A stretch of 64,000 bases of DNA from Nitrospira sp. Lineage in GTDB: Bacteria > Nitrospirota > Nitrospiria > Nitrospirales > Nitrospiraceae. The notes under the pieces are model-generated. The model saw only the letters and a list, made by a program, of their open reading frames with translations. It did not search any database and was not told where the DNA came from. The stretch spans positions 620,001 through 684,000 of the forward strand of contig JACOEK010000002.1 in assembly GCA_024998595.1 (NCBI GenBank). Direction: 5' to 3'. Shown piece after piece: positions 1 through 64,000 of the stretch (the first letter of the stretch is position 1; the number at the start of each line of letters is the position of its first letter). The translations under genes were made by a program, and so were the position numbers.

Positions 1-726
1 CAACAACGCCTTCAGCCCCGGTGGCCCGCCCCAGATCGACGCCATGTCGAGCGCTTTCAAAGAGGTCTTCAACTTCTCCCAGGCCTGGCGATAGTGAAAC
101 TGTTCCCAGAGACCGTACCCCAGCGCAAGTTCACCCAGAGCGCGATAGAGCGGCTTCTGGCCCCCGCTCACTCGAGCTTCCAACGTATGGAACAATGTCG
201 CAGCAGCTCTGAAGGATCCTTGATTAAACGCCTCACTGGCCTCGCGACGAACGACGACAGCCGACTCGTCCCAGGGATTGCCCTGGACCCAGCGTCTGGG
301 AAGACCATCGATGAGGATTTCCTCGCTCTCGTCAGACCCTGCCGCATCAACCAGACTGATCATCCGAGACGTCCATGGTTGGCTCACTGTCGCCAGCGCC
401 GCGGCCATGGCAGGGGTCGCTCCGGTCAAATCGACCACCACTTCACCCACGTACACTCCCCAGGTGCGGAGGAGTTCGTGAATGGTTCGCGATAACGCCT
501 GATGACAGGCCATGATGTCCGCCGGATCGGGCGTCACAACCCAATCCCAGCGCTTTGGCATCTGCTGCACCAGTGGCTGCACGGCCTCCTCAACCTGCGT
601 TTTTGCCGACTCCGGCACAAAAAAACAGAGCAGTTCTGGCTGCAGCCGATTGATGACATAGGCCGCAAGTGGCGGGGCATCGGTAAAGGCCAGGATGAGC
701 GCTTTGACGGGAGTATCGGCAGGCAT
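1..726 (-). CDS. CARF-domain CRISPR-associated protein (Cas02710/TIGR02710-like), 3' end cut by window edge
   Basis: The frame stays open from an ATG at 726 to the left edge, giving 242 residues with no stop. Residues 8-40 alternate strand and helix like a Rossmann fold, and residues 99-107 (DLTGATPAM) match the D-x-TGG/A-T-x-x-M motif of CARF domains, which bind cyclic oligoadenylates in type III CRISPR systems. From about residue 160 a helical region (AFNQGSFRAAATLF, then GYGLWEQFHYRQAWEKL) resembles the second half of PF09670 proteins. Family members are usually about 380 residues, so roughly one third is missing. No other cas gene or array is visible. It could be a stand-alone CARF regulator. 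The effector domain, if any, is out of view. Confidence 0.66.
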   Translation of the reverse strand, partial: MPADTPVKALILAFTDAPPLAAYVINRLQPELLCFFVPESAKTQVEEAVQPLVQQMPKRWDWVVTPDPADIMACHQALSRTIHELLRTWGVYVGEVVVDLTGATPAMAAALATVSQPWTSRMISLVDAAGSDESEEILIDGLPRRWVQGNPWDESAVVVRREASEAFNQGSFRAAATLFHTLEARVSGGQKPLYRALGELALGYGLWEQFHYRQAWEKLKTSLKALDMASIWGGPPGLKALL

Positions 727-735
727 ATTCGGCGG

Positions 736-764
736 ACTATACCATTGCAGTCCGGCCGCTTCAA
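736..764 (-). promoter_or_regulatory. Sigma70-type promoter of the CARF gene, predicted leaderless
   Basis: On the minus strand TTGAAG (759-764) and TATAGT (736-741) are 17 nt apart. Only 9 nt separate the -10 box from the ATG, and there is no Shine-Dalgarno, so transcription should start at or next to the start codon. Confidence 0.5.
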
Positions 765-886
765 TGAACGCCGGCTACCGTGGTGGCTACGGTGTACCAA
801 GGGATCTTCCCAGCTCCACTCCGCAGATAGCTTCACTAGAATGAGTAGTCTGCCAGGATTCTTCCAGGACATTGAAGGAACACAGT

Positions 887-1378
887 ATGCCGCAATTGGC
901 TTTTCACCTTATTCTCTGCATCGTCATCGCCGGTGCGATGGGAGGCTGCATGTCGATGAAAGGTGGCTCGTCGACCACGCTCCCGACCAGCGCCTTCTTT
1001 CAAAGTGACGGCAGCGAGCGCGCAACGTTGCGGGCGATTGCAAGTGCCCAAGAACCTCTGGCGAAGACGTGTCATAAAGGTCCGGCCTGCGAAGACGCCT
1101 ACTATATTCGTGGGTTAATCGCGCTCTTTGAGAATCGAGCGGATGCCATTACCATCTTCCAGCAAATGCATATGGCCATGCCTGCGAGTCGTTATGATGG
1201 AGCGGTGGTAGGATGGCTGCATGTGTTACAGGATACTGCCTCATTATCCGTTTCAAGCCAGGCCATTCGCGACCAACTTCGCCAGGAAGTTTTGAGCACG
1301 TTGTTGATCCATTCTGACCTCATCACCGCACGAGGCGGAAAAGACCGAGACATGCACATTGTCGAGCTGAGCCAATAA
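887..1378 (+). CDS. Small lipoprotein of unknown function
   Basis: This 163-residue protein begins with a hydrophobic segment (LAFHLILCIVIAGAMGG) followed by a cysteine at residue 20, which fits a lipoprotein signal with a slightly unusual lipobox. I chose the ATG at 887 because GAAGGA lies 8 nt upstream; an in-frame TTG at 872 would precede the signal peptide. The mature part has two more cysteines (CHKGPAC) and a helical region, AYYIRGLIALFENRADAITIFQQM, that looks like a single TPR-type hairpin. It is divergent from the CARF gene. I do not recognise the family. Confidence 0.6.
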   Translation: MPQLAFHLILCIVIAGAMGGCMSMKGGSSTTLPTSAFFQSDGSERATLRAIASAQEPLAKTCHKGPACEDAYYIRGLIALFENRADAITIFQQMHMAMPASRYDGAVVGWLHVLQDTASLSVSSQAIRDQLRQEVLSTLLIHSDLITARGGKDRDMHIVELSQ

Positions 1379-1758
1379 CGACGCCCCTGCGAGTCTGGCT
1401 TTCCCCCGAATCGAATAGAACCGACTTCTCCTGCCGGTTGGCCACCCGGCTACCCAGACTTCACGCTCCATACTTCTCGATCGGAGATCGTACAAGATCT
1501 TATTGCTGGCAGACACAATAAGTCGTCTTGCTGATACCGTGGAAGAAGAACCCAAGGGAACGAATCATCGTGGCGGTGATTTCAACGAATTATTGCCCTC
1601 AAGCCTGATTTTTCCACTCACTCGATCAACGGATTAGGGCGAGCTCAGTGAACAAACCTGTTGCCCTGCCCAAATCCTTGACGCTCCCGGGAAAGACGCA
1701 TAGACTGCCGCGTGAATTCCTCTGTAATTCCGCGCACAGTGCCGATTGAGGAGAGACG
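1379..1758. other. Intergenic region, 380 nt
   Basis: No convincing gene lies here. It contains a perfect 7-bp inverted repeat (CTTATTG/CAATAAG, 1499-1522, 10-nt loop) with no T-tract, and the promoter of the NfeD operon at its right end. Confidence 0.5.
1678..1706 (+). promoter_or_regulatory. Sigma70-type promoter for the NfeD-stomatin operon
   Basis: TTGACG (1678-1683) and TAGACT (1701-1706) are 17 nt apart. The predicted start near 1713 leaves a leader of about 45 nt ending in GAGGAGA just before the ATG. Confidence 0.6.
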
Positions 1759-2193
1759 ATGAGCTGGTGGCTCTGGGCCTTTCTGGGAATATTTCTGCTC
1801 GGCGGCGAAATGGTCACGCCCGGTGGATTCTACATGTTGTTCTTCGGCATCGGTGCGCTGCTGGTCGGCGCACTGGTCGGCCTGGACGTCATCCAGAGCG
1901 CATGGATGTCCTGGCTGTTGTTTTCCGGCTTTTCGATCGGCTCCCTGCTGCTGTTACGTCCACCACTCCGGCGACTCATGGCAACCGACCGAGGTGGCGT
2001 CTCGCCGGTCGATACGATGGGCGGCGAAACGGCCATCGTGCTGGAAGACATTCCTCCGGACGGCCGGGGCAAAGCGGAATGCCGTGGCAGCACGTGGAAT
2101 GCGCACAACTTGGGCACCAAGCCACTTACGAAGGGGCAACGCAGCCTGGTCGATCACGTCGACGGCATCACCCTGTGGATCAAACCCGAATGA
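1759..2193 (+). CDS. NfeD-like membrane protein
   Basis: This 144-residue protein has two to three N-terminal transmembrane segments (WLWAFLGIFLLGGEMV, GGFYMLFFGIGALLVGALVGL and SWLLFSGFSIGSLLLL). The remainder, about residues 85-144, is the size of the OB-fold (NfeDC) domain, with GGETAIVLEDIPPDGRGKA near its start. It is the short form of NfeD without the ClpP-like protease domain. Such proteins pair with SPFH proteins in membrane microdomain control, and here the stomatin gene follows after 12 nt. The ATG has a strong GAGGAGA site. Confidence 0.88.
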   Translation: MSWWLWAFLGIFLLGGEMVTPGGFYMLFFGIGALLVGALVGLDVIQSAWMSWLLFSGFSIGSLLLLRPPLRRLMATDRGGVSPVDTMGGETAIVLEDIPPDGRGKAECRGSTWNAHNLGTKPLTKGQRSLVDHVDGITLWIKPE

Positions 2194-2205
2194 GGTCACC
2201 CCATC

Positions 2206-3159
2206 ATGGAGGATAGCGGAATGCCAGGCGGACTCTGGGTCGTCATATTTCTCGCGGGCCTCGTGTTGCTGGTCGTTTCAAAAACGGCGCGTGTGGTGCC
2301 CCAACAGAGCGCGTATGTGGTCGAACGCCTCGGCCGATATTCACGCACACTCGGCGCCGGATTTCACATCCTCTGGCCCTTTCTCGACAGTGTCCAATAC
2401 AAACATTCGCTGAAAGAAACCGCGATCGATATTCCCGAACAGATCTGTATCACTCGCGACAACGTTCAGGTCGGCGTCGACGGCATTCTGTATTCAAAAG
2501 TGCTGGACCCGCAACGCGCCTCGTACGGCATCAGCGATTACCGCTTTGCCATCACCCAACTCGCCCAAACCGCCCTCCGCAGCGAGATCGGGAAAATTGA
2601 ACTGGACCGCACGTTCGAAGAACGCACCAACATCAACAGCCAGGTCGTCAATGAACTGGACAAGGCCACGGAGCCCTGGGGCGTGAAGGTCCTGCGTTAC
2701 GAGATCAAGAACATCACGCCGCCGAAAGATGTGCTGGCGGCTATGGAAAAGCAGATGCGCGCCGAGCGGGAAAAACGCGCGGTGATTCTGACCTCCGAAG
2801 GCGAGCGCGACGCCGCCATCAATCAGGCGGAAGGCGAGAAGCAACAGGTGATCAAAGCGTCCGAGGCAAAGAAACAGCAACAGATCAACGAAGCAGAGGG
2901 TGCGGCTGCCGCCATTATGGCGATCGCCGGCGCGACTGCCGAGGGATTGCGCAAAGTCGCGGAGTCTACTCAGATCCCCGGGGGCTATGAAGCCGTGCAA
3001 TTACGCGTCGCCGAGCAATACATCACCAAGTTCGGGGAACTGGCCAAAGCCAGCAACACACTCGTGCTGCCGGCGAATGTGTCGGATGTCGGCTCCATGC
3101 TGACACTGGCCATGAACATGATTACAAAACGGTCTTCTCCCGGTTCGCCTGGAAAATAA
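2206..3159 (+). CDS. SPFH/stomatin-family membrane protein (QmcA-like)
   Basis: This 317-residue protein has one N-terminal membrane anchor (GGLWVVIFLAGLVLLVV). An SPFH/PHB domain follows at about residues 28-185, beginning VVPQQSAYVVERLGRYSRTL and including FEERTNINSQVV. An Ala/Glu/Lys-rich coiled coil follows at about 185-250 (EGERDAAINQAEGEKQQVIKA). Length and layout match QmcA and other paraslipins, which form oligomeric membrane scaffolds and associate with FtsH-type proteolysis. It is cotranscribed with the NfeD gene. An alternative ATG lies five codons downstream. Confidence 0.9.
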   Translation: MEDSGMPGGLWVVIFLAGLVLLVVSKTARVVPQQSAYVVERLGRYSRTLGAGFHILWPFLDSVQYKHSLKETAIDIPEQICITRDNVQVGVDGILYSKVLDPQRASYGISDYRFAITQLAQTALRSEIGKIELDRTFEERTNINSQVVNELDKATEPWGVKVLRYEIKNITPPKDVLAAMEKQMRAEREKRAVILTSEGERDAAINQAEGEKQQVIKASEAKKQQQINEAEGAAAAIMAIAGATAEGLRKVAESTQIPGGYEAVQLRVAEQYITKFGELAKASNTLVLPANVSDVGSMLTLAMNMITKRSSPGSPGK

Positions 3160-3176
3160 CGCCGTCTCGCGGTCGT

Positions 3177-3205
3177 TTGACAGTGACCCGGGGCTTCCCT
3201 ACAAT
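3177..3205 (+). promoter_or_regulatory. Consensus sigma70 promoter for gmhA, predicted leaderless
   Basis: TTGACA (3177-3182) is a perfect -35, and TACAAT (3200-3205) follows after exactly 17 nt. The gmhA ATG begins 8 nt after the -10 box, leaving no room for a Shine-Dalgarno. Confidence 0.75.
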
Positions 3206-3213
3206 TCCTTACA

Positions 3214-3792
3214 ATGAAAGAATTCGCCATCAAGGCGTTCGACGAGAGCGCCGAGGTCAAGCGGCGCTTTGCGCGGGATCATGCCGACAAAATCGTGCAG
3301 GTCGCGCAACTCATCGGCCGCGCCTTCCAAACCGGGCATAAAGTCTTGCTCTTCGGCAACGGCGGCAGCGCCACCGATGCCGCGCACATCGCCGCTGAAT
3401 TCGTCGGGCGCTATAAGCGCGAACGCGCGCCGTTTCCGGCCATCGCCCTCGCCACGGACATCGCCGCGATCACCTGCATCGCCAACGACTACGGCTTCGA
3501 GGAACTCTTCGCCCGCCAGGTGCGGGCGCACGGGCAGGCAGGAGACGTGGCCATTGCCATCAGCACCAGCGGCAACTCCCCCAACGTGCTGAAAGGAGTC
3601 GAAGCGGCCAAAGCGGCGGGCCTCACGACGGTCGCCTGGACCGGCGGTTCAGGGGGTAAGCTGGCCGGAATGGTCGACTATGGGTTCGTCGTTCCTTCGA
3701 CGCTCACGGCTCGCATTCAGGAAAGTCACATCACGCTGGGCCATGTGCTCTGCGAACTTATTGAGGATCACGTTCTTGCCAACCCGGCCTAA
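3214..3792 (+). CDS. gmhA: D-sedoheptulose-7-phosphate isomerase
   Basis: GmhA converts sedoheptulose 7-phosphate to D-glycero-D-manno-heptose 7-phosphate, the first step towards ADP-heptose for the LPS inner core. The 192-residue protein has the SIS-domain phosphate-binding segment FGNGGSATDAAHIAAEF (about residues 47-63), the ATDIAAITCIANDYGFEELF stretch typical of GmhA, and the second SIS motif AISTSGNSPNV. The nucleotide-transfer enzyme of the same pathway lies about 3 kb downstream on the same strand. The next gene starts inside its 3' end. Confidence 0.93.
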   Translation: MKEFAIKAFDESAEVKRRFARDHADKIVQVAQLIGRAFQTGHKVLLFGNGGSATDAAHIAAEFVGRYKRERAPFPAIALATDIAAITCIANDYGFEELFARQVRAHGQAGDVAIAISTSGNSPNVLKGVEAAKAAGLTTVAWTGGSGGKLAGMVDYGFVVPSTLTARIQESHITLGHVLCELIEDHVLANPA

Positions 3793-4774
3793 GCGTTCCA
3801 CGAAATCGTCGACGCCCCCAGCGATCATCAAGCCTATCGATGTCTCGCGTCTGAAGACCTATCCGCTTCAGCGTCGGCACAGCAAGGTGCAGGTCTCCAA
3901 CTTCGCCAAGGTCTGGACCAAAGGCCGTTCGTTCAAGCGCTTCCTCGACTCGCTCCCTGATATTCTGGCGGTCAAGACGTTGCGGGAGGTGGCGCAGGCT
4001 ATTGCGAAGGCGCATCGTCGCGGCCGACCGGTGATTATCGGCATGGGCGCCCATGTCGTGAAGGTCGGTTTGGGCCCTCTCCTGGTAGACCTCATGGAGC
4101 GCGGCATCGTGACCGCTCTGGCCATGAACGGAGCCGTCATCATCCACGACTTCGAGCTGGCATTTATGGGGCATACGTCCGAGGAAGTGGACGCGGAGAT
4201 CGACTCCGGTCGATTCGGCATGGCGGAGGAAACCGGCCGCATGCTCAACGAGGCCATCACGCTAGGCATGAAAGAAGGCCTGGGCCTGGGTGAAGCACTC
4301 GGTTTGTACATCAATCGTCATAAGCAGCAGTTTCCGAATCGTGCCACCAGCCTGCTGGCCACCGGAGCCAGACTTGGACTTCCTGTCACCGTCCACGTCG
4401 CCGTGGGCACCGATATCATCCATATGCATCCGTCCGCCGACGGCGCGGCGATCGGCGCGGGATCCCTGCTCGATTTCCGGCGCCTGGCCGCTGTGGTCTC
4501 CGGCATGGAAGGTGGGGTCTACCTCAACCTGGGCTCCGCCGTCATCCTGCCGGAAGTGTTCTTGAAAGCCGTGTCGCTGGGACGGAATCTCGGTCATTCA
4601 TTGACGAATATCACGACGGTGAACATGGATTTCCTCACGCACTATCGACCCATGACCAACGTCGTGCGCCGCCCCACCCAAAAAGGCGGCAAAGGCTACG
4701 CCCTCACCGGTCATCACGAGATCATGGTGCCGCTGTTGGCCGCCGCGGTCATCGAAGAGCTGTCCGGCCGCTGA
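3776..4774 (+). CDS. Conserved protein of uncertain family, possibly deoxyhypusine-synthase-like fold
   Basis: The likely start is TTG 3776, with GAGGA 8 nt upstream and a 17-nt overlap with gmhA. Starts further upstream would lie deep in gmhA. The protein is 332 residues. Its core has strand-helix units such as RPVIIGMGAHVVKVGLGPLL and VTALAMNGAVIIHDFELAF, then HTSEEVDAEIDSGRFGMAEE and a C-terminal HHEIMVPLLAAAVIEEL. The order (a GxGAH loop, NGA, IHD) recalls NAD-binding deoxyhypusine synthase-like proteins, but this is a weak visual match. Translational coupling to gmhA suggests a sugar-phosphate or envelope role. Confidence 0.7.
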   Translation: MPTRPKRSTKSSTPPAIIKPIDVSRLKTYPLQRRHSKVQVSNFAKVWTKGRSFKRFLDSLPDILAVKTLREVAQAIAKAHRRGRPVIIGMGAHVVKVGLGPLLVDLMERGIVTALAMNGAVIIHDFELAFMGHTSEEVDAEIDSGRFGMAEETGRMLNEAITLGMKEGLGLGEALGLYINRHKQQFPNRATSLLATGARLGLPVTVHVAVGTDIIHMHPSADGAAIGAGSLLDFRRLAAVVSGMEGGVYLNLGSAVILPEVFLKAVSLGRNLGHSLTNITTVNMDFLTHYRPMTNVVRRPTQKGGKGYALTGHHEIMVPLLAAAVIEELSGR

Positions 4775-4817
4775 AGCGCGATAAGCGCGCTCACTCATAC
4801 GGAATCCGCATCATCCG

Positions 4818-5438
4818 GTGACGACCATGATACCCTCTGTCGAACCGCTGCTGACCATGTGGACCGACCTCAATCGCCGGTATTTTCAGGACGCCTTGCC
4901 CCCGATTCCCATCGAATGGAGCCGGCGACTGACTTCCTCCGCAGGCATGTTTGTGTGCCGGGTGGGCCCGAGACATGCACAGACGCACAGTGACGCCGGT
5001 CAGACGCGACGGCGATGCATCCGACTCTCGGCAGTCCTTCTACCAGTCCACAGCTCCAGCCAGCACCGCGAGACGGTCATGACCCTCGCCCACGAAATGA
5101 TTCATCAGTGGCAATACGATGTCCTCAAGCGTCGTCCGAATCATGGTCAAGATTTTCGTCGCATGATGGCGCGCATGAACCTGGACGGCCTCGGCATCAC
5201 GATCTACCATTCGTTGGGCGCCGAGGTGGCCGCATTGGCCAAGTATGCCTGGCGCTGCCAGCAATGCGGCTCCATTTACCGGCGCCAGCGCCGGACTATT
5301 CAACCTCGGCGGCACTTATGCGGCGCCTGCCGGGGACCGCTCCGCGAATTCGCGGTCGTTCACGAGGAATCCCAACCGGAACCGTCCTCTCTTGGTGCCA
5401 TCGGCCGGCAATTCAGCCTCCCCTTCCAATCGAGCTAG
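4818..5438 (+). CDS. SprT-like zinc metalloprotease with C-terminal zinc ribbon
   Basis: The 206-residue protein carries HEMIH at about residues 92-96, inside VMTLAHEMIHQWQYDV, and a third histidine in NHGQDFRRMM. This is the SprT-like gluzincin layout. The C-terminal part has CQQC and, about 30 residues later, CGAC, a zinc ribbon as in SprT/SPRTN relatives. Eukaryotic SPRTN cleaves DNA-protein crosslinks; a similar role here is inference. The start is GTG 4818, with an in-frame ATG three codons later. A translesion polymerase gene begins 6 nt after its stop. Confidence 0.85.
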   Translation: MTTMIPSVEPLLTMWTDLNRRYFQDALPPIPIEWSRRLTSSAGMFVCRVGPRHAQTHSDAGQTRRRCIRLSAVLLPVHSSSQHRETVMTLAHEMIHQWQYDVLKRRPNHGQDFRRMMARMNLDGLGITIYHSLGAEVAALAKYAWRCQQCGSIYRRQRRTIQPRRHLCGACRGPLREFAVVHEESQPEPSSLGAIGRQFSLPFQSS

Positions 5439-5444
5439 GGTCGC

Positions 5445-6638
5445 ATGGCTGCTCGTTGGTCTCGACAAATTCTGTTCGGCGATATCGATGCCATGTTTGC
5501 GTCGGCCGCCGTGCTAGCCGACCCATCATTGGCGGGAAAGCCGGTCGCCGTCGGCGGTCCGCCGCCACGCGGCATCATCGCCGCCGCCAGTTATGCGGTC
5601 CGGCGATTCGGTGTACGATCTGCCATACCGACGATTCAGGCGCTGCGCCTCTGCCCTCAGCTGATTCTCGTGCCGCCTGACCGGCCGTTGTACCAACGTC
5701 TGCATCGCCAACTTCAAGAGGTTACGAACCGGTTCTTCCCTGAAACGGAGTGGACGAGTATCGATGAATTTTATGCGGATACGACCAGACTGCAAACCCG
5801 CCATCCGGATCCCCGCGCATTAGGCCGCACGCTGAAAGCTGACATTCTTCACACGACCGGCCTGACCTGCACGATTGCCCTCGCTTCCGGAAAAACCGTC
5901 GCCAAGATCGCCGCCGATGCGCACAAGCCGGACGGACTGGCCGTGATTGAACCGGGCGCGGAAGCGGCCTTTCTGGCGCCATTGCCGATCCGCTCGTTGC
6001 CTGGCATGGGACCGAAATCCACCGAAGCCATCGAACGCCTGGGGGTTCACACGGTCGGTGACCTGCTGGTCTCTCGCTTCGAACCAGCTCTCCTTCGCCT
6101 CTTAGGCACGCGCCTGGCGGCATTTCAATCGCTGGCTCGCGGCATTGATTCCGATCCCGTGGTGGCCGACCGCGAAACGAAAAGCGTGAGCCACGAGACC
6201 ACTTTCGACGAGGATACCAACGATCCAAATGTGCTGGAGCCGATCATCCATGGATACCTCGAAACGCTGGCGCATGATCTTCGGCTGGAGGGACTGGCGG
6301 CGGGCTCGTTCACCGTGAAGCTGAAGGATTCGCACTTCCACATCACCACGCGGCAGCGGAAATTTCCCACGCCGATGAACTACGATCCAGACATGTGGCC
6401 GGATATTCGCCTCGCCCTCGGCGACCTCATACAGCCCCGCTCGCGCTATCGCCTCGTAGGACTGGGCCTGTCGGATCTGGTTTCGGCTCCTGAACCGCTG
6501 TTCGACCGGCGTCAACGCGATGCAGTCGCTGCCCTGGATCGGTTGATCGAGCGACATGGAGCCGGTGTGGTCCGCCTAGGCGCTCTCCCTCACGGTGAAG
6601 AGGGGAAAAGAAAGCGCATACGTCGCACGCCGGACTGA
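5445..6638 (+). CDS. Y-family DNA polymerase (DinB/UmuC type)
   Basis: This 397-residue enzyme copies damaged templates. Catalytic carboxylates are present: DID at 13-15 and SIDE at 105-108. F18 is the aromatic steric gate, while M17 replaces the commoner aromatic. The fingers segment is AAASYAVRRFGVRSAIP. A helix-hairpin-helix follows (LPIRSLPGMGPKSTEAIERLG), then the little-finger domain. APEPLFD near residue 349 looks like a degenerate beta-clamp motif, followed by the usual RRQRDAVAALDRLIERHG. It is coupled to the SprT-like gene. Pol IV is the nearest label, but the exact subfamily is uncertain. Confidence 0.88.
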   Translation: MAARWSRQILFGDIDAMFASAAVLADPSLAGKPVAVGGPPPRGIIAAASYAVRRFGVRSAIPTIQALRLCPQLILVPPDRPLYQRLHRQLQEVTNRFFPETEWTSIDEFYADTTRLQTRHPDPRALGRTLKADILHTTGLTCTIALASGKTVAKIAADAHKPDGLAVIEPGAEAAFLAPLPIRSLPGMGPKSTEAIERLGVHTVGDLLVSRFEPALLRLLGTRLAAFQSLARGIDSDPVVADRETKSVSHETTFDEDTNDPNVLEPIIHGYLETLAHDLRLEGLAAGSFTVKLKDSHFHITTRQRKFPTPMNYDPDMWPDIRLALGDLIQPRSRYRLVGLGLSDLVSAPEPLFDRRQRDAVAALDRLIERHGAGVVRLGALPHGEEGKRKRIRRTPD

Positions 6639-6730
6639 TTGTGCGATCACCTTGAGTCAGCCACGGATTCGTGGTGGCAGACTTTTTCCACATCCTGCTA
6701 AGATGAGATTTTTGATCCACGCTAAATGTC

Positions 6731-7213
6731 ATGCCCACAAAAGTGACCACGCGAGATGAACTCACCTCCCTGTTGGCCGAGCGCCGGCAGCGGCAGCAAC
6801 GCGTCGTCTTTACGAACGGCTGCTTCGACCTCATGCACATCGGCCATATCCGCTACCTGCAGGCCGCCCGCGACCTGGGTGATCTACTCGTGGTCGGCGT
6901 GAATTCCGACGGCTCCGTACGGGCCCTGCATAAGGGTGCTGATCGCCCCATCGTGCCGGATGTCCAACGTGCAGAAGTCCTCGCCGCCCTGGCTTGCGTG
7001 GATTATGTGGTCATTTTTCCGGAACCGGACCCCGGAGCTCTCATCGCGGCCCTCCAGCCGGATATTCTGGTCAAGGGGGGAGACTGGCCGCTCGATCGGA
7101 TCATCGGCCGGGACACGGTCGAGGCCCACGGCGGGCGTGTGCAAACCATTCCCCTGGTTCCCGGCGTCTCAACCACGACCTTGGTACAACGTATTCGCTC
7201 CACCACGGCGTAA
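6731..7213 (+). CDS. rfaE2: D-glycero-beta-D-manno-heptose-1-phosphate adenylyltransferase
   Basis: This is a 160-residue nucleotidyltransferase corresponding to the C-terminal domain of HldE. TNGCFDLMHIGHIRYL holds the HxGH active site, GVNSDGSVRALHKG binds the sugar phosphate, and KGGDW plus the closing GVSTTTLVQRI are typical of the family. It makes ADP-heptose from heptose 1-phosphate and ATP, so it acts downstream of GmhA. The kinase half (HldE N-terminal domain) and GmhB are not in the window. TAAGAT near 6700 may be its -10 box. No clear Shine-Dalgarno precedes the ATG. Confidence 0.92.
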   Translation: MPTKVTTRDELTSLLAERRQRQQRVVFTNGCFDLMHIGHIRYLQAARDLGDLLVVGVNSDGSVRALHKGADRPIVPDVQRAEVLAALACVDYVVIFPEPDPGALIAALQPDILVKGGDWPLDRIIGRDTVEAHGGRVQTIPLVPGVSTTTLVQRIRSTTA

Positions 7214-7220
7214 GGAGTTC

Positions 7221-10200
7221 GTGCCACCTATAGTGCCACCGCATCTGACGAACTGGCTCGCGCCTGCGCGGGAAGCCCTTCGCACCGGGTCAGGCAAACC
7301 CTGCCTGATGGGGTTGCATGGTTCGACGGCCGGCTTCGGTCTCGCTCTGCTCACGCAGAGCGCGCCGACTCAACCGCTGGCCGACCGCTCCTGGCTGATC
7401 GTCGCCAAGACCGATGACGAAGCGGAACGCCTCTATCGCGACACCCTGTTTTTTAGAACGCTTTGCGGTCAATCGGGCGACGACCTCGCGCTGTTCCCGA
7501 AATGGGAAACGCTGCCCTACGAGTCGACGGTTCCCCACATGGATCTGGTGGCCCGCCGCATGCAGACGCTCAATCGGCTGTGCACCACCGCTCGCACGGC
7601 GCTGTTTACCTCCGTGCCGGCGCTGACGCAGCGCGTGCTGCCGGCCCTGGTCTTCACCGACGCTATTCTGCAGTTTCAACCGAACAGTGATGTGGAGCGG
7701 GAGGTCTTGGTGTCCAGCCTGTTGCGGCTCGGGTACCGAAAAGGATCCGTGGTGGAGATTCCGGGCGAATTCAGTATTCGCGGCGGGATCGTGGATATTT
7801 ACTCGACGGCTTATCCAGACCCGCTGCGAGTCGAGTTTCTGGGCGACACGATCGAATCAATCCGCTTTTTCGACCCCGCCACGCAAAAATCGACCGACAA
7901 AATCAAGCAGGCCTGGGTCTTGCCCGCACGTGAACTGATTCGCCCCGACGACGCGCCCGACGCCCTCGCACCGCTGGCTGCGGATGCCGAATGGCATGCC
8001 CCGTCCATTTATGGGTCGATGGACAGTATCTTGGACTATTTTCCCCAACCGCCCATTCTCGTGCTGGATCAACCGAGCGCCCTCAAGGCTCACACCGCGG
8101 AATGTTGGCAGGCCATTGAAGAAGGGTTTCTTCGTCACGAAGATCGCACGGATCCGAATCCCTATCCGACTCCGGATCAGCTGTACCTCACGTGGGATCA
8201 AATCGTCACCGCCACCCAAGGGTATGCGACCCTGGCTCTGGAACCAGTAACCGCGCCGGACGCGAGCTGGGATCCGGTCCTGACCTGCCCGGCCCAAACG
8301 CCGGCCAGCGTGGGACTCGGCCAGCGCGGGACGGCATTCAGCCATACGTTGGAAGTGCTCGACCGATTGCGCGAAGGTGGACCCGTCGTGCTGGTCGCCC
8401 GAAGTCAGGGCCAAGTCGGCCGACTGCTGGCACTGTTTGGCGAGCACGATCGACCGGCGATGGAATGGAAAGCCTCGGCCCTCTCGGCGGGCGGCGCGCA
8501 AAAGGCCCCGTTCTCGGTGTTGAACGGCGAGGTCTCGGCCGGATTTCTCTCGCCCGACTTGCGGCTCGTCGTCCTGACCGAAGAAGAACTGTTCGCCAAA
8601 GGCGCCCGGCATAAACCGCAACACAAGAGCAAAGCGGCCACCTTTCTCTCCTCGCTCGAAGATCTGAACATCGGGGATTATGTCGTACACATGCAGTACG
8701 GCATCGCAAAATATCAGGGGCTTCGCCGGCTTTCGGTACAGGACTTCGACAGCGACTTTCTGGTGCTCGAATTCGCCGGCACCGACAAGCTCTATGTGCC
8801 GCTCGATCGCCTGAGCCAGGTGCAACGATATGCGGGCGCAGACGCCCATGTTCCACGCCTCGACCGTCTTGGCGGCACGAGCTGGGCAAAAACGACGGCG
8901 CGAGTCAAAAAAGACATCGAAGAAATGGCGCATGAGCTCGTCGATCTTTATGCCAACCGGGAACTGGTCCATCGTACGTCCTACGGCAAAGACAGCATGC
9001 TCTACCATGAGTTTGAGGCGGCCTTCGAATATGAGGAAACACCGGATCAGCGAAAGGCCATCGAGGACATCGCCAACGATCTGGCCTCTACCAAGCCAAT
9101 GGATCGCCTGGTCTGTGGCGACGTGGGCTACGGAAAAACCGAAGTGGCGATGCGGGCTGCCTTCAAAGCCGTCGAGGAAAACCGGCAGGTGGCGGTACTG
9201 GTGCCGACCACGCTGCTCGCTCATCAGCATTACGACAATTTCGCCGAGCGGTTTGCGCCGTTCCCGACCCGCGTGGCGCTGTTGTCCCGGTTTCAATCCC
9301 CCAAGGACACCAAGGCGATCATCAAGGATACGGCGGCCGGCCTGGTCGATGTGCTGATCGGTACCCACCGCCTTCTCCAGAAGGATGTGCAGTTTCGGAA
9401 CCTCGGCCTCGTCATCATCGACGAAGAACAATGGTTCGGCGTCAAGCATAAGGAGCGCCTGAAGCAGCTGCGCACTCAGGTCGACGTCCTCACGCTGACC
9501 GCCACGCCGATTCCGCGCACCTTGCAAATGACCATGGCCAGCGTGCGCGATCTCTCGATTATCGACACGCCCCCGTCCGGACGCCTCGCGATCCGCACCC
9601 AAGTGCTTCGCTTCAGCGAAAAAGCAATACGGGAAGCGATTCTGCGCGAGCTCGGCCGGGGCGGACAAACCTACTTCGTGCACAATCGCGTGGAAACGAT
9701 GGAGCGGATGGGCGCCTGGCTTCATGAACTGGTACCGGAGGCGCGCATTGTGATGGCGCACGGCCAGATGGATTCCAAACCCTTGGAAGCCGTGATGCTG
9801 AAATTTTTCCACCGGGACGCCGATATCCTGATCGCGTCGGCCATTATTCAATCCGGCATCGATGTGCCGACCGCCAACACGATCATCGTCAATCGCGCGG
9901 ATACGTTTGGACTCGCCCAGCTGTACCAGTTGCGCGGACGAGTGGGACGTGGCGGCGAGCAGGCCTACGCCTATTTCCTGGTACCGGATGAAGGCAACCT
10001 TTCGGACGACGCCCAGAAGCGGTTGACCGCCATTCAACAATTTACCGAGTTAGGGTCCGGTTTCCGGATCGCGGCGGCGGACTTGGAAATTCGCGGGGCG
10101 GGCAATCTGCTCGGCAAACAACAATCAGGCCATATCGCCGCCGTCGGGCTCGATCTCTATCTGCAAATGGTGGAACAAGCCGTTCAACGGTTGAAAGGCC

Positions 10201-10694
10201 AGGTGGTGGAAGAAGAGCCGGATCCGACCCTGCGTCTCAGCGTCTCGGCCTATATTCCCGAAGACTATGTTGTGGACAGCCATCAACGCCTGTCGCTTTA
10301 CAAACGCCTGTCCTCCTGCGGGCAACTGGGCGACCTCGCGCTCATGCATGGCGAAATTGAAGACCGTTATGGACCTCCGCCCGACCCGGTCGAACGATTG
10401 TTCGAACTGATGCAGATCCGCCTACTGGCCAAACAGCTCCGGCTGACCTCCGTTGTCGAGCAGACGCACGCGGTGGTGATTACGTTCGACCCCAAGGCGA
10501 AAGTTTCGGAAACCGCTGTGCAGGCCCTCATGGACCGGTATAAAAAACGGCTCCGGTTTCTGTCGCCCTTGTCTTTTGAACTCCAGATGCCGCATGACGA
10601 CTGGAGTTTGGTTTTTCCAGAACTTAACGCAACCTTGCAAACCCTCCACGTCTGTGGTACCAACAATCAAGAGCCACGGACCGGCTCTACCTGA
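7221..10694 (+). CDS. mfd: Transcription-repair coupling factor
   Basis: Mfd removes RNA polymerase stalled at lesions and recruits UvrA. The N-terminal UvrB-like region includes FPKWETLPYESTVPHMDLVARRM and GEFSIRGGIVDIY. The RNAP-interaction region begins near LNIGDYVVHMQYGIAKYQGL. The motor has GDVGYGKTE (about residue 632), DEEQ (about 734), TATPIPRTLQM and the RGRVGRGGEQAYAYF segment. The C-terminal TRCF domain is present. Reading is open upstream of 7221, but that part is antisense-like and overlaps rfaE2. GTG 7221 gives 1157 residues, close to the usual 1150. AAGGAG lies only 3 nt upstream, so GTG 7233 is an alternative. Confidence 0.96.
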   Translation: MPPIVPPHLTNWLAPAREALRTGSGKPCLMGLHGSTAGFGLALLTQSAPTQPLADRSWLIVAKTDDEAERLYRDTLFFRTLCGQSGDDLALFPKWETLPYESTVPHMDLVARRMQTLNRLCTTARTALFTSVPALTQRVLPALVFTDAILQFQPNSDVEREVLVSSLLRLGYRKGSVVEIPGEFSIRGGIVDIYSTAYPDPLRVEFLGDTIESIRFFDPATQKSTDKIKQAWVLPARELIRPDDAPDALAPLAADAEWHAPSIYGSMDSILDYFPQPPILVLDQPSALKAHTAECWQAIEEGFLRHEDRTDPNPYPTPDQLYLTWDQIVTATQGYATLALEPVTAPDASWDPVLTCPAQTPASVGLGQRGTAFSHTLEVLDRLREGGPVVLVARSQGQVGRLLALFGEHDRPAMEWKASALSAGGAQKAPFSVLNGEVSAGFLSPDLRLVVLTEEELFAKGARHKPQHKSKAATFLSSLEDLNIGDYVVHMQYGIAKYQGLRRLSVQDFDSDFLVLEFAGTDKLYVPLDRLSQVQRYAGADAHVPRLDRLGGTSWAKTTARVKKDIEEMAHELVDLYANRELVHRTSYGKDSMLYHEFEAAFEYEETPDQRKAIEDIANDLASTKPMDRLVCGDVGYGKTEVAMRAAFKAVEENRQVAVLVPTTLLAHQHYDNFAERFAPFPTRVALLSRFQSPKDTKAIIKDTAAGLVDVLIGTHRLLQKDVQFRNLGLVIIDEEQWFGVKHKERLKQLRTQVDVLTLTATPIPRTLQMTMASVRDLSIIDTPPSGRLAIRTQVLRFSEKAIREAILRELGRGGQTYFVHNRVETMERMGAWLHELVPEARIVMAHGQMDSKPLEAVMLKFFHRDADILIASAIIQSGIDVPTANTIIVNRADTFGLAQLYQLRGRVGRGGEQAYAYFLVPDEGNLSDDAQKRLTAIQQFTELGSGFRIAAADLEIRGAGNLLGKQQSGHIAAVGLDLYLQMVEQAVQRLKGQVVEEEPDPTLRLSVSAYIPEDYVVDSHQRLSLYKRLSSCGQLGDLALMHGEIEDRYGPPPDPVERLFELMQIRLLAKQLRLTSVVEQTHAVVITFDPKAKVSETAVQALMDRYKKRLRFLSPLSFELQMPHDDWSLVFPELNATLQTLHVCGTNNQEPRTGST

Positions 10695-10706
10695 CCTTCG
10701 CAGAGG

Positions 10707-11621
10707 ATGCTCCGCCCCGACCGCATGACGTCACCGCAGACACCAGCCATCTCTCACTGGCGAGCACGACTGACCGGCGCCGCGCTGGGGCTTTGCGCGC
10801 TGGCCGCGCTGGCCGGCTGTACCGAACCCCCGCAAGAGGAACCCGTGATCGCCATGATCAACGGGCGCTCCATCACGCAAGCCGAGTTCGACATCCGGTG
10901 GGATGAGCTCTCCCAGGCCACCCGCGCCCGATATGAAAAGGAAGGCGGGAAGCGCCGCTTTCTTGACGAATTGATCATGCGCGAGCTGCTGATGCAGGAA
11001 GCGCGCAAACAGGGCTTGGATCAATCCGATGACATCCGGGAGAAGACCCTGCGGTACCGCGAGCAGCTGATTCTGGATGAACTCCTCAAAGACCGGATCA
11101 AGACCAAGGTCGAAGTGACCAAGGAAGAACTGGACGTGTATCTCGAGAAACACGCCAATCAGCTCCTGGCCAATCCCAAGGTTCAAGTCTCGGTCATGCT
11201 GTTACCGAACGTCTACGCCGCAAAGGATCTCAAGCGCCAGGTGGAAGCCGGTGGGAACTTCACCCGCTTTGCCTTGCGATATTCGATCGATGAGCGCAGC
11301 CGCGCCAAGGGCGGCGACCTGGGTCCGTATCGAAAGGGCCTGCTGGAGCCGGAGCTCGATGCGCTGATTCCTTCGCTGCACACCGGTGTGGTCAGTGACC
11401 CGATCAAGACGGACAAGGGGTACTATCTGATGAAAGTCAGCCCCCTTGAACCGGAAATCCTGCAGGCAGACCAGGCCACTCGCGAGAGGCTCCGGCAGGA
11501 ACTCCTGGCTGAAAAGCGACGCAAACGGCTCGATGATGTCTTCGCCGAACTCCGCACCGGCGCCACGATTCGCATGGCCGATGCGGCCCGCTATGTGACG
11601 GATGAACCAGGGCGTCCCTAA
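10707..11621 (+). CDS. PpiC-type peptidyl-prolyl isomerase lipoprotein
   Basis: This 304-residue protein has a lipoprotein signal (LTGAALGLCALAALAGC; lipobox LAGC near residue 38). It resembles SurA/PrsA foldases: an N-terminal helical SurA-like region (ITQAEFDIRWDEL, RRFLDELIMRELLMQEARKQGL) followed by a parvulin domain at about residues 150-245 (YSIDERSRAKGGDLGPYRKGLLEPELD, then DPIKTDKGYYLMKV). It acts in the periplasm, probably on outer-membrane protein folding. It follows mfd by 12 nt and precedes a second SurA-like gene. An alternative ATG is at 10725. Confidence 0.88.
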   Translation: MLRPDRMTSPQTPAISHWRARLTGAALGLCALAALAGCTEPPQEEPVIAMINGRSITQAEFDIRWDELSQATRARYEKEGGKRRFLDELIMRELLMQEARKQGLDQSDDIREKTLRYREQLILDELLKDRIKTKVEVTKEELDVYLEKHANQLLANPKVQVSVMLLPNVYAAKDLKRQVEAGGNFTRFALRYSIDERSRAKGGDLGPYRKGLLEPELDALIPSLHTGVVSDPIKTDKGYYLMKVSPLEPEILQADQATRERLRQELLAEKRRKRLDDVFAELRTGATIRMADAARYVTDEPGRP

Positions 11622-11731
11622 CTTCCTGCGTACCGGATTCCTACCCGCTTTCCGGCTTCACGCTTCCATCCTTTTCATCGCAAGATCGCTCCCTTTCTGA
11701 AGTCTCGATTGTGTACAATCCCCTTACCGTG

Positions 11732-12733
11732 ATGAACGACCGATTGTCTTTCGCCTCTCATTGTGTCCGCGCCTTTAAACGCTTCTCTATGCGATCGCTC
11801 GGCCGCCGGGCCGTGGGCGTCATCTATTTTTGTGCCTGGATGGGTTTTTTGCCCGCCTGCCCCGTCGAGGCTGCCAAGCTTGAAGACCGCATCGTCGCGG
11901 TCGTGAATTCTGACCTGATCATGCTCTCCGAACTGAAACGTGACTTGCTGCCCGATCAGGAGCGCCTTCGCAAACTCTACAGCGGCGAGGATCTCGAACG
12001 CCGCCTCAAAACCGCGGAGGCAATGGCCGTCACCAAGATGATCGAACGCAAACTGCAGCTCCAGGCCGCGAAGAACAAGGGCGTGGATGTGTCCGACCAG
12101 GAAGTCACGCAGGCGGTGCAGGAAATGAAGAAGCAGGGCGAAACGCTCAATAGCGCCGACGCCAACACCACCAGAAGCATTCGGGAGCAGCTGACGTTGA
12201 TGCGTGTCGTCGACCGGGAGGTCCGCGGCCTGATTATGGTCGCCGATTCGGAGATGAAGCGGTACTACGAGGAGCACCGGGATCGATTCGCCTACCCTGA
12301 GGAATACCAGTTGAGCCAAATCCTGATCAAACCGCGGACGCCGGACGGCCTCTCCATCGCACAGGGACGCGCCGAAGCCCTTCTGGCGACCCTGAAACAA
12401 GGCGAACCCTTTGAGGATCTGGCGCTCCGTTTTTCCGATGGAGCGGACGCGTCCCGCGGCGGGCGTTTAGGACTGGTCCGACAGGGAGAACTGATTCCGG
12501 CACTTGAGCAGGCGCTGACATCGGTGCAGGTGGGGCAGATCACGGGGATCGTGGAGACCGCGGAAGGGCTGCATATTGTGCGCGTCGACGACAAAAAACC
12601 GCGCCAGTTTCGCCCCTTCGAGCAGGTGAAGGCCGAAATCCAATCCCTCGTGTTTCAGCAGAAGACGGAAGATCAATACCAGATCTGGATGGCCGATCTG
12701 AAAAACAAGGCTTACATCGAGATCAAGTTTTAA
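11732..12733 (+). CDS. SurA-like periplasmic chaperone / peptidyl-prolyl isomerase
   Basis: The protein has a signal sequence (GVIYFCAWMGFLPACPVEA), an N-terminal SurA domain (DRIVAVVNSDLIMLSELKRDL), and one parvulin domain (QLSQILIKPRTPDGLS to GLHIVRVDDKKPRQ). With a single PPIase domain it is shorter than E. coli SurA. Starts are ambiguous: GTG 11711, ATG 11732 or ATG 11789. TACAAT at 11714-11719 makes the first unlikely, and I chose 11732; 11789 would give a more compact signal peptide. Its last 11 nt overlap the 3' end of convergent engB. Confidence 0.88.
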   Translation: MNDRLSFASHCVRAFKRFSMRSLGRRAVGVIYFCAWMGFLPACPVEAAKLEDRIVAVVNSDLIMLSELKRDLLPDQERLRKLYSGEDLERRLKTAEAMAVTKMIERKLQLQAAKNKGVDVSDQEVTQAVQEMKKQGETLNSADANTTRSIREQLTLMRVVDREVRGLIMVADSEMKRYYEEHRDRFAYPEEYQLSQILIKPRTPDGLSIAQGRAEALLATLKQGEPFEDLALRFSDGADASRGGRLGLVRQGELIPALEQALTSVQVGQITGIVETAEGLHIVRVDDKKPRQFRPFEQVKAEIQSLVFQQKTEDQYQIWMADLKNKAYIEIKF

Positions 12734-13325
12734 ACTGCGCGCGAATCTCGCCCCACAACGCGTCCCGCCCTTCATGCGTTTCGGCCGAATATAAAAGGAC
12801 CGGCACCTCCGACGTCAATCCGCAGGCGACGCGCATTTCGGCAAGGGTCGGCGCCCGCTCGCTCTGCCGCAACTTATCGGCTTTCGTCAGCACAATGATG
12901 AGGCCACACCCGAGAGACTGCACCCACTGGACCGTCATGACATCTTGCGGCATCAATACGCGCGACTCGATCAGCAAAACTACCGCGCCGAGTGATTGCC
13001 GCTGTTCGAGATATTGCTCGATCATCGGCCCCCATTGCGCGCGCATCGTCTTGGAGACCTTGGCATACCCGTATCCCGGTAGGTCCACCAGGGACAAAAG
13101 CGGCAGCTTCGGGTCCGAAGTACGGACGGTAAAGAAGTTGACGGCGCGCGTTTTTCCCGGCGTCTTGCTGACCTTGGCCAACTTCTTCCGATGCAGCAGG
13201 GAATTGATCAGCGACGACTTGCCGACATTGGATCGTCCGACGAAGGCAATTTCGGGCAATCGGTCGGCAGGAAACTGTTCTGGAGACACGGAACTTTTGA
13301 TAAACTCGGCGCTGAGTAGTTTCAT
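12723..13325 (-). CDS. engB: Ribosome biogenesis GTPase EngB/YsxC
   Basis: This 200-residue GTPase acts in late assembly of the large ribosomal subunit. G1 is GRSNVGKSSLIN, G2 lies in KTPGKTRAVNFF, G3 is DLPGYGYA, G4 is LTKADK and G5 is in YSAETHEG. I chose ATG 13325 (MKLLSAEFIKS), the normal EngB start. An in-frame GTG at 13373 would add 16 unconserved residues, and neither start has a clear Shine-Dalgarno. The end is convergent and overlapping with the SurA-like gene. Confidence 0.94.
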   Translation of the reverse strand: MKLLSAEFIKSSVSPEQFPADRLPEIAFVGRSNVGKSSLINSLLHRKKLAKVSKTPGKTRAVNFFTVRTSDPKLPLLSLVDLPGYGYAKVSKTMRAQWGPMIEQYLEQRQSLGAVVLLIESRVLMPQDVMTVQWVQSLGCGLIIVLTKADKLRQSERAPTLAEMRVACGLTSEVPVLLYSAETHEGRDALWGEIRAQFKT

Positions 13326-13424
13326 AATGATCGCGGGGCTCGGCAATGCGGGATGCGCGTTACGTTCGGCCACGTGCGGCGAACGGGTGAGCCATCTCGT
13401 ACGCTCATAGATAGAGTGTAGGGA

Positions 13425-14201
13425 ATGAGCAAGTCAACAGGCAGTCTGTTCGGCCGGATCCTGTTTTGGGCGACCGTTCTCATCGGTCTACCCGCGGCCG
13501 CCTTGGCGTTGTATTGGCTGGCGACGCTGCCCGACGTGTCACGTCTGGCCAAACATCACCCGACGGAAACGGCGGTCATGGAAGCCCGGCGGACCCAGGC
13601 CAAGGAACAAGGCCATCCGCTGCACATTAAATTTGCCTGGGTTCCCCTGGCTCGAATTGCGCCCGCCCTTCAGCGCGCCGTCGTCGCCGCTGAAGACGCC
13701 TCCTTCTTCGCGCACGAAGGATTCGATTGGGAAGGCATCAAAGATGCGGCACTCTATAACCTGGAGGTCGGCGAATTCAAACGCGGGGGCAGTACCATCA
13801 CCCAGCAGCTGGCGAAAAATCTGTACCTCTCTTCTGAACGATCCCTGCTGCGGAAAGCCCGGGAAGCCTTGATCACACGCTCCCTGGAGCACCAGTTAAC
13901 GAAGAAACAGATTCTGGAGCTCTACCTGAATGTCGCCGAGTGGGGGCAGGGGGTCTTCGGAGCGGAGGCGGCGGCGCGACACCATTTCGGCAAATCGGCG
14001 GAGGATCTCACGATAGAGGAAGCAGCTTTGCTGGCGGCGATTCTTCCTTCCCCACGGCGGTATGACCCCATCAGGCGCACTGCCTATCTCAACCGACGAC
14101 AACGCCACATCGTTCGCTGGCTGGAACGGGGGAACGGCCGGAAAGCGGCCTCGATCAATCGACTCCCTCCGGAAAACCTCGAAGTGGTTCCCGTGGAGTA
14201 G
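13425..14201 (+). CDS. mtgA: Monofunctional peptidoglycan glycosyltransferase
   Basis: This 258-residue GT51 enzyme polymerises lipid II into glycan strands at the inner membrane. A single N-terminal membrane segment (ILFWATVLIGLPAAALALYWLA) precedes the catalytic domain. Conserved motifs are AAEDASFFAHEGFDW (catalytic Glu), GGSTITQQLAKNLYLSSERSLLRKAREAL, and KKQILELYLNVAEWGQGVFGAEAAARHHF. No transpeptidase domain is present, so it is MtgA rather than a class A PBP. It is divergent from engB. Confidence 0.94.
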   Translation: MSKSTGSLFGRILFWATVLIGLPAAALALYWLATLPDVSRLAKHHPTETAVMEARRTQAKEQGHPLHIKFAWVPLARIAPALQRAVVAAEDASFFAHEGFDWEGIKDAALYNLEVGEFKRGGSTITQQLAKNLYLSSERSLLRKAREALITRSLEHQLTKKQILELYLNVAEWGQGVFGAEAAARHHFGKSAEDLTIEEAALLAAILPSPRRYDPIRRTAYLNRRQRHIVRWLERGNGRKAASINRLPPENLEVVPVE

Positions 14202-14229
14202 TACTCGCTCGCCACACACGAATCCAACG

Positions 14230-14658
14230 CTAGGTCGATTCGCCGACTGATGTGTAATCCCGCTCTCCGAAAATCGCCGACTCGTGGACGTAATATTTAA
14301 ATTCGAGCAGATTTCCTGACGGGTCTTCCAGGAAAAACGTGCGATGTTCGATCCGTGTCCCGGGAAACCGGCGGCGTGGCTGCTGATAAAACGTAAGGTG
14401 ATGGGCCTGTGCGCGATCGGCCAGGGCCTGCCATTCGTTTTCCACCGTGAGCACGAGGCCGAAATGGCGCGGATAGACACCTTTTTGAGGGACAATCGAG
14501 TCGGCGGAAAGATGGGCAACCAACTGATGCCCGGCGAGGCCGAAAGTGACGGCCGTGGAAGATTCCCGACCTAGGACACAACCGAGACCCTCGACATAAA
14601 ACTGCTTGGCAGCCGCCAGGTCGTGGACGGGAAAGGCAAGATGAAAGAGCGCCGACAT
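14230..14658 (-). CDS. VOC (glyoxalase/dioxygenase superfamily) protein
   Basis: This 142-residue protein has two beta-alpha-beta-beta-beta modules of the vicinal oxygen chelate fold. The first begins FHLAFPVHDLAAAKQFYVEGLGC and the second HFGLVLTVENEW. FLEDPSGNLLEFKYY carries the typical C-terminal metal-ligand Glu. Metal and substrate are unknown. GAGGTG lies 7 nt before the ATG. It is last in a run of minus-strand genes downstream of the isoaspartyl peptidase. Confidence 0.85.
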   Translation of the reverse strand: MSALFHLAFPVHDLAAAKQFYVEGLGCVLGRESSTAVTFGLAGHQLVAHLSADSIVPQKGVYPRHFGLVLTVENEWQALADRAQAHHLTFYQQPRRRFPGTRIEHRTFFLEDPSGNLLEFKYYVHESAIFGERDYTSVGEST

Positions 14659-14698
14659 AGGCTGACACCTCGTGTCACTCTACCAGCCTGTGACGGCG

Positions 14699-15637
14699 CT
14701 AGGCAAACCGGTCGCGCACGATCGCTCGCCCGTCCGGACCGATGATCCCGGCCACCATGTGCGGCGTGCTATGGCGAATCGTGCAGCGACCGTCGGGCAA
14801 GAGCACCAGGACGCCGGCGGCGCCCTGGACACGCTCCACGACTTTTCGCAACACGCGATTGGCTGCCGCGACCGGACTGAGACCGCTCGCCAACGCGTCA
14901 GTAATTTCCTTGGCGACGGCGACGCGGATAATGCTCTCCCCCAAGCCGGTCATGGACACGGCCCCGGCGTCATTGTCGGCATACACTCCGCAGCCAATGA
15001 GCGGCGTATCGCCCACTCGACCGGGCAACATGACATCGACGCCTCCGGTCGAAGCGCCCGCCGCCACCGTGCCTGTCAGATCCAAGGCCACCGCCCCCAC
15101 CGTTTCTTTCCCTAAGCTCCTTGCCCGAAGCCGGCCGTTTTTCATAATAGCCTGATGCAGTCGCAATGTCCGGCTCACCCCGGCCTGTGGCCTCAACTGC
15201 TTGGGGTGGTCAGCCAGGGTGCGTGTTGGACGCGGAGCGCGCTCCAATCCAAAATAGTCGGCAAAGCGGGTAGCTGCCTTCCCGACGAGAAGCACATGCG
15301 CGGTTTTTTCCAGGACGAGCCGGGCGGCGGTGACGGGATGAATGATGCCCTCGATCGAAGCCACGGCTCCGGCACGCAGGTCTCGGCCTTCCATGATCGA
15401 CGCATCCATGCGGCGCACCCCGTCCAGTTGACGGTTAGATCCGCGCCCCGCGTTAAACAGGCCGGAATCTTCCAGGAGTCGAATCGCTTCTTCGACGACC
15501 GACAACGCAGGAACACCGGCCATCAACAGACGATGGCCCTCGGCCAACGCGCCTTCGAGGCACGTTGCTTGGGCGACGGTCATGGCGCGGCGTCCCGCGC
15601 CCCCGTGAATCAGGAGAACCGGTCGTAGGCGTTTCAA
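14699..15637 (-). CDS. Isoaspartyl peptidase / L-asparaginase (Ntn hydrolase)
   Basis: This 312-residue type 2 asparaginase is made as a precursor that cleaves itself before the nucleophile Thr in KETVGAVALD. HGGAG near the N-terminus, GRGSN and STGGVDVMLPGRVGDTPLIGCGVYADN are family hallmarks. It degrades isoaspartyl dipeptides and asparagine. The start is a TTG at 15637 whose TTGA overlaps the stop of the upstream gene by 4 nt, implying translational coupling. No other start with a better site is near. Confidence 0.9.
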   Translation of the reverse strand: MKRLRPVLLIHGGAGRRAMTVAQATCLEGALAEGHRLLMAGVPALSVVEEAIRLLEDSGLFNAGRGSNRQLDGVRRMDASIMEGRDLRAGAVASIEGIIHPVTAARLVLEKTAHVLLVGKAATRFADYFGLERAPRPTRTLADHPKQLRPQAGVSRTLRLHQAIMKNGRLRARSLGKETVGAVALDLTGTVAAGASTGGVDVMLPGRVGDTPLIGCGVYADNDAGAVSMTGLGESIIRVAVAKEITDALASGLSPVAAANRVLRKVVERVQGAAGVLVLLPDGRCTIRHSTPHMVAGIIGPDGRAIVRDRFA

Positions 15638-16200
15638 TTGAGAAGCAGATCTTTCACACGACGGCAGGCAGGATCTTGCATGCGATCCAAGTCCGACCGG
15701 ACAAATCCCAGTCCGGTCACACAGAGTTCAAAGTTCTCCGACAGTTTGCGGAACAACGGGGTGTCCTGCTCGGGATCGTAATGACCGAACTCCGCTACCA
15801 GACCATAGGACCGCTTTCCGGTTTTCACGTAGTCCACGAGGAAATCCTTGTGGTAGATCCGCCCAACGCTCTTGAGACGGCGAAGATACTCTGGAAACAG
15901 CCCGGTCATAAAGAGCGTAAAGTCGCCGATGTGCCGGTGCACCTCGCGCTCCCGTTCGAACGATTGCGCTTCTAACATGACTTCGGACTCAAACAGCATC
16001 TCGACGACCGAGTCGATCGTACGGCCCTGGGTATTCTGAATTTTGTAGAGTTGATCGGTGTGCGCGAATTCGACAAGCAGGTTGGAGACGTACTCGGTGA
16101 CGTTCAGATCAGGCCACCCGAGGTGTTCGGTGAAACTTTTCTCCGTCAACGCTCCGAAGAGCTGCCGGAGCGGATGGCTGCGAGAAACGGGACTTCCCAT
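15634..16200 (-). CDS. Conserved protein of unknown function
   Basis: I do not recognise this 188-residue soluble protein. The start at 16200 is supported by GGGAGG about 5 nt upstream. It is acidic, mostly helical, with no signal or membrane segment. Notable stretches are LGWPDLNVTEYVSNLLVEF, HIGDFTLFMTGLFPEYL and YGLVAEFGHYDPEQDTP. Its stop overlaps the start of the isoaspartyl peptidase gene, so the two are probably made together. Confidence 0.75.
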   Translation of the reverse strand: MGSPVSRSHPLRQLFGALTEKSFTEHLGWPDLNVTEYVSNLLVEFAHTDQLYKIQNTQGRTIDSVVEMLFESEVMLEAQSFEREREVHRHIGDFTLFMTGLFPEYLRRLKSVGRIYHKDFLVDYVKTGKRSYGLVAEFGHYDPEQDTPLFRKLSENFELCVTGLGFVRSDLDRMQDPACRRVKDLLLN

Positions 16201-16359
16201 CTCGACCTCCCGGGCAATCCTTGCCCTTTGAAAATAGTATAGCAGACCATTCTCAACCCGAGGAGACTTTCTCCCTGACTCCTTATCGGCACCCCCACGC
16301 AATACTTAACAGGTGCACATTGGTCTCTTTGTATCGGACCCCAGGCTGACATTGTGCCG

Positions 16360-16809
16360 TTACGATTCCCGCCGACTATCCAGCAGAAAGGTCACCGGCC
16401 CGTCATTACGCAGCTCCACCTGCATGTGCGCGCCGAAGACTCCGGTTTCCACGGTGAGGCCGGCGCCCCGCAGTCGACCCACTGCCTGTTCATACCATGC
16501 ACGCGCGACCTCCGGTGGAGCAGCTAGGTCAAACCCCGGCCGCCGTCCCTTGCCGGTCTCACCGAGCAGCGTAAATTGCGAGACGACCAATAGCGATCCA
16601 CCCACATCGATCAGCGACCGGTTCATCTTGCCCTGATCATCGCCGAAAATCCGTAAAGTTTGGACCTTCTCAACAAGATACGAGAGGTCGCGCTCTTCAT
16701 CCCCCTTCGCCACGCCTAATAAGACAAGAAGCCCGGGGCCGATGCGACCGACGATCTGTCCCTCGACCTCGACGGAAGCTCCTGTTACGCGCTGAATAAC
16801 CGCCTTCAT
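16360..16809 (-). CDS. dtd: D-aminoacyl-tRNA deacylase
   Basis: This 149-residue DTD removes D-amino acids (and glycine from tRNA-Ala) from mischarged tRNA. Both signature motifs are present: SQFTLLG near residue 78 and [11 protein letters not shown] near 135, the latter in place of the common NxGP. The start MKAVIQRV is typical and follows GGGAG. It lies 17 nt after ogt in a run that starts at murJ. Confidence 0.95.
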
Positions 16810-16826
16810 GTATCATTCGCTCCCGG

Positions 16827-17330
16827 CTATCGGGCATTGCGCAATTGAGTCAGGGTTCCTTCAAGATTCAACAAACGCCGTTTCATCGGCAATCCGCCAG
16901 AAAACCCGCCCAAGGAACCGTCATGCGCAATGATGCGATGACAGGGCACGACGATGGGAACTGGGTTCGCTCCCAGCGCCATTCCCACGGCCCTGGCGTA
17001 CTGCTTCCCTCCCACGCGCATGGCCACCCACTGATAAGACCGCACACGGCCGTAAGGAATCCGCGCGATCGCCTTCCACACCTTACGCTGAAAGGCAGTG
17101 CCGGCCGACCAATCCACAGGAAAAGAAAACTCCCGACGCGCGCCATCTATATAGGACAACAGCTGTGCCCTGGCCTCATTCACGATGGATGCGGCGACAT
17201 CGACAGCAACTGGCGACTGCCGGGTAGCACGATGATCCGACGAGGACATGTCAATGGAGGTCACGCCTTTTTCAGAAGCCGTAATAGTGACCCAACCCCA
17301 AGACGTCTTGAAGGTTTGTGCGTGCGTCAT
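16827..17330 (-). CDS. ogt: Methylated-DNA-[protein]-cysteine S-methyltransferase
   Basis: This 167-residue suicide enzyme repairs O6-alkylguanine. The acceptor cysteine is in PIVVPCHRIIAHDGSLGGFSGG, near residue 130. The upstream DNA-binding helix region is GTAFQRKVWKAIARIPYGRVRSYQWVA, with the conserved GANPVP. It lacks the Ada regulatory domain. The start is 1 nt from the murJ stop. Confidence 0.93.
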   Translation of the reverse strand: MTHAQTFKTSWGWVTITASEKGVTSIDMSSSDHRATRQSPVAVDVAASIVNEARAQLLSYIDGARREFSFPVDWSAGTAFQRKVWKAIARIPYGRVRSYQWVAMRVGGKQYARAVGMALGANPVPIVVPCHRIIAHDGSLGGFSGGLPMKRRLLNLEGTLTQLRNAR

Positions 17331-17331
17331 G

Positions 17332-18960
17332 TCATTTCGCTCCGAATTTACTTGCCACCCGGCCGAGCTTGCGCTTCACCATTCCCATGACCACATCCAG
17401 CTCTTCCGACCCGAGCAGGATATGTACCCCCAGATACATGGTGATGCTGAGCCCGATACCACCAAAGAGGGCTGCGGACTTCACCAGCCAATTGCCGCTC
17501 TCTGTCCACATTGAGGCGCCAGCCACCCAGAAGCAGATCAACGCCATCGGAACACATGCCCCGAGCACCCGACAGGCTGATCGCCCAATGGAGCTCCACT
17601 CCACACGGCCCAGCCGCCGGTGCAAGACTGCCACGAGAATACTTCCGTTGAGCATGGAGGCCAGAGCCGTCGCCAGGGCCAACCCGGCTGCATCCAGAAT
17701 CGTCATCAACCATAACGACAGAGCAATATTCGCGACCACCGCAATCCCCGCCGTCACCGCCGGAGTCCGCGTATCCTGGAGCGAATAGAACGCGGACACG
17801 ATAATGCGCACTCCCGCAAATGCCCACAGTCCAACGGCGTAACAAAGCAGCGCAGTCGCAGTCGCCAGGGTATCGGCTTTGGTGAAGGACCCGTGCTCGA
17901 AGACCAGATGCACGATCGGGTACCGCAGGAGGATCAGGCCTGCCATCGCCGGGAGGATGATGAAAAAGATCATCCTGAGGCCGAATCCGATCGTCGTCCG
18001 CAGTTCATCAAGTGCCCCGCGCGCGGCTTGGGCAGAGAGCGTGGGCAGGATCGCGGTGGCCAGTGCCACCCCGAAAATGCCCAGCGGGAACTGAATCAAT
18101 CGCATGCCGTAAAACAAATAGGTGGGCCCGCCGGGGAAATATGACGCGAGGATCGTACTCACCGTGATATTGATCTGCGTCACCGACAACCCCAGCAGTG
18201 ACGGCACCATCAACAGTCCGATACGTTTCACTCCAGGATGGCCGGCATTGAACTGCAAGCCGAATAACATGCCGCGTCGCTTTAACCCCGGAAGCTGCAT
18301 CGCAAACTGCGCCACCCCACCGACGACAATACCGATCGCCACCGCGAGAATCGGTTCGGATAACCAGGGCGACAGGAATAGCATGCAGGCAATGGTGAAA
18401 ATATTGAAGAAGACGGGGGAGAAGGCCGGGGCGGCAAAGTCACGCAACGAATTCAGAATCCCCATGGCGAGAGCCGCCAGACTGATGAAGATCAGGTAGG
18501 GAAACATCAACTGGGTCAACAGCGTCGTCAAGGCCAACTTGTCGACACTCTCGCGAAACCCCGGCGCAAGGAGCCAGACGATTCCGGGCGCCGCCAGAAT
18601 ACCAACCACCGTCACGGCGGTGACGAGGGTCAGGAGCGTCGTGAAGGTCGCGCTGGCCAGTTCCCAGGCATCACGCTTGGTTTTGAGGGTGTGGTATTCG
18701 GTGAATACAGGGATGAACGCCGCGGACATCGATCCTTCCGCAAACAATTCCCGAAGCAGATTGGGCACGCGGTAGGCGACGAAGAACGCGTCGGCCGCCG
18801 GGGTCGCGCCGAAGAGTCTGGCGAGCACCATGTCTCGCACAAACCCGAGAATGCGGCTGGAAAACGTGGCGATGCCGATGAGACCCGCCGCCTTGACGAC
18901 GGAATGGGTTTCATCCACAGCTGATCGAGATGATTCAACAGGCGCGGCGGGCTCGGACAT
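17332..18960 (-). CDS. murJ: Lipid II flippase MurJ
   Basis: This 542-residue MOP-superfamily protein has about 14 membrane helices and moves lipid II across the inner membrane. The N-terminal signature SSRILGFVRDMVLARLFGATPAADAFFVAYRVPNLLRELFAEGS and the SAAFIPVFTEY loop are typical. It heads a minus-strand set with ogt and dtd. The -10 box ends only 7 nt before the ATG and there is no Shine-Dalgarno, so the mRNA may be leaderless. Confidence 0.95.
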   Translation of the reverse strand: MSEPAAPVESSRSAVDETHSVVKAAGLIGIATFSSRILGFVRDMVLARLFGATPAADAFFVAYRVPNLLRELFAEGSMSAAFIPVFTEYHTLKTKRDAWELASATFTTLLTLVTAVTVVGILAAPGIVWLLAPGFRESVDKLALTTLLTQLMFPYLIFISLAALAMGILNSLRDFAAPAFSPVFFNIFTIACMLFLSPWLSEPILAVAIGIVVGGVAQFAMQLPGLKRRGMLFGLQFNAGHPGVKRIGLLMVPSLLGLSVTQINITVSTILASYFPGGPTYLFYGMRLIQFPLGIFGVALATAILPTLSAQAARGALDELRTTIGFGLRMIFFIILPAMAGLILLRYPIVHLVFEHGSFTKADTLATATALLCYAVGLWAFAGVRIIVSAFYSLQDTRTPAVTAGIAVVANIALSLWLMTILDAAGLALATALASMLNGSILVAVLHRRLGRVEWSSIGRSACRVLGACVPMALICFWVAGASMWTESGNWLVKSAALFGGIGLSITMYLGVHILLGSEELDVVMGMVKRKLGRVASKFGAK

Positions 18961-18967
18961 TGCGGGG

Positions 18968-18996
18968 ATTGTAGCGGAACGGCGCGAGGCCGTCCA
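18968..18996 (-). promoter_or_regulatory. Sigma70-type promoter of murJ, predicted leaderless
   Basis: On the minus strand TGGACG (18991-18996) and TACAAT (18968-18973) are 17 nt apart. The ATG follows the -10 box after 7 nt, so the expected start site coincides with the start codon. Confidence 0.55.
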
Positions 18997-19017
18997 TGGT
19001 CCAACCAGATCAGGCCG

Positions 19018-19680
19018 TCACAGATCCTGGATCACCGCATTCGGCAACTCATTGGGATTGTCGCTGTCACGGGAGGGATAGGCACGGGTGAGATGAATAC
19101 CGATGGCTTCAATGCCACGACACAATCCACCGGCGAGATCGCCGACCTTCATACGGTCAACAATGATCGACACAATTTCCTGCCACTGGTCAGCTGAAAT
19201 ACGCGCCTGCAGCGTGTGATCTGGCAACACATAGACCTGTCGCTCAAGCAATGAGACCATGACCAACAGCCCGGTCCGTTCACGGGTACGCGCGAGGCCC
19301 TGCTGGGCGAAGGCTCGTTCTGCCCGCAGGTGCACTTTATGGCGCATGCGTTCCCGCGAAGTGAACAGGCGTAAGACCGCCGGCCAGGTTCCAATCCAGG
19401 CTCCAACGGAGTAGGCCAGCACCGTCACGCCGAGCAACCACACAGCATTCGAGGCATGCCATCCCCAGGGCAACCAAGCCGTTTCGATCGTCAACGAGGT
19501 CGTCAGGGCGAGCACGGCAGACAACAGGCCCGCTCGGTGGTGCGCTTCTCGATACAAACCGGATTGTCCGACAATCATGGGCACAATCTCTGCGCTCGTG
19601 TGACGCTCAGCCGCCTGCACGGCTGCCTCCACTCGTACTCGATCGTCCTCCGAGAGTGCCGGCCTTCTACCAGTCGCCAC
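19018..19680 (-). CDS. TPM-domain membrane protein (second copy)
   Basis: This 220-residue protein has a divided TPM (TLP18.3/Psb32/MOLO-1) domain: RVEAAVQAAERHTSAEIVPMIV at the start and AFAQQGLARTRERTGLLVMVSLLERQVYVLPD after two membrane segments (about residues 45-95). The start is GTG 19680, preceded by GGAGGAGG. A longer frame exists but runs through the Gly-rich end of the upstream gene. It overlaps that gene by 14 nt. Domain order resembles the YgcG/TPM partner proteins found with LemA. Confidence 0.85.
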   Translation of the reverse strand: MATGRRPALSEDDRVRVEAAVQAAERHTSAEIVPMIVGQSGLYREAHHRAGLLSAVLALTTSLTIETAWLPWGWHASNAVWLLGVTVLAYSVGAWIGTWPAVLRLFTSRERMRHKVHLRAERAFAQQGLARTRERTGLLVMVSLLERQVYVLPDHTLQARISADQWQEIVSIIVDRMKVGDLAGGLCRGIEAIGIHLTRAYPSRDSDNPNELPNAVIQDL

Positions 19681-20572
19681 TGGCGCCTCCTCCTCCGAAA
19701 TCGCCTCCGCCGCCCGAGAAGCCACCCGATCCTCCAAACGATTCACCCAGTCCGCCCGATCCCCACCCCCCGTGCCGTGTACTGAACCAGGTGTCATCGA
19801 ATGGGGTGCTGCCGCTTCGTCGCCTTCCCCCTGTCCCTTGCCCAATTCCACCTGCCAGACTGACCAGGAACAAGCTAACCCCTCCTGCAATCAGAGCGGG
19901 GATCACCCACGGTGCGACGAGAAACGAGAGGCCGCCTCCTACCACAGGGCCCAATAGGCGGTGGGCGCGAGAGAAGAAAAGACCAATGACCAGGCCCAGA
20001 ATGACCGCAAATACCGTGTTGGCAATCACCTCACCGTCGGGACGGATAACCGTCGCAGGTTCCGGCGCGTTGTAGGTTCCTTCGATGGTTTTTAGCACGG
20101 CCAGCACACCGGCCGTGATGCCAGCCGGCACATCTCCGGCGCGAAATTTCGGCGCCATTTCGTTTCGGATGATCTGAGCTGAACGCGCATCCGTCAGCAC
20201 CCCTTCCAGTCCGTATCCGACTTCCAGACGGATTTTTCGTTCTTTGATCGCGACGAGCAGCAGGACGCCGTTGCCGGTGGCCTTCGTGCCCAATTTCCAG
20301 GTCGTCGCGACGCGGTGGGAAAAATCAAACAGCGGCTCGCCTTCTAGCGAAGGGACAATGAGCACTGCCACCTGATTGGATGTGTTCGTTTCATGCGTCC
20401 GAAGTGTGTCAGACAGTTGCGCATTCGTGGCAGGCGGCAACACATGTGCAAGATCGACGATGCGGCCACTCAGCGGAGGCACATCCAGTGCCCGAGCTGG
20501 TAGGCACTGTCCCAGGACAAGCCATACCCAGCCGGCAAGGACTATCCATCCTGCTCGGGCCATGAGCCGCAT
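19667..20572 (-). CDS. TPM-domain protein with Gly-rich tail (YgcG-like)
   Basis: This 301-residue protein has a signal peptide (IVLAGWVWLVLGQCLPARA). A TPM domain follows at about residues 32-165 (SGRIVDLAHVLPPATNAQLSDTL, GVLLLVAIKERKIRLEVGYGLEG). Two membrane segments lie near 185-245, and the Gly-rich C-terminus ends in SGGGGDFGGGGASGDW. This layout is standard for YgcG-like proteins encoded with LemA. The exact function is unknown; a role in envelope or membrane-protein maintenance is proposed for the family. Confidence 0.88.
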   Translation of the reverse strand: MRLMARAGWIVLAGWVWLVLGQCLPARALDVPPLSGRIVDLAHVLPPATNAQLSDTLRTHETNTSNQVAVLIVPSLEGEPLFDFSHRVATTWKLGTKATGNGVLLLVAIKERKIRLEVGYGLEGVLTDARSAQIIRNEMAPKFRAGDVPAGITAGVLAVLKTIEGTYNAPEPATVIRPDGEVIANTVFAVILGLVIGLFFSRAHRLLGPVVGGGLSFLVAPWVIPALIAGGVSLFLVSLAGGIGQGTGGRRRSGSTPFDDTWFSTRHGGWGSGGLGESFGGSGGFSGGGGDFGGGGASGDW

Positions 20573-20602
20573 CCCAATCGCTCCCCAACCGCGAGGCTGA
20601 CG

Positions 20603-21202
20603 TTAGAACTTCACTTCCGGCGGCTTCGCGACGGCTTTTTCGTCCGCGACAGTAAAGTTCGCCTTTTCGTCCAAATGGAGGAGAAACTTAGCCGTCAAGT
20701 TTGTGGGAAAGTAGCGCACCATCTTGTTGAACTCCGCTACCTTCTCGATATAGCGCTTACGCGCGACAGTAATACGATTCTCCGTTCCTTCAAGCTGGCT
20801 TTGCAAATCTCGGAACCCCTGATCGGCCTTGAGATTGGGATAGTTTTCGGCTAATGCCAGCAACCGTCCCAGGGCGCTTGAGAGACCTTGCTGCGCTTCC
20901 TGAAATTTCTTGAAAGCAGCCTCGTCCTTCAGTAGCTCCGGTGTGATTTGAACACTGGTTGCCTTGGCGCGTGCTTGGACCACACTCTCCAGTGTTTCCT
21001 TTTCATGTGTCGCATATCCCTTGACCGTGTTCACCAAATTCGGAATGAGATCGGCCCGCCGTTGATACTGATTGATGACCTCGCTCCAAGCCGCTTTCGT
21101 GTCTTCATCCAACCCTTGCAAGTCGTTATAGCCGCAACCTGAAAGGGCCAACAGGCCGATGAGTACCACACTCGCGCCCATCAATCGTGCAACAGCTATC
21201 AT
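20603..21202 (-). CDS. lemA: LemA family lipoprotein
   Basis: This 199-residue protein has an N-terminal segment ending in a lipobox (LIGLLALSGC) and then the LemA helical domain. Signatures are WSEVINQYQRRADLIPNLVNTVKGYATHEKETLE, AENYPNLKADQGFRDLQSQLEGTENRI, and KMVRYFPTNL. Here the membrane anchor is predicted to be a lipid. GGAGG lies 3-5 nt before the ATG. It is first in a lemA-TPM-TPM operon. Confidence 0.92.
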   Translation of the reverse strand: MIAVARLMGASVVLIGLLALSGCGYNDLQGLDEDTKAAWSEVINQYQRRADLIPNLVNTVKGYATHEKETLESVVQARAKATSVQITPELLKDEAAFKKFQEAQQGLSSALGRLLALAENYPNLKADQGFRDLQSQLEGTENRITVARKRYIEKVAEFNKMVRYFPTNLTAKFLLHLDEKANFTVADEKAVAKPPEVKF

Positions 21203-21366
21203 CGTTCCTCCTCTGCGCCAAAATGGGACAGCGCTTCTTCCAGACGTAAGGCTTTCATCGACAAAGTCAATCCTTCGGCCTTCTGACTACTGCTCAAGAT
21301 GTCGCTTCGCTTACATCCTTGTTATACTTCACGGAAGGACGGCAGTTCGCTTTTATAAGACCCCTT

Positions 21367-21672
21367 ATGGCTCTCGATCGATCCAACGAAATCCCGGGAG
21401 GCTTTCAGGTGCGACACCGCTCCTTGGGAATCTTTCAAGGCAGCTCGATCGGGCTGGCCTTCTGGCACCCTTCTTCCCACATGCCTGAGTATGGCCTTTG
21501 CCGCTTTGCCACCGAGGCCAAGGCTCAGCACTATGTCGATTTTCTTTCTTCTCCTGCGTGCCCGGAACCATTGAACCGCGCCGATCTGGCGATAGAAGCG
21601 TTCGACCACGCAGAACATGAACGTCTCACGACAGAATACCCCCAGGCTTCTGCCTGGGAAACCCCACTCTAA
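21367..21672 (+). CDS. Small protein of unknown function
   Basis: This 101-residue reading frame looks protein-like rather than random (SNEIPGGFQVRHRSLGIFQG, MPEYGLCRFATEAKAQHYVDFL). No known motif is seen. The ATG lacks a clear Shine-Dalgarno. The frame is open back to TTG 21319, just before a TATACT (21323-21328) that could be a -10 box, so the ATG at 21367 is preferred. It is divergent from lemA. Confidence 0.5.
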   Translation: MALDRSNEIPGGFQVRHRSLGIFQGSSIGLAFWHPSSHMPEYGLCRFATEAKAQHYVDFLSSPACPEPLNRADLAIEAFDHAEHERLTTEYPQASAWETPL

Positions 21673-21739
21673 CAGAATGGCGGCAGGATGGCTCCCGAAG
21701 CTATGCGGGGTGTGGGGATAGATGCTGGGTAGATGCCAG

Positions 21740-22240
21740 TTACGTGGAGGAACGAGTTCCGAACGATTCCGTCTTGGTCTGCACGAACGCCAATAGCCGT
21801 TTATTTTCTTGCGCTGAGCGTAGAAATTTGAAGGCGATGCCGCGGGAGCTCACGGATCGGACCATGGCAGCGACCTCGATGGGAGCCTGTTCATTCTCCA
21901 GCACGATTTGCAGGTAAAAGATATCGTCCACATGCACCGACGCCTGGCTCTCAATGATGCATCCGCCCATTGAGATGTCCCGGACCGTCCCTTCCCCACG
22001 AACTTTTCCACCGGAAAACGAGAGAAAGAGGCGGACAGGAATACGCAGGTGCTCGCGACGATCCATCATCCGAGCCGGAAAACTGTATCCCAAGCGTGAA
22101 GCCGAGAAGCGAAAGCTGCACGACTGACAATGAAACGGCGAAATGCAGGCGAACGACTGCAACCGTTCAATGAGAGTCGAGCAGCGAGAACGAAAGACCT
22201 TATCTTGACCACACTGTGGACATGTCAACGGGTGTGCCAT
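21740..22240 (-). CDS. PilZ-domain protein with N-terminal cysteine cluster
   Basis: This 166-residue protein has two parts. Residues 1-45 contain CPQC, a later Cys, then CISPFHCQSC, which looks like a zinc-binding ribbon. From about residue 60 a PilZ domain follows, with the c-di-GMP motif RREHLRIPVR (RxxxR-like) and DISMGGC (D-x-S-x-x-G). It is therefore a likely c-di-GMP receptor. I chose the ATG at 22240 before the cysteine cluster, with AAGGA close upstream. The partner is unknown. Confidence 0.82.
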   Translation of the reverse strand: MAHPLTCPQCGQDKVFRSRCSTLIERLQSFACISPFHCQSCSFRFSASRLGYSFPARMMDRREHLRIPVRLFLSFSGGKVRGEGTVRDISMGGCIIESQASVHVDDIFYLQIVLENEQAPIEVAAMVRSVSSRGIAFKFLRSAQENKRLLAFVQTKTESFGTRSST

Positions 22241-22733
22241 ATTCCTTGATCGGCGCCTCTCAATGCCGTTCTCCTTCGCCAGCATACGCTGCCCGTTTTG
22301 GTCGAGCAGACGTGATCTAGCGCGCGCCCTAGGTTCTTTCTGCAATGCAAACCTTCCGGCACACGCAAGCCTGCCGCCATTTCAATCGATAAAGGATGAG
22401 GGCAGTTCTGTCAAGAAACTCAACGGTTCCGAGCTGCACACAATCAGTAGCACTATTCGGTCCAGACTTGAGTGATCGCACGAACTGAATTCTTGCCGAA
22501 GTTACTTCCCGCCACACGCGATTCTTATTTCACCTCAGTTTTTATACAGAATGCTCCTCTCTCATTCTAAATTTATCTAAGTGACTCACATGAACGTGAT
22601 GATTTTGTGAAGAAATTTCGATTAACTCATTTTAACGTCTCACTAACACCTCTTTAATCTCTCATTGCTAGTCTCTCACTCACATGGGCACGGCCTTCAC
22701 GCTTTGGAGGCACATCCTAAGGAGGTGGACACC
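22241..22733. other. Long intergenic region with an AT-rich stretch
   Basis: There is no gene I can support in these 493 nt. From about 22540 to 22680 the sequence is much richer in A/T than its surroundings. It carries TCTCA(C/T)T four times (22560, 22638, 22660, 22674), which could be regulator contacts. It ends in the strong ribosome site of the next gene. Confidence 0.45.
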
Positions 22734-22913
22734 ATGACATGCGGACGATGCAAAGGACTGATGGTTGATGAGTGGCGTCCGGATTTTTCGCCGGAAACGT
22801 TTGTATGGCGATGCATTAATTGTGGATCGATCGTCGATCCATTGATCGAACAAAACCGGCGCACGCGGATGGCCGAGCAACTATTATTGGAGCCGGTCGA
22901 GGTGTTGCAGTAA
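22734..22913 (+). CDS. Small zinc-ribbon protein, 59 residues
   Basis: The protein starts MTCGRCKGLM and has a second pair, WRCINCGS, spaced like a treble-clef or ribbon zinc site. An acidic/basic tail follows (IEQNRRTRMAEQLLLEP). The ATG is preceded by a near-perfect AAGGAGGTG, which makes this a real gene despite its size. Such proteins often bind nucleic acid or another protein; no function is assigned. A terminator-like hairpin follows. Confidence 0.8.
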   Translation: MTCGRCKGLMVDEWRPDFSPETFVWRCINCGSIVDPLIEQNRRTRMAEQLLLEPVEVLQ

Positions 22914-22924
22914 AAGCGAAATGC

Positions 22925-22957
22925 GCAGGGCGGGAGTGCACGAGACTCCCGTCCTGC
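22925..22957. terminator. Hairpin between convergent genes
   Basis: There is a 13-bp stem (GCAGGGCGGGAGT with ACTCCCGTCCTGC, one G-U pair) and a 7-nt loop. There is no T-tract. It sits between the Zn-ribbon gene and xth and may end transcription from both sides. Confidence 0.55.
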
Positions 22958-22982
22958 ACCGAGCTGGTATGGCAAGGATGAA

Positions 22983-23756
22983 CTAAACGGCGAAGTCGGC
23001 CCAGAGCACTGTGTGATCTGAGGCATCGATTGCGCGACGAGGTTCTAAATCAACATCAACGCGCTCACATTTCTCAGCCAAGGGCGCCGTCGCGAGAATG
23101 TGATCGATACGCCACCCTTTATTGGCAGCAAGGGCGCTAGGCGCACGGTAGTCGAAGAACGTAAATTGCTGGCGATCTGGATACAGTTTGCAGAACACAT
23201 CTTCGAAGCCCCACGCAATCGTCTTCCCATAGGCTTTGCGCGCGTCTTCGTGATAGCAGACATGTTTCAGATGTTTCTCCGGGCTGTGGACATCAATGGG
23301 TCTTGGGGCCACATTCATGTCTCCACACCAGATCGCCGGCTCCTTCGGGGAAAGATGCATCTCAAAGTGCTTCAGTAAGCGCTCGTACCACCCCAGTTTA
23401 TATTGATACTTCGGCGAATCGATCTCGAACCCCTGCGGTACATACGTGTTAATGATCGGAATGCCTTGAATCACGACGCGCAGCAACCGCGCATCCTCCA
23501 CGTCACCCCCGTCGTCAAATCCATAACATACTGATTCAGGTTTGGTGCGGCTGAGCACGGCGACGCCGTTGTAGGCCTTCATCCCTCTGAAGGTGATCTC
23601 ATACCCTGACGCCGCGAGCGCTGTGAGCGGAAATTCACTATCTTGAACTTTGGTTTCCTGCAGACACAGCACGTCCGGTTGATGGCGCGCCAGCCATTGC
23701 AAGACGATCGGGAGGCGTTTCCTAAGGGAGTTGACGTTGAAGGTGGCGACTTTCAT
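22983..23756 (-). CDS. xth: Exodeoxyribonuclease III (AP endonuclease)
   Basis: This 257-residue member of the EEP nuclease family cleaves DNA at abasic sites and trims 3' blocked ends. Motifs are MKVATFNVNSLRKRL, LCLQETKV (metal-binding Glu), WCGDMNVA, and the C-terminal WRIDHIL plus ASDHTVLW catalytic His/Asp segment. Length is typical. The promoter -10 box ends 11 nt before the ATG with no Shine-Dalgarno. Confidence 0.95.
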   Translation of the reverse strand: MKVATFNVNSLRKRLPIVLQWLARHQPDVLCLQETKVQDSEFPLTALAASGYEITFRGMKAYNGVAVLSRTKPESVCYGFDDGGDVEDARLLRVVIQGIPIINTYVPQGFEIDSPKYQYKLGWYERLLKHFEMHLSPKEPAIWCGDMNVAPRPIDVHSPEKHLKHVCYHEDARKAYGKTIAWGFEDVFCKLYPDRQQFTFFDYRAPSALAANKGWRIDHILATAPLAEKCERVDVDLEPRRAIDASDHTVLWADFAV

Positions 23757-23767
23757 AGTGCGCGGGG

Positions 23768-23796
23768 ATTCTAGCAGAGCCCATCCGCCGCAACAA
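23768..23796 (-). promoter_or_regulatory. Candidate promoter of xth
   Basis: On the minus strand TTGTTG (23791-23796) and TAGAAT (23768-23773) are 17 nt apart. The ATG follows after 11 nt, predicting a leader of only about 5 nt. Confidence 0.42.
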
Positions 23797-23815
23797 CTGA
23801 GGCCTGCAAAATACT

Positions 23816-23852
23816 ACGGCCTGTGATCGGATCTCTCCCAATCACAGGCCGT
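23816..23852 (-). terminator. Terminator hairpin of the Lys-rich exported protein gene
   Basis: A perfect 12-bp stem (ACGGCCTGTGAT/ATCACAGGCCGT) surrounds a 13-nt loop. On the minus strand it is followed by AGTATTTTG, a short T-rich run, which fits intrinsic termination of the gene that ends at 23899. Confidence 0.7.
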
Positions 23853-23898
23853 GGGTGTGATACTCGGCGAAAAAAACCCGCCGTTCCTCGTTCAGATC

Positions 23899-24303
23899 TT
23901 AATACCGAGCCGCTTCCTTCAGGTCATGTTTCATTGCGCCCATTTCTTGCCCGGCCTCGTTCGCAGCGCCTCTCATTTCAGCCGCTTTCGCGTGGGCCGC
24001 GTCTTTCTTCGCTTTCACCTTGGCTTTGACATGTTCTTTCTTTGCCTTCGCATCGGCCCTGGCTTGTTTCTTTTTAGCTTTGGCTTCGTCCCGCTTCGCC
24101 TTCAATTCGCTCTTTGCGGAGTCTTTCTTGGCCTTGAGATCGCTCTTCAGTTCTTCCTTCTGGGCATTCACCTCATCGGACAGAGTCCCCATGTCCTGCT
24201 TCATCCCCTCGGACATTTTGCCCATGCCCAGATCGTCGGCAGCGGCGAATGAGCTCATGCCCACAAATGCGGCAGCGACCATCACAGCGATTAACCTTCT
24301 CAT
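23899..24303 (-). CDS. Exported Lys/Ala-rich helical protein
   Basis: This 134-residue protein begins with a clear signal peptide (MRRLIAVMVAAAFVGMSSFAAA). The rest is almost entirely Lys, Ala, Glu and Asp with recurring KAKKDxAK-type units, so it should form long charged helices. It resembles LEA group 3 or H1-like low-complexity proteins, not a known enzyme. GAGGGGGG precedes the ATG. It is monocistronic with its own terminator. A stress or surface role is a guess. Confidence 0.75.
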   Translation of the reverse strand: MRRLIAVMVAAAFVGMSSFAAADDLGMGKMSEGMKQDMGTLSDEVNAQKEELKSDLKAKKDSAKSELKAKRDEAKAKKKQARADAKAKKEHVKAKVKAKKDAAHAKAAEMRGAANEAGQEMGAMKHDLKEAARY

Positions 24304-24500
24304 CAACAACCCCCCTCTTAGTTGAAATATAGTGTGAGGCATCCCGGACAAACCGACGGGCATGCAGACATCTATCAATACCCTGAAGGGTTTCGTTTGC
24401 CAAATTTATTGCCGTTTTCTACGGCTGGGAAGCGTGAATCCCATCGTTGATGGAGCAGCATCCAGAAATAGGGACAGGTCACGGGAAATGCGAGCAGTGT

Positions 24501-25343
24501 TTACTGACGAATGGTCGTGAGGTAGCGTCGCAGAATAGCTTGTTCCACTCGTGAACGGCCGCGGTCTGGAGCGGGGAATCTCAGCACAAGATGGATACGC
24601 CCCGCTTCGGGGAGTTGTATCGTGATACGTGGTTCCGGCGAGGGCGCTTCCAACAGATTGCGCTGCTCCAGCAACTTCATCTGCCGGCCCATTTGATCCA
24701 TAAAGGGGGCGCACTCTACCTTCGCCGCGCTCAGGAGCGCTTGTTCAGCGGCCTGCCAATTCTCGGTATTCAGGAGCGGGACCGACAAGACGTACAGACC
24801 ATATTCTTGCGACGGACTTTCCTTGATCAGGGGGTTGCCGAACAGAAGGCTATTGGGAAACACGACAGTTCGCCCCGTATACAAGTGTGAAGTCTGTCCG
24901 GGCCCGATTTCCAGTAGCTTCGTTGCAAACACATCATATTCGAGGACGACACCACGATACGTGCCCAGCTGAATGCGATCCCCGACTCCATACACCCCAC
25001 CGCCGACACGCAACGCGGCTCCGCTCCAACACAGAATGAGCTCCTTGGTAGCCAGGACCAACGTGGCCGCCAATGCGACGAGCGAGACCGCGAAGGCTTC
25101 CAACTCGTGTGCCCAAATCACCACGAGCCCCACGAAGAGGCACAACACCATGCTATTGCGGGTGGTGACGATCCAACGGCGCCTGGCGTCGATGGTCAGC
25201 GCTTGGTTGCCTTTGATCCACCGAACAAGAATCGTTCGCGCAATCAGGAGGATGAGGAGAAGAAGAAGGGACTTGAGCAGATCGAAGAAGACACTCGAGC
25301 CGATGACCGGCAGCAAATCTTGCATAGCTTTTTCCGTCGCCAT
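24501..25343 (-). CDS. MscS-family mechanosensitive channel protein
   Basis: This 280-residue protein has three membrane segments (LLKSLLLLLILLIARTILV, NSMVLCLFVGLVVIWAHEL, FAVSLVALAATLVLATKELILCWSGAALR). The last resembles the pore helix of MscS. A beta domain follows with VGDRIQLGTYRGVVLEYDVFATKLLEI and VVFPNSLLFGNPLI, which match the MscS middle domain (GDxI, PN). It is a short version without extra N-terminal helices. The start overlaps the lipoprotein stop by 1 nt. Confidence 0.86.
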   Translation of the reverse strand: MATEKAMQDLLPVIGSSVFFDLLKSLLLLLILLIARTILVRWIKGNQALTIDARRRWIVTTRNSMVLCLFVGLVVIWAHELEAFAVSLVALAATLVLATKELILCWSGAALRVGGGVYGVGDRIQLGTYRGVVLEYDVFATKLLEIGPGQTSHLYTGRTVVFPNSLLFGNPLIKESPSQEYGLYVLSVPLLNTENWQAAEQALLSAAKVECAPFMDQMGRQMKLLEQRNLLEAPSPEPRITIQLPEAGRIHLVLRFPAPDRGRSRVEQAILRRYLTTIRQ

Positions 25344-25834
25344 TACTGCACTACGGTACCATCCTCACTCGTGCGTGGCACGCATTCTTCTCTTTTCCAA
25401 TCTTTCAGCCGTTTTTGCTCGTCAAACGACAACGTGTACCGGTAGCAATACAGCGGTTCCCGATAGGGTTCATCGTTACCGGCCAGACTTTTCCCAAAGG
25501 GTGACGGCGAAGGCGGGGCTTTCGTTTTTTTTCCGGCGGCCAAACTACTGGGATCCCAGGGATGGACTTCTCGGTCCCCCATCGGCACACGATAGGTCCA
25601 AACGGTGTCGCCTCCAAGTACCGGGGTTTTGGCCGTGCTCGGTGGTCCGAACTTTTCTTCGATATCAGACTGGGTGAGCTTCTGAAGCCCCTTGTTCAGG
25701 TAGGTGTCCCGCCACGGTCCGCCGCAACCTGATAGCAGCAGGAGGCACAAGAGGACGGCCAACCTGCTCCACCGAACTGGAGACGACGGCTGGCGACGCG
25801 TTGCGACTCTGAAGCTGTTACCGTTCCGAATCAC
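25343..25834 (-). CDS. Lipoprotein of unknown function
   Basis: The segment LAVLLCLLLLSGC is a clear lipoprotein signal. About 115 residues follow, including YLNKGLQKLTQSDIEEKFGPP and GDTVWTYRVP, which resemble SmpA/OmlA-type small lipoproteins that test for a processed state. The start is uncertain: GTG 25834 gives a moderate n-region, while an upstream ATG at 25873 is possible but runs further into the preceding gene. It overlaps that gene and the MscS gene, so the three are probably cotranscribed. Confidence 0.65.
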   Translation of the reverse strand: MIRNGNSFRVATRRQPSSPVRWSRLAVLLCLLLLSGCGGPWRDTYLNKGLQKLTQSDIEEKFGPPSTAKTPVLGGDTVWTYRVPMGDREVHPWDPSSLAAGKKTKAPPSPSPFGKSLAGNDEPYREPLYCYRYTLSFDEQKRLKDWKREECVPRTSEDGTVVQ

Positions 25835-26036
25835 GTTGTTCCCGCACCCAGCGAATCGAACAATACATCGCATACCCCTGAGCCATCATCCCGGTGACCA
25901 ATAGGCCCAATGCGGTTTGCAGCCACATGGTATTGGGAAACTCCAACCCGTAAATGCCAAGCATGAACCCTCCGGCAATGAACACGATGCCCATGCCGCG
26001 CGCAATCAACGCATTGGTCCGCAAATCAGACATCAT
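25818..26036 (-). CDS. Small membrane protein with two helices
   Basis: This 72-residue protein starts MMSDLRTNALIARGM after GAGGG. It has two hydrophobic helices (GIVFIAGGFMLGIYGL and LQTALGLLVTGMMAQGYAMY) and a charged tail. No family recognised. It precedes and overlaps the lipoprotein and MscS genes. Confidence 0.6.
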   Translation of the reverse strand: MMSDLRTNALIARGMGIVFIAGGFMLGIYGLEFPNTMWLQTALGLLVTGMMAQGYAMYCSIRWVREQRDSER

Positions 26037-26094
26037 ACCCTCGCTTCTCACCAAACCTTTACGCTACACCGACGCATCGGGTTGGTTCAACTCT

Positions 26095-26775
26095 CTACGA
26101 CTTCGTCTTCGACCGAATCGCACCGGCTCTCCCTTCGAGCGCATCCGCCTCGGCCACGCGACCGATCTTCCGTAGTACTCCGGCATAATCCATCAAATTC
26201 TTGGCCACATCGGGATGGTCGGCCCCTAACAACTTTTCCCTGAGCGCCAAGGACCGAGCAAAGAGGGCCGCTGCCTGCTCCCCATCCCCTTGAGCCGCAT
26301 ACATCGCAGCCAGATTGCTCACGGCCAGAGCCACTTCAAGATGATCCGGCCCCAGAAGTTTTTCTTTGATGGCGAGGGCGCGAGTCAAGAGCCGCTGGGC
26401 ATCGGCAAATTGTCCGTGCTTGCGATGCAGCACGCCGAGATTGTTCAACATGGCCGCAACGTCGAGGTGGTTCTCGCCGTGAACCTCTTGGTAGATCTTG
26501 AGTGCTTCCAGGTAGACCGGTTCGGCCTCTACGAATTTCCCTTGCGTGCTATACACTTGCGCCAGATGGGCCAGCGTGACCGCAACCCGCCGGTCATGAA
26601 CGCCGAACTCCTCCGCTTTCTTCACCGCTACGGAATAAATCTGCTCGGCTTCCGCATATTGTCCCCGTTGCACGGCGGCTTCACCGGCTTGCATGGCAGC
26701 CTCCCATGTCTGTTGCCCGCAGGAACAGACCAATAGCAACAGGGCACAGGTCCCCAAGAGAACAGTCCGCCTCAT
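26095..26775 (-). CDS. TPR lipoprotein (kinesin light chain type repeats)
   Basis: The 226-residue protein has a lipobox (LLLLVCSC) near residue 19 and four 42-residue TPR units of the kinesin light chain type (YAEAEQIYSVAVKKAEEFG, FVEAEPVYLEALKIYQEVHG, FADAQRLLTRALAIKEKLLG, EQAAALFARSLALREKLLG). These usually mediate protein binding. It sits on the outer membrane or periplasmic face. Its ATG overlaps the stop of the disulfide oxidoreductase gene by 4 nt. Confidence 0.85.
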   Translation of the reverse strand: MRRTVLLGTCALLLLVCSCGQQTWEAAMQAGEAAVQRGQYAEAEQIYSVAVKKAEEFGVHDRRVAVTLAHLAQVYSTQGKFVEAEPVYLEALKIYQEVHGENHLDVAAMLNNLGVLHRKHGQFADAQRLLTRALAIKEKLLGPDHLEVALAVSNLAAMYAAQGDGEQAAALFARSLALREKLLGADHPDVAKNLMDYAGVLRKIGRVAEADALEGRAGAIRSKTKS

Positions 26776-28181
26776 ACCCGCCCCATTTGTTCGACGATGG
26801 ATTCGGCGGGATACGTCACAATCTCCGCAAGCGTCGGATGGTAGTGCGGGATACGCAAGAGGTCCTGCGCCGTCCCGTGAAAATACATGACCGCGATGAG
26901 TTCGTGGATGAGTTCCGCCGCTTCAGGCCCCACGATCTGTGCGCCGATTAGCTCGCCGCTGTCCGGACGGCACAAGAGTTTCACGAATCCGGCGAGAGCC
27001 CCCAAACACATTGCCTTCCCATGGTCGGCAAACGGATACGAAGCCGTGAGGTAAGGAATCGACTGCTCACGGCACTGGCGTTCACTGAGGCCGGCAATGG
27101 CCACTTGCGGATCCGTAAACACCATCTCGCTATCCAATCGATGATCGATGACCCGCGCGGGGACATCCGGATGAGTCGCGTTGAAGGCCGCCGTTTCACC
27201 TTGTTGAATCGCCAAATGCACAATGGGCGTGAGATCGTTGACGTCACCGACGGCAAAGATATGCGGTTGCGAGGTCCGCATATCGGCGCCGACGGCCAGT
27301 CGGCCATCGATAACCTTCACCCCGGCCGCCTCCACATTGAGCCCGTTCAGGTTGGGACGACGGCCCAGTGCGTGAAAAATGACCTCGGCCGAACGGATTT
27401 GCGCACCAGCATTTTTCCGGAAATGCACGGTTTTTTCAGTTGGCGACGAGGTGACCCTATCGAACGACACTCCGGTGACCACCTCGATGCCCTCGTCCTG
27501 AAAGGCAGACGCTAGCGCCTCACCAACATCCTGATCCATATCGGATAGAAGCGTTGCGCCACGCTGCAGCATGGTGACCTTGCTGCCGATCCGGGCAAAA
27601 AATTGCGCGAACTCCACGGCGACCAGGCCTCCGCCCAACACCAAGAGCGACGCCGGCGGACGGCGAACATCGAGCATTTCGTCGCTCGTTACGTATCCCG
27701 CCTCAGACAGTCCCGGGATAGCCACCTCCGCCACACTCGATCCGGTAGCAATCACAAACGATTCGGCCTGAATGCGCAACCCTCCTGCGCCAATCTCATG
27801 GGGAGAAGTGAATTCGGCACGCGACTCGTACAGAGTGAAGCGAGGGTCGCGCAATGCGGCAATGCGATAGTTTGCAAACTCCTGCACCAACCGGTTTTTG
27901 CGGTCCACGATGGCCGAGAGATCAGCCCGCGCGGTGACGGGGGCCAACCCGAATTCCCGCGCGCGTTTCATCAGTGCCATGATCTCGGCGGACCGAAGAA
28001 TGGTTTTCGTCGGCATACAGCCGCGCAAAATGCACAGCCCTCCAAGCGGCCCCTGATCGACGATCGCCACATCCGCCCCGGCGTCGCAGGCCGTCCGTGC
28101 TGCGGCGTAACCTGCCGAGCCGCCGCCGATGACCACGACATCGTGCCGACGCTCGGCTTTTTGAGAGAGTTGTGATGGCAT
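26772..28181 (-). CDS. FAD-dependent pyridine nucleotide-disulfide oxidoreductase
   Basis: This 469-residue protein is of the lipoamide dehydrogenase/mercuric reductase group. FAD binds at VVVIGGGSAGYAAARTACDAG. The redox-active cysteines are in GGLCILRGCMPTK (CxxxxC). The NAD-binding loop is LLVLGGGLVAVEFAQFFARIG, and the dimer domain ends with HPTLAEIVTYPAE, holding the catalytic His. There are no 2-oxoacid dehydrogenase subunits and no mer genes nearby, so the substrate is open. ATG 28181 is the start closest to family length. Confidence 0.88.
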   Translation of the reverse strand: MPSQLSQKAERRHDVVVIGGGSAGYAAARTACDAGADVAIVDQGPLGGLCILRGCMPTKTILRSAEIMALMKRAREFGLAPVTARADLSAIVDRKNRLVQEFANYRIAALRDPRFTLYESRAEFTSPHEIGAGGLRIQAESFVIATGSSVAEVAIPGLSEAGYVTSDEMLDVRRPPASLLVLGGGLVAVEFAQFFARIGSKVTMLQRGATLLSDMDQDVGEALASAFQDEGIEVVTGVSFDRVTSSPTEKTVHFRKNAGAQIRSAEVIFHALGRRPNLNGLNVEAAGVKVIDGRLAVGADMRTSQPHIFAVGDVNDLTPIVHLAIQQGETAAFNATHPDVPARVIDHRLDSEMVFTDPQVAIAGLSERQCREQSIPYLTASYPFADHGKAMCLGALAGFVKLLCRPDSGELIGAQIVGPEAAELIHELIAVMYFHGTAQDLLRIPHYHPTLAEIVTYPAESIVEQMGRV

Positions 28182-28230
28182 GACCGGTTCGATAGACTGT
28201 CTTTCTGGTCCAAACTCGCAAGGATACACT

Positions 28231-28449
28231 ATGATTAAACCCGGTCGCTATCGTCACTATAAAGGGAAAGACTACGAAGTGCTCGGGGTGGCCCGGCATT
28301 CAGAGACCGAGGAGGAATACGTCGTCTATCGTCAATTGTACGGAGAGGGCGGGTTGTGGATCAGACCGCTGACCATGTTTTCTGAATCGGTCTCCGTCGG
28401 CAGTGAGCTCGTGCCCCGATTCCGGCGCCTAGAGGAACGTCCAGCGTGA
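28231..28449 (+). CDS. DUF1653 domain protein
   Basis: This 72-residue protein, starting MIKPGRYRHYKGKDYEVLGVARHSET and including EYVVYRQLYGEGGLWIRPLTMF, is a complete DUF1653 domain. Function unknown. AAGGA precedes the ATG by about 7 nt. Its last 21 nt overlap the end of the convergent MEKHLA gene. Confidence 0.9.
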   Translation: MIKPGRYRHYKGKDYEVLGVARHSETEEEYVVYRQLYGEGGLWIRPLTMFSESVSVGSELVPRFRRLEERPA

Positions 28450-28902
28450 AAAGGTCGCGGCTTGCCCCTGAGGATGCCCTACGTTGTCGATCACAGTCCA
28501 CACGACGGCCTGCTCGATCAGAAACCGGCGTCCGCTGCTCGATATTCTGACTCCGCGATAATTGTCGATATACCCTTGTGCGCGAGCACGTTCGAGCATC
28601 ACTTCGCGCTCGGCTCGGTTCATCGGTTCCGCCGTCAACCGGGAGGCGGTCTGCACCAGCTGCTCCCACGTCATCTCCCAGAGCGTGAGCGCGAGTTGCG
28701 ATCCATAATTCAGGATCGGATCGTCTTGCGTCCCATGCGACACGGTCACAACAGGGGCGTGGAACAACGCGTGAGCCTGCTCCTCACGTCGTCCCACCCG
28801 CGGCATCAGTTCTCGGCCGACGCAATGGCGATAACTATCGAGCAGCCATTGAGACCATTCGACAACTTCAGGACGGCACCACACGTGAGTTGAATCGTCC
28901 AC
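28429..28902 (-). CDS. MEKHLA-domain protein
   Basis: This 157-residue protein is nearly all one MEKHLA domain, a PAS-like sensor fold. Matching stretches are ALFHAPVVTVSHGTQDDPIL, NYGSQLALTLWEMTWEQLV, RLTAEPMNRAERE, and YRGVRISSSGRRFLIEQAVVW. No output domain is attached. It probably senses a small ligand or light/redox, but that is inference from the PAS relationship. Confidence 0.88.
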   Translation of the reverse strand: MDDSTHVWCRPEVVEWSQWLLDSYRHCVGRELMPRVGRREEQAHALFHAPVVTVSHGTQDDPILNYGSQLALTLWEMTWEQLVQTASRLTAEPMNRAEREVMLERARAQGYIDNYRGVRISSSGRRFLIEQAVVWTVIDNVGHPQGQAATFSRWTFL

Positions 28903-28992
28903 GGCTCCCTAAGCGGAAGGGACCAATGCTAGGCAAGCCCGCTCCGCATGCCGTCGGTAGTAGCACGGCGGCCTGCCGCCTGCCAAGCCCAG

Positions 28993-29544
28993 TTATGCCG
29001 CGCTTTTTCGTAGATGCCGCACGAACAAGGCTTGTCCGTGGCTACCGAGGAGGGTCATGATCAGGTCGCCGCGTCGCAGATCCGTCCCGTCGCCCTTCAC
29101 GCGCGAGTCTTGTCCGATGACCGAGCAGGACCACACCTCCACCACCGCCTCCTGCCCTTTGGTCGTGAGGACTACACGCCCTCCCTGCTCAACCTGATAG
29201 GTCATGTGCAGCGGCACCGTCTCGAAGAGCCGGTCTGAATTGTCCAGGATGGGCGTGCGCGAGTGAGCCGACTTGGCTCCGTGCTCAGGTGAGTATTGAA
29301 ACACTTGGTAGGGAAACAGGTACGGAGCCTGGGGCTTCTTGAAGCGATAGGAAGAATCAAACGTCACCAGGTTCCAGGTGCCGAGCACATCGTCACCGGA
29401 ACAGGATCGTAAGGAAGGCGCATGGACAGCCAATCCGGGACGCGTCAGCGACTTGGCCGGCAGACGATCCTTCGCATCAGCCACTCCCCATGCCATCATG
29501 CTTGTGGAGCACGCGATCAGAAGCGCCCACTGCCATCGTGCCAT
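28993..29544 (-). CDS. Exported protein of unknown function
   Basis: The start at 29544 is fixed by GGAGG 6 nt upstream and by a signal peptide (WQWALLIACSTSMMAWGVADA). The mature part of about 160 residues begins with a GTWNLVTFDSSYRF segment like a lipocalin-type strand and is beta-rich. It has one Cys pair (SCSGDD and VWSCSV). A longer frame upstream is not supported. Family not recognised. Confidence 0.7.
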   Translation of the reverse strand: MARWQWALLIACSTSMMAWGVADAKDRLPAKSLTRPGLAVHAPSLRSCSGDDVLGTWNLVTFDSSYRFKKPQAPYLFPYQVFQYSPEHGAKSAHSRTPILDNSDRLFETVPLHMTYQVEQGGRVVLTTKGQEAVVEVWSCSVIGQDSRVKGDGTDLRRGDLIMTLLGSHGQALFVRHLRKSAA

Positions 29545-29567
29545 GTGAACCTCCATCTCCGACGAGA

Positions 29568-29843
29568 TCAAGGATCTTTGCGTGAATCTGCGGCGGGGGA
29601 GGGAGCCGGCAAGGCCTTGGGAGCTCGCGGCAGGACACGATACTCGATCAGTCTGCAGGTGCAGAACGAGACCTGTCGCCATTCGGCGGTAATTTTCACG
29701 ATCGCCGACCCGCAGATAGAACACCCCAGTGCCCGGGGATCACGTTTGATCGTCCAGCGCGGGATCGTGATGTGTTCGGCGTCGATTGGTTCCTGTTCCA
29801 TGGAAACCTTATCGGTCCGCCGTTTTGAAATCTGAAGAGGCAT
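29568..29843 (-). CDS. Small cysteine-motif protein, hypothetical
   Basis: This 91-residue frame contains RALGCSICGSAIVKITAEW and CTCRLIEYRVLPRAP, a CxxC plus CxC that could bind zinc or another metal. A Pro/Ala-rich tail ends it. AGGA lies 6 nt before ATG 29843; a later ATG (MEQEPID) is possible. It is divergent from leuC. Confidence 0.5.
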   Translation of the reverse strand: MPLQISKRRTDKVSMEQEPIDAEHITIPRWTIKRDPRALGCSICGSAIVKITAEWRQVSFCTCRLIEYRVLPRAPKALPAPSPAADSRKDP

Positions 29844-29866
29844 TTTTTTCCTGAGCCCCTTTGCCC

Positions 29867-29895
29867 TTGATGCAATAGGCCTGGTCGCATATATA
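29867..29895 (+). promoter_or_regulatory. Candidate promoter for leuCD
   Basis: TTGATG (29867-29872) is followed after 17 nt by TATATA (29890-29895), which runs into TATAAT. The predicted start near 29902 leaves a 59-nt leader with a hairpin. Confidence 0.55.
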
Positions 29896-29912
29896 ATAGC
29901 CCCGCGTGAGTA

Positions 29913-29941
29913 CCGCGCCTCAATCTCTCGCAAAGGCGCGG
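29913..29941 (+). promoter_or_regulatory. Leader hairpin before leuC
   Basis: CCGCGCCT and AGGCGCGG form a perfect 8-bp stem with a 13-nt loop, ending 5 nt before the leuC Shine-Dalgarno (AAGGAG). It could affect ribosome access or be part of attenuation. No leucine-rich leader peptide was seen. Confidence 0.45.
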
Positions 29942-29960
29942 GTTTATAAGGAGCATGGCC

Positions 29961-31364
29961 ATGGCTGCACAGACACTATTCGAAAAAATTTGGAACGACC
30001 ACGTGGTTCGGGCGGAACCGGACGGAACCACGTTGCTGTATATTGACCGCCATCTGGTGCACGAAGTCACCTCGCCGCAAGCCTTCGAAGGGTTGACGGT
30101 CGCAGGTCGCTCCCCGCGCCGAGCGGCCGCCGCACTCGCGGTCCCCGACCACAATGTCCCGACGACCGATCGCCGCGTCGCCATCGCGGATCCGATCAGC
30201 GCCAAACAAATTCAAACGCTGGATGATAATTGCGGGACCTTCGGCATCACCCTGTTCGGGATGAACGATATTCGGCAAGGGGTAGTGCATGTCATTGGCC
30301 CTGAGCAGGGATTCACCCTGCCTGGCATGACGATCGTCTGCGGCGACTCCCACACTTCGACACACGGCGCCTTCGGCGCACTCGCGTTCGGCATCGGCAC
30401 CAGCGAAGTCGAACATGTATTGGCGACACAATGTCTCGTTCAGAAGCGTCCGAAGACCATGGAAGTCCGCGTAGAGGGCCAACTCTCACCGCGCTGTTCC
30501 GCGAAGGACATCATCCTTGCCATCATCGGGAAGATCGGCACGGCAGGCGGGACAGGCTACGTCATCGAATATACCGGCTCCGCCATTCGCGCACTCAGCA
30601 TGGAAGGACGCATGACGCTCTGCAACATGTCGATCGAAGGTGGAGCCCGCGCCGGCATGGTTGCCCCGGACGAAACCACATTCAACTACATTAAAGGTCG
30701 TCCCATGGCACCCAACGGTGCACTCTGGGATCAAGCCGTGGCAGCCTGGCGGAACCTCCACACCGATGCCGGTGCAAAATACGATGCCGTTGTCGAATTG
30801 CGAGCGGAATCGATTGCGCCACAAGTGACCTGGGGAACCACCCCAGGCATGGTGACCGGGGTGGATGGCAACGTCCCGGACCCCAGCACCATGCGGGATG
30901 AAAAACTCCGTCAGGCTACCGAGCGGGCCCTCGAGTATATGGCCTTGAAGCCCGGCATGCCGATCCGGGACATCCGGATCGATAAGGTGTTCATCGGGTC
31001 CTGTACCAATTCTCGAATCGAAGACCTTCGCCTCGCCGCTTCTTTCGCCAAAGGCAAGAAGGTCGCCGGCAGCGTGCACGCCATGGTCGTCCCTGGATCC
31101 GGTCTGGTGAAACAGCAGGCTGAACAAGAGGGCCTGGATCGCATCTTCAAGGAATCAGGATTCGAATGGCGTGAAGCAGGATGCAGCATGTGCCTGGCGA
31201 TGAATGCCGACGTCCTGCAACCGGGCGAACGTTGCGCCTCGACCAGCAACAGAAACTTCGAAGGCCGTCAGGGCGCCGGGGGACGAACTCACCTCGTGTC
31301 GCCCGCCATGGCGGTGGCCGCCGCGATCGAAGGACATTTCGTCGACATCCGTCAGTGGTCATAA
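29961..31364 (+). CDS. leuC: 3-isopropylmalate dehydratase large subunit
   Basis: LeuC (467 residues) with LeuD isomerises 2- to 3-isopropylmalate in leucine synthesis. The 4Fe-4S ligands are in GSCTNSR and CSMCLAMN. Substrate-loop motifs [20 protein letters not shown] and ISPRCSA-type sequences match aconitase-family enzymes. ATG 29961 is preferred over 29955 because AAGGAG then has normal 7-nt spacing. leuB and leuA are not in the window. Confidence 0.96.
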
Positions 31365-31442
31365 ACCGAAGGCATTTTTGCTCCTGACGCCGGACTCGTT
31401 GAGAACAGCGGCCGGCAGACCAGAAACACAAAAGGACCTATC

Positions 31443-32063
31443 ATGGACGCATTCACTACACTCACCGGCCTGGTCGCTCCCTTGGACCGGCCCGATGTCG
31501 ATACCGATCAGATCATTCCGAAGCAATTTTTGAAGACGATCAAGCGAACCGGCCTGCGGGAAGGATTATTCTACGACTGGCGGCGGCGGAAGGATGGATC
31601 GCAGGATCCTGAGTTCTTCCTGAACCAGCCACGGTATCAGCAGGCCTCGATCCTCCTGACGCGGGACAACTTCGGTTGCGGCTCCTCGCGTGAACATGCG
31701 CCCTGGGCGCTGCTCGACCAGGGATTCCGCTGTATTGTTGCACCCAGCTTCGCCGACATTTTTTACAACAATTGCTTCCAGAACGGCATTCTTCCGGTCG
31801 TCCTGAAGGCCTCGGACATTCAAGCGCTCTTCGAGGGCGTGGCGACGCAGGACGGCTACAAATTGACGGTGGACTTGGCGACCCAGCAGGTCACGACGCC
31901 GCAGGGCACGGCCTATCACTTCGACATCGATCCCTTCCGGAAAGATTGTCTGTATCGGGGATTGGACGCGATCGGCCTGACGCTCCAGCACGCGCCGCAA
32001 ATCGGCGAGTATGAACAACGCCGCCGCACGCAAGCCCCCTGGTTGTTTCAAGACGTGAAGTAA
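31443..32063 (+). CDS. leuD: 3-isopropylmalate dehydratase small subunit
   Basis: This 206-residue swivelling subunit has the LeuD signatures [20 protein letters not shown] and [19 protein letters not shown]. It follows leuC after 78 nt with AAAGGA before the ATG. The pair is cotranscribed, probably together with the small gene behind it. Confidence 0.96.
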
Positions 32064-32082
32064 CCGTCAGAAAAGGAGTCCT

Positions 32083-32442
32083 ATGGCATGGCTCTGGAGA
32101 CCCACACTTCTCTTCACGTTGTTGTTGTTCGGCGGGGCAGCCTATCTGCTCGTCGTGTTTAATTGGAGCTACTCCGACGGGGATCGCGCCGGTTACCTGC
32201 AGAAGCTGTCTCGGAAGGGATGGGTGTGCAAGACACAGGAAGGCGAACTGGCAATGACGACCGTGCCGGGCGTCGCCCCGGTGCTCTGGAGTTTCACGGT
32301 GTGGGACGAGAACGTGGCCAAGAAACTCGACGGGCAGATGGGCAAGCGGGTCGTCCTCCACTACAAGGAGTTTCGTTACATTCCCACCAGCTGTTTCGGT
32401 GAAACGCCCTACTTCGTGGATCGCGTTGAAGTCCTCGATTGA
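32083..32442 (+). CDS. Small membrane-anchored protein
   Basis: This 119-residue protein has one N-terminal membrane segment (TLLFTLLLFGGAAYLLVVF). An outside domain with NWSYSDGDRAGYLQKLSRKGWVCKTQEGELAM and GKRVVLHYKEFRYIPTSCFGE follows. Similar proteins are conserved in several phyla without an assigned role. AAGGAG lies upstream. It ends 9 nt from the convergent corA stop. Confidence 0.78.
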   Translation: MAWLWRPTLLFTLLLFGGAAYLLVVFNWSYSDGDRAGYLQKLSRKGWVCKTQEGELAMTTVPGVAPVLWSFTVWDENVAKKLDGQMGKRVVLHYKEFRYIPTSCFGETPYFVDRVEVLD

Positions 32443-32451
32443 CCCCCTGCG

Positions 32452-33510
32452 TCAGAGCCACTTCTTTTGCTTGAAGAAGTACAGCATCGCCAATCCCGTC
32501 ACGGCCATGACGCCGAGCACCGCGGGATAGCCCCAGGGCGATTTCAATTCCGGCATGTGTTCAAAATTCATCCCATAGATGCTGGCAATGAAACTGAGCG
32601 GCATGAAGATCGTGGTGATGATCGTCAGCACTTTCATCACGCCGTTCAACCGGTAACTGACGCTGGACAAATAGACCTCCATCATCGATGACACCATTTC
32701 CCGCAGGGTTTCGATCGTATCGCCGATCTGAATGATGTGGTCATACACGTCGCGGAAGAAGACCTTCGTGGAGCCCTGCAGAAATTGCCCATCCGACCTG
32801 GAAAGGTTGTTCATCACGTCCCGGAGGGGCCACACGGAGCGGCGGAAGAAGAGCAGTTGGCGCTTGAGCGCATGGATGTCCCGCAGCGTTTCCGGTCCGG
32901 GATTGGTGACACAGAGATCCTGTAACGCTTCGATCTTTTCTCCCAGCGTTTCCAGAATGACGAAGTACCGGTCCACGATCGAGTCCATCAAGGCGTAGAG
33001 CAGGTAATCCGCACCGGCATGACGCAAGCGGCCCTTCCCGTTGCGCAACCGTTCCTTCACGCCCTGAAACACGTCCCCGCCGTTTTCCTGAAACGAGAGC
33101 ACGAAATTCTCCCCGAACACCAGGCTGACCTGCTCGACGTTGATGTCGCCCTCGCTTTGGCCCTCGTACAGCATTTTCAGCACCAGATAGCCGTACGTGC
33201 CGTAATCGTCGAGCTTCGGGCGTTGGTCGGTATTGGCGATATCTTCCAGCAACAGGGGATGAAGGCCGAACATTTTACCGAACGCCTCCAACACGTCCAT
33301 CTTGTGGATGCCCCCGACGTCCACCCAACGGACAGTCGGCTCCCCCGTCGCGATCACCTCGTCCGGCTTGGCCACCGTGCGTTCCTGGTACTGTCCTTCC
33401 CCGTATTCGTAGACGGTAATGGTGACCGTCTCCGACCTCTTTTCGCCGATATGGACCAAAGTCCCAGGGGGCAGACCTGCTTTGCGTGAACGTTTGTGCT
33501 TCAGCTTCAT
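32452..33510 (-). CDS. corA: Magnesium/cobalt transporter CorA
   Basis: This 352-residue channel protein has a cytoplasmic funnel domain. Two C-terminal membrane helices follow, around YGMNFEHMPELKSPWGYP, which contains the defining YGMNF signature. The long helix (SSMMEVYLSSVSYRLNGVMKVLTIITTIFMPLSFIASIYGMNF) and the basic end FKQKKWL are normal. It imports Mg2+ or Co2+ across the inner membrane. Confidence 0.95.
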   Translation of the reverse strand: MKLKHKRSRKAGLPPGTLVHIGEKRSETVTITVYEYGEGQYQERTVAKPDEVIATGEPTVRWVDVGGIHKMDVLEAFGKMFGLHPLLLEDIANTDQRPKLDDYGTYGYLVLKMLYEGQSEGDINVEQVSLVFGENFVLSFQENGGDVFQGVKERLRNGKGRLRHAGADYLLYALMDSIVDRYFVILETLGEKIEALQDLCVTNPGPETLRDIHALKRQLLFFRRSVWPLRDVMNNLSRSDGQFLQGSTKVFFRDVYDHIIQIGDTIETLREMVSSMMEVYLSSVSYRLNGVMKVLTIITTIFMPLSFIASIYGMNFEHMPELKSPWGYPAVLGVMAVTGLAMLYFFKQKKWL

Positions 33511-33658
33511 CGTACTGTCAGCTTGTACGCGGAACCTGCTAGAGGGTCAAGGGCCGCAGCACCTGCATGAAGCGACTCCGGGCTTTGTTCTCGTCTCAAT
33601 ACCTGATACGTTGAAGAGAGCGGGAATCACCGTCCCCATTCCTCAGGAGTCTCTGACA

Positions 33659-34471
33659 ATGGATTACGAACTCACCATCCTGTCGCAAGCCATGAGCGAA
33701 GCAGGCCGTGAAGCGCTTCGGTTAGCAACCGCAGGATTTGAAACATTCACCAAACCGGATCAGTCGCCGGTCACCTCCGCGGACCTGGCCGTGAATCACA
33801 TTCTCCACGACAGGTTGTCGACGGCTTTTCCCGAGGACGGCTGGCTATCTGAAGAAACAGTAGACAATGAAGACCGCTTAAGCAGAAAACGCGTCTGGAT
33901 CGTCGATCCAATCGATGGGACACGTTCGTTCGTGCGGGGGCTGCCGGAGTTCTGCCTGTCGGTCGCGCTGGTTGAGAATGGGGTGCCGACCGTGGCGGCG
34001 ATTTTCAACCCGGCAACCGGCGAGTTTTTTTCCGCCATTCGCGGTCGGGGCGTCCAGGTCGAGCGCCTGCTGGACTCTACTCAGCCAGCCTTTACTTCAC
34101 CGGAACGTCCGGTTGCACTCGTCAATCCTTGGGAACTCCGGGTCGGCCGGCTTGAGGGCCTTCAGCCCCACCTCCACTGCCGCCCGATCGGATCCATTGC
34201 CTATGCGCTTGCCCTGGTGGCATCCGGTCAAGCGGATGCGGTCGTGACCCTCGCCGGCGGCAATGAATGGGACGTTGCCGCGGGAGTTCTGTTGGTTGAA
34301 GAAAGCGGAGGCCGCGCCACCACCGCCGCTGGTCATCCTGTCACGTTCAACCGCGCTGACCCACGATTGCCGGGGACTCTCGCCATCGCGGCAGCCCTGC
34401 CCACGTCCGCGCGCACCCACCTGATCCAACATAGCATCGCAGCCGCCGCCGTTCGCTCCACTCCGCTGTAA
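33659..34471 (+). CDS. Inositol monophosphatase family phosphatase (CysQ/IMPase)
   Basis: This 270-residue Mg-dependent phosphatase has the three family motifs: SEETVDN, WIVDPIDGTRSFVRGLPEFCLSVALV, and GNEWDVAAGVLLVEESGG. I chose ATG 33659 with AGGAG 9 nt upstream; the frame is open further, but that part is antisense to corA. Substrates could be inositol phosphate, 3'-phosphoadenosine phosphate or a fructose bisphosphate; the sequence does not decide. Confidence 0.88.
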   Translation: MDYELTILSQAMSEAGREALRLATAGFETFTKPDQSPVTSADLAVNHILHDRLSTAFPEDGWLSEETVDNEDRLSRKRVWIVDPIDGTRSFVRGLPEFCLSVALVENGVPTVAAIFNPATGEFFSAIRGRGVQVERLLDSTQPAFTSPERPVALVNPWELRVGRLEGLQPHLHCRPIGSIAYALALVASGQADAVVTLAGGNEWDVAAGVLLVEESGGRATTAAGHPVTFNRADPRLPGTLAIAAALPTSARTHLIQHSIAAAAVRSTPL

Positions 34472-34537
34472 CCCTTTTCAACGGTCCCGCTTCTCTGTAC
34501 GATGGCCCGCATCGTGTCAACCTGAGAGGTGTCTCCA

Positions 34538-35407
34538 ATGAACGTAGCCTTGTTGGGCACAGGATTGTTAGGCCAGGGGGTGGCGGAACGGCTGCATGCC
34601 ACCGGCCACACTCTGACAGCCCATAACCGTTCCATCGAAAAGACCCTTGCCCTCCGGCAGCTGGGCGTCCGTATCGCTCCAACTGCCGCAGAGGCCATAT
34701 CGGCAGCGAAAGCCGTACTCCTGCTGCTGTCGGATGCCGCAGCTATCCGCGCGGTGTTGTTCCATCCCTCGACCAGTCGTACGCTCGAGGGGCGTACGAT
34801 CATCCAGATGGGGACGATCGGACCAGCCGAGAGTCGTTCGATCCAGGAGGACGTCACCAGCCTGGGCGGCCGGTATCTTGAAGCACCGGTGCTCGGCAGC
34901 ATTGCGGAAGCCAAAGCAGGCACCCTCCTGGTCATGGTCGGCGGGACTCGAGAGCAATTTGACGAATGGGGTCCGCTTCTCCGCAGCCTGGGGGAGGATG
35001 TGCGCCTAGTCGGGCCGGTCGGAAAAGCGGCGGTGATGAAGCTCGCACTCAATCAGCTCATCGCCGCAGAAATGGCGGCATTCGCGTTGAGCCTCGGACT
35101 GGTCCGTCGAGGCGGGGTCGATGTGGAAGATTTTATGGGAGTGGTACGAAAGAGCGCGCTGTACGCCCCGATGTTCGAGAAAAAACTCCCTCGGTTGGAG
35201 AAACGGAACTACGCCCAGCCGAACTTTTCCACTCGCCATCTGCTGAAGGATGTGGAACTCGCCCTCTCCGCCGCGGAGACGGCCCATCTCTCGTCAGCCG
35301 GGCTTCAGGGAGTACGGTCATTGCTTATCGAGACGATCGACGCGGGTCTGGGAGAAGTGGATTACTCGGCGATCTATGAACAGATCGATCCTCCTGCAGC
35401 CGGGTAA
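34538..35407 (+). CDS. NAD(P)-dependent beta-hydroxyacid dehydrogenase
   Basis: This 289-residue protein is of the 3-hydroxyisobutyrate dehydrogenase family. VALLGTGLLGQGVAERL is the nucleotide-binding loop. SIAEAKAGTLLVMVGGTREQFDEWGPLL and VGKAAVMKLALNQLIAAEM include the conserved catalytic Lys, and FSTRHLLKDVELAL is typical. It is closer to the plant glyoxylate/succinic semialdehyde reductase type than to MmsB. Substrate unknown. Start supported by GAGAGG. Confidence 0.86.
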   Translation: MNVALLGTGLLGQGVAERLHATGHTLTAHNRSIEKTLALRQLGVRIAPTAAEAISAAKAVLLLLSDAAAIRAVLFHPSTSRTLEGRTIIQMGTIGPAESRSIQEDVTSLGGRYLEAPVLGSIAEAKAGTLLVMVGGTREQFDEWGPLLRSLGEDVRLVGPVGKAAVMKLALNQLIAAEMAAFALSLGLVRRGGVDVEDFMGVVRKSALYAPMFEKKLPRLEKRNYAQPNFSTRHLLKDVELALSAAETAHLSSAGLQGVRSLLIETIDAGLGEVDYSAIYEQIDPPAAG

Positions 35408-35416
35408 TCGTGCCAG

Positions 35417-35893
35417 TCAGTGCGCAGCAGGCCATGGCTGATTATCCACGATCGATTGCACCTTCATCACGTGAAACCGTCCGCCGGCCTTGGTCGGAGC
35501 TCTGTCGCCTTCAATGCGCGTATACCACCAGCGCCCTTCCCCTTCGGAATAGTCGGGGGATAGGGTAATCTCAAACCCGCCTTCCCGATCATTCTCTCGT
35601 TGAGCCCAGCCCCCGGCCCATCGGTGGTCGGCAAACAGATCGGTCCGGAATCGTCCGTCTTTGAAATCGTACGACCCGTTTCCGAATCGATCCAACCTCA
35701 ACGGCACAACCATCCCGCCTTCTTCATATTCCCATTCCCCGGCGAGAACCGCATGCTCCCCGCGATGCAAGGAAATTTCGTCCGTCACCGGTTCGGACCA
35801 GGCAGTTTCCTGAGGTCGTGGCGCATGACTGCAGGCCTGCAAGCTCAACAGGCCAAGAACTACCGCGAGAAAACTCCATCGATACTGTTTCAT
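35417..35893 (-). CDS. Lipoprotein of unknown function
   Basis: This 158-residue lipoprotein has the signal FLAVVLGLLSLQAC. The rest contains a strand-rich domain with GEWEYEEGGMVVPLRLDRFGNGSYDFKDGRF and RWWYTRIEGDRAP, perhaps a small beta-barrel or lipocalin-like fold. No family recognised. AGGA precedes ATG 35893. It is convergent with the dehydrogenase. Confidence 0.65.
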   Translation of the reverse strand: MKQYRWSFLAVVLGLLSLQACSHAPRPQETAWSEPVTDEISLHRGEHAVLAGEWEYEEGGMVVPLRLDRFGNGSYDFKDGRFRTDLFADHRWAGGWAQRENDREGGFEITLSPDYSEGEGRWWYTRIEGDRAPTKAGGRFHVMKVQSIVDNQPWPAAH

Positions 35894-36212
35894 GGTGTAC
35901 ATCCTGGGTGTTCACGCCCCTCATGTTTCAGGGCAATACTTTACATACCATGCGAATCCGATGTGCTCAAGACCACAGTCATTTTTTGCTCATATCCACC
36001 AATCAGCCCTGATTGGTCACACGAAAGCAGCGGCCCACTCGCACAGCAGACTCGAGTCTTAAGTAGTTGAGAACTTTCCAATACCTCGGACACCTCAAGG
36101 TCAGGCACCCTTAACCGATAAAGAATTGGCAGGAAAGATCGCGTCAACCTGCGACAGGTTATACCTTGCGTGCGGCAAGGGTTGTCACGTCCATTTTCGG
36201 GAGACCCAGGTG
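35894..36212. promoter_or_regulatory. Regulatory gap upstream of the receiver-Hpt genes
   Basis: There is no gene in this 319-nt gap. It holds two perfect inverted repeats: CCAATCA/TGATTGG with a 4-nt loop (35999-36016) and the 12-nt palindrome AGACTCGAGTCT (36048-36059). GTTATACC near 36158 could be a -10 region. These may be operator sites for the downstream signalling genes. Confidence 0.4.
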
Positions 36213-36674
36213 ATGGTGCCACATTCAGAAAGCGAACAAGCACGGGGCGAGGCTCTGAGCCCTTCGCAACCGTCTCCGCTGAACATCCTCCTCGTAGAGG
36301 ATATGGAAGACAATCGAGTCTTGGTCACCCTCTTACTGAAAGCCCTGCCATATCGGCTGGATCTGGCTGAAAACGGGGCGGCAGGCGTCGAAAAATTTCG
36401 ATCCCGACAGTACGACCTGCTTCTGATGGATATTCACATGCCGGTCATGGACGGCTACGAGGCGATCCGTATCATGAGGCAATGGGAAGAAGAGCAGAAG
36501 CGCGGCGCGACGCCGATCATCGCCCTGACCGGCAATACCCTTGAAGAAGACATCAAGAAGGCTCAGGCCGCCGGATTCACTGCCCACCTGACCAAACCGC
36601 TCAAGAAGCAAACGTTGCTGGAGGCTATTCGACGGTATGCCGTCCCCTCCTCCGACAAGGAGTGCGCCGCATGA
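36213..36674 (+). CDS. Receiver-domain response regulator
   Basis: The 153-residue protein has a 20-residue Ser-rich lead, then a complete CheY-like receiver: acidic pocket VEDMED, phospho-acceptor D73 in LLLMDIHMPVMDGYEAI, switch T in ALTGNT, and K in HLTKPL. There is no output domain. The next gene starts within its stop (ATGA), and that gene is an Hpt protein, which suggests a phosphorelay. The start at 36213 is chosen for the closest site GGGAG. Confidence 0.88.
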   Translation: MVPHSESEQARGEALSPSQPSPLNILLVEDMEDNRVLVTLLLKALPYRLDLAENGAAGVEKFRSRQYDLLLMDIHMPVMDGYEAIRIMRQWEEEQKRGATPIIALTGNTLEEDIKKAQAAGFTAHLTKPLKKQTLLEAIRRYAVPSSDKECAA

Positions 36675-37006
36675 GCGACCTGCCATCCGCTCCGTCAGAC
36701 TGTGGTGTCGGACCGGTCGTGGTCTTCGTGGACTCTGCGTTCGAGCCAATGATTCCAAAATTCATGGCGAACCGGAACAAAGAAGTCGCGACCATGACGG
36801 ACGCCATCGCGCAAAAGGACTTCGACACTATCAAACAAGTGGCCCATGGGATGAAGGGTGTGAGCGGCAGTTATGGCTTTCATGACATGACCACCATCGC
36901 CGGTCGAGTGGAGCAGGCTGCCAAGGTCGCCGATGAAGTGTCGATCCGACAGGACTTGGTCGCGCTGGCGTCATACCTTGCGCGAGTTGAGATCACGTAT
37001 GAGTAA
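36671..37006 (+). CDS. Histidine phosphotransfer (Hpt) domain protein
   Basis: This 111-residue protein holds one Hpt domain with phospho-accepting H59 in VAHGMKGVSGSYGFHDM. The helices before and after are typical (FMANRNKEVATMTDAIAQKD and IAGRVEQAAKVADEV). It starts at ATG 36671, overlapping the receiver gene by 4 nt, with AAGGAG ahead. It probably shuttles phosphate between an unseen hybrid kinase and receivers. Confidence 0.85.
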   Translation: MSDLPSAPSDCGVGPVVVFVDSAFEPMIPKFMANRNKEVATMTDAIAQKDFDTIKQVAHGMKGVSGSYGFHDMTTIAGRVEQAAKVADEVSIRQDLVALASYLARVEITYE

Positions 37007-37226
37007 CGGGGCTCGCATTGCTCGCGCGGCACATGATTTGACGAAGGCAGAGGAAAGCTGCTGCTGTCCGGCGTTCACAGCAGGCCGAGCCTCATCCTGC
37101 GAGAATGAAAATGAAGAAGTATGCGTGCGTTTGTAGAGACTCGTGTTACAAAAGAATGAGAGCTTCCGCGCCAAGACAATCTGAACGTTCAACCCCCTCA
37201 CTCTTCGGTACCTAAGGAGCGCGTGT

Positions 37227-37622
37227 ATGGAAAGCCCCGACAATCCCAAACTCAGGGTTCTCATGGTTGAAGATGAGGAAGACACGGCGAGCCTCTTAAA
37301 GTTTCTTCTCGAGCGGGCAAATTATCAGGTCGTGCATGCCAAAGACGGCCGGCAGGCGCAGGAACTCATTACGACCATTTCTCCTCCGGACATCGTGTTG
37401 CTCGACGTGATGCTGCCATTCTTGAGCGGACTGCAAGTGCTCACCTTGATCAGAAAGCGTGAGGGCTGGAAAAAAGTGCCGATCGTCATGTTAACGGCCG
37501 ACGGGAGCGAGCATGACATCAAGCGCGCGTTGGAGAGCGGCGCCAACGACTACATGATCAAGCCGTTCAACCCCCGTGAATTGACCAGTCGGCTGAAGCG
37601 GTTCGTCGGTCAGGCGGCCTGA
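37227..37622 (+). CDS. Stand-alone receiver protein (CheY-like)
   Basis: This 131-residue single receiver domain has VEDEEDT acidic residues, D60 in VLLDVMLPF, the MLTADG switch and MIKPF lysine. AAGGAG lies 7 nt upstream. It is separated from the Hpt gene by 220 nt with no gene. The HEAT protein gene follows 21 nt later, so it may be the signal input for the neighbouring polysaccharide locus. Confidence 0.9.
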   Translation: MESPDNPKLRVLMVEDEEDTASLLKFLLERANYQVVHAKDGRQAQELITTISPPDIVLLDVMLPFLSGLQVLTLIRKREGWKKVPIVMLTADGSEHDIKRALESGANDYMIKPFNPRELTSRLKRFVGQAA

Positions 37623-37643
37623 GCGACCGTCAAGAGGAGTTAC

Positions 37644-38735
37644 GTGCTGGGGCTCGACCAGTCAGACCTGACCCTCCGCATCGGCACCATTGCCGCCATA
37701 TCCATCTACTCCGCCGTCTTTCTGCTCCTGTTGGGCATTCTCCTCCTTCGATACATACGCAACAAGAAGGACCGACGGCGGCTCGCTGTCACCGAGATCT
37801 GGCGGCCACTACTCGCCGAGTGTGTCGTCGAGGTGCCTGCCACGCTTCCTCCGCTCACCACTCGAGACCACCTCGTTCTGCTCTATCTCTGGAATCATTG
37901 TTACGAGTCCATTCGTGGAGACGCCCGTGCGAATTTAATAGAGCTCGCCCGACGAACGGGTAGCGATCAGTTCGCGAAGGAACTCCTGCACGCCAGGCTG
38001 CTCCGCCGCCGCTTGCTCGCGATTGTGACACTGGGGCACCTCCAGGAACGATCGATCTGGAACGAACTCGCCGGGATGCTGCAAGCCGACAACGCGTTCC
38101 TCTCGTTGGTCGCAGCCAAGGCCCTGCTCCATATCGACGCACAAGGAGCGGTGCCACTCATCATCCCGGTGATCAGCCAACGCAAGGACTGGTCCCCGCT
38201 GAAAGTCGTTGCGATATTCGAACCGGCTGGCGCAGACATCGCCGCCGAGGCCATTGCCGAAGCCGCCTGCCTGGCCAGCCCGGAAATCGGCTCGCGGCTG
38301 ATTCGTCACCTCGCCGCCACTCAAAGCCAGCACGCATTGCCGCCGCTGAGGGCGCTGTTGCAGAACGGGTCCCCGTCGGATGACCTGTTGGCAGCCTGCC
38401 TGTTTCTGTTCGGAGAATGCAGCGATCCCAGGGATGTGGCCACCATTCGGAAACACCTCTCCCATCCAACCTGGTATGTACGGCTTCAAGCAGCCTCGGC
38501 ATTGGGCAAGGTGGGAGTTGAGGAAGATGAAGCACGATTCATCGCGCTTCTGGACGATGAGCATTGGTGGGTGCGCTACCGGGCGGCCGAAGCACTGGCG
38601 AATCTCCCCTGGATGACCGCCGAACGGCTCACCCAAGTGCACAACGCGCTCACCACCGTCGAATCGCAAGAGCACTTGCTTCCGTTCATGGCTCACTCGA
38701 ACGCGAAGACTCACCCTACGGCTCGCGTAGCCTAA
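37644..38735 (+). CDS. Membrane-anchored HEAT-repeat protein
   Basis: The 363-residue protein begins with a GTG (AGGAG 4 nt upstream). It has one membrane helix (IGTIAAISIYSAVFLLLLGILLLRY), a basic stop-transfer, and then alpha-helical HEAT repeats (LSHPTWYVRLQAASALGKVGVEEDEARFIALLDDEHWWVRYRAAEALANL is the clearest pair). HEAT repeats mediate protein binding, so it could link the receiver to the inner-membrane synthase. It is convergent with the polysaccharide operon. Confidence 0.82.
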   Translation: MLGLDQSDLTLRIGTIAAISIYSAVFLLLLGILLLRYIRNKKDRRRLAVTEIWRPLLAECVVEVPATLPPLTTRDHLVLLYLWNHCYESIRGDARANLIELARRTGSDQFAKELLHARLLRRRLLAIVTLGHLQERSIWNELAGMLQADNAFLSLVAAKALLHIDAQGAVPLIIPVISQRKDWSPLKVVAIFEPAGADIAAEAIAEAACLASPEIGSRLIRHLAATQSQHALPPLRALLQNGSPSDDLLAACLFLFGECSDPRDVATIRKHLSHPTWYVRLQAASALGKVGVEEDEARFIALLDDEHWWVRYRAAEALANLPWMTAERLTQVHNALTTVESQEHLLPFMAHSNAKTHPTARVA

Positions 38736-38802
38736 CGCTTTCCCCATCCCTCTCGTCAGTCATCCGGGTACAGCTCAATAGTCGAGTATGTATAGGACAA
38801 TA

Positions 38803-40725
38803 TTACGAACGGCGAGCGGCCGTTGAAATCGAGGAACGCGGCGTAAACGAGACGGTATGAGTGCCCCGTAGTTCCGGGAATGTCACCACCGAACCATGTT
38901 GTTCCACTCCCCGTAGAGAGGAGCTGGAGCGCGCAATTTCCCATCCCTCCGGCATGTCGAGTGTCAAACCCGCTAGAGAGGTGGGAACCCTCAACGTCAC
39001 CCGCATGGCCGTCGCATCGCGCGCGACATCGACTTCCACCCGATTGCGTGCCGCCCACCATCGACCGAATTCTCCCACCGAGCCAAACCAGGCATAGGGA
39101 CGCACGCCCTCGACGAACCCTTTTTCGAAAGCGAGCTTATGATCGAGAATATTCGGATGGATGAGCACCACCACGGAGCCCCCATACCGGCTGATACGCT
39201 TCGCCACTTCCAGAGCTTGCGGGAGACGATCCCCCATCTTCGGCAAGGCTTCATCTTCGATAGTCACGGGAAACTCGAAGACGTCGACCTCACTATCAAT
39301 GAGACGATCGTAATTCAGTTGATACGGCAAATGGGTCAGCGAGTTATTGGCCGTCGCCGTTGAACTGTATCGATACCCGGTCGCCAGGAGCGCTTGCGGA
39401 AGGCCGAAGGGGTTGGACAATTCGCCGGGCCTGAAGGACACGATCGTCTGCCCTGAAAAGTGATCGATCAGGAACTTACTCACGCGCAATTCGCCCAGGA
39501 CGCTCGCATTGTAGGCCGTGGTCCGATCTTTCACGAAGGGGGCATAGGAAGGATACGATTCACGGCCGCTCCCCATGGGAAATTGATTGAACACCCGTGA
39601 ATGGCCGATCGTATGGCTTCCCAACTCCATCCCCAGTTCCGCCAGTCGTTTCACATAGCGCACACCCTCATCGTTAAAAAAGATATCGTCGTTAAAATCG
39701 CGAATGTATTTCACCTGGATAAAATAGGTCCCCACCAACCCCTGACTCTTCTCATACTCTGCATAATCGACCGCGTTTTTGATGGACTGCGTGAAATCGA
39801 CATCATGCGTCATCATCACGGACAACGATTTTCCGAAGGGCACCGTACCCACGGTCACCGCTTCGTCCTGCGCCGTGCGATACATCGATTTGATGAGCCG
39901 CAACCAGACATCAAGGGTCGGATCGAACTCATTGTCGAACGTCTTGACCAGTTCCTCGCCTCGATTGTTGTATCCCTTCAGTAGCAGGAAGCCGAGATCT
40001 AACCCGATGGCATAGGCGCGGCCACGCCCGTGAACGACCTGCGTGATGGCAGCGGTTCCGTCCTCGAAGCGCGCGAGAGGGGCGGAAGCTTCGGTGTAGC
40101 CGTAGGTCCCCATCACTTCGATACCCTTGTCCCGAATGCCGACCCGCAGCTGTTGCTCCCGGGGATCAGTCAGGCCCGCCAGCAGAGGATCGGTCTGGGC
40201 CAAGGTCACACCGTAACGTTGGCGCGAGGCAATGGCATCACGAAACCCGAAGACCTGATTCAATCCGCCACCAAGGACTTGCACCCCGATCAGCGTGCCG
40301 CCTGTCTTCGGAAATTCCGCCAGCGCTTGCAGCTCCTCCGGTTTCAATACCTTCCCGGATATCATGGGGTAGACCAGCACGACCTTGTGCGCCAAGGCTT
40401 CATTGACATGACGAGTGATCCGAAAGGGAATGCCCATGGATTTCAAACCATGCGCCAACCCGAGCCAGGATGAGTCCGGATCGGTCAAGAGAATCGCCAA
40501 CCGGCTCGTTGAACCCTGCTCGTAGGTTGTCCACACAGCCGGTACGCGATCGGGCACCACGGTCGTGTCGTCCGGACCCGACACCCCGGCGAACCGGTAA
40601 AAATCTTTCTCCGGGATCTCGACATGCTCGGCGGAGGGAGAACCGACGAGAATCCGAATGCCGATCACGAGGGACACAAACAGCAAGGCCATACCTGACA
40701 GGCGGAGGAGTGTAGATCGTTGCAT
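38803..40725 (-). CDS. Membrane-anchored polysaccharide deacetylase-like protein
   Basis: This 640-residue protein has one N-terminal membrane helix. A roughly 250-residue domain of unknown type (with ALAHKVVLVYPMISGKVLKPEEL) precedes a NodB-type deacetylase domain. Metal and catalytic motifs are MMTHDVD (306-310), SHTIGH (370-375), FRPGELSNP (431-439) and LIHPN (521-525). It may deacetylate a nascent exopolysaccharide, as PgaB's N-terminal domain does. It follows the TPR/barrel gene by 4 nt. Confidence 0.85.
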   Translation of the reverse strand: MQRSTLLRLSGMALLFVSLVIGIRILVGSPSAEHVEIPEKDFYRFAGVSGPDDTTVVPDRVPAVWTTYEQGSTSRLAILLTDPDSSWLGLAHGLKSMGIPFRITRHVNEALAHKVVLVYPMISGKVLKPEELQALAEFPKTGGTLIGVQVLGGGLNQVFGFRDAIASRQRYGVTLAQTDPLLAGLTDPREQQLRVGIRDKGIEVMGTYGYTEASAPLARFEDGTAAITQVVHGRGRAYAIGLDLGFLLLKGYNNRGEELVKTFDNEFDPTLDVWLRLIKSMYRTAQDEAVTVGTVPFGKSLSVMMTHDVDFTQSIKNAVDYAEYEKSQGLVGTYFIQVKYIRDFNDDIFFNDEGVRYVKRLAELGMELGSHTIGHSRVFNQFPMGSGRESYPSYAPFVKDRTTAYNASVLGELRVSKFLIDHFSGQTIVSFRPGELSNPFGLPQALLATGYRYSSTATANNSLTHLPYQLNYDRLIDSEVDVFEFPVTIEDEALPKMGDRLPQALEVAKRISRYGGSVVVLIHPNILDHKLAFEKGFVEGVRPYAWFGSVGEFGRWWAARNRVEVDVARDATAMRVTLRVPTSLAGLTLDMPEGWEIARSSSSLRGVEQHGSVVTFPELRGTHTVSFTPRSSISTAARRS

Positions 40726-40729
40726 GGGC

Positions 40730-43099
40730 CTACCAATGATAGATCAGGTTAAAGTTGCCGCCCCGGCGGACGTAGAGAAATCCCCGGTCTTCGTAATATC
40801 CGGAGGTTTCGGCGGAGAATCGTTCGTTGATCGGGAAGGTGACGCCGCCCTGAATCGTGCGGCTCCCCACGCGGGTGAAGTCCTGGGCCGCCACGATGCG
40901 TTCGCCTGACGTGCCGAACGAGCCGGAGGCGAAGAGCTGCAGCCGATCCGCCGGCCGCCAGGTCAGTTGGGATGCCAATGTAACCGCCCCCGTATTCGGA
41001 ATCATGTAGACCTTCTCCGTCAGCCATAAATTGAAGGGGAGAAAGATCGTGAGCCCAGGCATCAGCAGATCAATGTCGTCCTGCTTGTAATTCAACCGCC
41101 GGTAGCCGAACGAGACCTCGAAAGGCGCCAGTGACGCATGCAACCCGCCCAGGCCTTGCGCCACTTCCCCGACAAAGGAGTAGTTCGGCGAAAAATGCGG
41201 ATTGACCGTGGCTTGCCCCGCGATATAGCCCCAGGCTCTCGACCACAAGGGACTGTAGAGTTCGGCTGACAGCGGCGTGTCGTGAAATCCGAAACGATTG
41301 ATCGGCTCAACGCGCAGCACCAGCGTTTGGTTGCCCAACGGCTTGGCCAGTTCGAACAGGAGGTCACGTTCATCCGGTTGATTCTTGGTATAGGTATAAT
41401 GGCCGTAGCCGATCTTGGCATAGTCGCGATAAGGAAGACGCAACCCGGCGAGCCCTTGCCCGACCGCAGCCCGCGGCGACACGAGTAATTCTGATTTCAC
41501 GGCTTGAACCTGTTGCTCAATGGCTGGGTCATGCGTGTCGGCCAGCAGGGCTTCATACCGCTGCAGCGCCTCGGACCGATCACCCCGCCAATGCGCGACC
41601 TCGGCGAGCCCACGACGAGCCTCGATTTGCCTCGGCTCTGCTTGCAACACCTCCCCGTATAACCGTCCCGCCTCATCGAATTGTTTTTGCCACGACAGGA
41701 CCTGCGCCAGCGCGATGCGAATGTCCTGATCGTCGGGGTGGCGCGCCAGCACCTGACGATAGAGGGTCGTCGCTTCCGCGTGAGCCCCCTGCCAGGAGAG
41801 GACACGCGCCAAGGCACTGCGGATCTCATCGTTGTCGGGATGCAGGCGCAAGACTTCGCGATACACGCCTTCGGCTTCAGGATATTGTTTGGCCACCTCG
41901 AATCTCGTGGCCCGCTCGACGGCGGCCCCGATGGCTCGCATATCTGGTTCATGCAAGGCGGGAGATGAGGCAGGTAGCTCGGCAGCGGGAGACGAGGTCG
42001 CCCTCAATTCCGACTGAATGGTCTTCAGCTGCGCGTCGAGCTCTGGATCGTGAGTCTCGGCCAACAGCACCTCATAGCGCTTGACTGCTTCCGCGTGATT
42101 TCCCTGCCAATAAGCTAAATCAGCGAGGCCCCGTCGCGCCTCGACGTGAGTCGGGTCTATTTGGAGCGCTTCCTGGTATAAGCGACCGGCTTCCTCGAAT
42201 TGCTTCTGCCACGACAAGACTTGTCCCAGCGCCACGCGAATATCCTGATCCTGGGGATGGCGCGCCAGAATCTCTCGATACAGCGTCGTGGCTTCCGTGT
42301 GAACGCCTTGCCAGGAGAGGATCCGGGCCAACGCGGCGCGGACTTCGTCATTCGCGGGCGACCGCTCCAGTTCCTCACGATAGACGGTCACTGCATCGTC
42401 ATACTGACGCATCGTTTCCAATCGACGTCCACGCTCCAACGCCTGTATGGCGTGAGAGGCCATCGGGTCGTCCCCCTGAGCAGAAGACGTTCCGGACGGA
42501 AGACTGGGAATGGCCGGTGAACTGGAGACGGACTTCAATCCCTGCAGACGCGCCGCAACTTCCGCGTCACCGGTCGCCGCCACGACTCGCTCATAGTAGG
42601 AAATGGCTTGTTCCTGATAGCCGCTCCACAACAGCACGTTCCCCAACCCGGCGAGTGCCTCGACATGGTCCGGTTCGTCGCGGAGCACCTGCTCGTACTC
42701 TGCTCGGGCCTGATCGAACTGTTTCTGCCACGACAGGACTTGAGCAAGACCGACCCGGATATCGTGATCGAGAGGGTGGCGGGTCAGGAGATCCCGATAG
42801 CCGGCAGCGGCGGCGTCCCATTCGCCTTGCCAGGACAGAAGCTTGGCCACTGACGCTCGCACGTCGTCCTGGTCGGGTTTGGCCAGGAGGTATTGCCGGT
42901 AGGCCGCGATGGCCTCTTCGTACCGCTTCTCCTCCTCCAAGGCTCTGGCTTGCTGGAGAATCTGGCGCGGCGATGAATCCGGCGCCATGGCGGCAATCAT
43001 CGTGGCAGGCGCAGAGAACCAGCCCACGGCGAGCGCGATCACCGCCAGCAGACCGGCTACTGATGTTCGTCGATTATTCCAGCTGAGGAGATCGTTCAT
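40730..43099 (-). CDS. TPR-rich outer-membrane beta-barrel protein (PgaA/YaiO-like)
   Basis: The 789-residue protein has a signal peptide, then three TPR modules of about 150 residues each, then a C-terminal barrel of about 200 residues ending in FNLIYHW, a typical outer-membrane aromatic end. The barrel part (PYRDYAKIGYGHYTYTKNQPDERDLL onward) resembles the YaiO family. The length and TPR-plus-barrel order recall PgaA (poly-GlcNAc export). ATG 43099 is chosen because it lies just before the signal peptide; an upstream ATG at 43159 would overlap the preceding gene. Confidence 0.82.
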   Translation of the reverse strand: MNDLLSWNNRRTSVAGLLAVIALAVGWFSAPATMIAAMAPDSSPRQILQQARALEEEKRYEEAIAAYRQYLLAKPDQDDVRASVAKLLSWQGEWDAAAAGYRDLLTRHPLDHDIRVGLAQVLSWQKQFDQARAEYEQVLRDEPDHVEALAGLGNVLLWSGYQEQAISYYERVVAATGDAEVAARLQGLKSVSSSPAIPSLPSGTSSAQGDDPMASHAIQALERGRRLETMRQYDDAVTVYREELERSPANDEVRAALARILSWQGVHTEATTLYREILARHPQDQDIRVALGQVLSWQKQFEEAGRLYQEALQIDPTHVEARRGLADLAYWQGNHAEAVKRYEVLLAETHDPELDAQLKTIQSELRATSSPAAELPASSPALHEPDMRAIGAAVERATRFEVAKQYPEAEGVYREVLRLHPDNDEIRSALARVLSWQGAHAEATTLYRQVLARHPDDQDIRIALAQVLSWQKQFDEAGRLYGEVLQAEPRQIEARRGLAEVAHWRGDRSEALQRYEALLADTHDPAIEQQVQAVKSELLVSPRAAVGQGLAGLRLPYRDYAKIGYGHYTYTKNQPDERDLLFELAKPLGNQTLVLRVEPINRFGFHDTPLSAELYSPLWSRAWGYIAGQATVNPHFSPNYSFVGEVAQGLGGLHASLAPFEVSFGYRRLNYKQDDIDLLMPGLTIFLPFNLWLTEKVYMIPNTGAVTLASQLTWRPADRLQLFASGSFGTSGERIVAAQDFTRVGSRTIQGGVTFPINERFSAETSGYYEDRGFLYVRRGGNFNLIYHW
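41487..42967 (-). repeat. Three tandem TPR modules inside the barrel gene
   Basis: Modules at about 42530-42967, 42005-42460 and 41487-41945 share order and long identities. Each has QVLSWQKQF, ARxLSWQG and a final ExxLAxTxD-type end. Modules 2 and 3 are clearly similar at DNA level too (for example around 41680-41820 and 42195-42335), so they look recently duplicated. Confidence 0.8.
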
Positions 43100-43133
43100 C
43101 CGTGACGACCCTGCTCTCCCGACATGCACGTTC

Positions 43134-44813
43134 CTATTCGGAGAGGGCTCGGAATCCATCGAGATCGTGAATAATCACCCCGGAAAAACTACGATGCGCC
43201 GTTGTGTCCAGGATCTGCTTGATCGCCTTGGACACCTCGGCACGGGAACGTCCGGCAAAGGTCAAACGTTCGGGCCTGACGGTGAACCGGTGGTGGATGC
43301 GGAACCATTCTCCGGACACCGTCGGCCCGTCAGTCTCAGAGATCGGCCTCCATCGCAGAAGGCGGTGTTCACGATCCAGGAGAGCATCGGCGCGGTCAGG
43401 ACGAGGGTCGCGTCGCAATACGATATGCTGCTCAAGCGGCAACAGGATCGTTTCCACAGCCAACCACACCGGCTTTTCAATCACATCGCCATATCTCAGG
43501 ATATCTTCGGCAATGTCCTGCACTTCATCGAGATCGGTGCGGTAACTCATGACCGCCACTTCATCGGCTCGATCCATGACGGCATAGGCCAAGGGCCGTC
43601 CACCAACGGTCGGTGTTGCGAGCCAGAAGGGAATCACCATGGACAGTCTGGCACGACCTTGAATGGCTTCCTTCACGATCTCGATCGTGCTCAGGTACCG
43701 ACGGAGTTGCGCATCATCATCAAGAAATCCCGGCAGAAGATACGGCTCTATATCGAGCTGTATGCCGGATAACGCACCAGGCCGCACGAGCTGAAGCAGT
43801 CTCCCTACCTTATCGGCCAAAAGCTGAGGTTCCTGAATGGCTTCGGGATACCCGTCCAACGCCAGCGCATCGATCCCGGCGTCCTTCACCCAGGCCAAGA
43901 CTCGCGCATATTCTCGCCAAAGGGCCTCTTCATCATTGAGTGACGGCATTTGGATCAGCACCCGGGAACAGCCTTGGATGCGACAGGTGGTCAACATCGT
44001 CTGTGAGTCCTGTATCGCCGCGCGGTAGTTCCACACCCAGAACCCTGTGCCGACAGGTCGCCTCCTCACCGGTTCACGTTGCGCCACCGTCATCTGCTCG
44101 AATTGGATCTGTCCCCCGTGTCCCTCAGTGGACACCACGAGAGCCGTCACATAGCGAAGGTCTACCCCGCGACCGACTTCTTTGAGGGGAATGGTCAGAT
44201 CGAACGTGCCGCTCACCGTTGTCAGCGGGTGATTGTGCTCACGCTGGTGTCCGGCCACATCTTCTATCGCCACTACCACCTGGCCGGTTGCCATGCCACG
44301 AAGCCTCAGCATCTGGTAGGACATGAGATCCACCGACCTTCCGGCCGGACGCAGCTCGATACGCTGACCACAACGCGTCGCCTCCTGGGCGGTCCATTTC
44401 AACTCGAGACGGGAATCGGTTCGTACCGCCTCTCCACGACAAGGCCCGAAGACCTGAGCTGCCCCTACCCCTGAGCGCAGTTCAAGAATAGGCACAAACG
44501 GTCGATAAGAAAGAGGAGCCGTAGTCGGCGGAGGTCCGCTGAACGCCACGGTTGGGTCGGTACGCCGCCCGACATAGGTGAGCTCGATCTCATGGACCGT
44601 GGAAGGGATGGGCGAGGACAGGACAATGTCGTCCGCCTGCGCAATAGGGAGCCAGGCGATGGGGCCGACAGCAGCAGCAAGCAACACCTTCACGAAGAGA
44701 AGCCGACCCGCGACCTGGTTGCAGGCAGACCCGACGGACTTCCCGGAAATCCTGCTTCGAGCGACACCCCCGTTGACGGAGACGCATTGATCGATGTGGT
44801 TAGAGACGCTCAT
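43134..44813 (-). CDS. Exported TIM-barrel glycoside hydrolase-like protein
   Basis: This 559-residue exported protein has a signal near residues 38-60 (LLFVKVLLAAAVGPIAWLPIAQA). A beta-rich first half (carbohydrate-binding-like) precedes a C-terminal TIM-barrel-like half: GFWVWNYRAAI, LALDGYPEAI, GIQLDIEPYLLPGF (DxE like GH18/GH153), VAVMSYRTDLDEV. It could be the hydrolase half of a split PgaB. The start ATG 44813 is uncertain because it overlaps the divergent synthase gene by 20 nt; no better start was found. Confidence 0.7.
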   Translation of the reverse strand: MSVSNHIDQCVSVNGGVARSRISGKSVGSACNQVAGRLLFVKVLLAAAVGPIAWLPIAQADDIVLSSPIPSTVHEIELTYVGRRTDPTVAFSGPPPTTAPLSYRPFVPILELRSGVGAAQVFGPCRGEAVRTDSRLELKWTAQEATRCGQRIELRPAGRSVDLMSYQMLRLRGMATGQVVVAIEDVAGHQREHNHPLTTVSGTFDLTIPLKEVGRGVDLRYVTALVVSTEGHGGQIQFEQMTVAQREPVRRRPVGTGFWVWNYRAAIQDSQTMLTTCRIQGCSRVLIQMPSLNDEEALWREYARVLAWVKDAGIDALALDGYPEAIQEPQLLADKVGRLLQLVRPGALSGIQLDIEPYLLPGFLDDDAQLRRYLSTIEIVKEAIQGRARLSMVIPFWLATPTVGGRPLAYAVMDRADEVAVMSYRTDLDEVQDIAEDILRYGDVIEKPVWLAVETILLPLEQHIVLRRDPRPDRADALLDREHRLLRWRPISETDGPTVSGEWFRIHHRFTVRPERLTFAGRSRAEVSKAIKQILDTTAHRSFSGVIIHDLDGFRALSE

Positions 44814-46200
44814 TTCAACATCTGAGTGGCTATTCCTGGTCTACTTTCTCGGCCTGACCGCCGGATACTTGATGCTGGACCTCATCGCCATCGTGCACTT
44901 GCGGCAATACCTGCAGGAGCGTGTGCTCGAAAGTCTGCCGCACAGTTACACCGGCTTCGAACCGCAGATCAGCATCCTGGTGCCTGCCTATAACGAGGCC
45001 GCCACCATCGCCGGTTCCATTCGGTCGCTGCTGCAACTCAGCTATTCGGAATATGAAATCGTGGTGATCAACGATGGATCAAAGGATGCCACGATCGATG
45101 TGCTCCGCAAAGAATTTGATCTGTTTCCGTTTCCCGAAGCCTGTAACACGCAACTGCCGACGGCGGAGATCAGGGCGATCTATCACTCGTCCCTCCATGC
45201 CAACCTGCGCGTGATCGACAAGGAGAACGGCGGCAAGGCCGACTCCTTGAACGCCGGCATCAATCTGTCGCTGTATCCTCTGTTCTGCTGCATCGATGCA
45301 GACTCCATTCTGCAGCCCGACAGTCTGCGGCGGGCCGTACAACCGTTTCTGGATGACCATCGCACCGTCGCTAGCGGGGGGACCGTGCGCATCGCTAACG
45401 GCTGCCGCGTCGAAAACGGCTTCCTGACCAAGATTGGTTTACCCGCCAATCCGCTGGCGCTGTTCCAGATCGTGGAATACCTCCGCGCTTTTCTCTTCGG
45501 ACGGCTGGGTTGGTCGCCGATGAATGCCATGCTGATCATTTCCGGGGCATTCGGCATTTTCCGGAAAGAAGCGGTCGTCACCGTGGGGGGCTATCGATCG
45601 GATACGATCGGGGAAGACATGGAACTGGTCGTGCGCCTGCATCGGCATCTGCGGTTGGGCAACAAACCGTATCGCATTACGTTCGTCCCCGACTCCGTCT
45701 GTTGGACCGAGGCGCCGGAAGACCTGCGCACGCTGAAAAATCAGCGTATTCGCTGGCAGCGAGGATTGTGCGAGAGCCTGACAAAGAACCTCGATCTCCT
45801 GTTTCATCCTCAAGGCGGCACGATTGGATGGCTGGCGTTTCCCTTCATGGCCGTCTTTGAGTGGATCGGACCGGCGATTGAGGTCTTCGGCTACTGCTTC
45901 CTGATTCTCAGCTTTGTCCTGGGATCCGTCTCGGTGCAGGCGTGGCTGATCCTGCTGGTTGCGGCGATCGGACTCGGCGTGTTGCTGTCGGTGAGTGCGC
46001 TCTTATTGGAAGAGATGTCGTTCCACGTCTACCCCAATCAGCGCGACGTGCTGAAACTGTTGCTCGCGGCCATCCTGGAAAATTTCGGATTCCGCCAGCT
46101 GAATTCCGTGTGGAAATTGATCGGCTTGTATCGTTGGATACGTGGAAAGAAAGCGACGTGGGGAACGATGACGAGAACTGCCTCCTGGCAGGCGAGATAA
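44794..46200 (+). CDS. Membrane glycosyltransferase family 2 (PgaC/BcsA-type synthase)
   Basis: The 468-residue processive synthase has an N-terminal membrane helix. The GT2 domain has LVPAYNEA, NDGS (93-96), CIDADSI (166-172), GEDMEL (273-278) and the QRIRW acceptor motif (317-321). Two to three C-terminal membrane helices follow. Length and motifs fit PgaC-like N-acetylglucosamine or hyaluronan-type synthases. No PilZ domain and no PgaD-like gene are seen beside it. Confidence 0.9.
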   Translation: MWLETLISTSEWLFLVYFLGLTAGYLMLDLIAIVHLRQYLQERVLESLPHSYTGFEPQISILVPAYNEAATIAGSIRSLLQLSYSEYEIVVINDGSKDATIDVLRKEFDLFPFPEACNTQLPTAEIRAIYHSSLHANLRVIDKENGGKADSLNAGINLSLYPLFCCIDADSILQPDSLRRAVQPFLDDHRTVASGGTVRIANGCRVENGFLTKIGLPANPLALFQIVEYLRAFLFGRLGWSPMNAMLIISGAFGIFRKEAVVTVGGYRSDTIGEDMELVVRLHRHLRLGNKPYRITFVPDSVCWTEAPEDLRTLKNQRIRWQRGLCESLTKNLDLLFHPQGGTIGWLAFPFMAVFEWIGPAIEVFGYCFLILSFVLGSVSVQAWLILLVAAIGLGVLLSVSALLLEEMSFHVYPNQRDVLKLLLAAILENFGFRQLNSVWKLIGLYRWIRGKKATWGTMTRTASWQAR

Positions 46201-46222
46201 GAACTCCAACTGTGTCAGCGAC

Positions 46223-47380
46223 TCATGAGGTGAAGCGTTCGATCGCCTGACTGGCTCGCTCCAGATCTCCATCCGTTTTCGCCATACAAAAGCGCATAAA
46301 GCGACTCCCCTCCGTCCCGTCGAAGAACGCCTCGCCCGGCACACCCGCCACACCGGTCTTGTCCAGCAGATACAGGGCGCGTTCGCGACTGGTCTTCCCG
46401 GGGAGTCGGGATACGTCCGCCAACACGTAATAGGCGCCCTGCGGCACGGCTGGAGGCAACCCCGCTTTTGCCAAGGCCAGGCAGAAGCGATCCCGCTTCT
46501 GTTGATGCTCGAGGGCCAGCTCCTTGTAAAATGACGCACCGAGCTCACGAATGCCGGCAGCCACCCCATACTGTAACGGCGTCGGGGCGCAGACATACAA
46601 CACATCACTCATGGCGCCGATGGCTTTCGCCCATGAGGCCTCCGCCACACTGTAGCCGATACGCCAGCCGGTGATGCTGAAAGTTTTGGAGTATCCGCCG
46701 ATGGTAATGGTCCGGTCGGCCATGCCAGGCAGTGAGGCCATGCTGACATGTTCTCGCCCGTCGAACACAAAATACTCATAGATCTCGTCCGTGATCACCA
46801 GCAGGTCGTGGCGGCAGGCCATCTCGGCAATCTGCTCCAATTCACGTCGTGTGAAAACTTTGCCGGATGGATTGCCCGGAGTGTTGACCACGATGGCCTT
46901 GGTCTTGGACGTAATAGCCTGTTCCAACCCTTTCACATCCATCGTCCAATCCGGCGGCCGCATCGTCACATAGCGGGGGACGCCCTCCACGGCGAGGATC
47001 GCCTGGACGTGATAGGCGTAGAACGGCTCAAATAGAATCACTTCGTCGCCCGGATTAAGCAGCGCCATGCAGGTGGCCTGGAACGATCCGGTCGCGCCGG
47101 CACTCACGGTAATATTGATCTCCGGATCCGCAGTGATGCGATTGTAGGCGGCTAACTTGCCGGCGATCGCCTGCCGCAGTTCCGCAATACCGTCAAAACG
47201 AGCATAGATGTTATGCCCCTGCGCCATCGCTTCTTGCGCGCCCCGCACCACCACCGGAGGCACAGGGGTGTCGCAGACTCCCTGGGACATATTGATCCCG
47301 TTGACCTTCGCACAGGCGAGGGTCATCGCACGGATATCGGATTGGGCCAGCCGGGCGGTACGATCACTCTTCTTCATCAC
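46223..47380 (-). CDS. PLP-dependent aminotransferase, class I/II
   Basis: This 385-residue fold-type I enzyme has PLP-binding Lys in GGYSKTFSITGWRIGY and the NTPGNPSGKVF segment that contacts the cofactor. SAGATGSFQATCMALLNPGDEVILFEPFYAYH is the substrate-side helix and strand. It resembles aspartate or aromatic aminotransferases; specificity is not decided. A 13-nt palindrome lies 15 nt before its ATG. It is convergent with the synthase. Confidence 0.9.
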   Translation of the reverse strand: MMKKSDRTARLAQSDIRAMTLACAKVNGINMSQGVCDTPVPPVVVRGAQEAMAQGHNIYARFDGIAELRQAIAGKLAAYNRITADPEINITVSAGATGSFQATCMALLNPGDEVILFEPFYAYHVQAILAVEGVPRYVTMRPPDWTMDVKGLEQAITSKTKAIVVNTPGNPSGKVFTRRELEQIAEMACRHDLLVITDEIYEYFVFDGREHVSMASLPGMADRTITIGGYSKTFSITGWRIGYSVAEASWAKAIGAMSDVLYVCAPTPLQYGVAAGIRELGASFYKELALEHQQKRDRFCLALAKAGLPPAVPQGAYYVLADVSRLPGKTSRERALYLLDKTGVAGVPGEAFFDGTEGSRFMRFCMAKTDGDLERASQAIERFTS

Positions 47381-47395
47381 ATCCTCAATGGCTAC

Positions 47396-47408
47396 ATCAC
47401 CTGGTGAT
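47396..47408. promoter_or_regulatory. Palindrome upstream of the aminotransferase
   Basis: ATCACC-T-GGTGAT is a perfect 6+1+6 palindrome located just before the ribosome site of the aminotransferase gene. It may be an operator. It could also be chance. Confidence 0.3.
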
Positions 47409-47540
47409 TTGATGACCCTGGCGGGTCTTGGCGCTTAAGGCAGATGTCCCTACCCCGTTCCGGCGGAAAATGCAACCGGCGAAAGGACCGTCATTGATTC
47501 AGGGAGAAACCGCCAGCATCCCGATCCACCATGCTTCGGG

Positions 47541-48158
47541 TCATTCCGGAGCCTGCGGCAGGGACCATAGTGGATGGCTGTCTTGTCGACGCGTCATCAC
47601 ACGCGAGGGAAGGCGGCTGGTTCCGGCACGAAAGCGATCATAGTGGCCAAGCACTCGATCGACGTAGAGTTGGGTCGCAGGGAGAGCCGGCGCGCCGATG
47701 GCCTGCCGCACGCGCGCTTCACCGAGATGGTAGGCCGCCAGGGCTAGCGACACATCTCCGCCGAACCGGTCTAACAGCCCACGAAGCAAGGCTGCGCCCG
47801 CACGAATGTTGTCCTTCGGATCGAATGGATCGAGCACATGGAACGCGGCCGCCGTCAGCGGCATCAGCTGCATGAGACCGATTGCGCCTTTCGAGGACAC
47901 GGCGTTCGAATTGAAATTCGATTCGACTTTGATGATCGCTTGCAGGAGAGCAGGGTCAAGGGCGTATTGCTTGGCGTAGGTTGCTATCAGCGAGGCAATC
48001 GGCTCGTGGGAGGGCCGACGCACAGCGTCGTTCATCACCGGGTCGAATGCGACCCTGCTGGCCGGAGGCATGATGGCAGTCAGGCACGCCGCCACCGCTA
48101 AGGGGAAGAGCGCACGGGCCACTCGACCCCAGCGAATATTCCATTCAGGCTGTTGCAT
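47541..48158 (-). CDS. Lytic transglycosylase (SLT family)
   Basis: The 205-residue protein has an N-terminal signal or anchor (RALFPLAVAACLTAIMP) and an SLT domain. ALLQAIIKVESNFNSNAVSSKGAIGLMQLMP contains the catalytic Glu. AALLRGLLDRFGGDVSLALAAYHLGEARV is the second conserved block. It cleaves peptidoglycan with 1,6-anhydro products. The start is uncertain (48158 or 48209). The longer form overlaps the preceding lipoprotein gene. Confidence 0.86.
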   Translation of the reverse strand: MQQPEWNIRWGRVARALFPLAVAACLTAIMPPASRVAFDPVMNDAVRRPSHEPIASLIATYAKQYALDPALLQAIIKVESNFNSNAVSSKGAIGLMQLMPLTAAAFHVLDPFDPKDNIRAGAALLRGLLDRFGGDVSLALAAYHLGEARVRQAIGAPALPATQLYVDRVLGHYDRFRAGTSRLPSRVMTRRQDSHPLWSLPQAPE

Positions 48159-48192
48159 AGTAGGTACGGGAGCGACCGAGACCTGACTGTTC

Positions 48193-48579
48193 CTAGCGGC
48201 CATCCTCATCGAGGCTTCTGATGAGCACGGCGCGGCCGTGCCGATCGAACCACGATTGAATACGATCGCCTACATGGGCCGGTCGGTCGATTCTGGTGTT
48301 CTCGTCGTGAGGAATGCGGTGCTCCTGCCCCCGGACATCTCGGACCAGGTAGGCGCCCCCCTCGACGGCTTGCACCTGGCCGACCAGGGATGCGGCAGGC
48401 TGCTCACCGGAAGAGACGGCAGATCGGCTTTGCGCGCCTAACGTCCCGGAGACGATCCCCATGCCGAGGTCTTCCTGAGAAGAATGTCCCTGCAGCGCCG
48501 ACTGTGCGCAGCCGGTCACACTGATCACCAAGGGAAGGACAAGCATCACACGGCGAAAACCAGCGAGCAAACGCATCAT
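48193..48579 (-). CDS. Small lipoprotein of unknown function
   Basis: This 128-residue protein has a lipobox (LVISVTGC) and a C-terminal domain with LVGQVQAVEGGAYLVRDVRGQEHRIPHDENTRID and GDRIQSWFDRHGRAVLIRSL, an OB-like beta fold. GGAGG precedes the ATG. It is upstream of the lytic transglycosylase with a small or no overlap and is likely cotranscribed. Confidence 0.7.
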   Translation of the reverse strand: MMRLLAGFRRVMLVLPLVISVTGCAQSALQGHSSQEDLGMGIVSGTLGAQSRSAVSSGEQPAASLVGQVQAVEGGAYLVRDVRGQEHRIPHDENTRIDRPAHVGDRIQSWFDRHGRAVLIRSLDEDGR

Positions 48580-48783
48580 GGCTGGAACCTCCAAAGATGA
48601 ATGGCGTGGGAAGCGATACAGGACAGGCGGAGACGCACCGTCACGTCACTATTCCATGGAGAGGCGGAATGCTCAAGGAAATGAGGGAAACCGACGCGTA
48701 CCTGATGGGGAGGACCGAACGAAAGGACTGATCAGCCGGAACCAGGGAGCGACCGGCGGTGGAAGTCCATGCTGCTCATAGTG

Positions 48784-49224
48784 TCATGGTCCCTGGTCAT
48801 GATTTTTTTCGCCGACCCATCGATCATATTCTTTGAGCCAACAACGATCCATCACCACCTGTAATCCGGCCTGACGGGCGCGCAGGGCAGCGACCTCATC
48901 GACCACCCCCTCCTGGAGCCAAACGGCTTTGGCTTGGATGCGTATCGCTTCGTCGACGATCGCGCCCGCCTCTTCCGATCGTCGAAAGACATTCACCAGA
49001 TCGATTGGGCCTGGCACGGCCGACAGCGAGGAATAGGCATGCTCACCCAACACGTTCGCCTCATGCGGATTCACCGGGATCACAACCTTGCTCTGCTGTT
49101 GCATGTAGCGAGCCACCCGATAGGACGGGCGCGCCGGATTTGATGACAACCCGACCACGGCAATGGTCCGGCAGTCTCGCAACAGACGCACGATCCCCTC
49201 TTGCGAAGACGCCTGATCTGTCAC
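48784..49224 (-). CDS. CoA-binding domain protein (YccU-like)
   Basis: This 146-residue protein is a single CoA-binding Rossmann domain: TIAVVGLSSNPARPSYRVARYMQ, PVNPHEANVLGEHAYSSLSAVP, AVWLQEGVVDEVAALRARQAGL and MDRCWLKEY. It starts at GTG 49224, which overlaps the msrA stop by 4 nt. Role unknown; family members may act as redox or CoA sensors. Confidence 0.88.
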   Translation of the reverse strand: MTDQASSQEGIVRLLRDCRTIAVVGLSSNPARPSYRVARYMQQQSKVVIPVNPHEANVLGEHAYSSLSAVPGPIDLVNVFRRSEEAGAIVDEAIRIQAKAVWLQEGVVDEVAALRARQAGLQVVMDRCWLKEYDRWVGEKNHDQGP

Positions 49225-49844
49225 CGCGCACCCCAAACTTCTTCGAGCCGCTGCACGCGCCCGCAATTGAATTTATAGAACTTGTACCGGATCGGATTCT
49301 TCTTATAGAAATCCTGGTGGTACTCTTCGGCCGGATAAAATTGCGAGGCCTTGGTCAATTCGGTGACGATCGGGTGTGTGAGCCGCTGGGATTGTTCGAT
49401 CGCCCGCTTCGACTCCTCCGCCAAGCGTTTCTGTTCCTCACCTTGAAAGAAAATCACCGCACGGTACTGGCTGCCGTGGTCGCAGAACTGTGCATTCGGC
49501 GTCACCGGATCCACGTTGTGCCAAAAGGCATCGAGCAACGTGGCGTAGTTCACCTTGGCCGGGTCATACACCACTTCAACTGATTCGGCATGACCCGTCC
49601 CCCCCGCCGACACCTGCTCATAACTGGGATTCTCCACTCGTCCACCCATATATCCACTGACCACTGCGGTCACGCCGGGGACCTTCTCAAACGCTTCTTC
49701 CATGCACCAGAAACAGCCTCCGGCGAAATAGGCTGTGGCCGCACTAGACGGATCAGCCGCCTGACTCTGCGACAGAAAGAATCCTGCAAGCACTATCGGC
49801 AGGACCCACAAGGCAGTAACTCTCCGTCGTGTCATGAACTGCAT
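49221..49844 (-). CDS. msrA: Peptide methionine sulfoxide reductase A, exported
   Basis: This 207-residue protein reduces Met-S-sulfoxide. The active-site Cys is in GGCFWCMEEAF, and TGHAESVEVVYDP and CDHGSQYRAVIFF match MsrA. A recycling Cys remains near the C-terminus (NCGRVQRLEEV). An N-terminal signal (ALWVLPIVLAGFFLSQSQA) suggests periplasmic action, which is less common for MsrA. GGGGAGG is 6 nt before the ATG. Confidence 0.93.
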   Translation of the reverse strand: MQFMTRRRVTALWVLPIVLAGFFLSQSQAADPSSAATAYFAGGCFWCMEEAFEKVPGVTAVVSGYMGGRVENPSYEQVSAGGTGHAESVEVVYDPAKVNYATLLDAFWHNVDPVTPNAQFCDHGSQYRAVIFFQGEEQKRLAEESKRAIEQSQRLTHPIVTELTKASQFYPAEEYHQDFYKKNPIRYKFYKFNCGRVQRLEEVWGAR

Positions 49845-49984
49845 TGGACGCCTCCCCTCTCAGAGCGGAATCGACTCCCGATTATCTTACCAGAGCAAAC
49901 GACCCTCTGCGATCAGGGCCGCCTCATCCCTCTTATCTCTTACGCGCATCGCAAACGATTGGATGGGTGTGTATGCTAGGCGGC

Positions 49985-50455
49985 ATGAAACAATCTTGTG
50001 CACTGGCGGCACTATTGGCCCTGCTGATCCTCCACGGTTGCGCCTCCTGGATGAAGGGCGAGCCACCGGAAGTGTTGGTGACGAATGTCACCCCGCTGGA
50101 GGCCAGCGCCTTTGAGCAACGGCTTCAGGTCGATCTGCGCATCCGGAATCCCAACGACTTCGACCTCGCAGTCACCGGCATCGACTTTCGCCTGGATCTG
50201 AATGGAAACCGGCTCGCACGCGGGCTGGGGAACAAAGAACTGGTCGTGCCGCGTCTGAGCGATGCCGTGACCTCCGTCAAAACGAGCACGTCCACCTTAC
50301 AGGTCGTCAGGCAGTTCCTCTCGTTCTCCGGGAATCAGTCGCTCACCTACCAGCTGACGGGTGTGGTGCACACCAAGGAAGGCCGCCTCCCCTTCGAGAA
50401 CTCCGGCGTGCTGCTGGACACAGGCACTGTGTCCGGCTCTCCCGTTGCCCCGTAA
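49985..50455 (+). CDS. LEA type 2/WHy-domain lipoprotein
   Basis: This 156-residue lipoprotein has the signal AALLALLILHGC, then one WHy (LEA-2) domain: PEVLVTNVTPLEASAFEQRLQVDLRIRNPNDFDLAVTGIDFRLDLNGNRLARG. Such domains are related to desiccation and stress proteins. Start at ATG 49985, because it leads directly into the signal. A T-tailed hairpin follows within a repeat element. Confidence 0.85.
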   Translation: MKQSCALAALLALLILHGCASWMKGEPPEVLVTNVTPLEASAFEQRLQVDLRIRNPNDFDLAVTGIDFRLDLNGNRLARGLGNKELVVPRLSDAVTSVKTSTSTLQVVRQFLSFSGNQSLTYQLTGVVHTKEGRLPFENSGVLLDTGTVSGSPVAP

Positions 50456-50526
50456 GAGGGGCTCGTCACTCGTCGTTCCCAGAAAAAAGCCTCGGAGTCT
50501 GGCAAGAGGATCGCAGCCGCTCACAA

Positions 50527-50682
50527 GCCGTTCAAAAAGTTCGTCCAGGAAGGCCGTAGCCATGCGAGGCGGCGAGGCCACATCCTTCTTACCCACCCAC
50601 CCCGAGCCTGCCAAGACAGGCTCTTTTCCGATGTGCGGTACGTTGAGCCGCGGAGCGATGCGAGAACGCCGCTGCCGGACTA
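50527..50682 (+). repeat. Dispersed repeat, copy A
   Basis: This roughly 155-bp stretch shares ordered blocks with copies B and C: TTCGTCCAGGAAGGCCGTAG, GGCGGCGAGGC, GGTACGTTGAG, GCGATGCGAGAACG. Its right end runs into the stop codon of the adjacent minus-strand gene. Compared with the others it has an extra segment carrying a T-tailed hairpin. Confidence 0.65.
50604..50627 (+). terminator. Intrinsic terminator after the WHy lipoprotein gene
   Basis: GAGCCTG and CAGGCTC form a perfect 7-bp stem with a 6-nt loop (ccaaga), followed directly by TTTT. It lies inside repeat copy A. Confidence 0.65.
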
Positions 50683-51210
50683 GACGCCCCAGGAGCGCGC
50701 GCCCTGCACAAGATCCGGCTGCTGCTGCTCGAATTGTTTCATCATGAGGGTGATGGCTTCTTCCGGATTTTCCACCGAGGCGATCAGGCGGCCGCCCAGT
50801 TTTTTGAAGAACTTCTCTTCCGTCGGCGTGGCTCCGACCAGAATGACCGGCTTACCCGCCTTTAAGGCCAGTGCGACTTCTGACACCGTGCCCGCGCCCA
50901 TCAATCCGCACACCACGACCACGTTGCTGGACATGACATTGACGTTGTTGCGCGCATTGCCCATCTCGGTAATGATCGCCAGATCAACATACTTCGAGAC
51001 GCGCTCGCGCGCAGAAGGCAGCACACCGATCGTCAAACTGCCGGGAACTTTCTTGGCGCCCTGACAGGCTGCGTCCATGACGCCGACATCGCGGCCGCCG
51101 GTCAGGACCACCCATTCCCGTCGCGCGATCAACTCACCCAATACCCGGGCATTATCGACATCCTTTTTCCTGGCCTTAGCCGGCCCCATGACCCCGACAA
51201 TGTATCGCAT
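50680..51210 (-). CDS. TIGR00725/LOG-like Rossmann protein
   Basis: The 176-residue protein begins MRYIVGVMGPAKA and has LTGGRDVGVMDAACQGAKKVPGSLTIGVLPS and MGAGTVSEVALALKAGKPVILVG. These correspond to the GGxxGxM and PGGxGTxxE motifs of LOG and SLOG proteins, although the second is degenerate. LOG enzymes make cytokinins; for the TIGR00725 branch the role is unknown. Confidence 0.83.
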   Translation of the reverse strand: MRYIVGVMGPAKARKKDVDNARVLGELIARREWVVLTGGRDVGVMDAACQGAKKVPGSLTIGVLPSARERVSKYVDLAIITEMGNARNNVNVMSSNVVVVCGLMGAGTVSEVALALKAGKPVILVGATPTEEKFFKKLGGRLIASVENPEEAITLMMKQFEQQQPDLVQGARSWGV

Positions 51211-51213
51211 GCC

Positions 51214-52035
51214 CTATCCTTGCGTGCTCCCGCCGCACTGCGGCTGCCACCAACCAGTGACGGCCACCGTCGCATAATAAATGGCCCAGGAGTCCGGATC
51301 GTCGGCGAGCCGGCAATACTGCTCGATATCCGCCTCCGTCACCAGGCCGGTGGCCACATATTTATCCCGCAATTGTTCGGCGGATAATTTCATCAACTGC
51401 GCAATTGTCCCCCCGCCCGCCGACAAATGTCCCTCATGCTCCACCGTCAAATGACTCAGATCCTGCTGTTGAAACAATGCGGGCAACTTCGCGCCCAACG
51501 CATAGTCCATTCCAAGCGACGTGAACATCCGTTCGATCGCATCGGTGACCCGTGCGAACGAGGCCTTGGCCTCATCCGGCCCGGTGACGGCGCGAGCGGC
51601 TTCAAAATCAGGTTCTTCGATCACGACCCATCCGCCCGGCTTGACGCAGCGCAACATCCGCTCAAACGCCTTCCGGTAGTCGGCGATATGGATCATGACG
51701 TACCGCGCATGCACCAGATCGAACATGGCCAGCGGGAGATCCGTGTCGCATATGTCGCCTTGAACGATTTCAATCGTCGAACTGCCGCTCCCCCGCAGAA
51801 AGCGCGGGTTCGTGTCGAGCGCGACCACTTTGCCCGATGGGCCAACGCGCTGCTCCAGCCACCGTACGATGGAGCCGGCCCCCGCTCCTACCTCGAGGCA
51901 ATGCCAGCCGGTCGTGAGACCGGCTGCCAGCATGCGGCGTTGCGTACCGGCATCGAAGATGCGCTCCAGCATCTGCAAACGCTGGAGTTCGCGCGCTTCC
52001 TCGGTGGCCTGAAACACATAATCCGTCTTCAACAT
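51214..52035 (-). CDS. SAM-dependent methyltransferase, class I
   Basis: This 273-residue protein has motif I CLEVGAGAGSIVRWLEQRVG, then VVALDTNPRFL, and motif IV-like FDLVHARYVMIHIADYRKAFERMLRCVKPGGWVVIEEPDF. It resembles UbiE/small-molecule methyltransferases. Substrate unknown. AAGGA is 6 nt before ATG 52035; ATG 52059, with GGGAG upstream, is also possible. Confidence 0.85.
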   Translation of the reverse strand: MLKTDYVFQATEEARELQRLQMLERIFDAGTQRRMLAAGLTTGWHCLEVGAGAGSIVRWLEQRVGPSGKVVALDTNPRFLRGSGSSTIEIVQGDICDTDLPLAMFDLVHARYVMIHIADYRKAFERMLRCVKPGGWVVIEEPDFEAARAVTGPDEAKASFARVTDAIERMFTSLGMDYALGAKLPALFQQQDLSHLTVEHEGHLSAGGGTIAQLMKLSAEQLRDKYVATGLVTEADIEQYCRLADDPDSWAIYYATVAVTGWWQPQCGGSTQG

Positions 52036-52092
52036 CTCTTGTCCTTTGTTCGGCAGCATGATGCCACTCCCTGGCCGACAAACCGGGCGACC

Positions 52093-53727
52093 CTAAAAGC
52101 GAGACCCGGTCAGTGGAACGTCGGCCTGTGCCCAGGCGGTGCGCAATCGCGCACTCTCTGGGGCTCCATCTTTTTGCTGGGCTTGCAGGCTGTGAACTAA
52201 TCCGTGTAACGCCCATCCGTTTTCGGGATTGAGCCGTAAATCCTCTCGGTAGACGGACTCCGCTTCACTCGCGCGCCCGGCCAGCAGCAGCACCGCTCCC
52301 AAATTGTGGCGAACCGGCTGAAACCAGAACGGCGGTTCGCTGTACGGCACCGTGGTCTCCAGCTGGAGCGCTTCACGCAAGGCTTGAATCCCGGCTTCGA
52401 AATCCCCTCGACGCGCGGCTAATTCTCCCGCTAACACCCGCTCGGCGATCTTCAACAGCGTACGGCTGATCTTGGCCTCGGCGGTCTTCGCCCTGGCCAA
52501 CACCTTCAATGACCGTCTGAGATTCGAGAGCTCGCCCTCCGCGCTCCCGAACCGGGTCGTCGCCGCAAACGCCAGACCGCGCACGTAGTGCCAGAGGCCG
52601 GTGGTGTACCGGAGTTCTTTAGGTGGCGGAGGCTGTCTGATCAGCTCGCCCCACTGACCGAACCGGGCCATCGTAAGCAGCAGCGTCGGCGCATACCATT
52701 CCAGCGAGGGTTCCTTGACGATCTCGTCCACCGAGATCTTGCTCAAGAGATCCCGCGCGGCCTGTAGGGCTTCCGCGCTCCGCCCCTCCATCACCAAGGA
52801 GGCATTCAGAAAGTGCAGGTTGTGCGCATAGTATCCCGATGCGTAGTTGCCCTCAAGGGGGTGGTGGAGCAAATACTCATGATCCACTGTCGCGGCTTGT
52901 GCGTTCCGTTCGGATGCCTCTCGATAGAGTCCCATCCGCATGTAAATGTGCGCGGGCATATGCACGAGATGCCCCGCCCCCGGCATCAGCGACGGCAGGC
53001 TCTTGGCGCAAGGCAGTCCGCGTTGAGGTTCCTGGGACGCTTCAACGGCGTGAATATAGTAGTGACAGGCGCCGGGGTGATCCGGATGTCGCCGCAGCGC
53101 CGACTCCAATGTCGTCACGATGTCCTCGGTCCCAGGCTGCGGACGGCCGTCGCCCCGCCAATAGTCCCACGGACGGAGCACCATCAAGGCTTCGGCGAAC
53201 AAGGTCGCCGCATCCGCGTCCTCGGGATAGTCGTGGGCCAGCCGTCGCATCGCCTTACCATAGGCCTCGTCCTTGGCTTTCCGGGTTGCAGATTTCTTGA
53301 TCGAATATCGCGCCGCCAGGGCCTCCACGTAAGCCCGCTCCTTGGGGGTCGCATGCGCCAGTCGTCCCGTCGCTTTCTGCACGGCCTCTACCGCCCGCGA
53401 CTCCGACTTGGACTCCATCGCGGCATTGATATTCGGCCCCAGGCTCAACGCCACCCCCCAATAGGGCATAGGGGCATCGGGATCGAGACGGGATGCCTCG
53501 GCAAACGCCGCAATGGCTTCCTCATGATTGAAGGCATAGACCAGCCGCAAGCCCTGGTCGAAATAGTTCTGCGCGAGGCTCGAGTTGGTGGTGATCTCAT
53601 GATGCAGTACACCGAGATTCTCGAACAGCGGCACCTCCGCCCGGGCCACTCCGCCGGACACAGACAAAGCCAAGCCTGCGAGCATCAGGCCGTACACCAC
53701 CGCGCTTACGTACCGTCCTTGTATCAT
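52093..53727 (-). CDS. Exported TPR protein, about 545 residues
   Basis: The protein has a signal (GLMLAGLALSVSGGVARA) and a long helical solenoid. The first TPR-like unit is LAQNYFDQGLRLVYAFNHEEAIAAFAEASRLDP; a late one is ASEAEVYREDLRLNPENGWALHGLVHSLQA-like. LVHMPAHIYMRMGLYREASERNAQA is a typical middle segment. Similar proteins occur in several Gram-negative phyla without known function. AGGAG precedes ATG 53727. Confidence 0.8.
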   Translation of the reverse strand: MIQGRYVSAVVYGLMLAGLALSVSGGVARAEVPLFENLGVLHHEITTNSSLAQNYFDQGLRLVYAFNHEEAIAAFAEASRLDPDAPMPYWGVALSLGPNINAAMESKSESRAVEAVQKATGRLAHATPKERAYVEALAARYSIKKSATRKAKDEAYGKAMRRLAHDYPEDADAATLFAEALMVLRPWDYWRGDGRPQPGTEDIVTTLESALRRHPDHPGACHYYIHAVEASQEPQRGLPCAKSLPSLMPGAGHLVHMPAHIYMRMGLYREASERNAQAATVDHEYLLHHPLEGNYASGYYAHNLHFLNASLVMEGRSAEALQAARDLLSKISVDEIVKEPSLEWYAPTLLLTMARFGQWGELIRQPPPPKELRYTTGLWHYVRGLAFAATTRFGSAEGELSNLRRSLKVLARAKTAEAKISRTLLKIAERVLAGELAARRGDFEAGIQALREALQLETTVPYSEPPFWFQPVRHNLGAVLLLAGRASEAESVYREDLRLNPENGWALHGLVHSLQAQQKDGAPESARLRTAWAQADVPLTGSRF

Positions 53728-53902
53728 CGGCCTTGCTCCTGCTCGAATTTTCCTGTGTGAGACAGGCGATGCCGTCACACGGCGACGACTCCACCGTCCC
53801 ACGGAACGGCACAAATTAGCAGTCCTACTGAGAAGTTGCTAGTCGGGGCACATTGAGCAGAGAAGATCGGATGGAATCGCTCGAGTGCAGGACAGTCACA
53901 AC

Positions 53903-54004
53903 GGTCGTCCGACGAGGCCGTAGCAGGTGAAGGGCGAGACGTACCCTTTGACGTACGTTGAGATTGTGAACGATGCGGGAACAACGCGAACGGTCGTGTT
54001 CAGC
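53903..54004 (+). repeat. Dispersed repeat, copy C
   Basis: This roughly 100-bp stretch shares blocks with copies A and B: GTCGTCCGACGAGGCCGTAG, GGGCGAGACGTACCCT, GACGTACGTTGAG, ACGATGCGGGAACA. It lies about 21 nt past the stop of a minus-strand gene and has the same orientation as the other copies. Confidence 0.6.
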
Positions 54005-54025
54005 GTTCTGCTCGATCGGCAGGTA

Positions 54026-54733
54026 TCAGGCGTTGAGGTATGGTATCTGGGAGGCTTCGGTCGACGCGTCTCGTCGATCTCTCGAGGATTTCTTCTCTCG
54101 TTCGCGATAGGGGAGCGAGCGTGGGGGCACAAGAGAAAGCTCCAGCTCTGCGGGCGGCGCCATCTCCATGTCCTTGCCCATGTACATCAAAACCTGTTGT
54201 TGAGACGTCACGAGGGCGCGCAAATCTTGAAGTTGCGCAGTCAGATCCTCCATCTGCGCCTGCTGAGTCGACACCTGCTCGCGCAATTCATGGAGTTCCG
54301 CCTGGGTGGATTGGGTATGTTGAATGACCCAGTCCTTGAGCTCACGCGCCTGCGCCGTCAAAGCTCGTTGCACAAACCCGGCCCGGTCGCGCAGCCGGAA
54401 AATGAGATCACCGACGGCGCCATCCCACCGGCGGGCGGGAACCAACCCGTGTTCTGCCTCGACCTGATGTTCGATATGACGCGCGACAGGAGCTCCCAGC
54501 CATTGCGAGACCCGTTGGCCCAATGGCTGTTCCGTCCGATCCTCAGAGCTGCCGTACTGGCACCAATCCTCGAACCGCTCGGTCATGTCTTCCAGCTTGA
54601 CGAAGACCTTTCCGATCGCCGCGCGCAAGGGCGAGGGCGCAAACGGATTCACCGCCCCTTTCTCACCCTTGTCAGGCGCAAGTGTCAGGAGATGAACAGG
54701 TTTTTCCGCCAAACGCTGCTGTTTCCGCGTCAT
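54026..54733 (-). CDS. Coiled-coil protein of unknown function
   Basis: I do not recognise this 235-residue soluble protein. Residues about 130-185 (QSTQAELHELREQVSTQQAQMEDLTAQLQDL) form a heptad-type coiled coil. Its N-terminal half is helical with KVFVKLEDMTERFEDWCQYG. The tail is basic (REREKKSSRDRRD). It resembles phasin-like or PHA-synthase-associated helical proteins only in style, which is not enough for a call. Confidence 0.7.
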   Translation of the reverse strand: MTRKQQRLAEKPVHLLTLAPDKGEKGAVNPFAPSPLRAAIGKVFVKLEDMTERFEDWCQYGSSEDRTEQPLGQRVSQWLGAPVARHIEHQVEAEHGLVPARRWDGAVGDLIFRLRDRAGFVQRALTAQARELKDWVIQHTQSTQAELHELREQVSTQQAQMEDLTAQLQDLRALVTSQQQVLMYMGKDMEMAPPAELELSLVPPRSLPYREREKKSSRDRRDASTEASQIPYLNA

Positions 54734-54888
54734 AGCCCTATCGAAGCCTTCGGAGTCTTATCGGTGAACTTCCTCCAATTCATTACTCTTTCCCATAGTC
54801 CGAGTCAATGGCGGGTGCGTGTTTTTTTCTGCCCCTGATCTCTCGAAAGGCCGCCGATTCAGGGAGAGGGTCTGAGCGATCAACCAGC

Positions 54889-56235
54889 CTAAAACTTGGT
54901 GACGCTTGAGAAGTGAAAATCGTGGATCCGCATGGCGGGCACCAGAGCCTTTCCGGTTTCTGATGTCACCGCCTCCACGGGCGCGGTATAGGCCTCCACT
55001 TGATTGAACGCGCGCAAGGGGCTCTCGTGAAAACGGAAGTTTCGCACGGCCGACGTGATCTCCCCGTTTTCTATCAGAAAGGTTCCATCCCGCGTCATAC
55101 CGGTCAGCGTCAGGTCGGACGGATTGACAGGGCGGATGTACCAGAAATTCGTCACGAGGATGCCTCGCTGCGTCGTGCGAATGAGGTCGTCTATTCTGGT
55201 GCCGATGGGACGTTCCCCTGAGAAGTGGGGCGACTCCAATGTCGCGAGTGGGTCGATCTGATGCTCACGGGCGGTAAATCGATCGTGCAGAAGCTGCGTG
55301 AGCACGCCCGACTCGATCCAGCCGGACTCGATGACGGGCAACCCCTCATGCGTAAAACCGTTTCCCAGGAGATCCGCATGGGCCGGGTGATTCAACAGGG
55401 AAAGGCGGCGATCGATGATCCGTGCCCCCAGCTTTCCGCTGAACGGGCTGGTCCCTTTGTAAAAGGATTTGGCGTCCAGCATCCAGATCATCCAGCTGAG
55501 GAGTCCAGCGACGGCAGCCGGTTCCAGGATGACGGTATAACGGCCAGGCGGTAACTCTTGCGGCTCATCCGCCCCCCGCTTGGCCTTGATAATGGCAGCC
55601 AGGGTGCGCTCCTGCACATGCAGGCGGTCAATGGATCGATGGGCGGCAGCCGACCACCCGGTGGCTTCGCCGGCCTGCACGGTCAGACTGAACCGCGCCT
55701 CGGTGCGTTCCTCATAGGCTCGCAACCCTGTCTCTGCAGCGAGTCCCACGGTCGCCGCACTGGACGACACCGTCCCGGCCGCGTTCAGATATTCCATCTT
55801 GCACTGGCCGATGGCTTCCCGCGCATAGTCGAGCCGACGTGCCGGGCCTGCGGCGCTCGTTTCCGGACGGGAGGTCGGCAAGGACAAATAGGTTTGCGCT
55901 CCCACCGGGGGGAGATACTCCGGATCGTCGGGCGAAAGACGCGCGAGTGATTCGGCCTGTTTGAGAGTTTCCCGTACCGCCCCGGCCGTAAAATCCGTCG
56001 TGCTCGCGGTGCCGTGCTGGCGCCCGAAGGCGACGGTGATCGACAGGCTGCCGCGCCGCAGATTCACGTTCTGAATGATTTGGTTGTTGGCGAACCGCGT
56101 GGTGCCGCCGTGACCATCGCGCAATGAGAAGAACGTGTGATCGCCGGTGGAGTGACTCATCACGAGTTCGGCCAGGAATTCGAACTCCTGCCGACTTGTC
56201 AGCTTCGGCCATTGTGAATTGATTGAAGAGGTCAT
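54889..56235 (-). CDS. pmbA: TldD/PmbA-family protein, PmbA-like partner
   Basis: This 448-residue protein is the partner that lacks the HExxxH site. It has EPAAVAGLLSWMIWMLDAKSFYKGTSPFSGKLG and a C-terminal domain with TLTGMTRDGTFLIENGEI, both PmbA/TldE-like. With TldD it forms a protease that processes peptides such as microcin B17 precursors or degrades unfolded CcdA. ATG 56235 overlaps the tldD stop by 4 nt. Confidence 0.9.
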   Translation of the reverse strand: MTSSINSQWPKLTSRQEFEFLAELVMSHSTGDHTFFSLRDGHGGTTRFANNQIIQNVNLRRGSLSITVAFGRQHGTASTTDFTAGAVRETLKQAESLARLSPDDPEYLPPVGAQTYLSLPTSRPETSAAGPARRLDYAREAIGQCKMEYLNAAGTVSSSAATVGLAAETGLRAYEERTEARFSLTVQAGEATGWSAAAHRSIDRLHVQERTLAAIIKAKRGADEPQELPPGRYTVILEPAAVAGLLSWMIWMLDAKSFYKGTSPFSGKLGARIIDRRLSLLNHPAHADLLGNGFTHEGLPVIESGWIESGVLTQLLHDRFTAREHQIDPLATLESPHFSGERPIGTRIDDLIRTTQRGILVTNFWYIRPVNPSDLTLTGMTRDGTFLIENGEITSAVRNFRFHESPLRAFNQVEAYTAPVEAVTSETGKALVPAMRIHDFHFSSVTKF

Positions 56236-57695
56236 TCGCCGGCCTTGGTTTGTCCGCTGATCACATCCACGCGCCGGAAGCGGGCGTGTGACGCGGCGTG
56301 GGTCATCCAACCTGATTGGCCCGGCTGGCCTTTTCCACAGGTGATGAAGCCGTAACGGCGACGATGGGTGAGGTCGGCAACGCCGTCGCAACGGCCCCAG
56401 AATTCCGGAGTGATGCCGTGATAGATGACGTCCCGCACCATCTGTGTCCGCCGGCCGTTTTCAATCAGCCAGAAGGCATCGCCGCCAAACTGAAAATTGT
56501 ACCGCCGTTGATCGATACTGTAGGAGCCGTGACCTTCGATATAAATTCCCCGCTTCACGTCGGCCAGCAGCTCATCCAGCGTGGCCGTGCCAGACTCAAG
56601 ACCGATGTTGGCAATCCGCACCATGGGAACCGACCCCCAGCTATCGGCACGGTTCGATCCGCGTGAGCGCTCTTCCTTGATTCTCGGCGCCACTTCGCGG
56701 TTCGTGCAATATCCGACAAAGATGCCTTCTCGCACGATGTCCCACTTCTGGCATGTGACGCCGTCATCATCATACCCGGTCGCCGCCAGCGTGTCCGGCT
56801 CAGTGTTGTCGGCCACCAGATTGACGTGAGACGAGCCATACCGGTATGTGCCGCATTTGTCGGGTGTGAGAAAACTGGTTCCGGCGTAGTTGGCTTCGTA
56901 TCCGAGTGCGCGATCCAACTCACTCGGATGTCCGCAGGACTCATGCATTGTCAACGAGAGATGTTCCGGATCAAGCACCAGGTCATAGCGCCCCGCGTCG
57001 ATCGCCGGAGCCCGCACCTTTTCCACCGCCTGCTCCGCGATGCGCGCGCCTTCCCGGGCCCAATCCAGGTCACGCACCAGTTCGTAGCCGGTACGGAGAT
57101 GCGGCGTGTTGAAGGAGCGGCTCGCAAATCGTCCGTTGTGAACGGCCGTCGCCGTGCAGTCACCCTGCATGGCCAGCAGATTGAACTCCAGATGCGAGCC
57201 TTCGGTCGAGACGAACAGTTTGCGATCGCGTTGAGCCCACAGGCTGGCGTGACTTCTCACCACACCCGAGTGCCGCTGGATCACCTCCATTGTGTTCAGG
57301 AGCAGCGCCGACTGCTCTTCCAGGGCCACGGCGAAAGGATCCAGACGGCAAGGGGTGACGATCCGGTCCTGATGCACCGGCTCCGGCGCCAGATGCACCT
57401 TGGTAATCGCAAGAGATGCCGAACCTTTCGCAATTTCTACGGCAAGATCGGCGACACGAGGAATTTCTTCGAGAGAGATGATGGAACTGGCGGCAAAACC
57501 CCAGGCGCCGCGGTGCAGCACACGAATGCCGAACCCTCGATCGGTGGACTCACGAATGTGCGCGATGCGCCGGTCTTCACCGCTGATCGTCCGCGTCGTC
57601 GTGTCGAGCAGGCGGATATCCGCATACTCGACTCCAGCCGCGCGCACACGAGACAACGCCAATTCGGCCAACTCGTCCCACTGCGATCCACTCAT
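56232..57695 (-). CDS. tldD: Metalloprotease TldD-like
   Basis: This 487-residue catalytic subunit has the zinc motif HESCGH in LSLTMHESCGHPSELDRALGYEANYAGTSF, and the matching KWDIVREGIFVGYCTNREVAPRI segment. It pairs with the PmbA-like protein next to it. AGGGAAAG precedes ATG 57695. It is the upstream gene of the pair, divergent from a small regulator gene. Confidence 0.93.
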   Translation of the reverse strand: MSGSQWDELAELALSRVRAAGVEYADIRLLDTTTRTISGEDRRIAHIRESTDRGFGIRVLHRGAWGFAASSIISLEEIPRVADLAVEIAKGSASLAITKVHLAPEPVHQDRIVTPCRLDPFAVALEEQSALLLNTMEVIQRHSGVVRSHASLWAQRDRKLFVSTEGSHLEFNLLAMQGDCTATAVHNGRFASRSFNTPHLRTGYELVRDLDWAREGARIAEQAVEKVRAPAIDAGRYDLVLDPEHLSLTMHESCGHPSELDRALGYEANYAGTSFLTPDKCGTYRYGSSHVNLVADNTEPDTLAATGYDDDGVTCQKWDIVREGIFVGYCTNREVAPRIKEERSRGSNRADSWGSVPMVRIANIGLESGTATLDELLADVKRGIYIEGHGSYSIDQRRYNFQFGGDAFWLIENGRRTQMVRDVIYHGITPEFWGRCDGVADLTHRRRYGFITCGKGQPGQSGWMTHAASHARFRRVDVISGQTKAGE

Positions 57696-57771
57696 AACGG
57701 CGTCTTTCCCTGCGCCGAGCGCGCAGGCAGTTTCGCGTAGTATACCAAGATCGCGGGAGCTGATTCCTGCC

Positions 57772-57800
57772 TTTTCATCGGCAGGCGGTTTCCCTACAAT
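57772..57800 (+). promoter_or_regulatory. Candidate promoter of the HTH/Zn-ribbon gene, predicted leaderless
   Basis: TTTTCA (57772-57777) and TACAAT (57795-57800) are 17 nt apart. The ATG begins 9 nt after the -10 box and there is no Shine-Dalgarno. Confidence 0.5.
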
Positions 57801-57809
57801 CAGTCAGGC

Positions 57810-58121
57810 ATGCTCACTCCACCGCAGACACCCCGGCAGCGAATCATGATGCTGTTGACGGGCACCCTGTTATCGTCTCACCAGTTGGCCCAACTCGTCG
57901 GGATACCGGAGCGCCAGGTGGAAGAGCATTTGACCCACATTGTGAAAACCCTCGCACGTGATGCGTCACGAACATTTCTGCTGGACCCCTCACATTGTCA
58001 GGACTGTACGTACACCTTCCGCGATCGCACCAAACTCACGCGCCCAAGCCGTTGTCCACGCTGCAGGAGTGAGGCGATTACCTCTCCACGGTATGGCATC
58101 CGGGAAGAGTCCGTCTCGTAA
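57810..58121 (+). CDS. Winged-helix/zinc-ribbon transcriptional regulator
   Basis: This 103-residue protein has an N-terminal helix-turn-helix (LTGTLLSSHQLAQLVGIPERQVEEHLTHIVKTL). A C-terminal zinc ribbon follows, with CQDC near residue 63 and CPRC near residue 82. The layout fits COG3357, predicted regulators with an HTH fused to a Zn-ribbon. Target unknown; it is divergent from tldD. Confidence 0.82.
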   Translation: MLTPPQTPRQRIMMLLTGTLLSSHQLAQLVGIPERQVEEHLTHIVKTLARDASRTFLLDPSHCQDCTYTFRDRTKLTRPSRCPRCRSEAITSPRYGIREESVS

Positions 58122-58222
58122 CGACGCGGCCCTGTCTCCGCTATCCCACTTGAAACGGATGCGGGCATGGCACACACTGCAATGAGAACGCCCACGCGAC
58201 CGATCAATGAAAGGACCGCCGT

Positions 58223-58444
58223 ATGAAGAGATGGCGTACGTGGACCATGCTAGTCCTGCTCCTGAGCGGCTCGGCCTGTGGCCCTGACCAGGCGTCGCAA
58301 ATGCTCGAAACCGCCCAGTTTGAAGAACGGCAAACCAACAAGGCCCATGCGAAGGAATTGTACGAAGACATCATCCGTCACTATCCGGACAGTCCCGCCG
58401 CCACAACCGCACGCGTTCGGCTGGCCGAACTCTCCAAACCATAA
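58223..58444 (+). CDS. Small TPR-like lipoprotein
   Basis: This 73-residue lipoprotein has the signal MLVLLLSGSAC and a single tetratricopeptide-like helix pair (AQFEERQTNKAHAKELYEDIIRHYPDSPAATTARVRLAEL), as in YbgF/BamD-type proteins. AAAGGA lies upstream. It ends 17 nt from the convergent DUF1295 gene. Confidence 0.72.
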   Translation: MKRWRTWTMLVLLLSGSACGPDQASQMLETAQFEERQTNKAHAKELYEDIIRHYPDSPAATTARVRLAELSKP

Positions 58445-58461
58445 CTTCGACGAGTGATTCC

Positions 58462-59259
58462 CTACTCTCGCGGAAACCAGGGAAAGAACGCGTTCGTGGT
58501 GCGGCGATAGGTGGCGTACTCTTCACCCCGGCTTGCCATGGTCTGCGTCTCAGTCCAGGGAATGCCGGTCACTTTCAGGAGCGCCCAGCCCATCGTGAGC
58601 GGGCCGAGCAAGGTCACACCCCAGTTGCCCAAGGGACTTGCCATCGCCATCACCACGTAACTCCACCAGTGCAGCCATTCGAAAAAATAATTGGGGTGGC
58701 GAGAATAGTACCAAAGCCCCACCCGGCACACGCGGTCCCAGTTCCAGGGTTGACGGCGGAAGGCCGTCAACTGCCAATCGGCCACCGCCTCCCCTGTCAC
58801 CGCGACTCCCCACAGAAGCACGCCGAGCAGTTCTACGAGATGAAACGGCGGATGGGGATTCTGCATGACCAGGAGGGGAGGAAGGGAAAACCAGACAATC
58901 GCTGCGGCCTGCAGCTGGAAGTACCAGAACCGGCGCACGGGGCCCTGTTCGCCCCATTGCAGACGCAAGGCGCGATAACGACCGTCTTCCGGCTTGCTCC
59001 AAAGCCGATCGACGAGCACATGCGTGCCAAGGCGGAGAGCGTATGCGACAATCAACAGAGCCACCAACCCCCGCCGAGCTGGTTCACCCGGAGCAGTAGT
59101 GGCATACCACAGCACCACCAAGGCCAACCCATAACACCAGCCCACATCGGCAAGGGACAAATTCTGCAGGCGACGCTCAAGTAGCCAGAGCGCAGCCATC
59201 AGGAGCGCCGAAGCGGCCCAGGCGGTCAAAAGGAGGGACAGTGGGTCTGTCGCCGTCAT
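58462..59259 (-). CDS. DUF1295 / steroid 5-alpha-reductase-like membrane protein
   Basis: The 265-residue membrane protein has about six helices. The C-terminal signature YYSRHPNYFFEWLHWWSYVVMAMASP, followed by EEYATYRRTTNAFFPWFP, is the hallmark of DUF1295 and 3-oxo-5-alpha-steroid 4-dehydrogenase-like reductases. ATG 59259 is the start at the expected position (MTATDPLSLLLTAW). Substrate unknown, likely a lipid. Confidence 0.88.
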   Translation of the reverse strand: MTATDPLSLLLTAWAASALLMAALWLLERRLQNLSLADVGWCYGLALVVLWYATTAPGEPARRGLVALLIVAYALRLGTHVLVDRLWSKPEDGRYRALRLQWGEQGPVRRFWYFQLQAAAIVWFSLPPLLVMQNPHPPFHLVELLGVLLWGVAVTGEAVADWQLTAFRRQPWNWDRVCRVGLWYYSRHPNYFFEWLHWWSYVVMAMASPLGNWGVTLLGPLTMGWALLKVTGIPWTETQTMASRGEEYATYRRTTNAFFPWFPRE

Positions 59260-59439
59260 GCGATCGGTGATCGAAGGTGAACCGCGAAGGCACAAGAGTC
59301 ACGGTACGTAGTCGAATGATTGTACTACGGGGGCCATCGCCACACACGAAGCAGGAGATCGAATGGCATTGTCCTCGCTGCGAGCGTATGATCGCCCACA
59401 TCACGATCAGGCGCGACTCCACTCACTAGAGGAACTGAT

Positions 59440-59796
59440 ATGAACAGAGGATATGTGAGTACGGCGATGCTCGTCATGGCGATAACCGGGGCATGTCTTA
59501 TTCAGTCGAACGCGAGCGGTGAAGTGACGCGGAAACCCGATGCTCTTGCAAAAGGCAAACGGCTGTTCACCAGACATTGCGCCGGGTGCCATGGCTCCGA
59601 GGGAAAAGGAGATGGCTACAAGGTGCTCGGACCGGATCCGGCCAATCTGACCGCGCCTGCGACCAGGAAGAAGTCAGACAGTGCGCTGCTCGCCACCATC
59701 CACGAAGGGAAACCGAACATGCCCTCGTGGAAAGGACTGCTCTCCGACCGCGACATCCAGAACGTGCTGGCCTACATTCGTACACTTCCGCATTGA
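59440..59796 (+). CDS. Class I cytochrome c
   Basis: This 118-residue exported protein has a signal peptide (VSTAMLVMAITGACLIQSNA). One CAGCH haem site lies at 47-51, and axial Met94 lies in PNMPSWKG. It is a soluble periplasmic monohaem electron carrier. GAGGAA precedes the ATG. It is convergent with the SDR gene, 1 nt between stops. Confidence 0.92.
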   Translation: MNRGYVSTAMLVMAITGACLIQSNASGEVTRKPDALAKGKRLFTRHCAGCHGSEGKGDGYKVLGPDPANLTAPATRKKSDSALLATIHEGKPNMPSWKGLLSDRDIQNVLAYIRTLPH

Positions 59797-59797
59797 C

Positions 59798-60682
59798 CTA
59801 GCGAATGACTTCGGAAGAATAGTCCCAAGGGTCAACGCCATCCGACGAACCATCAGTCAGCCATTGACGAAATCCCGGCAGCCGGAACGAAAGGAGTGCT
59901 TGCATCTTGTCACTGCGCATCGACAGATCGGGCGGCCGGGGCGGACCCTGGTAGTCTGCGACTGATCCCGGCCGAATCGAACCTCGCAATTCCGGGAACC
60001 GCGCCGCCAACAGCTCTCCGATCTCCCAGCGGGATAGCCGTTCATGGCCCCCCACATGATACACACCCGGTCGGCGCTGCACGGCGAATTCCCAGAGGGC
60101 CCGCACCAAGGCACCGGCCGGCATTGGACAACGAAACTCGTCCGTGAAGAGCGTGGGCGTCATGCCCTTCGCCGCCGCGCGCAACATATCCTCGACGAAA
60201 CTTCGATCACGCGTCGGTGAGGTCCCGGCCGTCAGTGCGATACGCACGACCGCATGGGCCGGATTCTCGAGCACGGCCTGTTCCGCCTCTACCTTCGTCT
60301 GTCCATAAACATTCAACGGATGTACGGCATCGGTTTCGACGTAGTGTCCTTTCGCACCATCGAAGACCTGATCGGTGGACAGGAAGGCGAATGGCACGTC
60401 CCGCGCAAGGTCGGCCAGCGATCGTGTCGCCTCGACATTGATCAGCCGGGCCCGCGCAGGATCCTGCTCACAGAGACCGGTCCGGCTCAACGCCGCGCAG
60501 TGGATGACCAGGTCAGGTCGATGACGTTCCCAACAACGCTGCATCTGCGCCCGATCGGTCAGATCGACCTCGGTTCTGGTCAGGCCACGCACCTCCCAAT
60601 CAGGCACCCAGCGTGACGCGCTCCTGACAAGATACCCTCCGATCAGGCCGGCAGCACCGGTAATGAGCGCAACCGGTTTCAT
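59798..60682 (-). CDS. SDR-family sugar nucleotide reductase (RmlD-like)
   Basis: The 294-residue protein is an extended SDR. GAAGLIGGYL is the NAD(P) site, STDQVFDG matches RmlD STDYVFDG, NVYGQTK holds the catalytic Tyr/Lys, and DEFRCPMPAGALVRALWEF is typical of dTDP-4-dehydrorhamnose reductases and MAT2B. There are no rmlABC genes here, so the sugar is unknown. ATG 60682 overlaps the upstream stop by 4 nt. Confidence 0.85.
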   Translation of the reverse strand: MKPVALITGAAGLIGGYLVRSASRWVPDWEVRGLTRTEVDLTDRAQMQRCWERHRPDLVIHCAALSRTGLCEQDPARARLINVEATRSLADLARDVPFAFLSTDQVFDGAKGHYVETDAVHPLNVYGQTKVEAEQAVLENPAHAVVRIALTAGTSPTRDRSFVEDMLRAAAKGMTPTLFTDEFRCPMPAGALVRALWEFAVQRRPGVYHVGGHERLSRWEIGELLAARFPELRGSIRPGSVADYQGPPRPPDLSMRSDKMQALLSFRLPGFRQWLTDGSSDGVDPWDYSSEVIR

Positions 60683-61353
60683 GTCTCGCTCCGGCCCAGA
60701 CGCCGGATTTCCGGTACCTCGATGACTCTCGTGTTCACCGGAGGGTGTTCGATGGACCACAGCAGCGCCGCGAGCATCTCCCGTATGGTGACCAATCCCA
60801 AGCGCATGGCTGCGTCCCTTGTAGCAGGCACTCGTTCCAGCACACGATAAACCGGCACCAGCGCCAAGGGCCACCAATGATCCGGACCGAGAATGTACCA
60901 GGGCCTGAGGATGGTGGCGACCAACCCGGCCGCCCCAATCGCGGACTCACAGTCGCGGCGTACGGCGATATACTCCTTCATGATGGGCGCAGGATGGGCG
61001 ACGCTGACGTAAACGATGTGGCGCACATTCATCGAGGCAGCAGCTCGAATCGCAGCTATGGCACTGGGCCCGTCGATCGCTCGAAACTGCGGGCCTTTCC
61101 AAGGAGAAGGCTTCGGCACCCCGACTAGTTGCACCAGCGTATCGCTTCCCTGCACAGCCTCCGTGAACGTCTCCGCATCTAACGGATTACCGGTTACAAC
61201 ACGGCATCCGGCGGGAACCTTCTTGATCGATTCCTCGCGAGCCAAGGCCGTCACGTTATGGCCCCGCTCAAGCAACAACGGAATGAGCCTGATGCCCAGA
61301 TACCCAGTCGCACCGGTGAGGAAGATGCGCCGCTGGCTCCTCGCGTGGCTCAT
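60679..61353 (-). CDS. NAD(P)-binding atypical SDR / NmrA-like protein
   Basis: This 224-residue protein has RIFLTGATGYLGIRLIPLLLERGHNVTALAR as the nucleotide-binding start and VRHIVYVSVAHPAP as the middle strand. ILRPWYILGPDHWWP is like complex I NDUFA9 relatives. Cofactor is likely NADP. Its ATG overlaps the patatin gene stop by 4 nt, and its stop overlaps the next ATG, so the three genes are coupled. Confidence 0.85.
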   Translation of the reverse strand: MSHARSQRRIFLTGATGYLGIRLIPLLLERGHNVTALAREESIKKVPAGCRVVTGNPLDAETFTEAVQGSDTLVQLVGVPKPSPWKGPQFRAIDGPSAIAAIRAAASMNVRHIVYVSVAHPAPIMKEYIAVRRDCESAIGAAGLVATILRPWYILGPDHWWPLALVPVYRVLERVPATRDAAMRLGLVTIREMLAALLWSIEHPPVNTRVIEVPEIRRLGRSET

Positions 61354-62606
61354 GGGAGGGATAACAGGGCGGGCTCAGTGTTGTTGAAAGCGGCCCAGCC
61401 GGTTGTTCGCTTCATCTCCTCGCGGCCTCTTGCGACGAGACGGGCCGCCGCCCCAATCAGCGCGGCCTGATCCTCGGCCGACAGGCCCAGGTTCGTTTTG
61501 ATGTGCGTGACGCGTTCGCCCAAGGGATCGCTTTCCGGCAACTGGCGCAATGCCACATGCCAGAAGCGACAGGTCCCTCCGGTTCCGTCTTGACCCACTC
61601 GGAAGGTGCCGAGCATCGTTCGGTCTTGCTGCGCAGCGGGAATCCCGGAAAGCTCCAACACATTTCGGCGATGCCCTCTAAGCAAGGCTGCGGCAGCAGA
61701 GAGCGGTTTACGCGCCTCGTTCTTCTGGCGGCCCGTGGCATCGATGGAGACGATCAGGCAGCCTTGCGGAAAGCGATCTGCCATCAGCCGTTCCGATACG
61801 GCTGCGTCCACCACCTGCATCAGGGTTCGAATCCCCAGATTGTCTGCCGCGCCCCCGTCATAAGCCAGCACCGGTAGGAAACCGGACCCGTCGCGACCTG
61901 CCTCACCCTTCGAGAGAGCCAATGGTTCCAACACACCGGGATAGGCCGCGGACATATAGACAGCGCGCGCGATACTGAATGGCGCCAACGGCACCCCCAA
62001 CGAAGCAAATTGTTCATCGGAAATGATAAGGGGATCGCCCGTGAGGGCATCCGTGGCATTCAATAGGAGAATCGGTTTTCCCGGATTCAAATCGGCGAAG
62101 GTCGCGCCTTGAAATAACCTTTCGTCCAGCGCCTGAATGACCTGTTCGGATGGAATGCGGTCCGTCAATGCGTACCGGAGCAGGTTGTGAGGAACCAAAT
62201 ACCAGGGCCCCGCCACTGCGCCTTGGATATCACGGCCGATCTGCTCGACGAACCCGTTTTGAAAACTAAAGTCACGGTAGCCCTCCAGCGCATAAGACGC
62301 AGCCGGCAACGCACCGCCCGACACGGCAGAGAGCACGTCCACCTGGGATAACAGGCCGACCCGATCCAGCTCCTTCATGACGGCCGCACCGAAGACCGCT
62401 GCGCGGCTCCCGCCACCGGAGAACGCCAACCCCACGAACCGGCCATCCGCCAGTTCTTTTTCTCCCAAGTGCAGCGTTGCCCTGGTAGATGCAGGACGAG
62501 GCTCAGGGGAAAGGGCCTGAGGAGGAGCAACGGTCGCACAGGAGGCGGAGGTGATCATCAGCACCGCGAGCCAGGAGCCGAGGGAACGTCCCGATAAGAT
62601 GCTCAT
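61350..62606 (-). CDS. Patatin-like phospholipase lipoprotein
   Basis: This 418-residue protein has a lipoprotein signal (LAVLMITSASC). The patatin domain has the oxyanion loop FSGGGSRAAVFG, the nucleophile Ser in LSAVSGGALPA, and the catalytic Asp in LAYDGGAADNLG. It should hydrolyse lipid acyl groups at the envelope. It is the first gene of an ATGA-coupled operon with two Rossmann oxidoreductases. Confidence 0.9.
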   Translation of the reverse strand: MSILSGRSLGSWLAVLMITSASCATVAPPQALSPEPRPASTRATLHLGEKELADGRFVGLAFSGGGSRAAVFGAAVMKELDRVGLLSQVDVLSAVSGGALPAASYALEGYRDFSFQNGFVEQIGRDIQGAVAGPWYLVPHNLLRYALTDRIPSEQVIQALDERLFQGATFADLNPGKPILLLNATDALTGDPLIISDEQFASLGVPLAPFSIARAVYMSAAYPGVLEPLALSKGEAGRDGSGFLPVLAYDGGAADNLGIRTLMQVVDAAVSERLMADRFPQGCLIVSIDATGRQKNEARKPLSAAAALLRGHRRNVLELSGIPAAQQDRTMLGTFRVGQDGTGGTCRFWHVALRQLPESDPLGERVTHIKTNLGLSAEDQAALIGAAARLVARGREEMKRTTGWAAFNNTEPALLSLP

Positions 62607-62693
62607 GAGTAACTCTACGGTCGAATCGGAAAAACGGATGTTTCTCCGGGAAGAGTAGTGACAACTTTGGAACCGTCGCAGGCGGTTCTAAAG

Positions 62694-62804
62694 GGTCGTC
62701 CAGCAAGACCGCAGGAAGCACGCTAGACCGAGGCGTATCCTCCGGGTACGTCGCAGGGAGGCGTGCGACTGAGAACGCTGCTGGAGGCCCTTTTCAACAG
62801 CCGG
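62694..62804 (+). repeat. Dispersed repeat, copy B
   Basis: This roughly 110-bp stretch shares blocks with copies A and C: GTCGTCCAGCAAGACCGCAG, CCGAGGCGTATCCT, GGGTACGTCGCAGG, CTGAGAACGCTGCTGG and an end TTTTCAACAGCC. It abuts the ettA stop. A separate hairpin GAACCG/CGGTTC lies at 62670-62688. Confidence 0.65.
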
Positions 62805-64000
62805 CTAGTTCCTGGTCAGTTTGCGATAGCGAATGCGATGCGGCTGATCGGCTTCTTTCCCGAGCCGCCGCTTCCGATCGGCTTCGTATTCGCTGTAGTT
62901 GCCTTCGTACCAGACGACTTTGCTGTCGCCTTCGAAAGCCATGATGTGGGTCGCAATGCGGTCCAAAAACCAGCGGTCGTGACTGCTGATGACGGCGCAG
63001 CCGGCAAACCCTTCCAACCCCTCTTCCAACGCGCGCAACGTATTCACATCCAGGTCGTTCGTGGGCTCGTCGAGGATGATCAGGTTGGCGCCTTCCTTCA
63101 GCATGCGCGCGAGGTGCACGCGGTTCCGCTCGCCGCCTGAGAGATCCTTGACCTTCTTCTGCTGGTCGGTGCCGGCGAAGTTGAAGCGGGCGCAGTAGCC
63201 ACGGGCATTCACTTCGGCCTTGCCCAGCATGATCGTGTCTTGTCCCTCAGAAATGACTTCGTACACCGTCTTGTTGGGATCGAGCGTACGATCCTGATCG
63301 ACATAACCGAGCTTGACCGTCTCGCCGATGCGAATGCTGCCCGTATCCGGCTTCTCCTTGCCGATGATCATGCGGAACATGGTGGTCTTGCCCGCACCGT
63401 TGGGACCGACGACCCCGACGATGCCGCCCTTCGGCAGGCTGAACTCCACATTTTCATAGAGCACGTTGTCGCCGAACGCTTTGCTGATGCCCTTGGCCTC
63501 GACTACCAGGTCGCCGAGCCGGGGTCCCGGCGGAATATAGATTTCCAGATCGGCGGCCAGCTGGTCCTGCTTTTGATTGACCAATTCCTCATACCGGTTG
63601 AGACGCGCCTTGCCCTTCGATTGCCGGGCCTTCGGCGACATGCGAATCCATTCCAACTCGTGCTCGAGTGTTTTCTTGCGCTTGGATTCGGCCTTCTCTT
63701 CCTTCTCCAACCGATCCTGCTTCTGTTCGAGCCACGCGGTGTAATTGCCTTGGAAGGGAATGCCGGAGCCGCGATCGAGTTCCAAAATCCAGCCCGCCAC
63801 GTTGTCCAGAAAGTACCGGTCGTGGGTCACCGCGATGACGGTCCCTTTGTACTGTTGGAGGTGCTGCTCCAGCCACTGCACGGATTCGGCATCGAGGTGA
63901 TTGGTCGGCTCGTCGAGCAGCAGGATATCCGGCTCCTGGATCATGAGGCGGCAGAGGGCCACCCGACGCTTTTCGCCTCCTGAGAGCACGCTGATTTTCT
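62805..64000 (-). CDS. ettA: ABC-F ATPase, energy-dependent translational throttle protein, 5' part outside window
   Basis: About 398 residues are visible and the frame runs off the right edge. Domain 1 shows [29 protein letters not shown] and an arm/linker region. Domain 2 has [38 protein letters not shown] and [49 protein letters not shown] is the EttA linker. It binds the ribosome E site and couples translation to ATP/ADP. Usual length is about 555. Confidence 0.93.

Follow-up and report, generated by a model that had tools for sequence, protein, structure and literature searches.

The window, the 64,000-nucleotide stretch analysed here, derives from a Nitrospira genome of 4.23 Mb and contains a four-gene span (38803-46200) that a preliminary description had read as a possible exopolysaccharide system built of Pga-like parts. 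All four genes are intact and have the coordinates assigned to them there; the system extends further, to position 36213, and comprises the following genes.

36213..36674, + strand: receiver protein 1, a stand-alone response regulator (PF00072, 82 bits); the reading frame opens at 36126, with the likely ATG at 36213
36671..37006, + strand: Hpt phosphotransfer protein with an HxxKG histidine motif (PF01627, 40 bits against a cut-off of 24.6)
37227..37622, + strand: receiver protein 2, without an output domain (PF00072, 97.9 bits)
37644..38735, + strand: HEAT-repeat protein with one N-terminal membrane segment (HEAT_2, 58.8 bits)
38803..40725, - strand: predicted membrane-anchored NodB-type polysaccharide deacetylase (invariant catalytic motifs)
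40730..43159, - strand: predicted outer-membrane exporter, TPR plus YaiO-family barrel (TIGR04390, PF19413)
43134..44813, - strand: secreted TIM-barrel putative glycoside hydrolase (AlphaFold2 model, invariant residues); start codon uncertain
44794..46200, + strand: predicted GT2 processive polysaccharide synthase of a HEAT-paired clade (motifs, tree, profiles)

The receiver-Hpt-receiver-HEAT genes (36213-38735, + strand) are convergent to the four-gene span, and the ATG of the Hpt gene overlaps the stop codon of the first receiver gene. A stand-alone receiver gene lies 16-27 bp before the HEAT gene in most Nitrospiraceae loci, and receivers or Hpt proteins recur in other phyla beside the HEAT-partnered GT2 cassette (a GT2 of the clade described below encoded with a HEAT protein, a definition that the window locus fits). 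These genes are therefore part of the same system, which is larger than the span first noted, and the receiver/HEAT module that the preliminary description had mentioned as a possible control has proved to belong to it. An aminotransferase and a transglycosylase at 46223-48209 were rejected as parts of the system, being missing from the wider loci. The open reading frames of the GT2 (+) and TIM-barrel (-) genes overlap by 20 bp at their starts on opposite strands (44794-44813), an arrangement kept in most of the genus. As the first ~35 residues of the TIM-barrel protein are poorly modelled, its true start may lie further in, leaving space for divergent promoters.

Within the Nitrospirota, ~17 close Nitrospira genomes preserve the gene order of the block receiver-Hpt-receiver-HEAT / deacetylase-YaiO-TIM / GT2, and the same block or subsets of it occur in 29 further, independently found records, most of them with the four-gene order; many of these records come from the same genomes as the ~17, and contig ends account for some of the gaps. 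The grouping is therefore not due to chance. The preliminary description had named a lack of conserved linkage as a ground for refutation; linkage was examined and found to be conserved. By its genes, the assignment of the locus to exopolysaccharide synthesis and export is supported. In a profile search, 52 of 396 Nitrospirota genomes matched the TIM-barrel protein and 69 the GT2. Counted from the match lists, the family Nitrospiraceae includes 45 genomes with both, three with the GT2 only and two with the TIM-barrel protein only, so that the two co-occur in 45 of the 48 GT2-positive genomes sampled; seven genomes of the same genus, rated 99-100% complete, match neither profile. Three loci (L043, L135, and L136) lack the deacetylase gene and others have it in broken form, while the GT2, TIM, YaiO, and HEAT genes remain, indicating that deacetylation is not essential to the system, and a short contig (L044/L073) keeps only the GT2, TIM, HEAT, and receiver genes. 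The broken deacetylase frames (assemblies L055, L072, and L074), like the single in-frame stops in the TIM genes of L064 (1618-3165) and L043 (8575-10260), reflect either decay or assembly error.

The GT2 has membrane segments at both ends and carries the active-site motifs DGS, DAD, ED, and QRIRW, nearly all invariant, the last of which had been recognized in the preliminary description. Its best-scoring curated family is PgaC/IcaA (TIGR03937), at 151 bits against a cut-off of 422 that no protein of the genome exceeds; the GT2 and PgaC of E. coli share 26% identity and an SG motif. In a tree of 27 rows, where BcsA and YaiP form long branches and serve as outgroups only, all 18 HEAT-paired GT2s fall on one side of a branch (99/99 as drawn) and the five PgaC/IcaA sequences form a separate group (100/100). 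The GT2 thus belongs to a clade separate from PgaC/IcaA.

Outside the rearranged layout of the Nitrospiraceae, in which the HEAT gene usually lies 3.5-6 kb from the GT2 gene within the same block (1.7 kb in L073), a HEAT gene adjoins the GT2 gene, with a gap of at most 40 bp or an overlap, in 14 of 14 loci: those of Mesorhizobium, Devosia, Erythrobacter, Legionella, Emticicia, Bacteroides, Deinococcus, Planococcus, Paenibacillus, Halosolutus, and four Nitrospirota. The sample spans five bacterial phyla and one haloarchaeon, its cross-phylum members coming from plasmids only. Mesorhizobium ciceri WSM1271 and Emticicia oligotrophica, both cultured, carry the cassette but no deacetylase gene with it. 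Eight of these records (Mesorhizobium, Devosia, Erythrobacter, Deinococcus, Halosolutus, Planococcus, Bacteroides, and Legionella) carry a HEAT label directly upstream of the GT2 in their own annotation. In Paenibacillus, Emticicia, G016, G047, G288, and isolate ACE_NIT13 the HEAT protein beside the GT2 was recognized by a custom profile, trained partly on examined loci but on none of these six. No HEAT match was obtained in eight control loci (Pga/Ica/Yai/Nfr/Bcs), four of them short. The N-terminal membrane segment of the HEAT protein is also found in relatives, and from this pairing of genes the HEAT protein is proposed to be a partner subunit of the synthase.

Ahead of the cassette, receivers are encoded in Mesorhizobium, Erythrobacter, Emticicia, Halosolutus, Devosia, and G288; in Mesorhizobium and Devosia the GT2 gene is followed by an Hpt gene. 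In most relatives a receiver lies upstream of the Hpt domain, often within a longer, hybrid-kinase-sized frame. No receivers were found near the HEAT-GT2 pair in the Deinococcus, Planococcus, Bacteroides, Legionella, and Paenibacillus loci, and phosphorelay control therefore cannot be universal. Synthesis of PNAG is controlled by c-di-GMP and PgaD (PMC7112194). Given that receivers and Hpt proteins recur beside the cassette and that no PilZ domain was found in the window's GT2, it is proposed that a phosphorelay acting via the HEAT protein would replace control of this c-di-GMP/PgaD type.

The exporter comprises three TPR blocks of ~173 amino acids, 45-63% identical to one another in direct alignment, followed by a barrel at ~580-809 that belongs to the YaiO family (TIGR04390, 73.4 bits against a cut-off of 32; PF19413, 35.9 against 23.9). 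Against PgaA (TIGR03939) it scores 91 bits, short of the cut-off of 366, with the best stretch within the TPRs; since the barrel is of the YaiO family and the PgaA score stems from the TPRs only, identification of the exporter as PgaA was ruled out. In many relatives the exporter is ~200 residues shorter than the three-block protein of the window.

The earlier statement that deacetylase and hydrolase are separate proteins, each with extra domains, is confirmed. The TIM-barrel protein (AlphaFold2 mean pLDDT 81) has an N-terminal beta-rich region (~60-245) and a barrel at ~250-559, and is without a Pfam family match. Its model resembles many TIM hydrolases: the best VIA-align rows listed are those of a GH18-type chitinase (Z 18.6, rmsd 4.5, 252 aligned) and of PgaB C-terminal domains (Z 17.2, rmsd 4.0 A, 242 residues), both tied or nearly tied with GH5, GH1, and GH18 rows; PelA, GH114, GH135, and GH166 do not appear among the 50 structural matches listed, which excludes nothing. 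Profile comparison with PgaB gives no signal (hhalign probability ~1%), and the PgaB glycoside-hydrolase domain GHL13 (PF14883/GH153) has no match in the whole genome, the E. coli control being positive. The fold is near that of GH18/GH153, the relationship considered in the preliminary description, but about equally near that of GH5 and GH1, and by sequence the protein is not GHL13/GH153. Among proteins of known structure, only 10yv from Cellulomonas fimi, named a putative GH97 by its depositors, is a clear match in sequence. Residues W259, W261, G350, D354, E356, P357, M422, Y424, and R425 are invariant in 17 sequences of the family, down to 22% identity, and include the GH18-like patterns G350-x-Q-x-D354-x-E356 and MxY. 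We take D354-x-E356 and M-x-Y to occupy the positions of the GH18 DxE and MxY, which makes E356 the likely acid.

Homologues of the TIM-barrel protein are encoded in the HEAT-GT2 loci of Devosia (Pseudomonadota), Paenibacillus (Bacillota), and G288, a member of another Nitrospirota family, with no deacetylase of this kind alongside. In isolate ACE_NIT13 (L072, 6264-9473), a single 1070-codon open frame covers both GT2 and TIM-barrel protein, and the TIM signal peptide can still be made out within it; the case comes from one metagenome assembly, and the joint frame could be an assembly or start-site effect. A distant relative in L045 (8966-10873), with a weak CBM30-like N-terminal match, adjoins a sodium:solute symporter and a GH3 gene with no GT2 nearby, a possible catabolic use of the same fold. 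TIM-family domains also occur in proteins of ~770-790 amino acids near a different GT2 clade (L133, 7713-11407; L137, 3443-9546), the L133 protein also carrying an OEP outer-membrane efflux domain; possibly these represent another exporter-hydrolase fusion system.

The deacetylase consists of a membrane anchor, an amidotransferase-like domain (~70-290), a region with NodB-type motifs, and a C-terminal beta domain. The catalytic residues D308/D310, H371/H375, R432, and H523 are invariant, H523 in all rows that reach that position. Against PF01522 (CE4/NodB) the protein scores 18.9 bits, under the gathering score of 23.1, whereas a close relative (L138) passes with 26.5 bits. The model is poor in the catalytic part (mean pLDDT 54), so that only the N-terminal domain was judged by fold; it matches the GH42 middle domain, ThuA, and Agd3. 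Profile comparison with PgaB gives no signal. Agd3 has a three-domain plan of amidotransferase-like, esterase, and beta-sandwich domains, and Agd3-type CE18 enzymes have >120 residues between motifs 1 and 2 (PMC7229062). The deacetylase resembles Agd3 more than PgaB in its domain plan, although D308 and H371 are only 63 residues apart and sequence similarity to Agd3 is not detectable.

Could the locus be a diverged PNAG operon, in which PgaB was split into two genes, PgaD was lost, and the product is still poly-beta-1,6-GlcNAc? Among curated families the GT2 scores best against PgaC/IcaA, PgaB domains are among the top matches listed for the TIM-barrel model, and TPR plus barrel, deacetylase, and hydrolase mirror the roles of Pga proteins. 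Yet the GT2 lies far under the PgaC cut-off and outside the PgaC clade, the barrel is YaiO with similarity to PgaA in the TPRs only, neither the TIM-barrel nor the NodB-type protein gives anything in profile comparison with PgaB, and the HEAT partner was not seen in the Pga/Ica controls. The lack of PgaD noted earlier was borne out, PF13994 having no match in the whole genome (E. coli control positive), as PF14883 has none. Such a history is improbable; descent from Pga by splitting is not supported by the clade of the GT2, the YaiO barrel, the non-GH153 sequence of the hydrolase, or the Agd3-like plan of the deacetylase. The earlier mapping of four genes onto Pga parts accordingly stands for their roles, and "split Pga" fits those roles, not the ancestry.

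Also unlikely, if a better candidate, is a Pel- or galactosaminogalactan-related HexNAc polymer with a deacetylase of Agd3/PelA type and a TIM hydrolase resembling galactosaminidases. The Agd3 plan of the deacetylase, with 6nwz in both fold lists, speaks for it, as does the location of bacterial Agd3 relatives with a glycosyltransferase and a GH114 hydrolase, but the motif spacing is not that of CE18, the deacetylase is optional, and no PelF/PelG-type genes were identified adjoining the locus. Finally, the GT2 may decorate an existing surface glycan or lipid, with TIM-barrel and NodB-type proteins as turnover enzymes and no exported polymer. In favour of this, there are HEAT-GT2 pairs that lack an outer-membrane exporter, in monoderms and in a haloarchaeon (no YaiO/TPR partner was found in the two Bacillota or the haloarchaeon loci); against it, processive synthases typically combine QxxRW and ED motifs with a membrane segment at either end, as this GT2 does, and a YaiO/TPR partner is consistent in diderms, being present in most of their HEAT-GT2 loci, so that mere decoration seems very doubtful.

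The reading preferred here, at a probability of roughly 0.62, is a HEAT-partnered machine for the synthase-dependent secretion of an exopolysaccharide, distinct from Pga, in which the HEAT protein would be read by a phosphorelay. The inner-membrane GT2 would polymerise a nucleotide sugar, probably a UDP-HexNAc, and pass the chain across the membrane. The HEAT protein, anchored by its single membrane segment so that the repeats lie in the cytosol, would contact the synthase as an obligate partner in the position of PgaD/IcaD. A kinase/Hpt phosphorelay would end on the stand-alone receiver encoded beside it, whose phosphorylation state would switch the synthase through the HEAT protein. In the periplasm the anchored NodB-type enzyme may partly deacetylate the polymer and the secreted TIM-barrel hydrolase may cut or trim it, before it exits via the TPR-YaiO outer-membrane protein.

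As to the polymer, the haloarchaeal plasmid L120 (4232-9556) encodes a receiver, HEAT protein, GT2, sugar nucleotidyltransferase, and GlmS in a row, which hints that the cassette crosses into archaea. Because GlmS and the nucleotidyltransferase follow HEAT-GT2 there, and because the SG motif is common with PgaC, a HexNAc-based polymer is probable, to judge from gene context and motif. Since a nucleotide-sugar dehydrogenase and epimerases are encoded in the Legionella locus, the polymer could also be neutral or contain uronic acid.

Nitrospira forms dense clusters in sewage flocs and biofilms, and a literature search found no paper naming such a matrix polymer system for it; if the reading is correct, the locus offers a direct genetic handle on the Nitrospira matrix. 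No paper on a cassette of YaiO, HEAT, and glycosyltransferase was found either, which is not proof of absence, and a census of EPS operons makes no mention of HEAT (PMC7112194); the HEAT-partnered family is widespread and apparently undescribed. It may, tentatively, amount to one more of the major designs by which bacteria and archaea secrete polysaccharides in a synthase-dependent way, with an obligate HEAT membrane subunit, often a phosphorelay switching synthesis on and off in place of c-di-GMP, and an uncharacterised glycoside-hydrolase family attached. Both the control protein and the signal of this synthase family would then differ from the c-di-GMP textbook case, and the TIM-barrel family without a Pfam entry could become a source of biofilm-degrading enzyme.

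Among known systems, E. coli YaiO/YaiP/YaiS likewise encodes a YaiO-family barrel with a GT2 and a putative deacetylase, but YaiP is distant from the Nitrospira GT2 (51 bits), and the HEAT protein, the TPR on YaiO, and the TIM hydrolase, all present in the Nitrospira locus, are lacking. E. coli NfrA/NfrB, which makes the NGR glycan, is similar in pairing a signal-controlled GT2 synthase with an outer-membrane partner; as described in two reports (PMC8669469, PMC8669472), its control is by c-di-GMP, and the Nfr control locus has no HEAT partner. Agd3 (CE18/CBM87) and the Nitrospira deacetylase have amidotransferase-like, esterase, and C-terminal beta domains in common, differing in the membrane anchor of the latter, in motif spacing, and in sequence. 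With the PNAG systems pgaABCD/icaADBC the locus shares an inner-membrane GT2 with a membrane partner, a TPR-barrel exporter, a NodB deacetylase, and a TIM hydrolase of similar fold. It differs from them in the GT2 clade, in a HEAT protein in place of PgaD/IcaD, in the YaiO barrel, in a deacetylase and a hydrolase that are two proteins and belong to other families, and in the phosphorelay genes that it contains.
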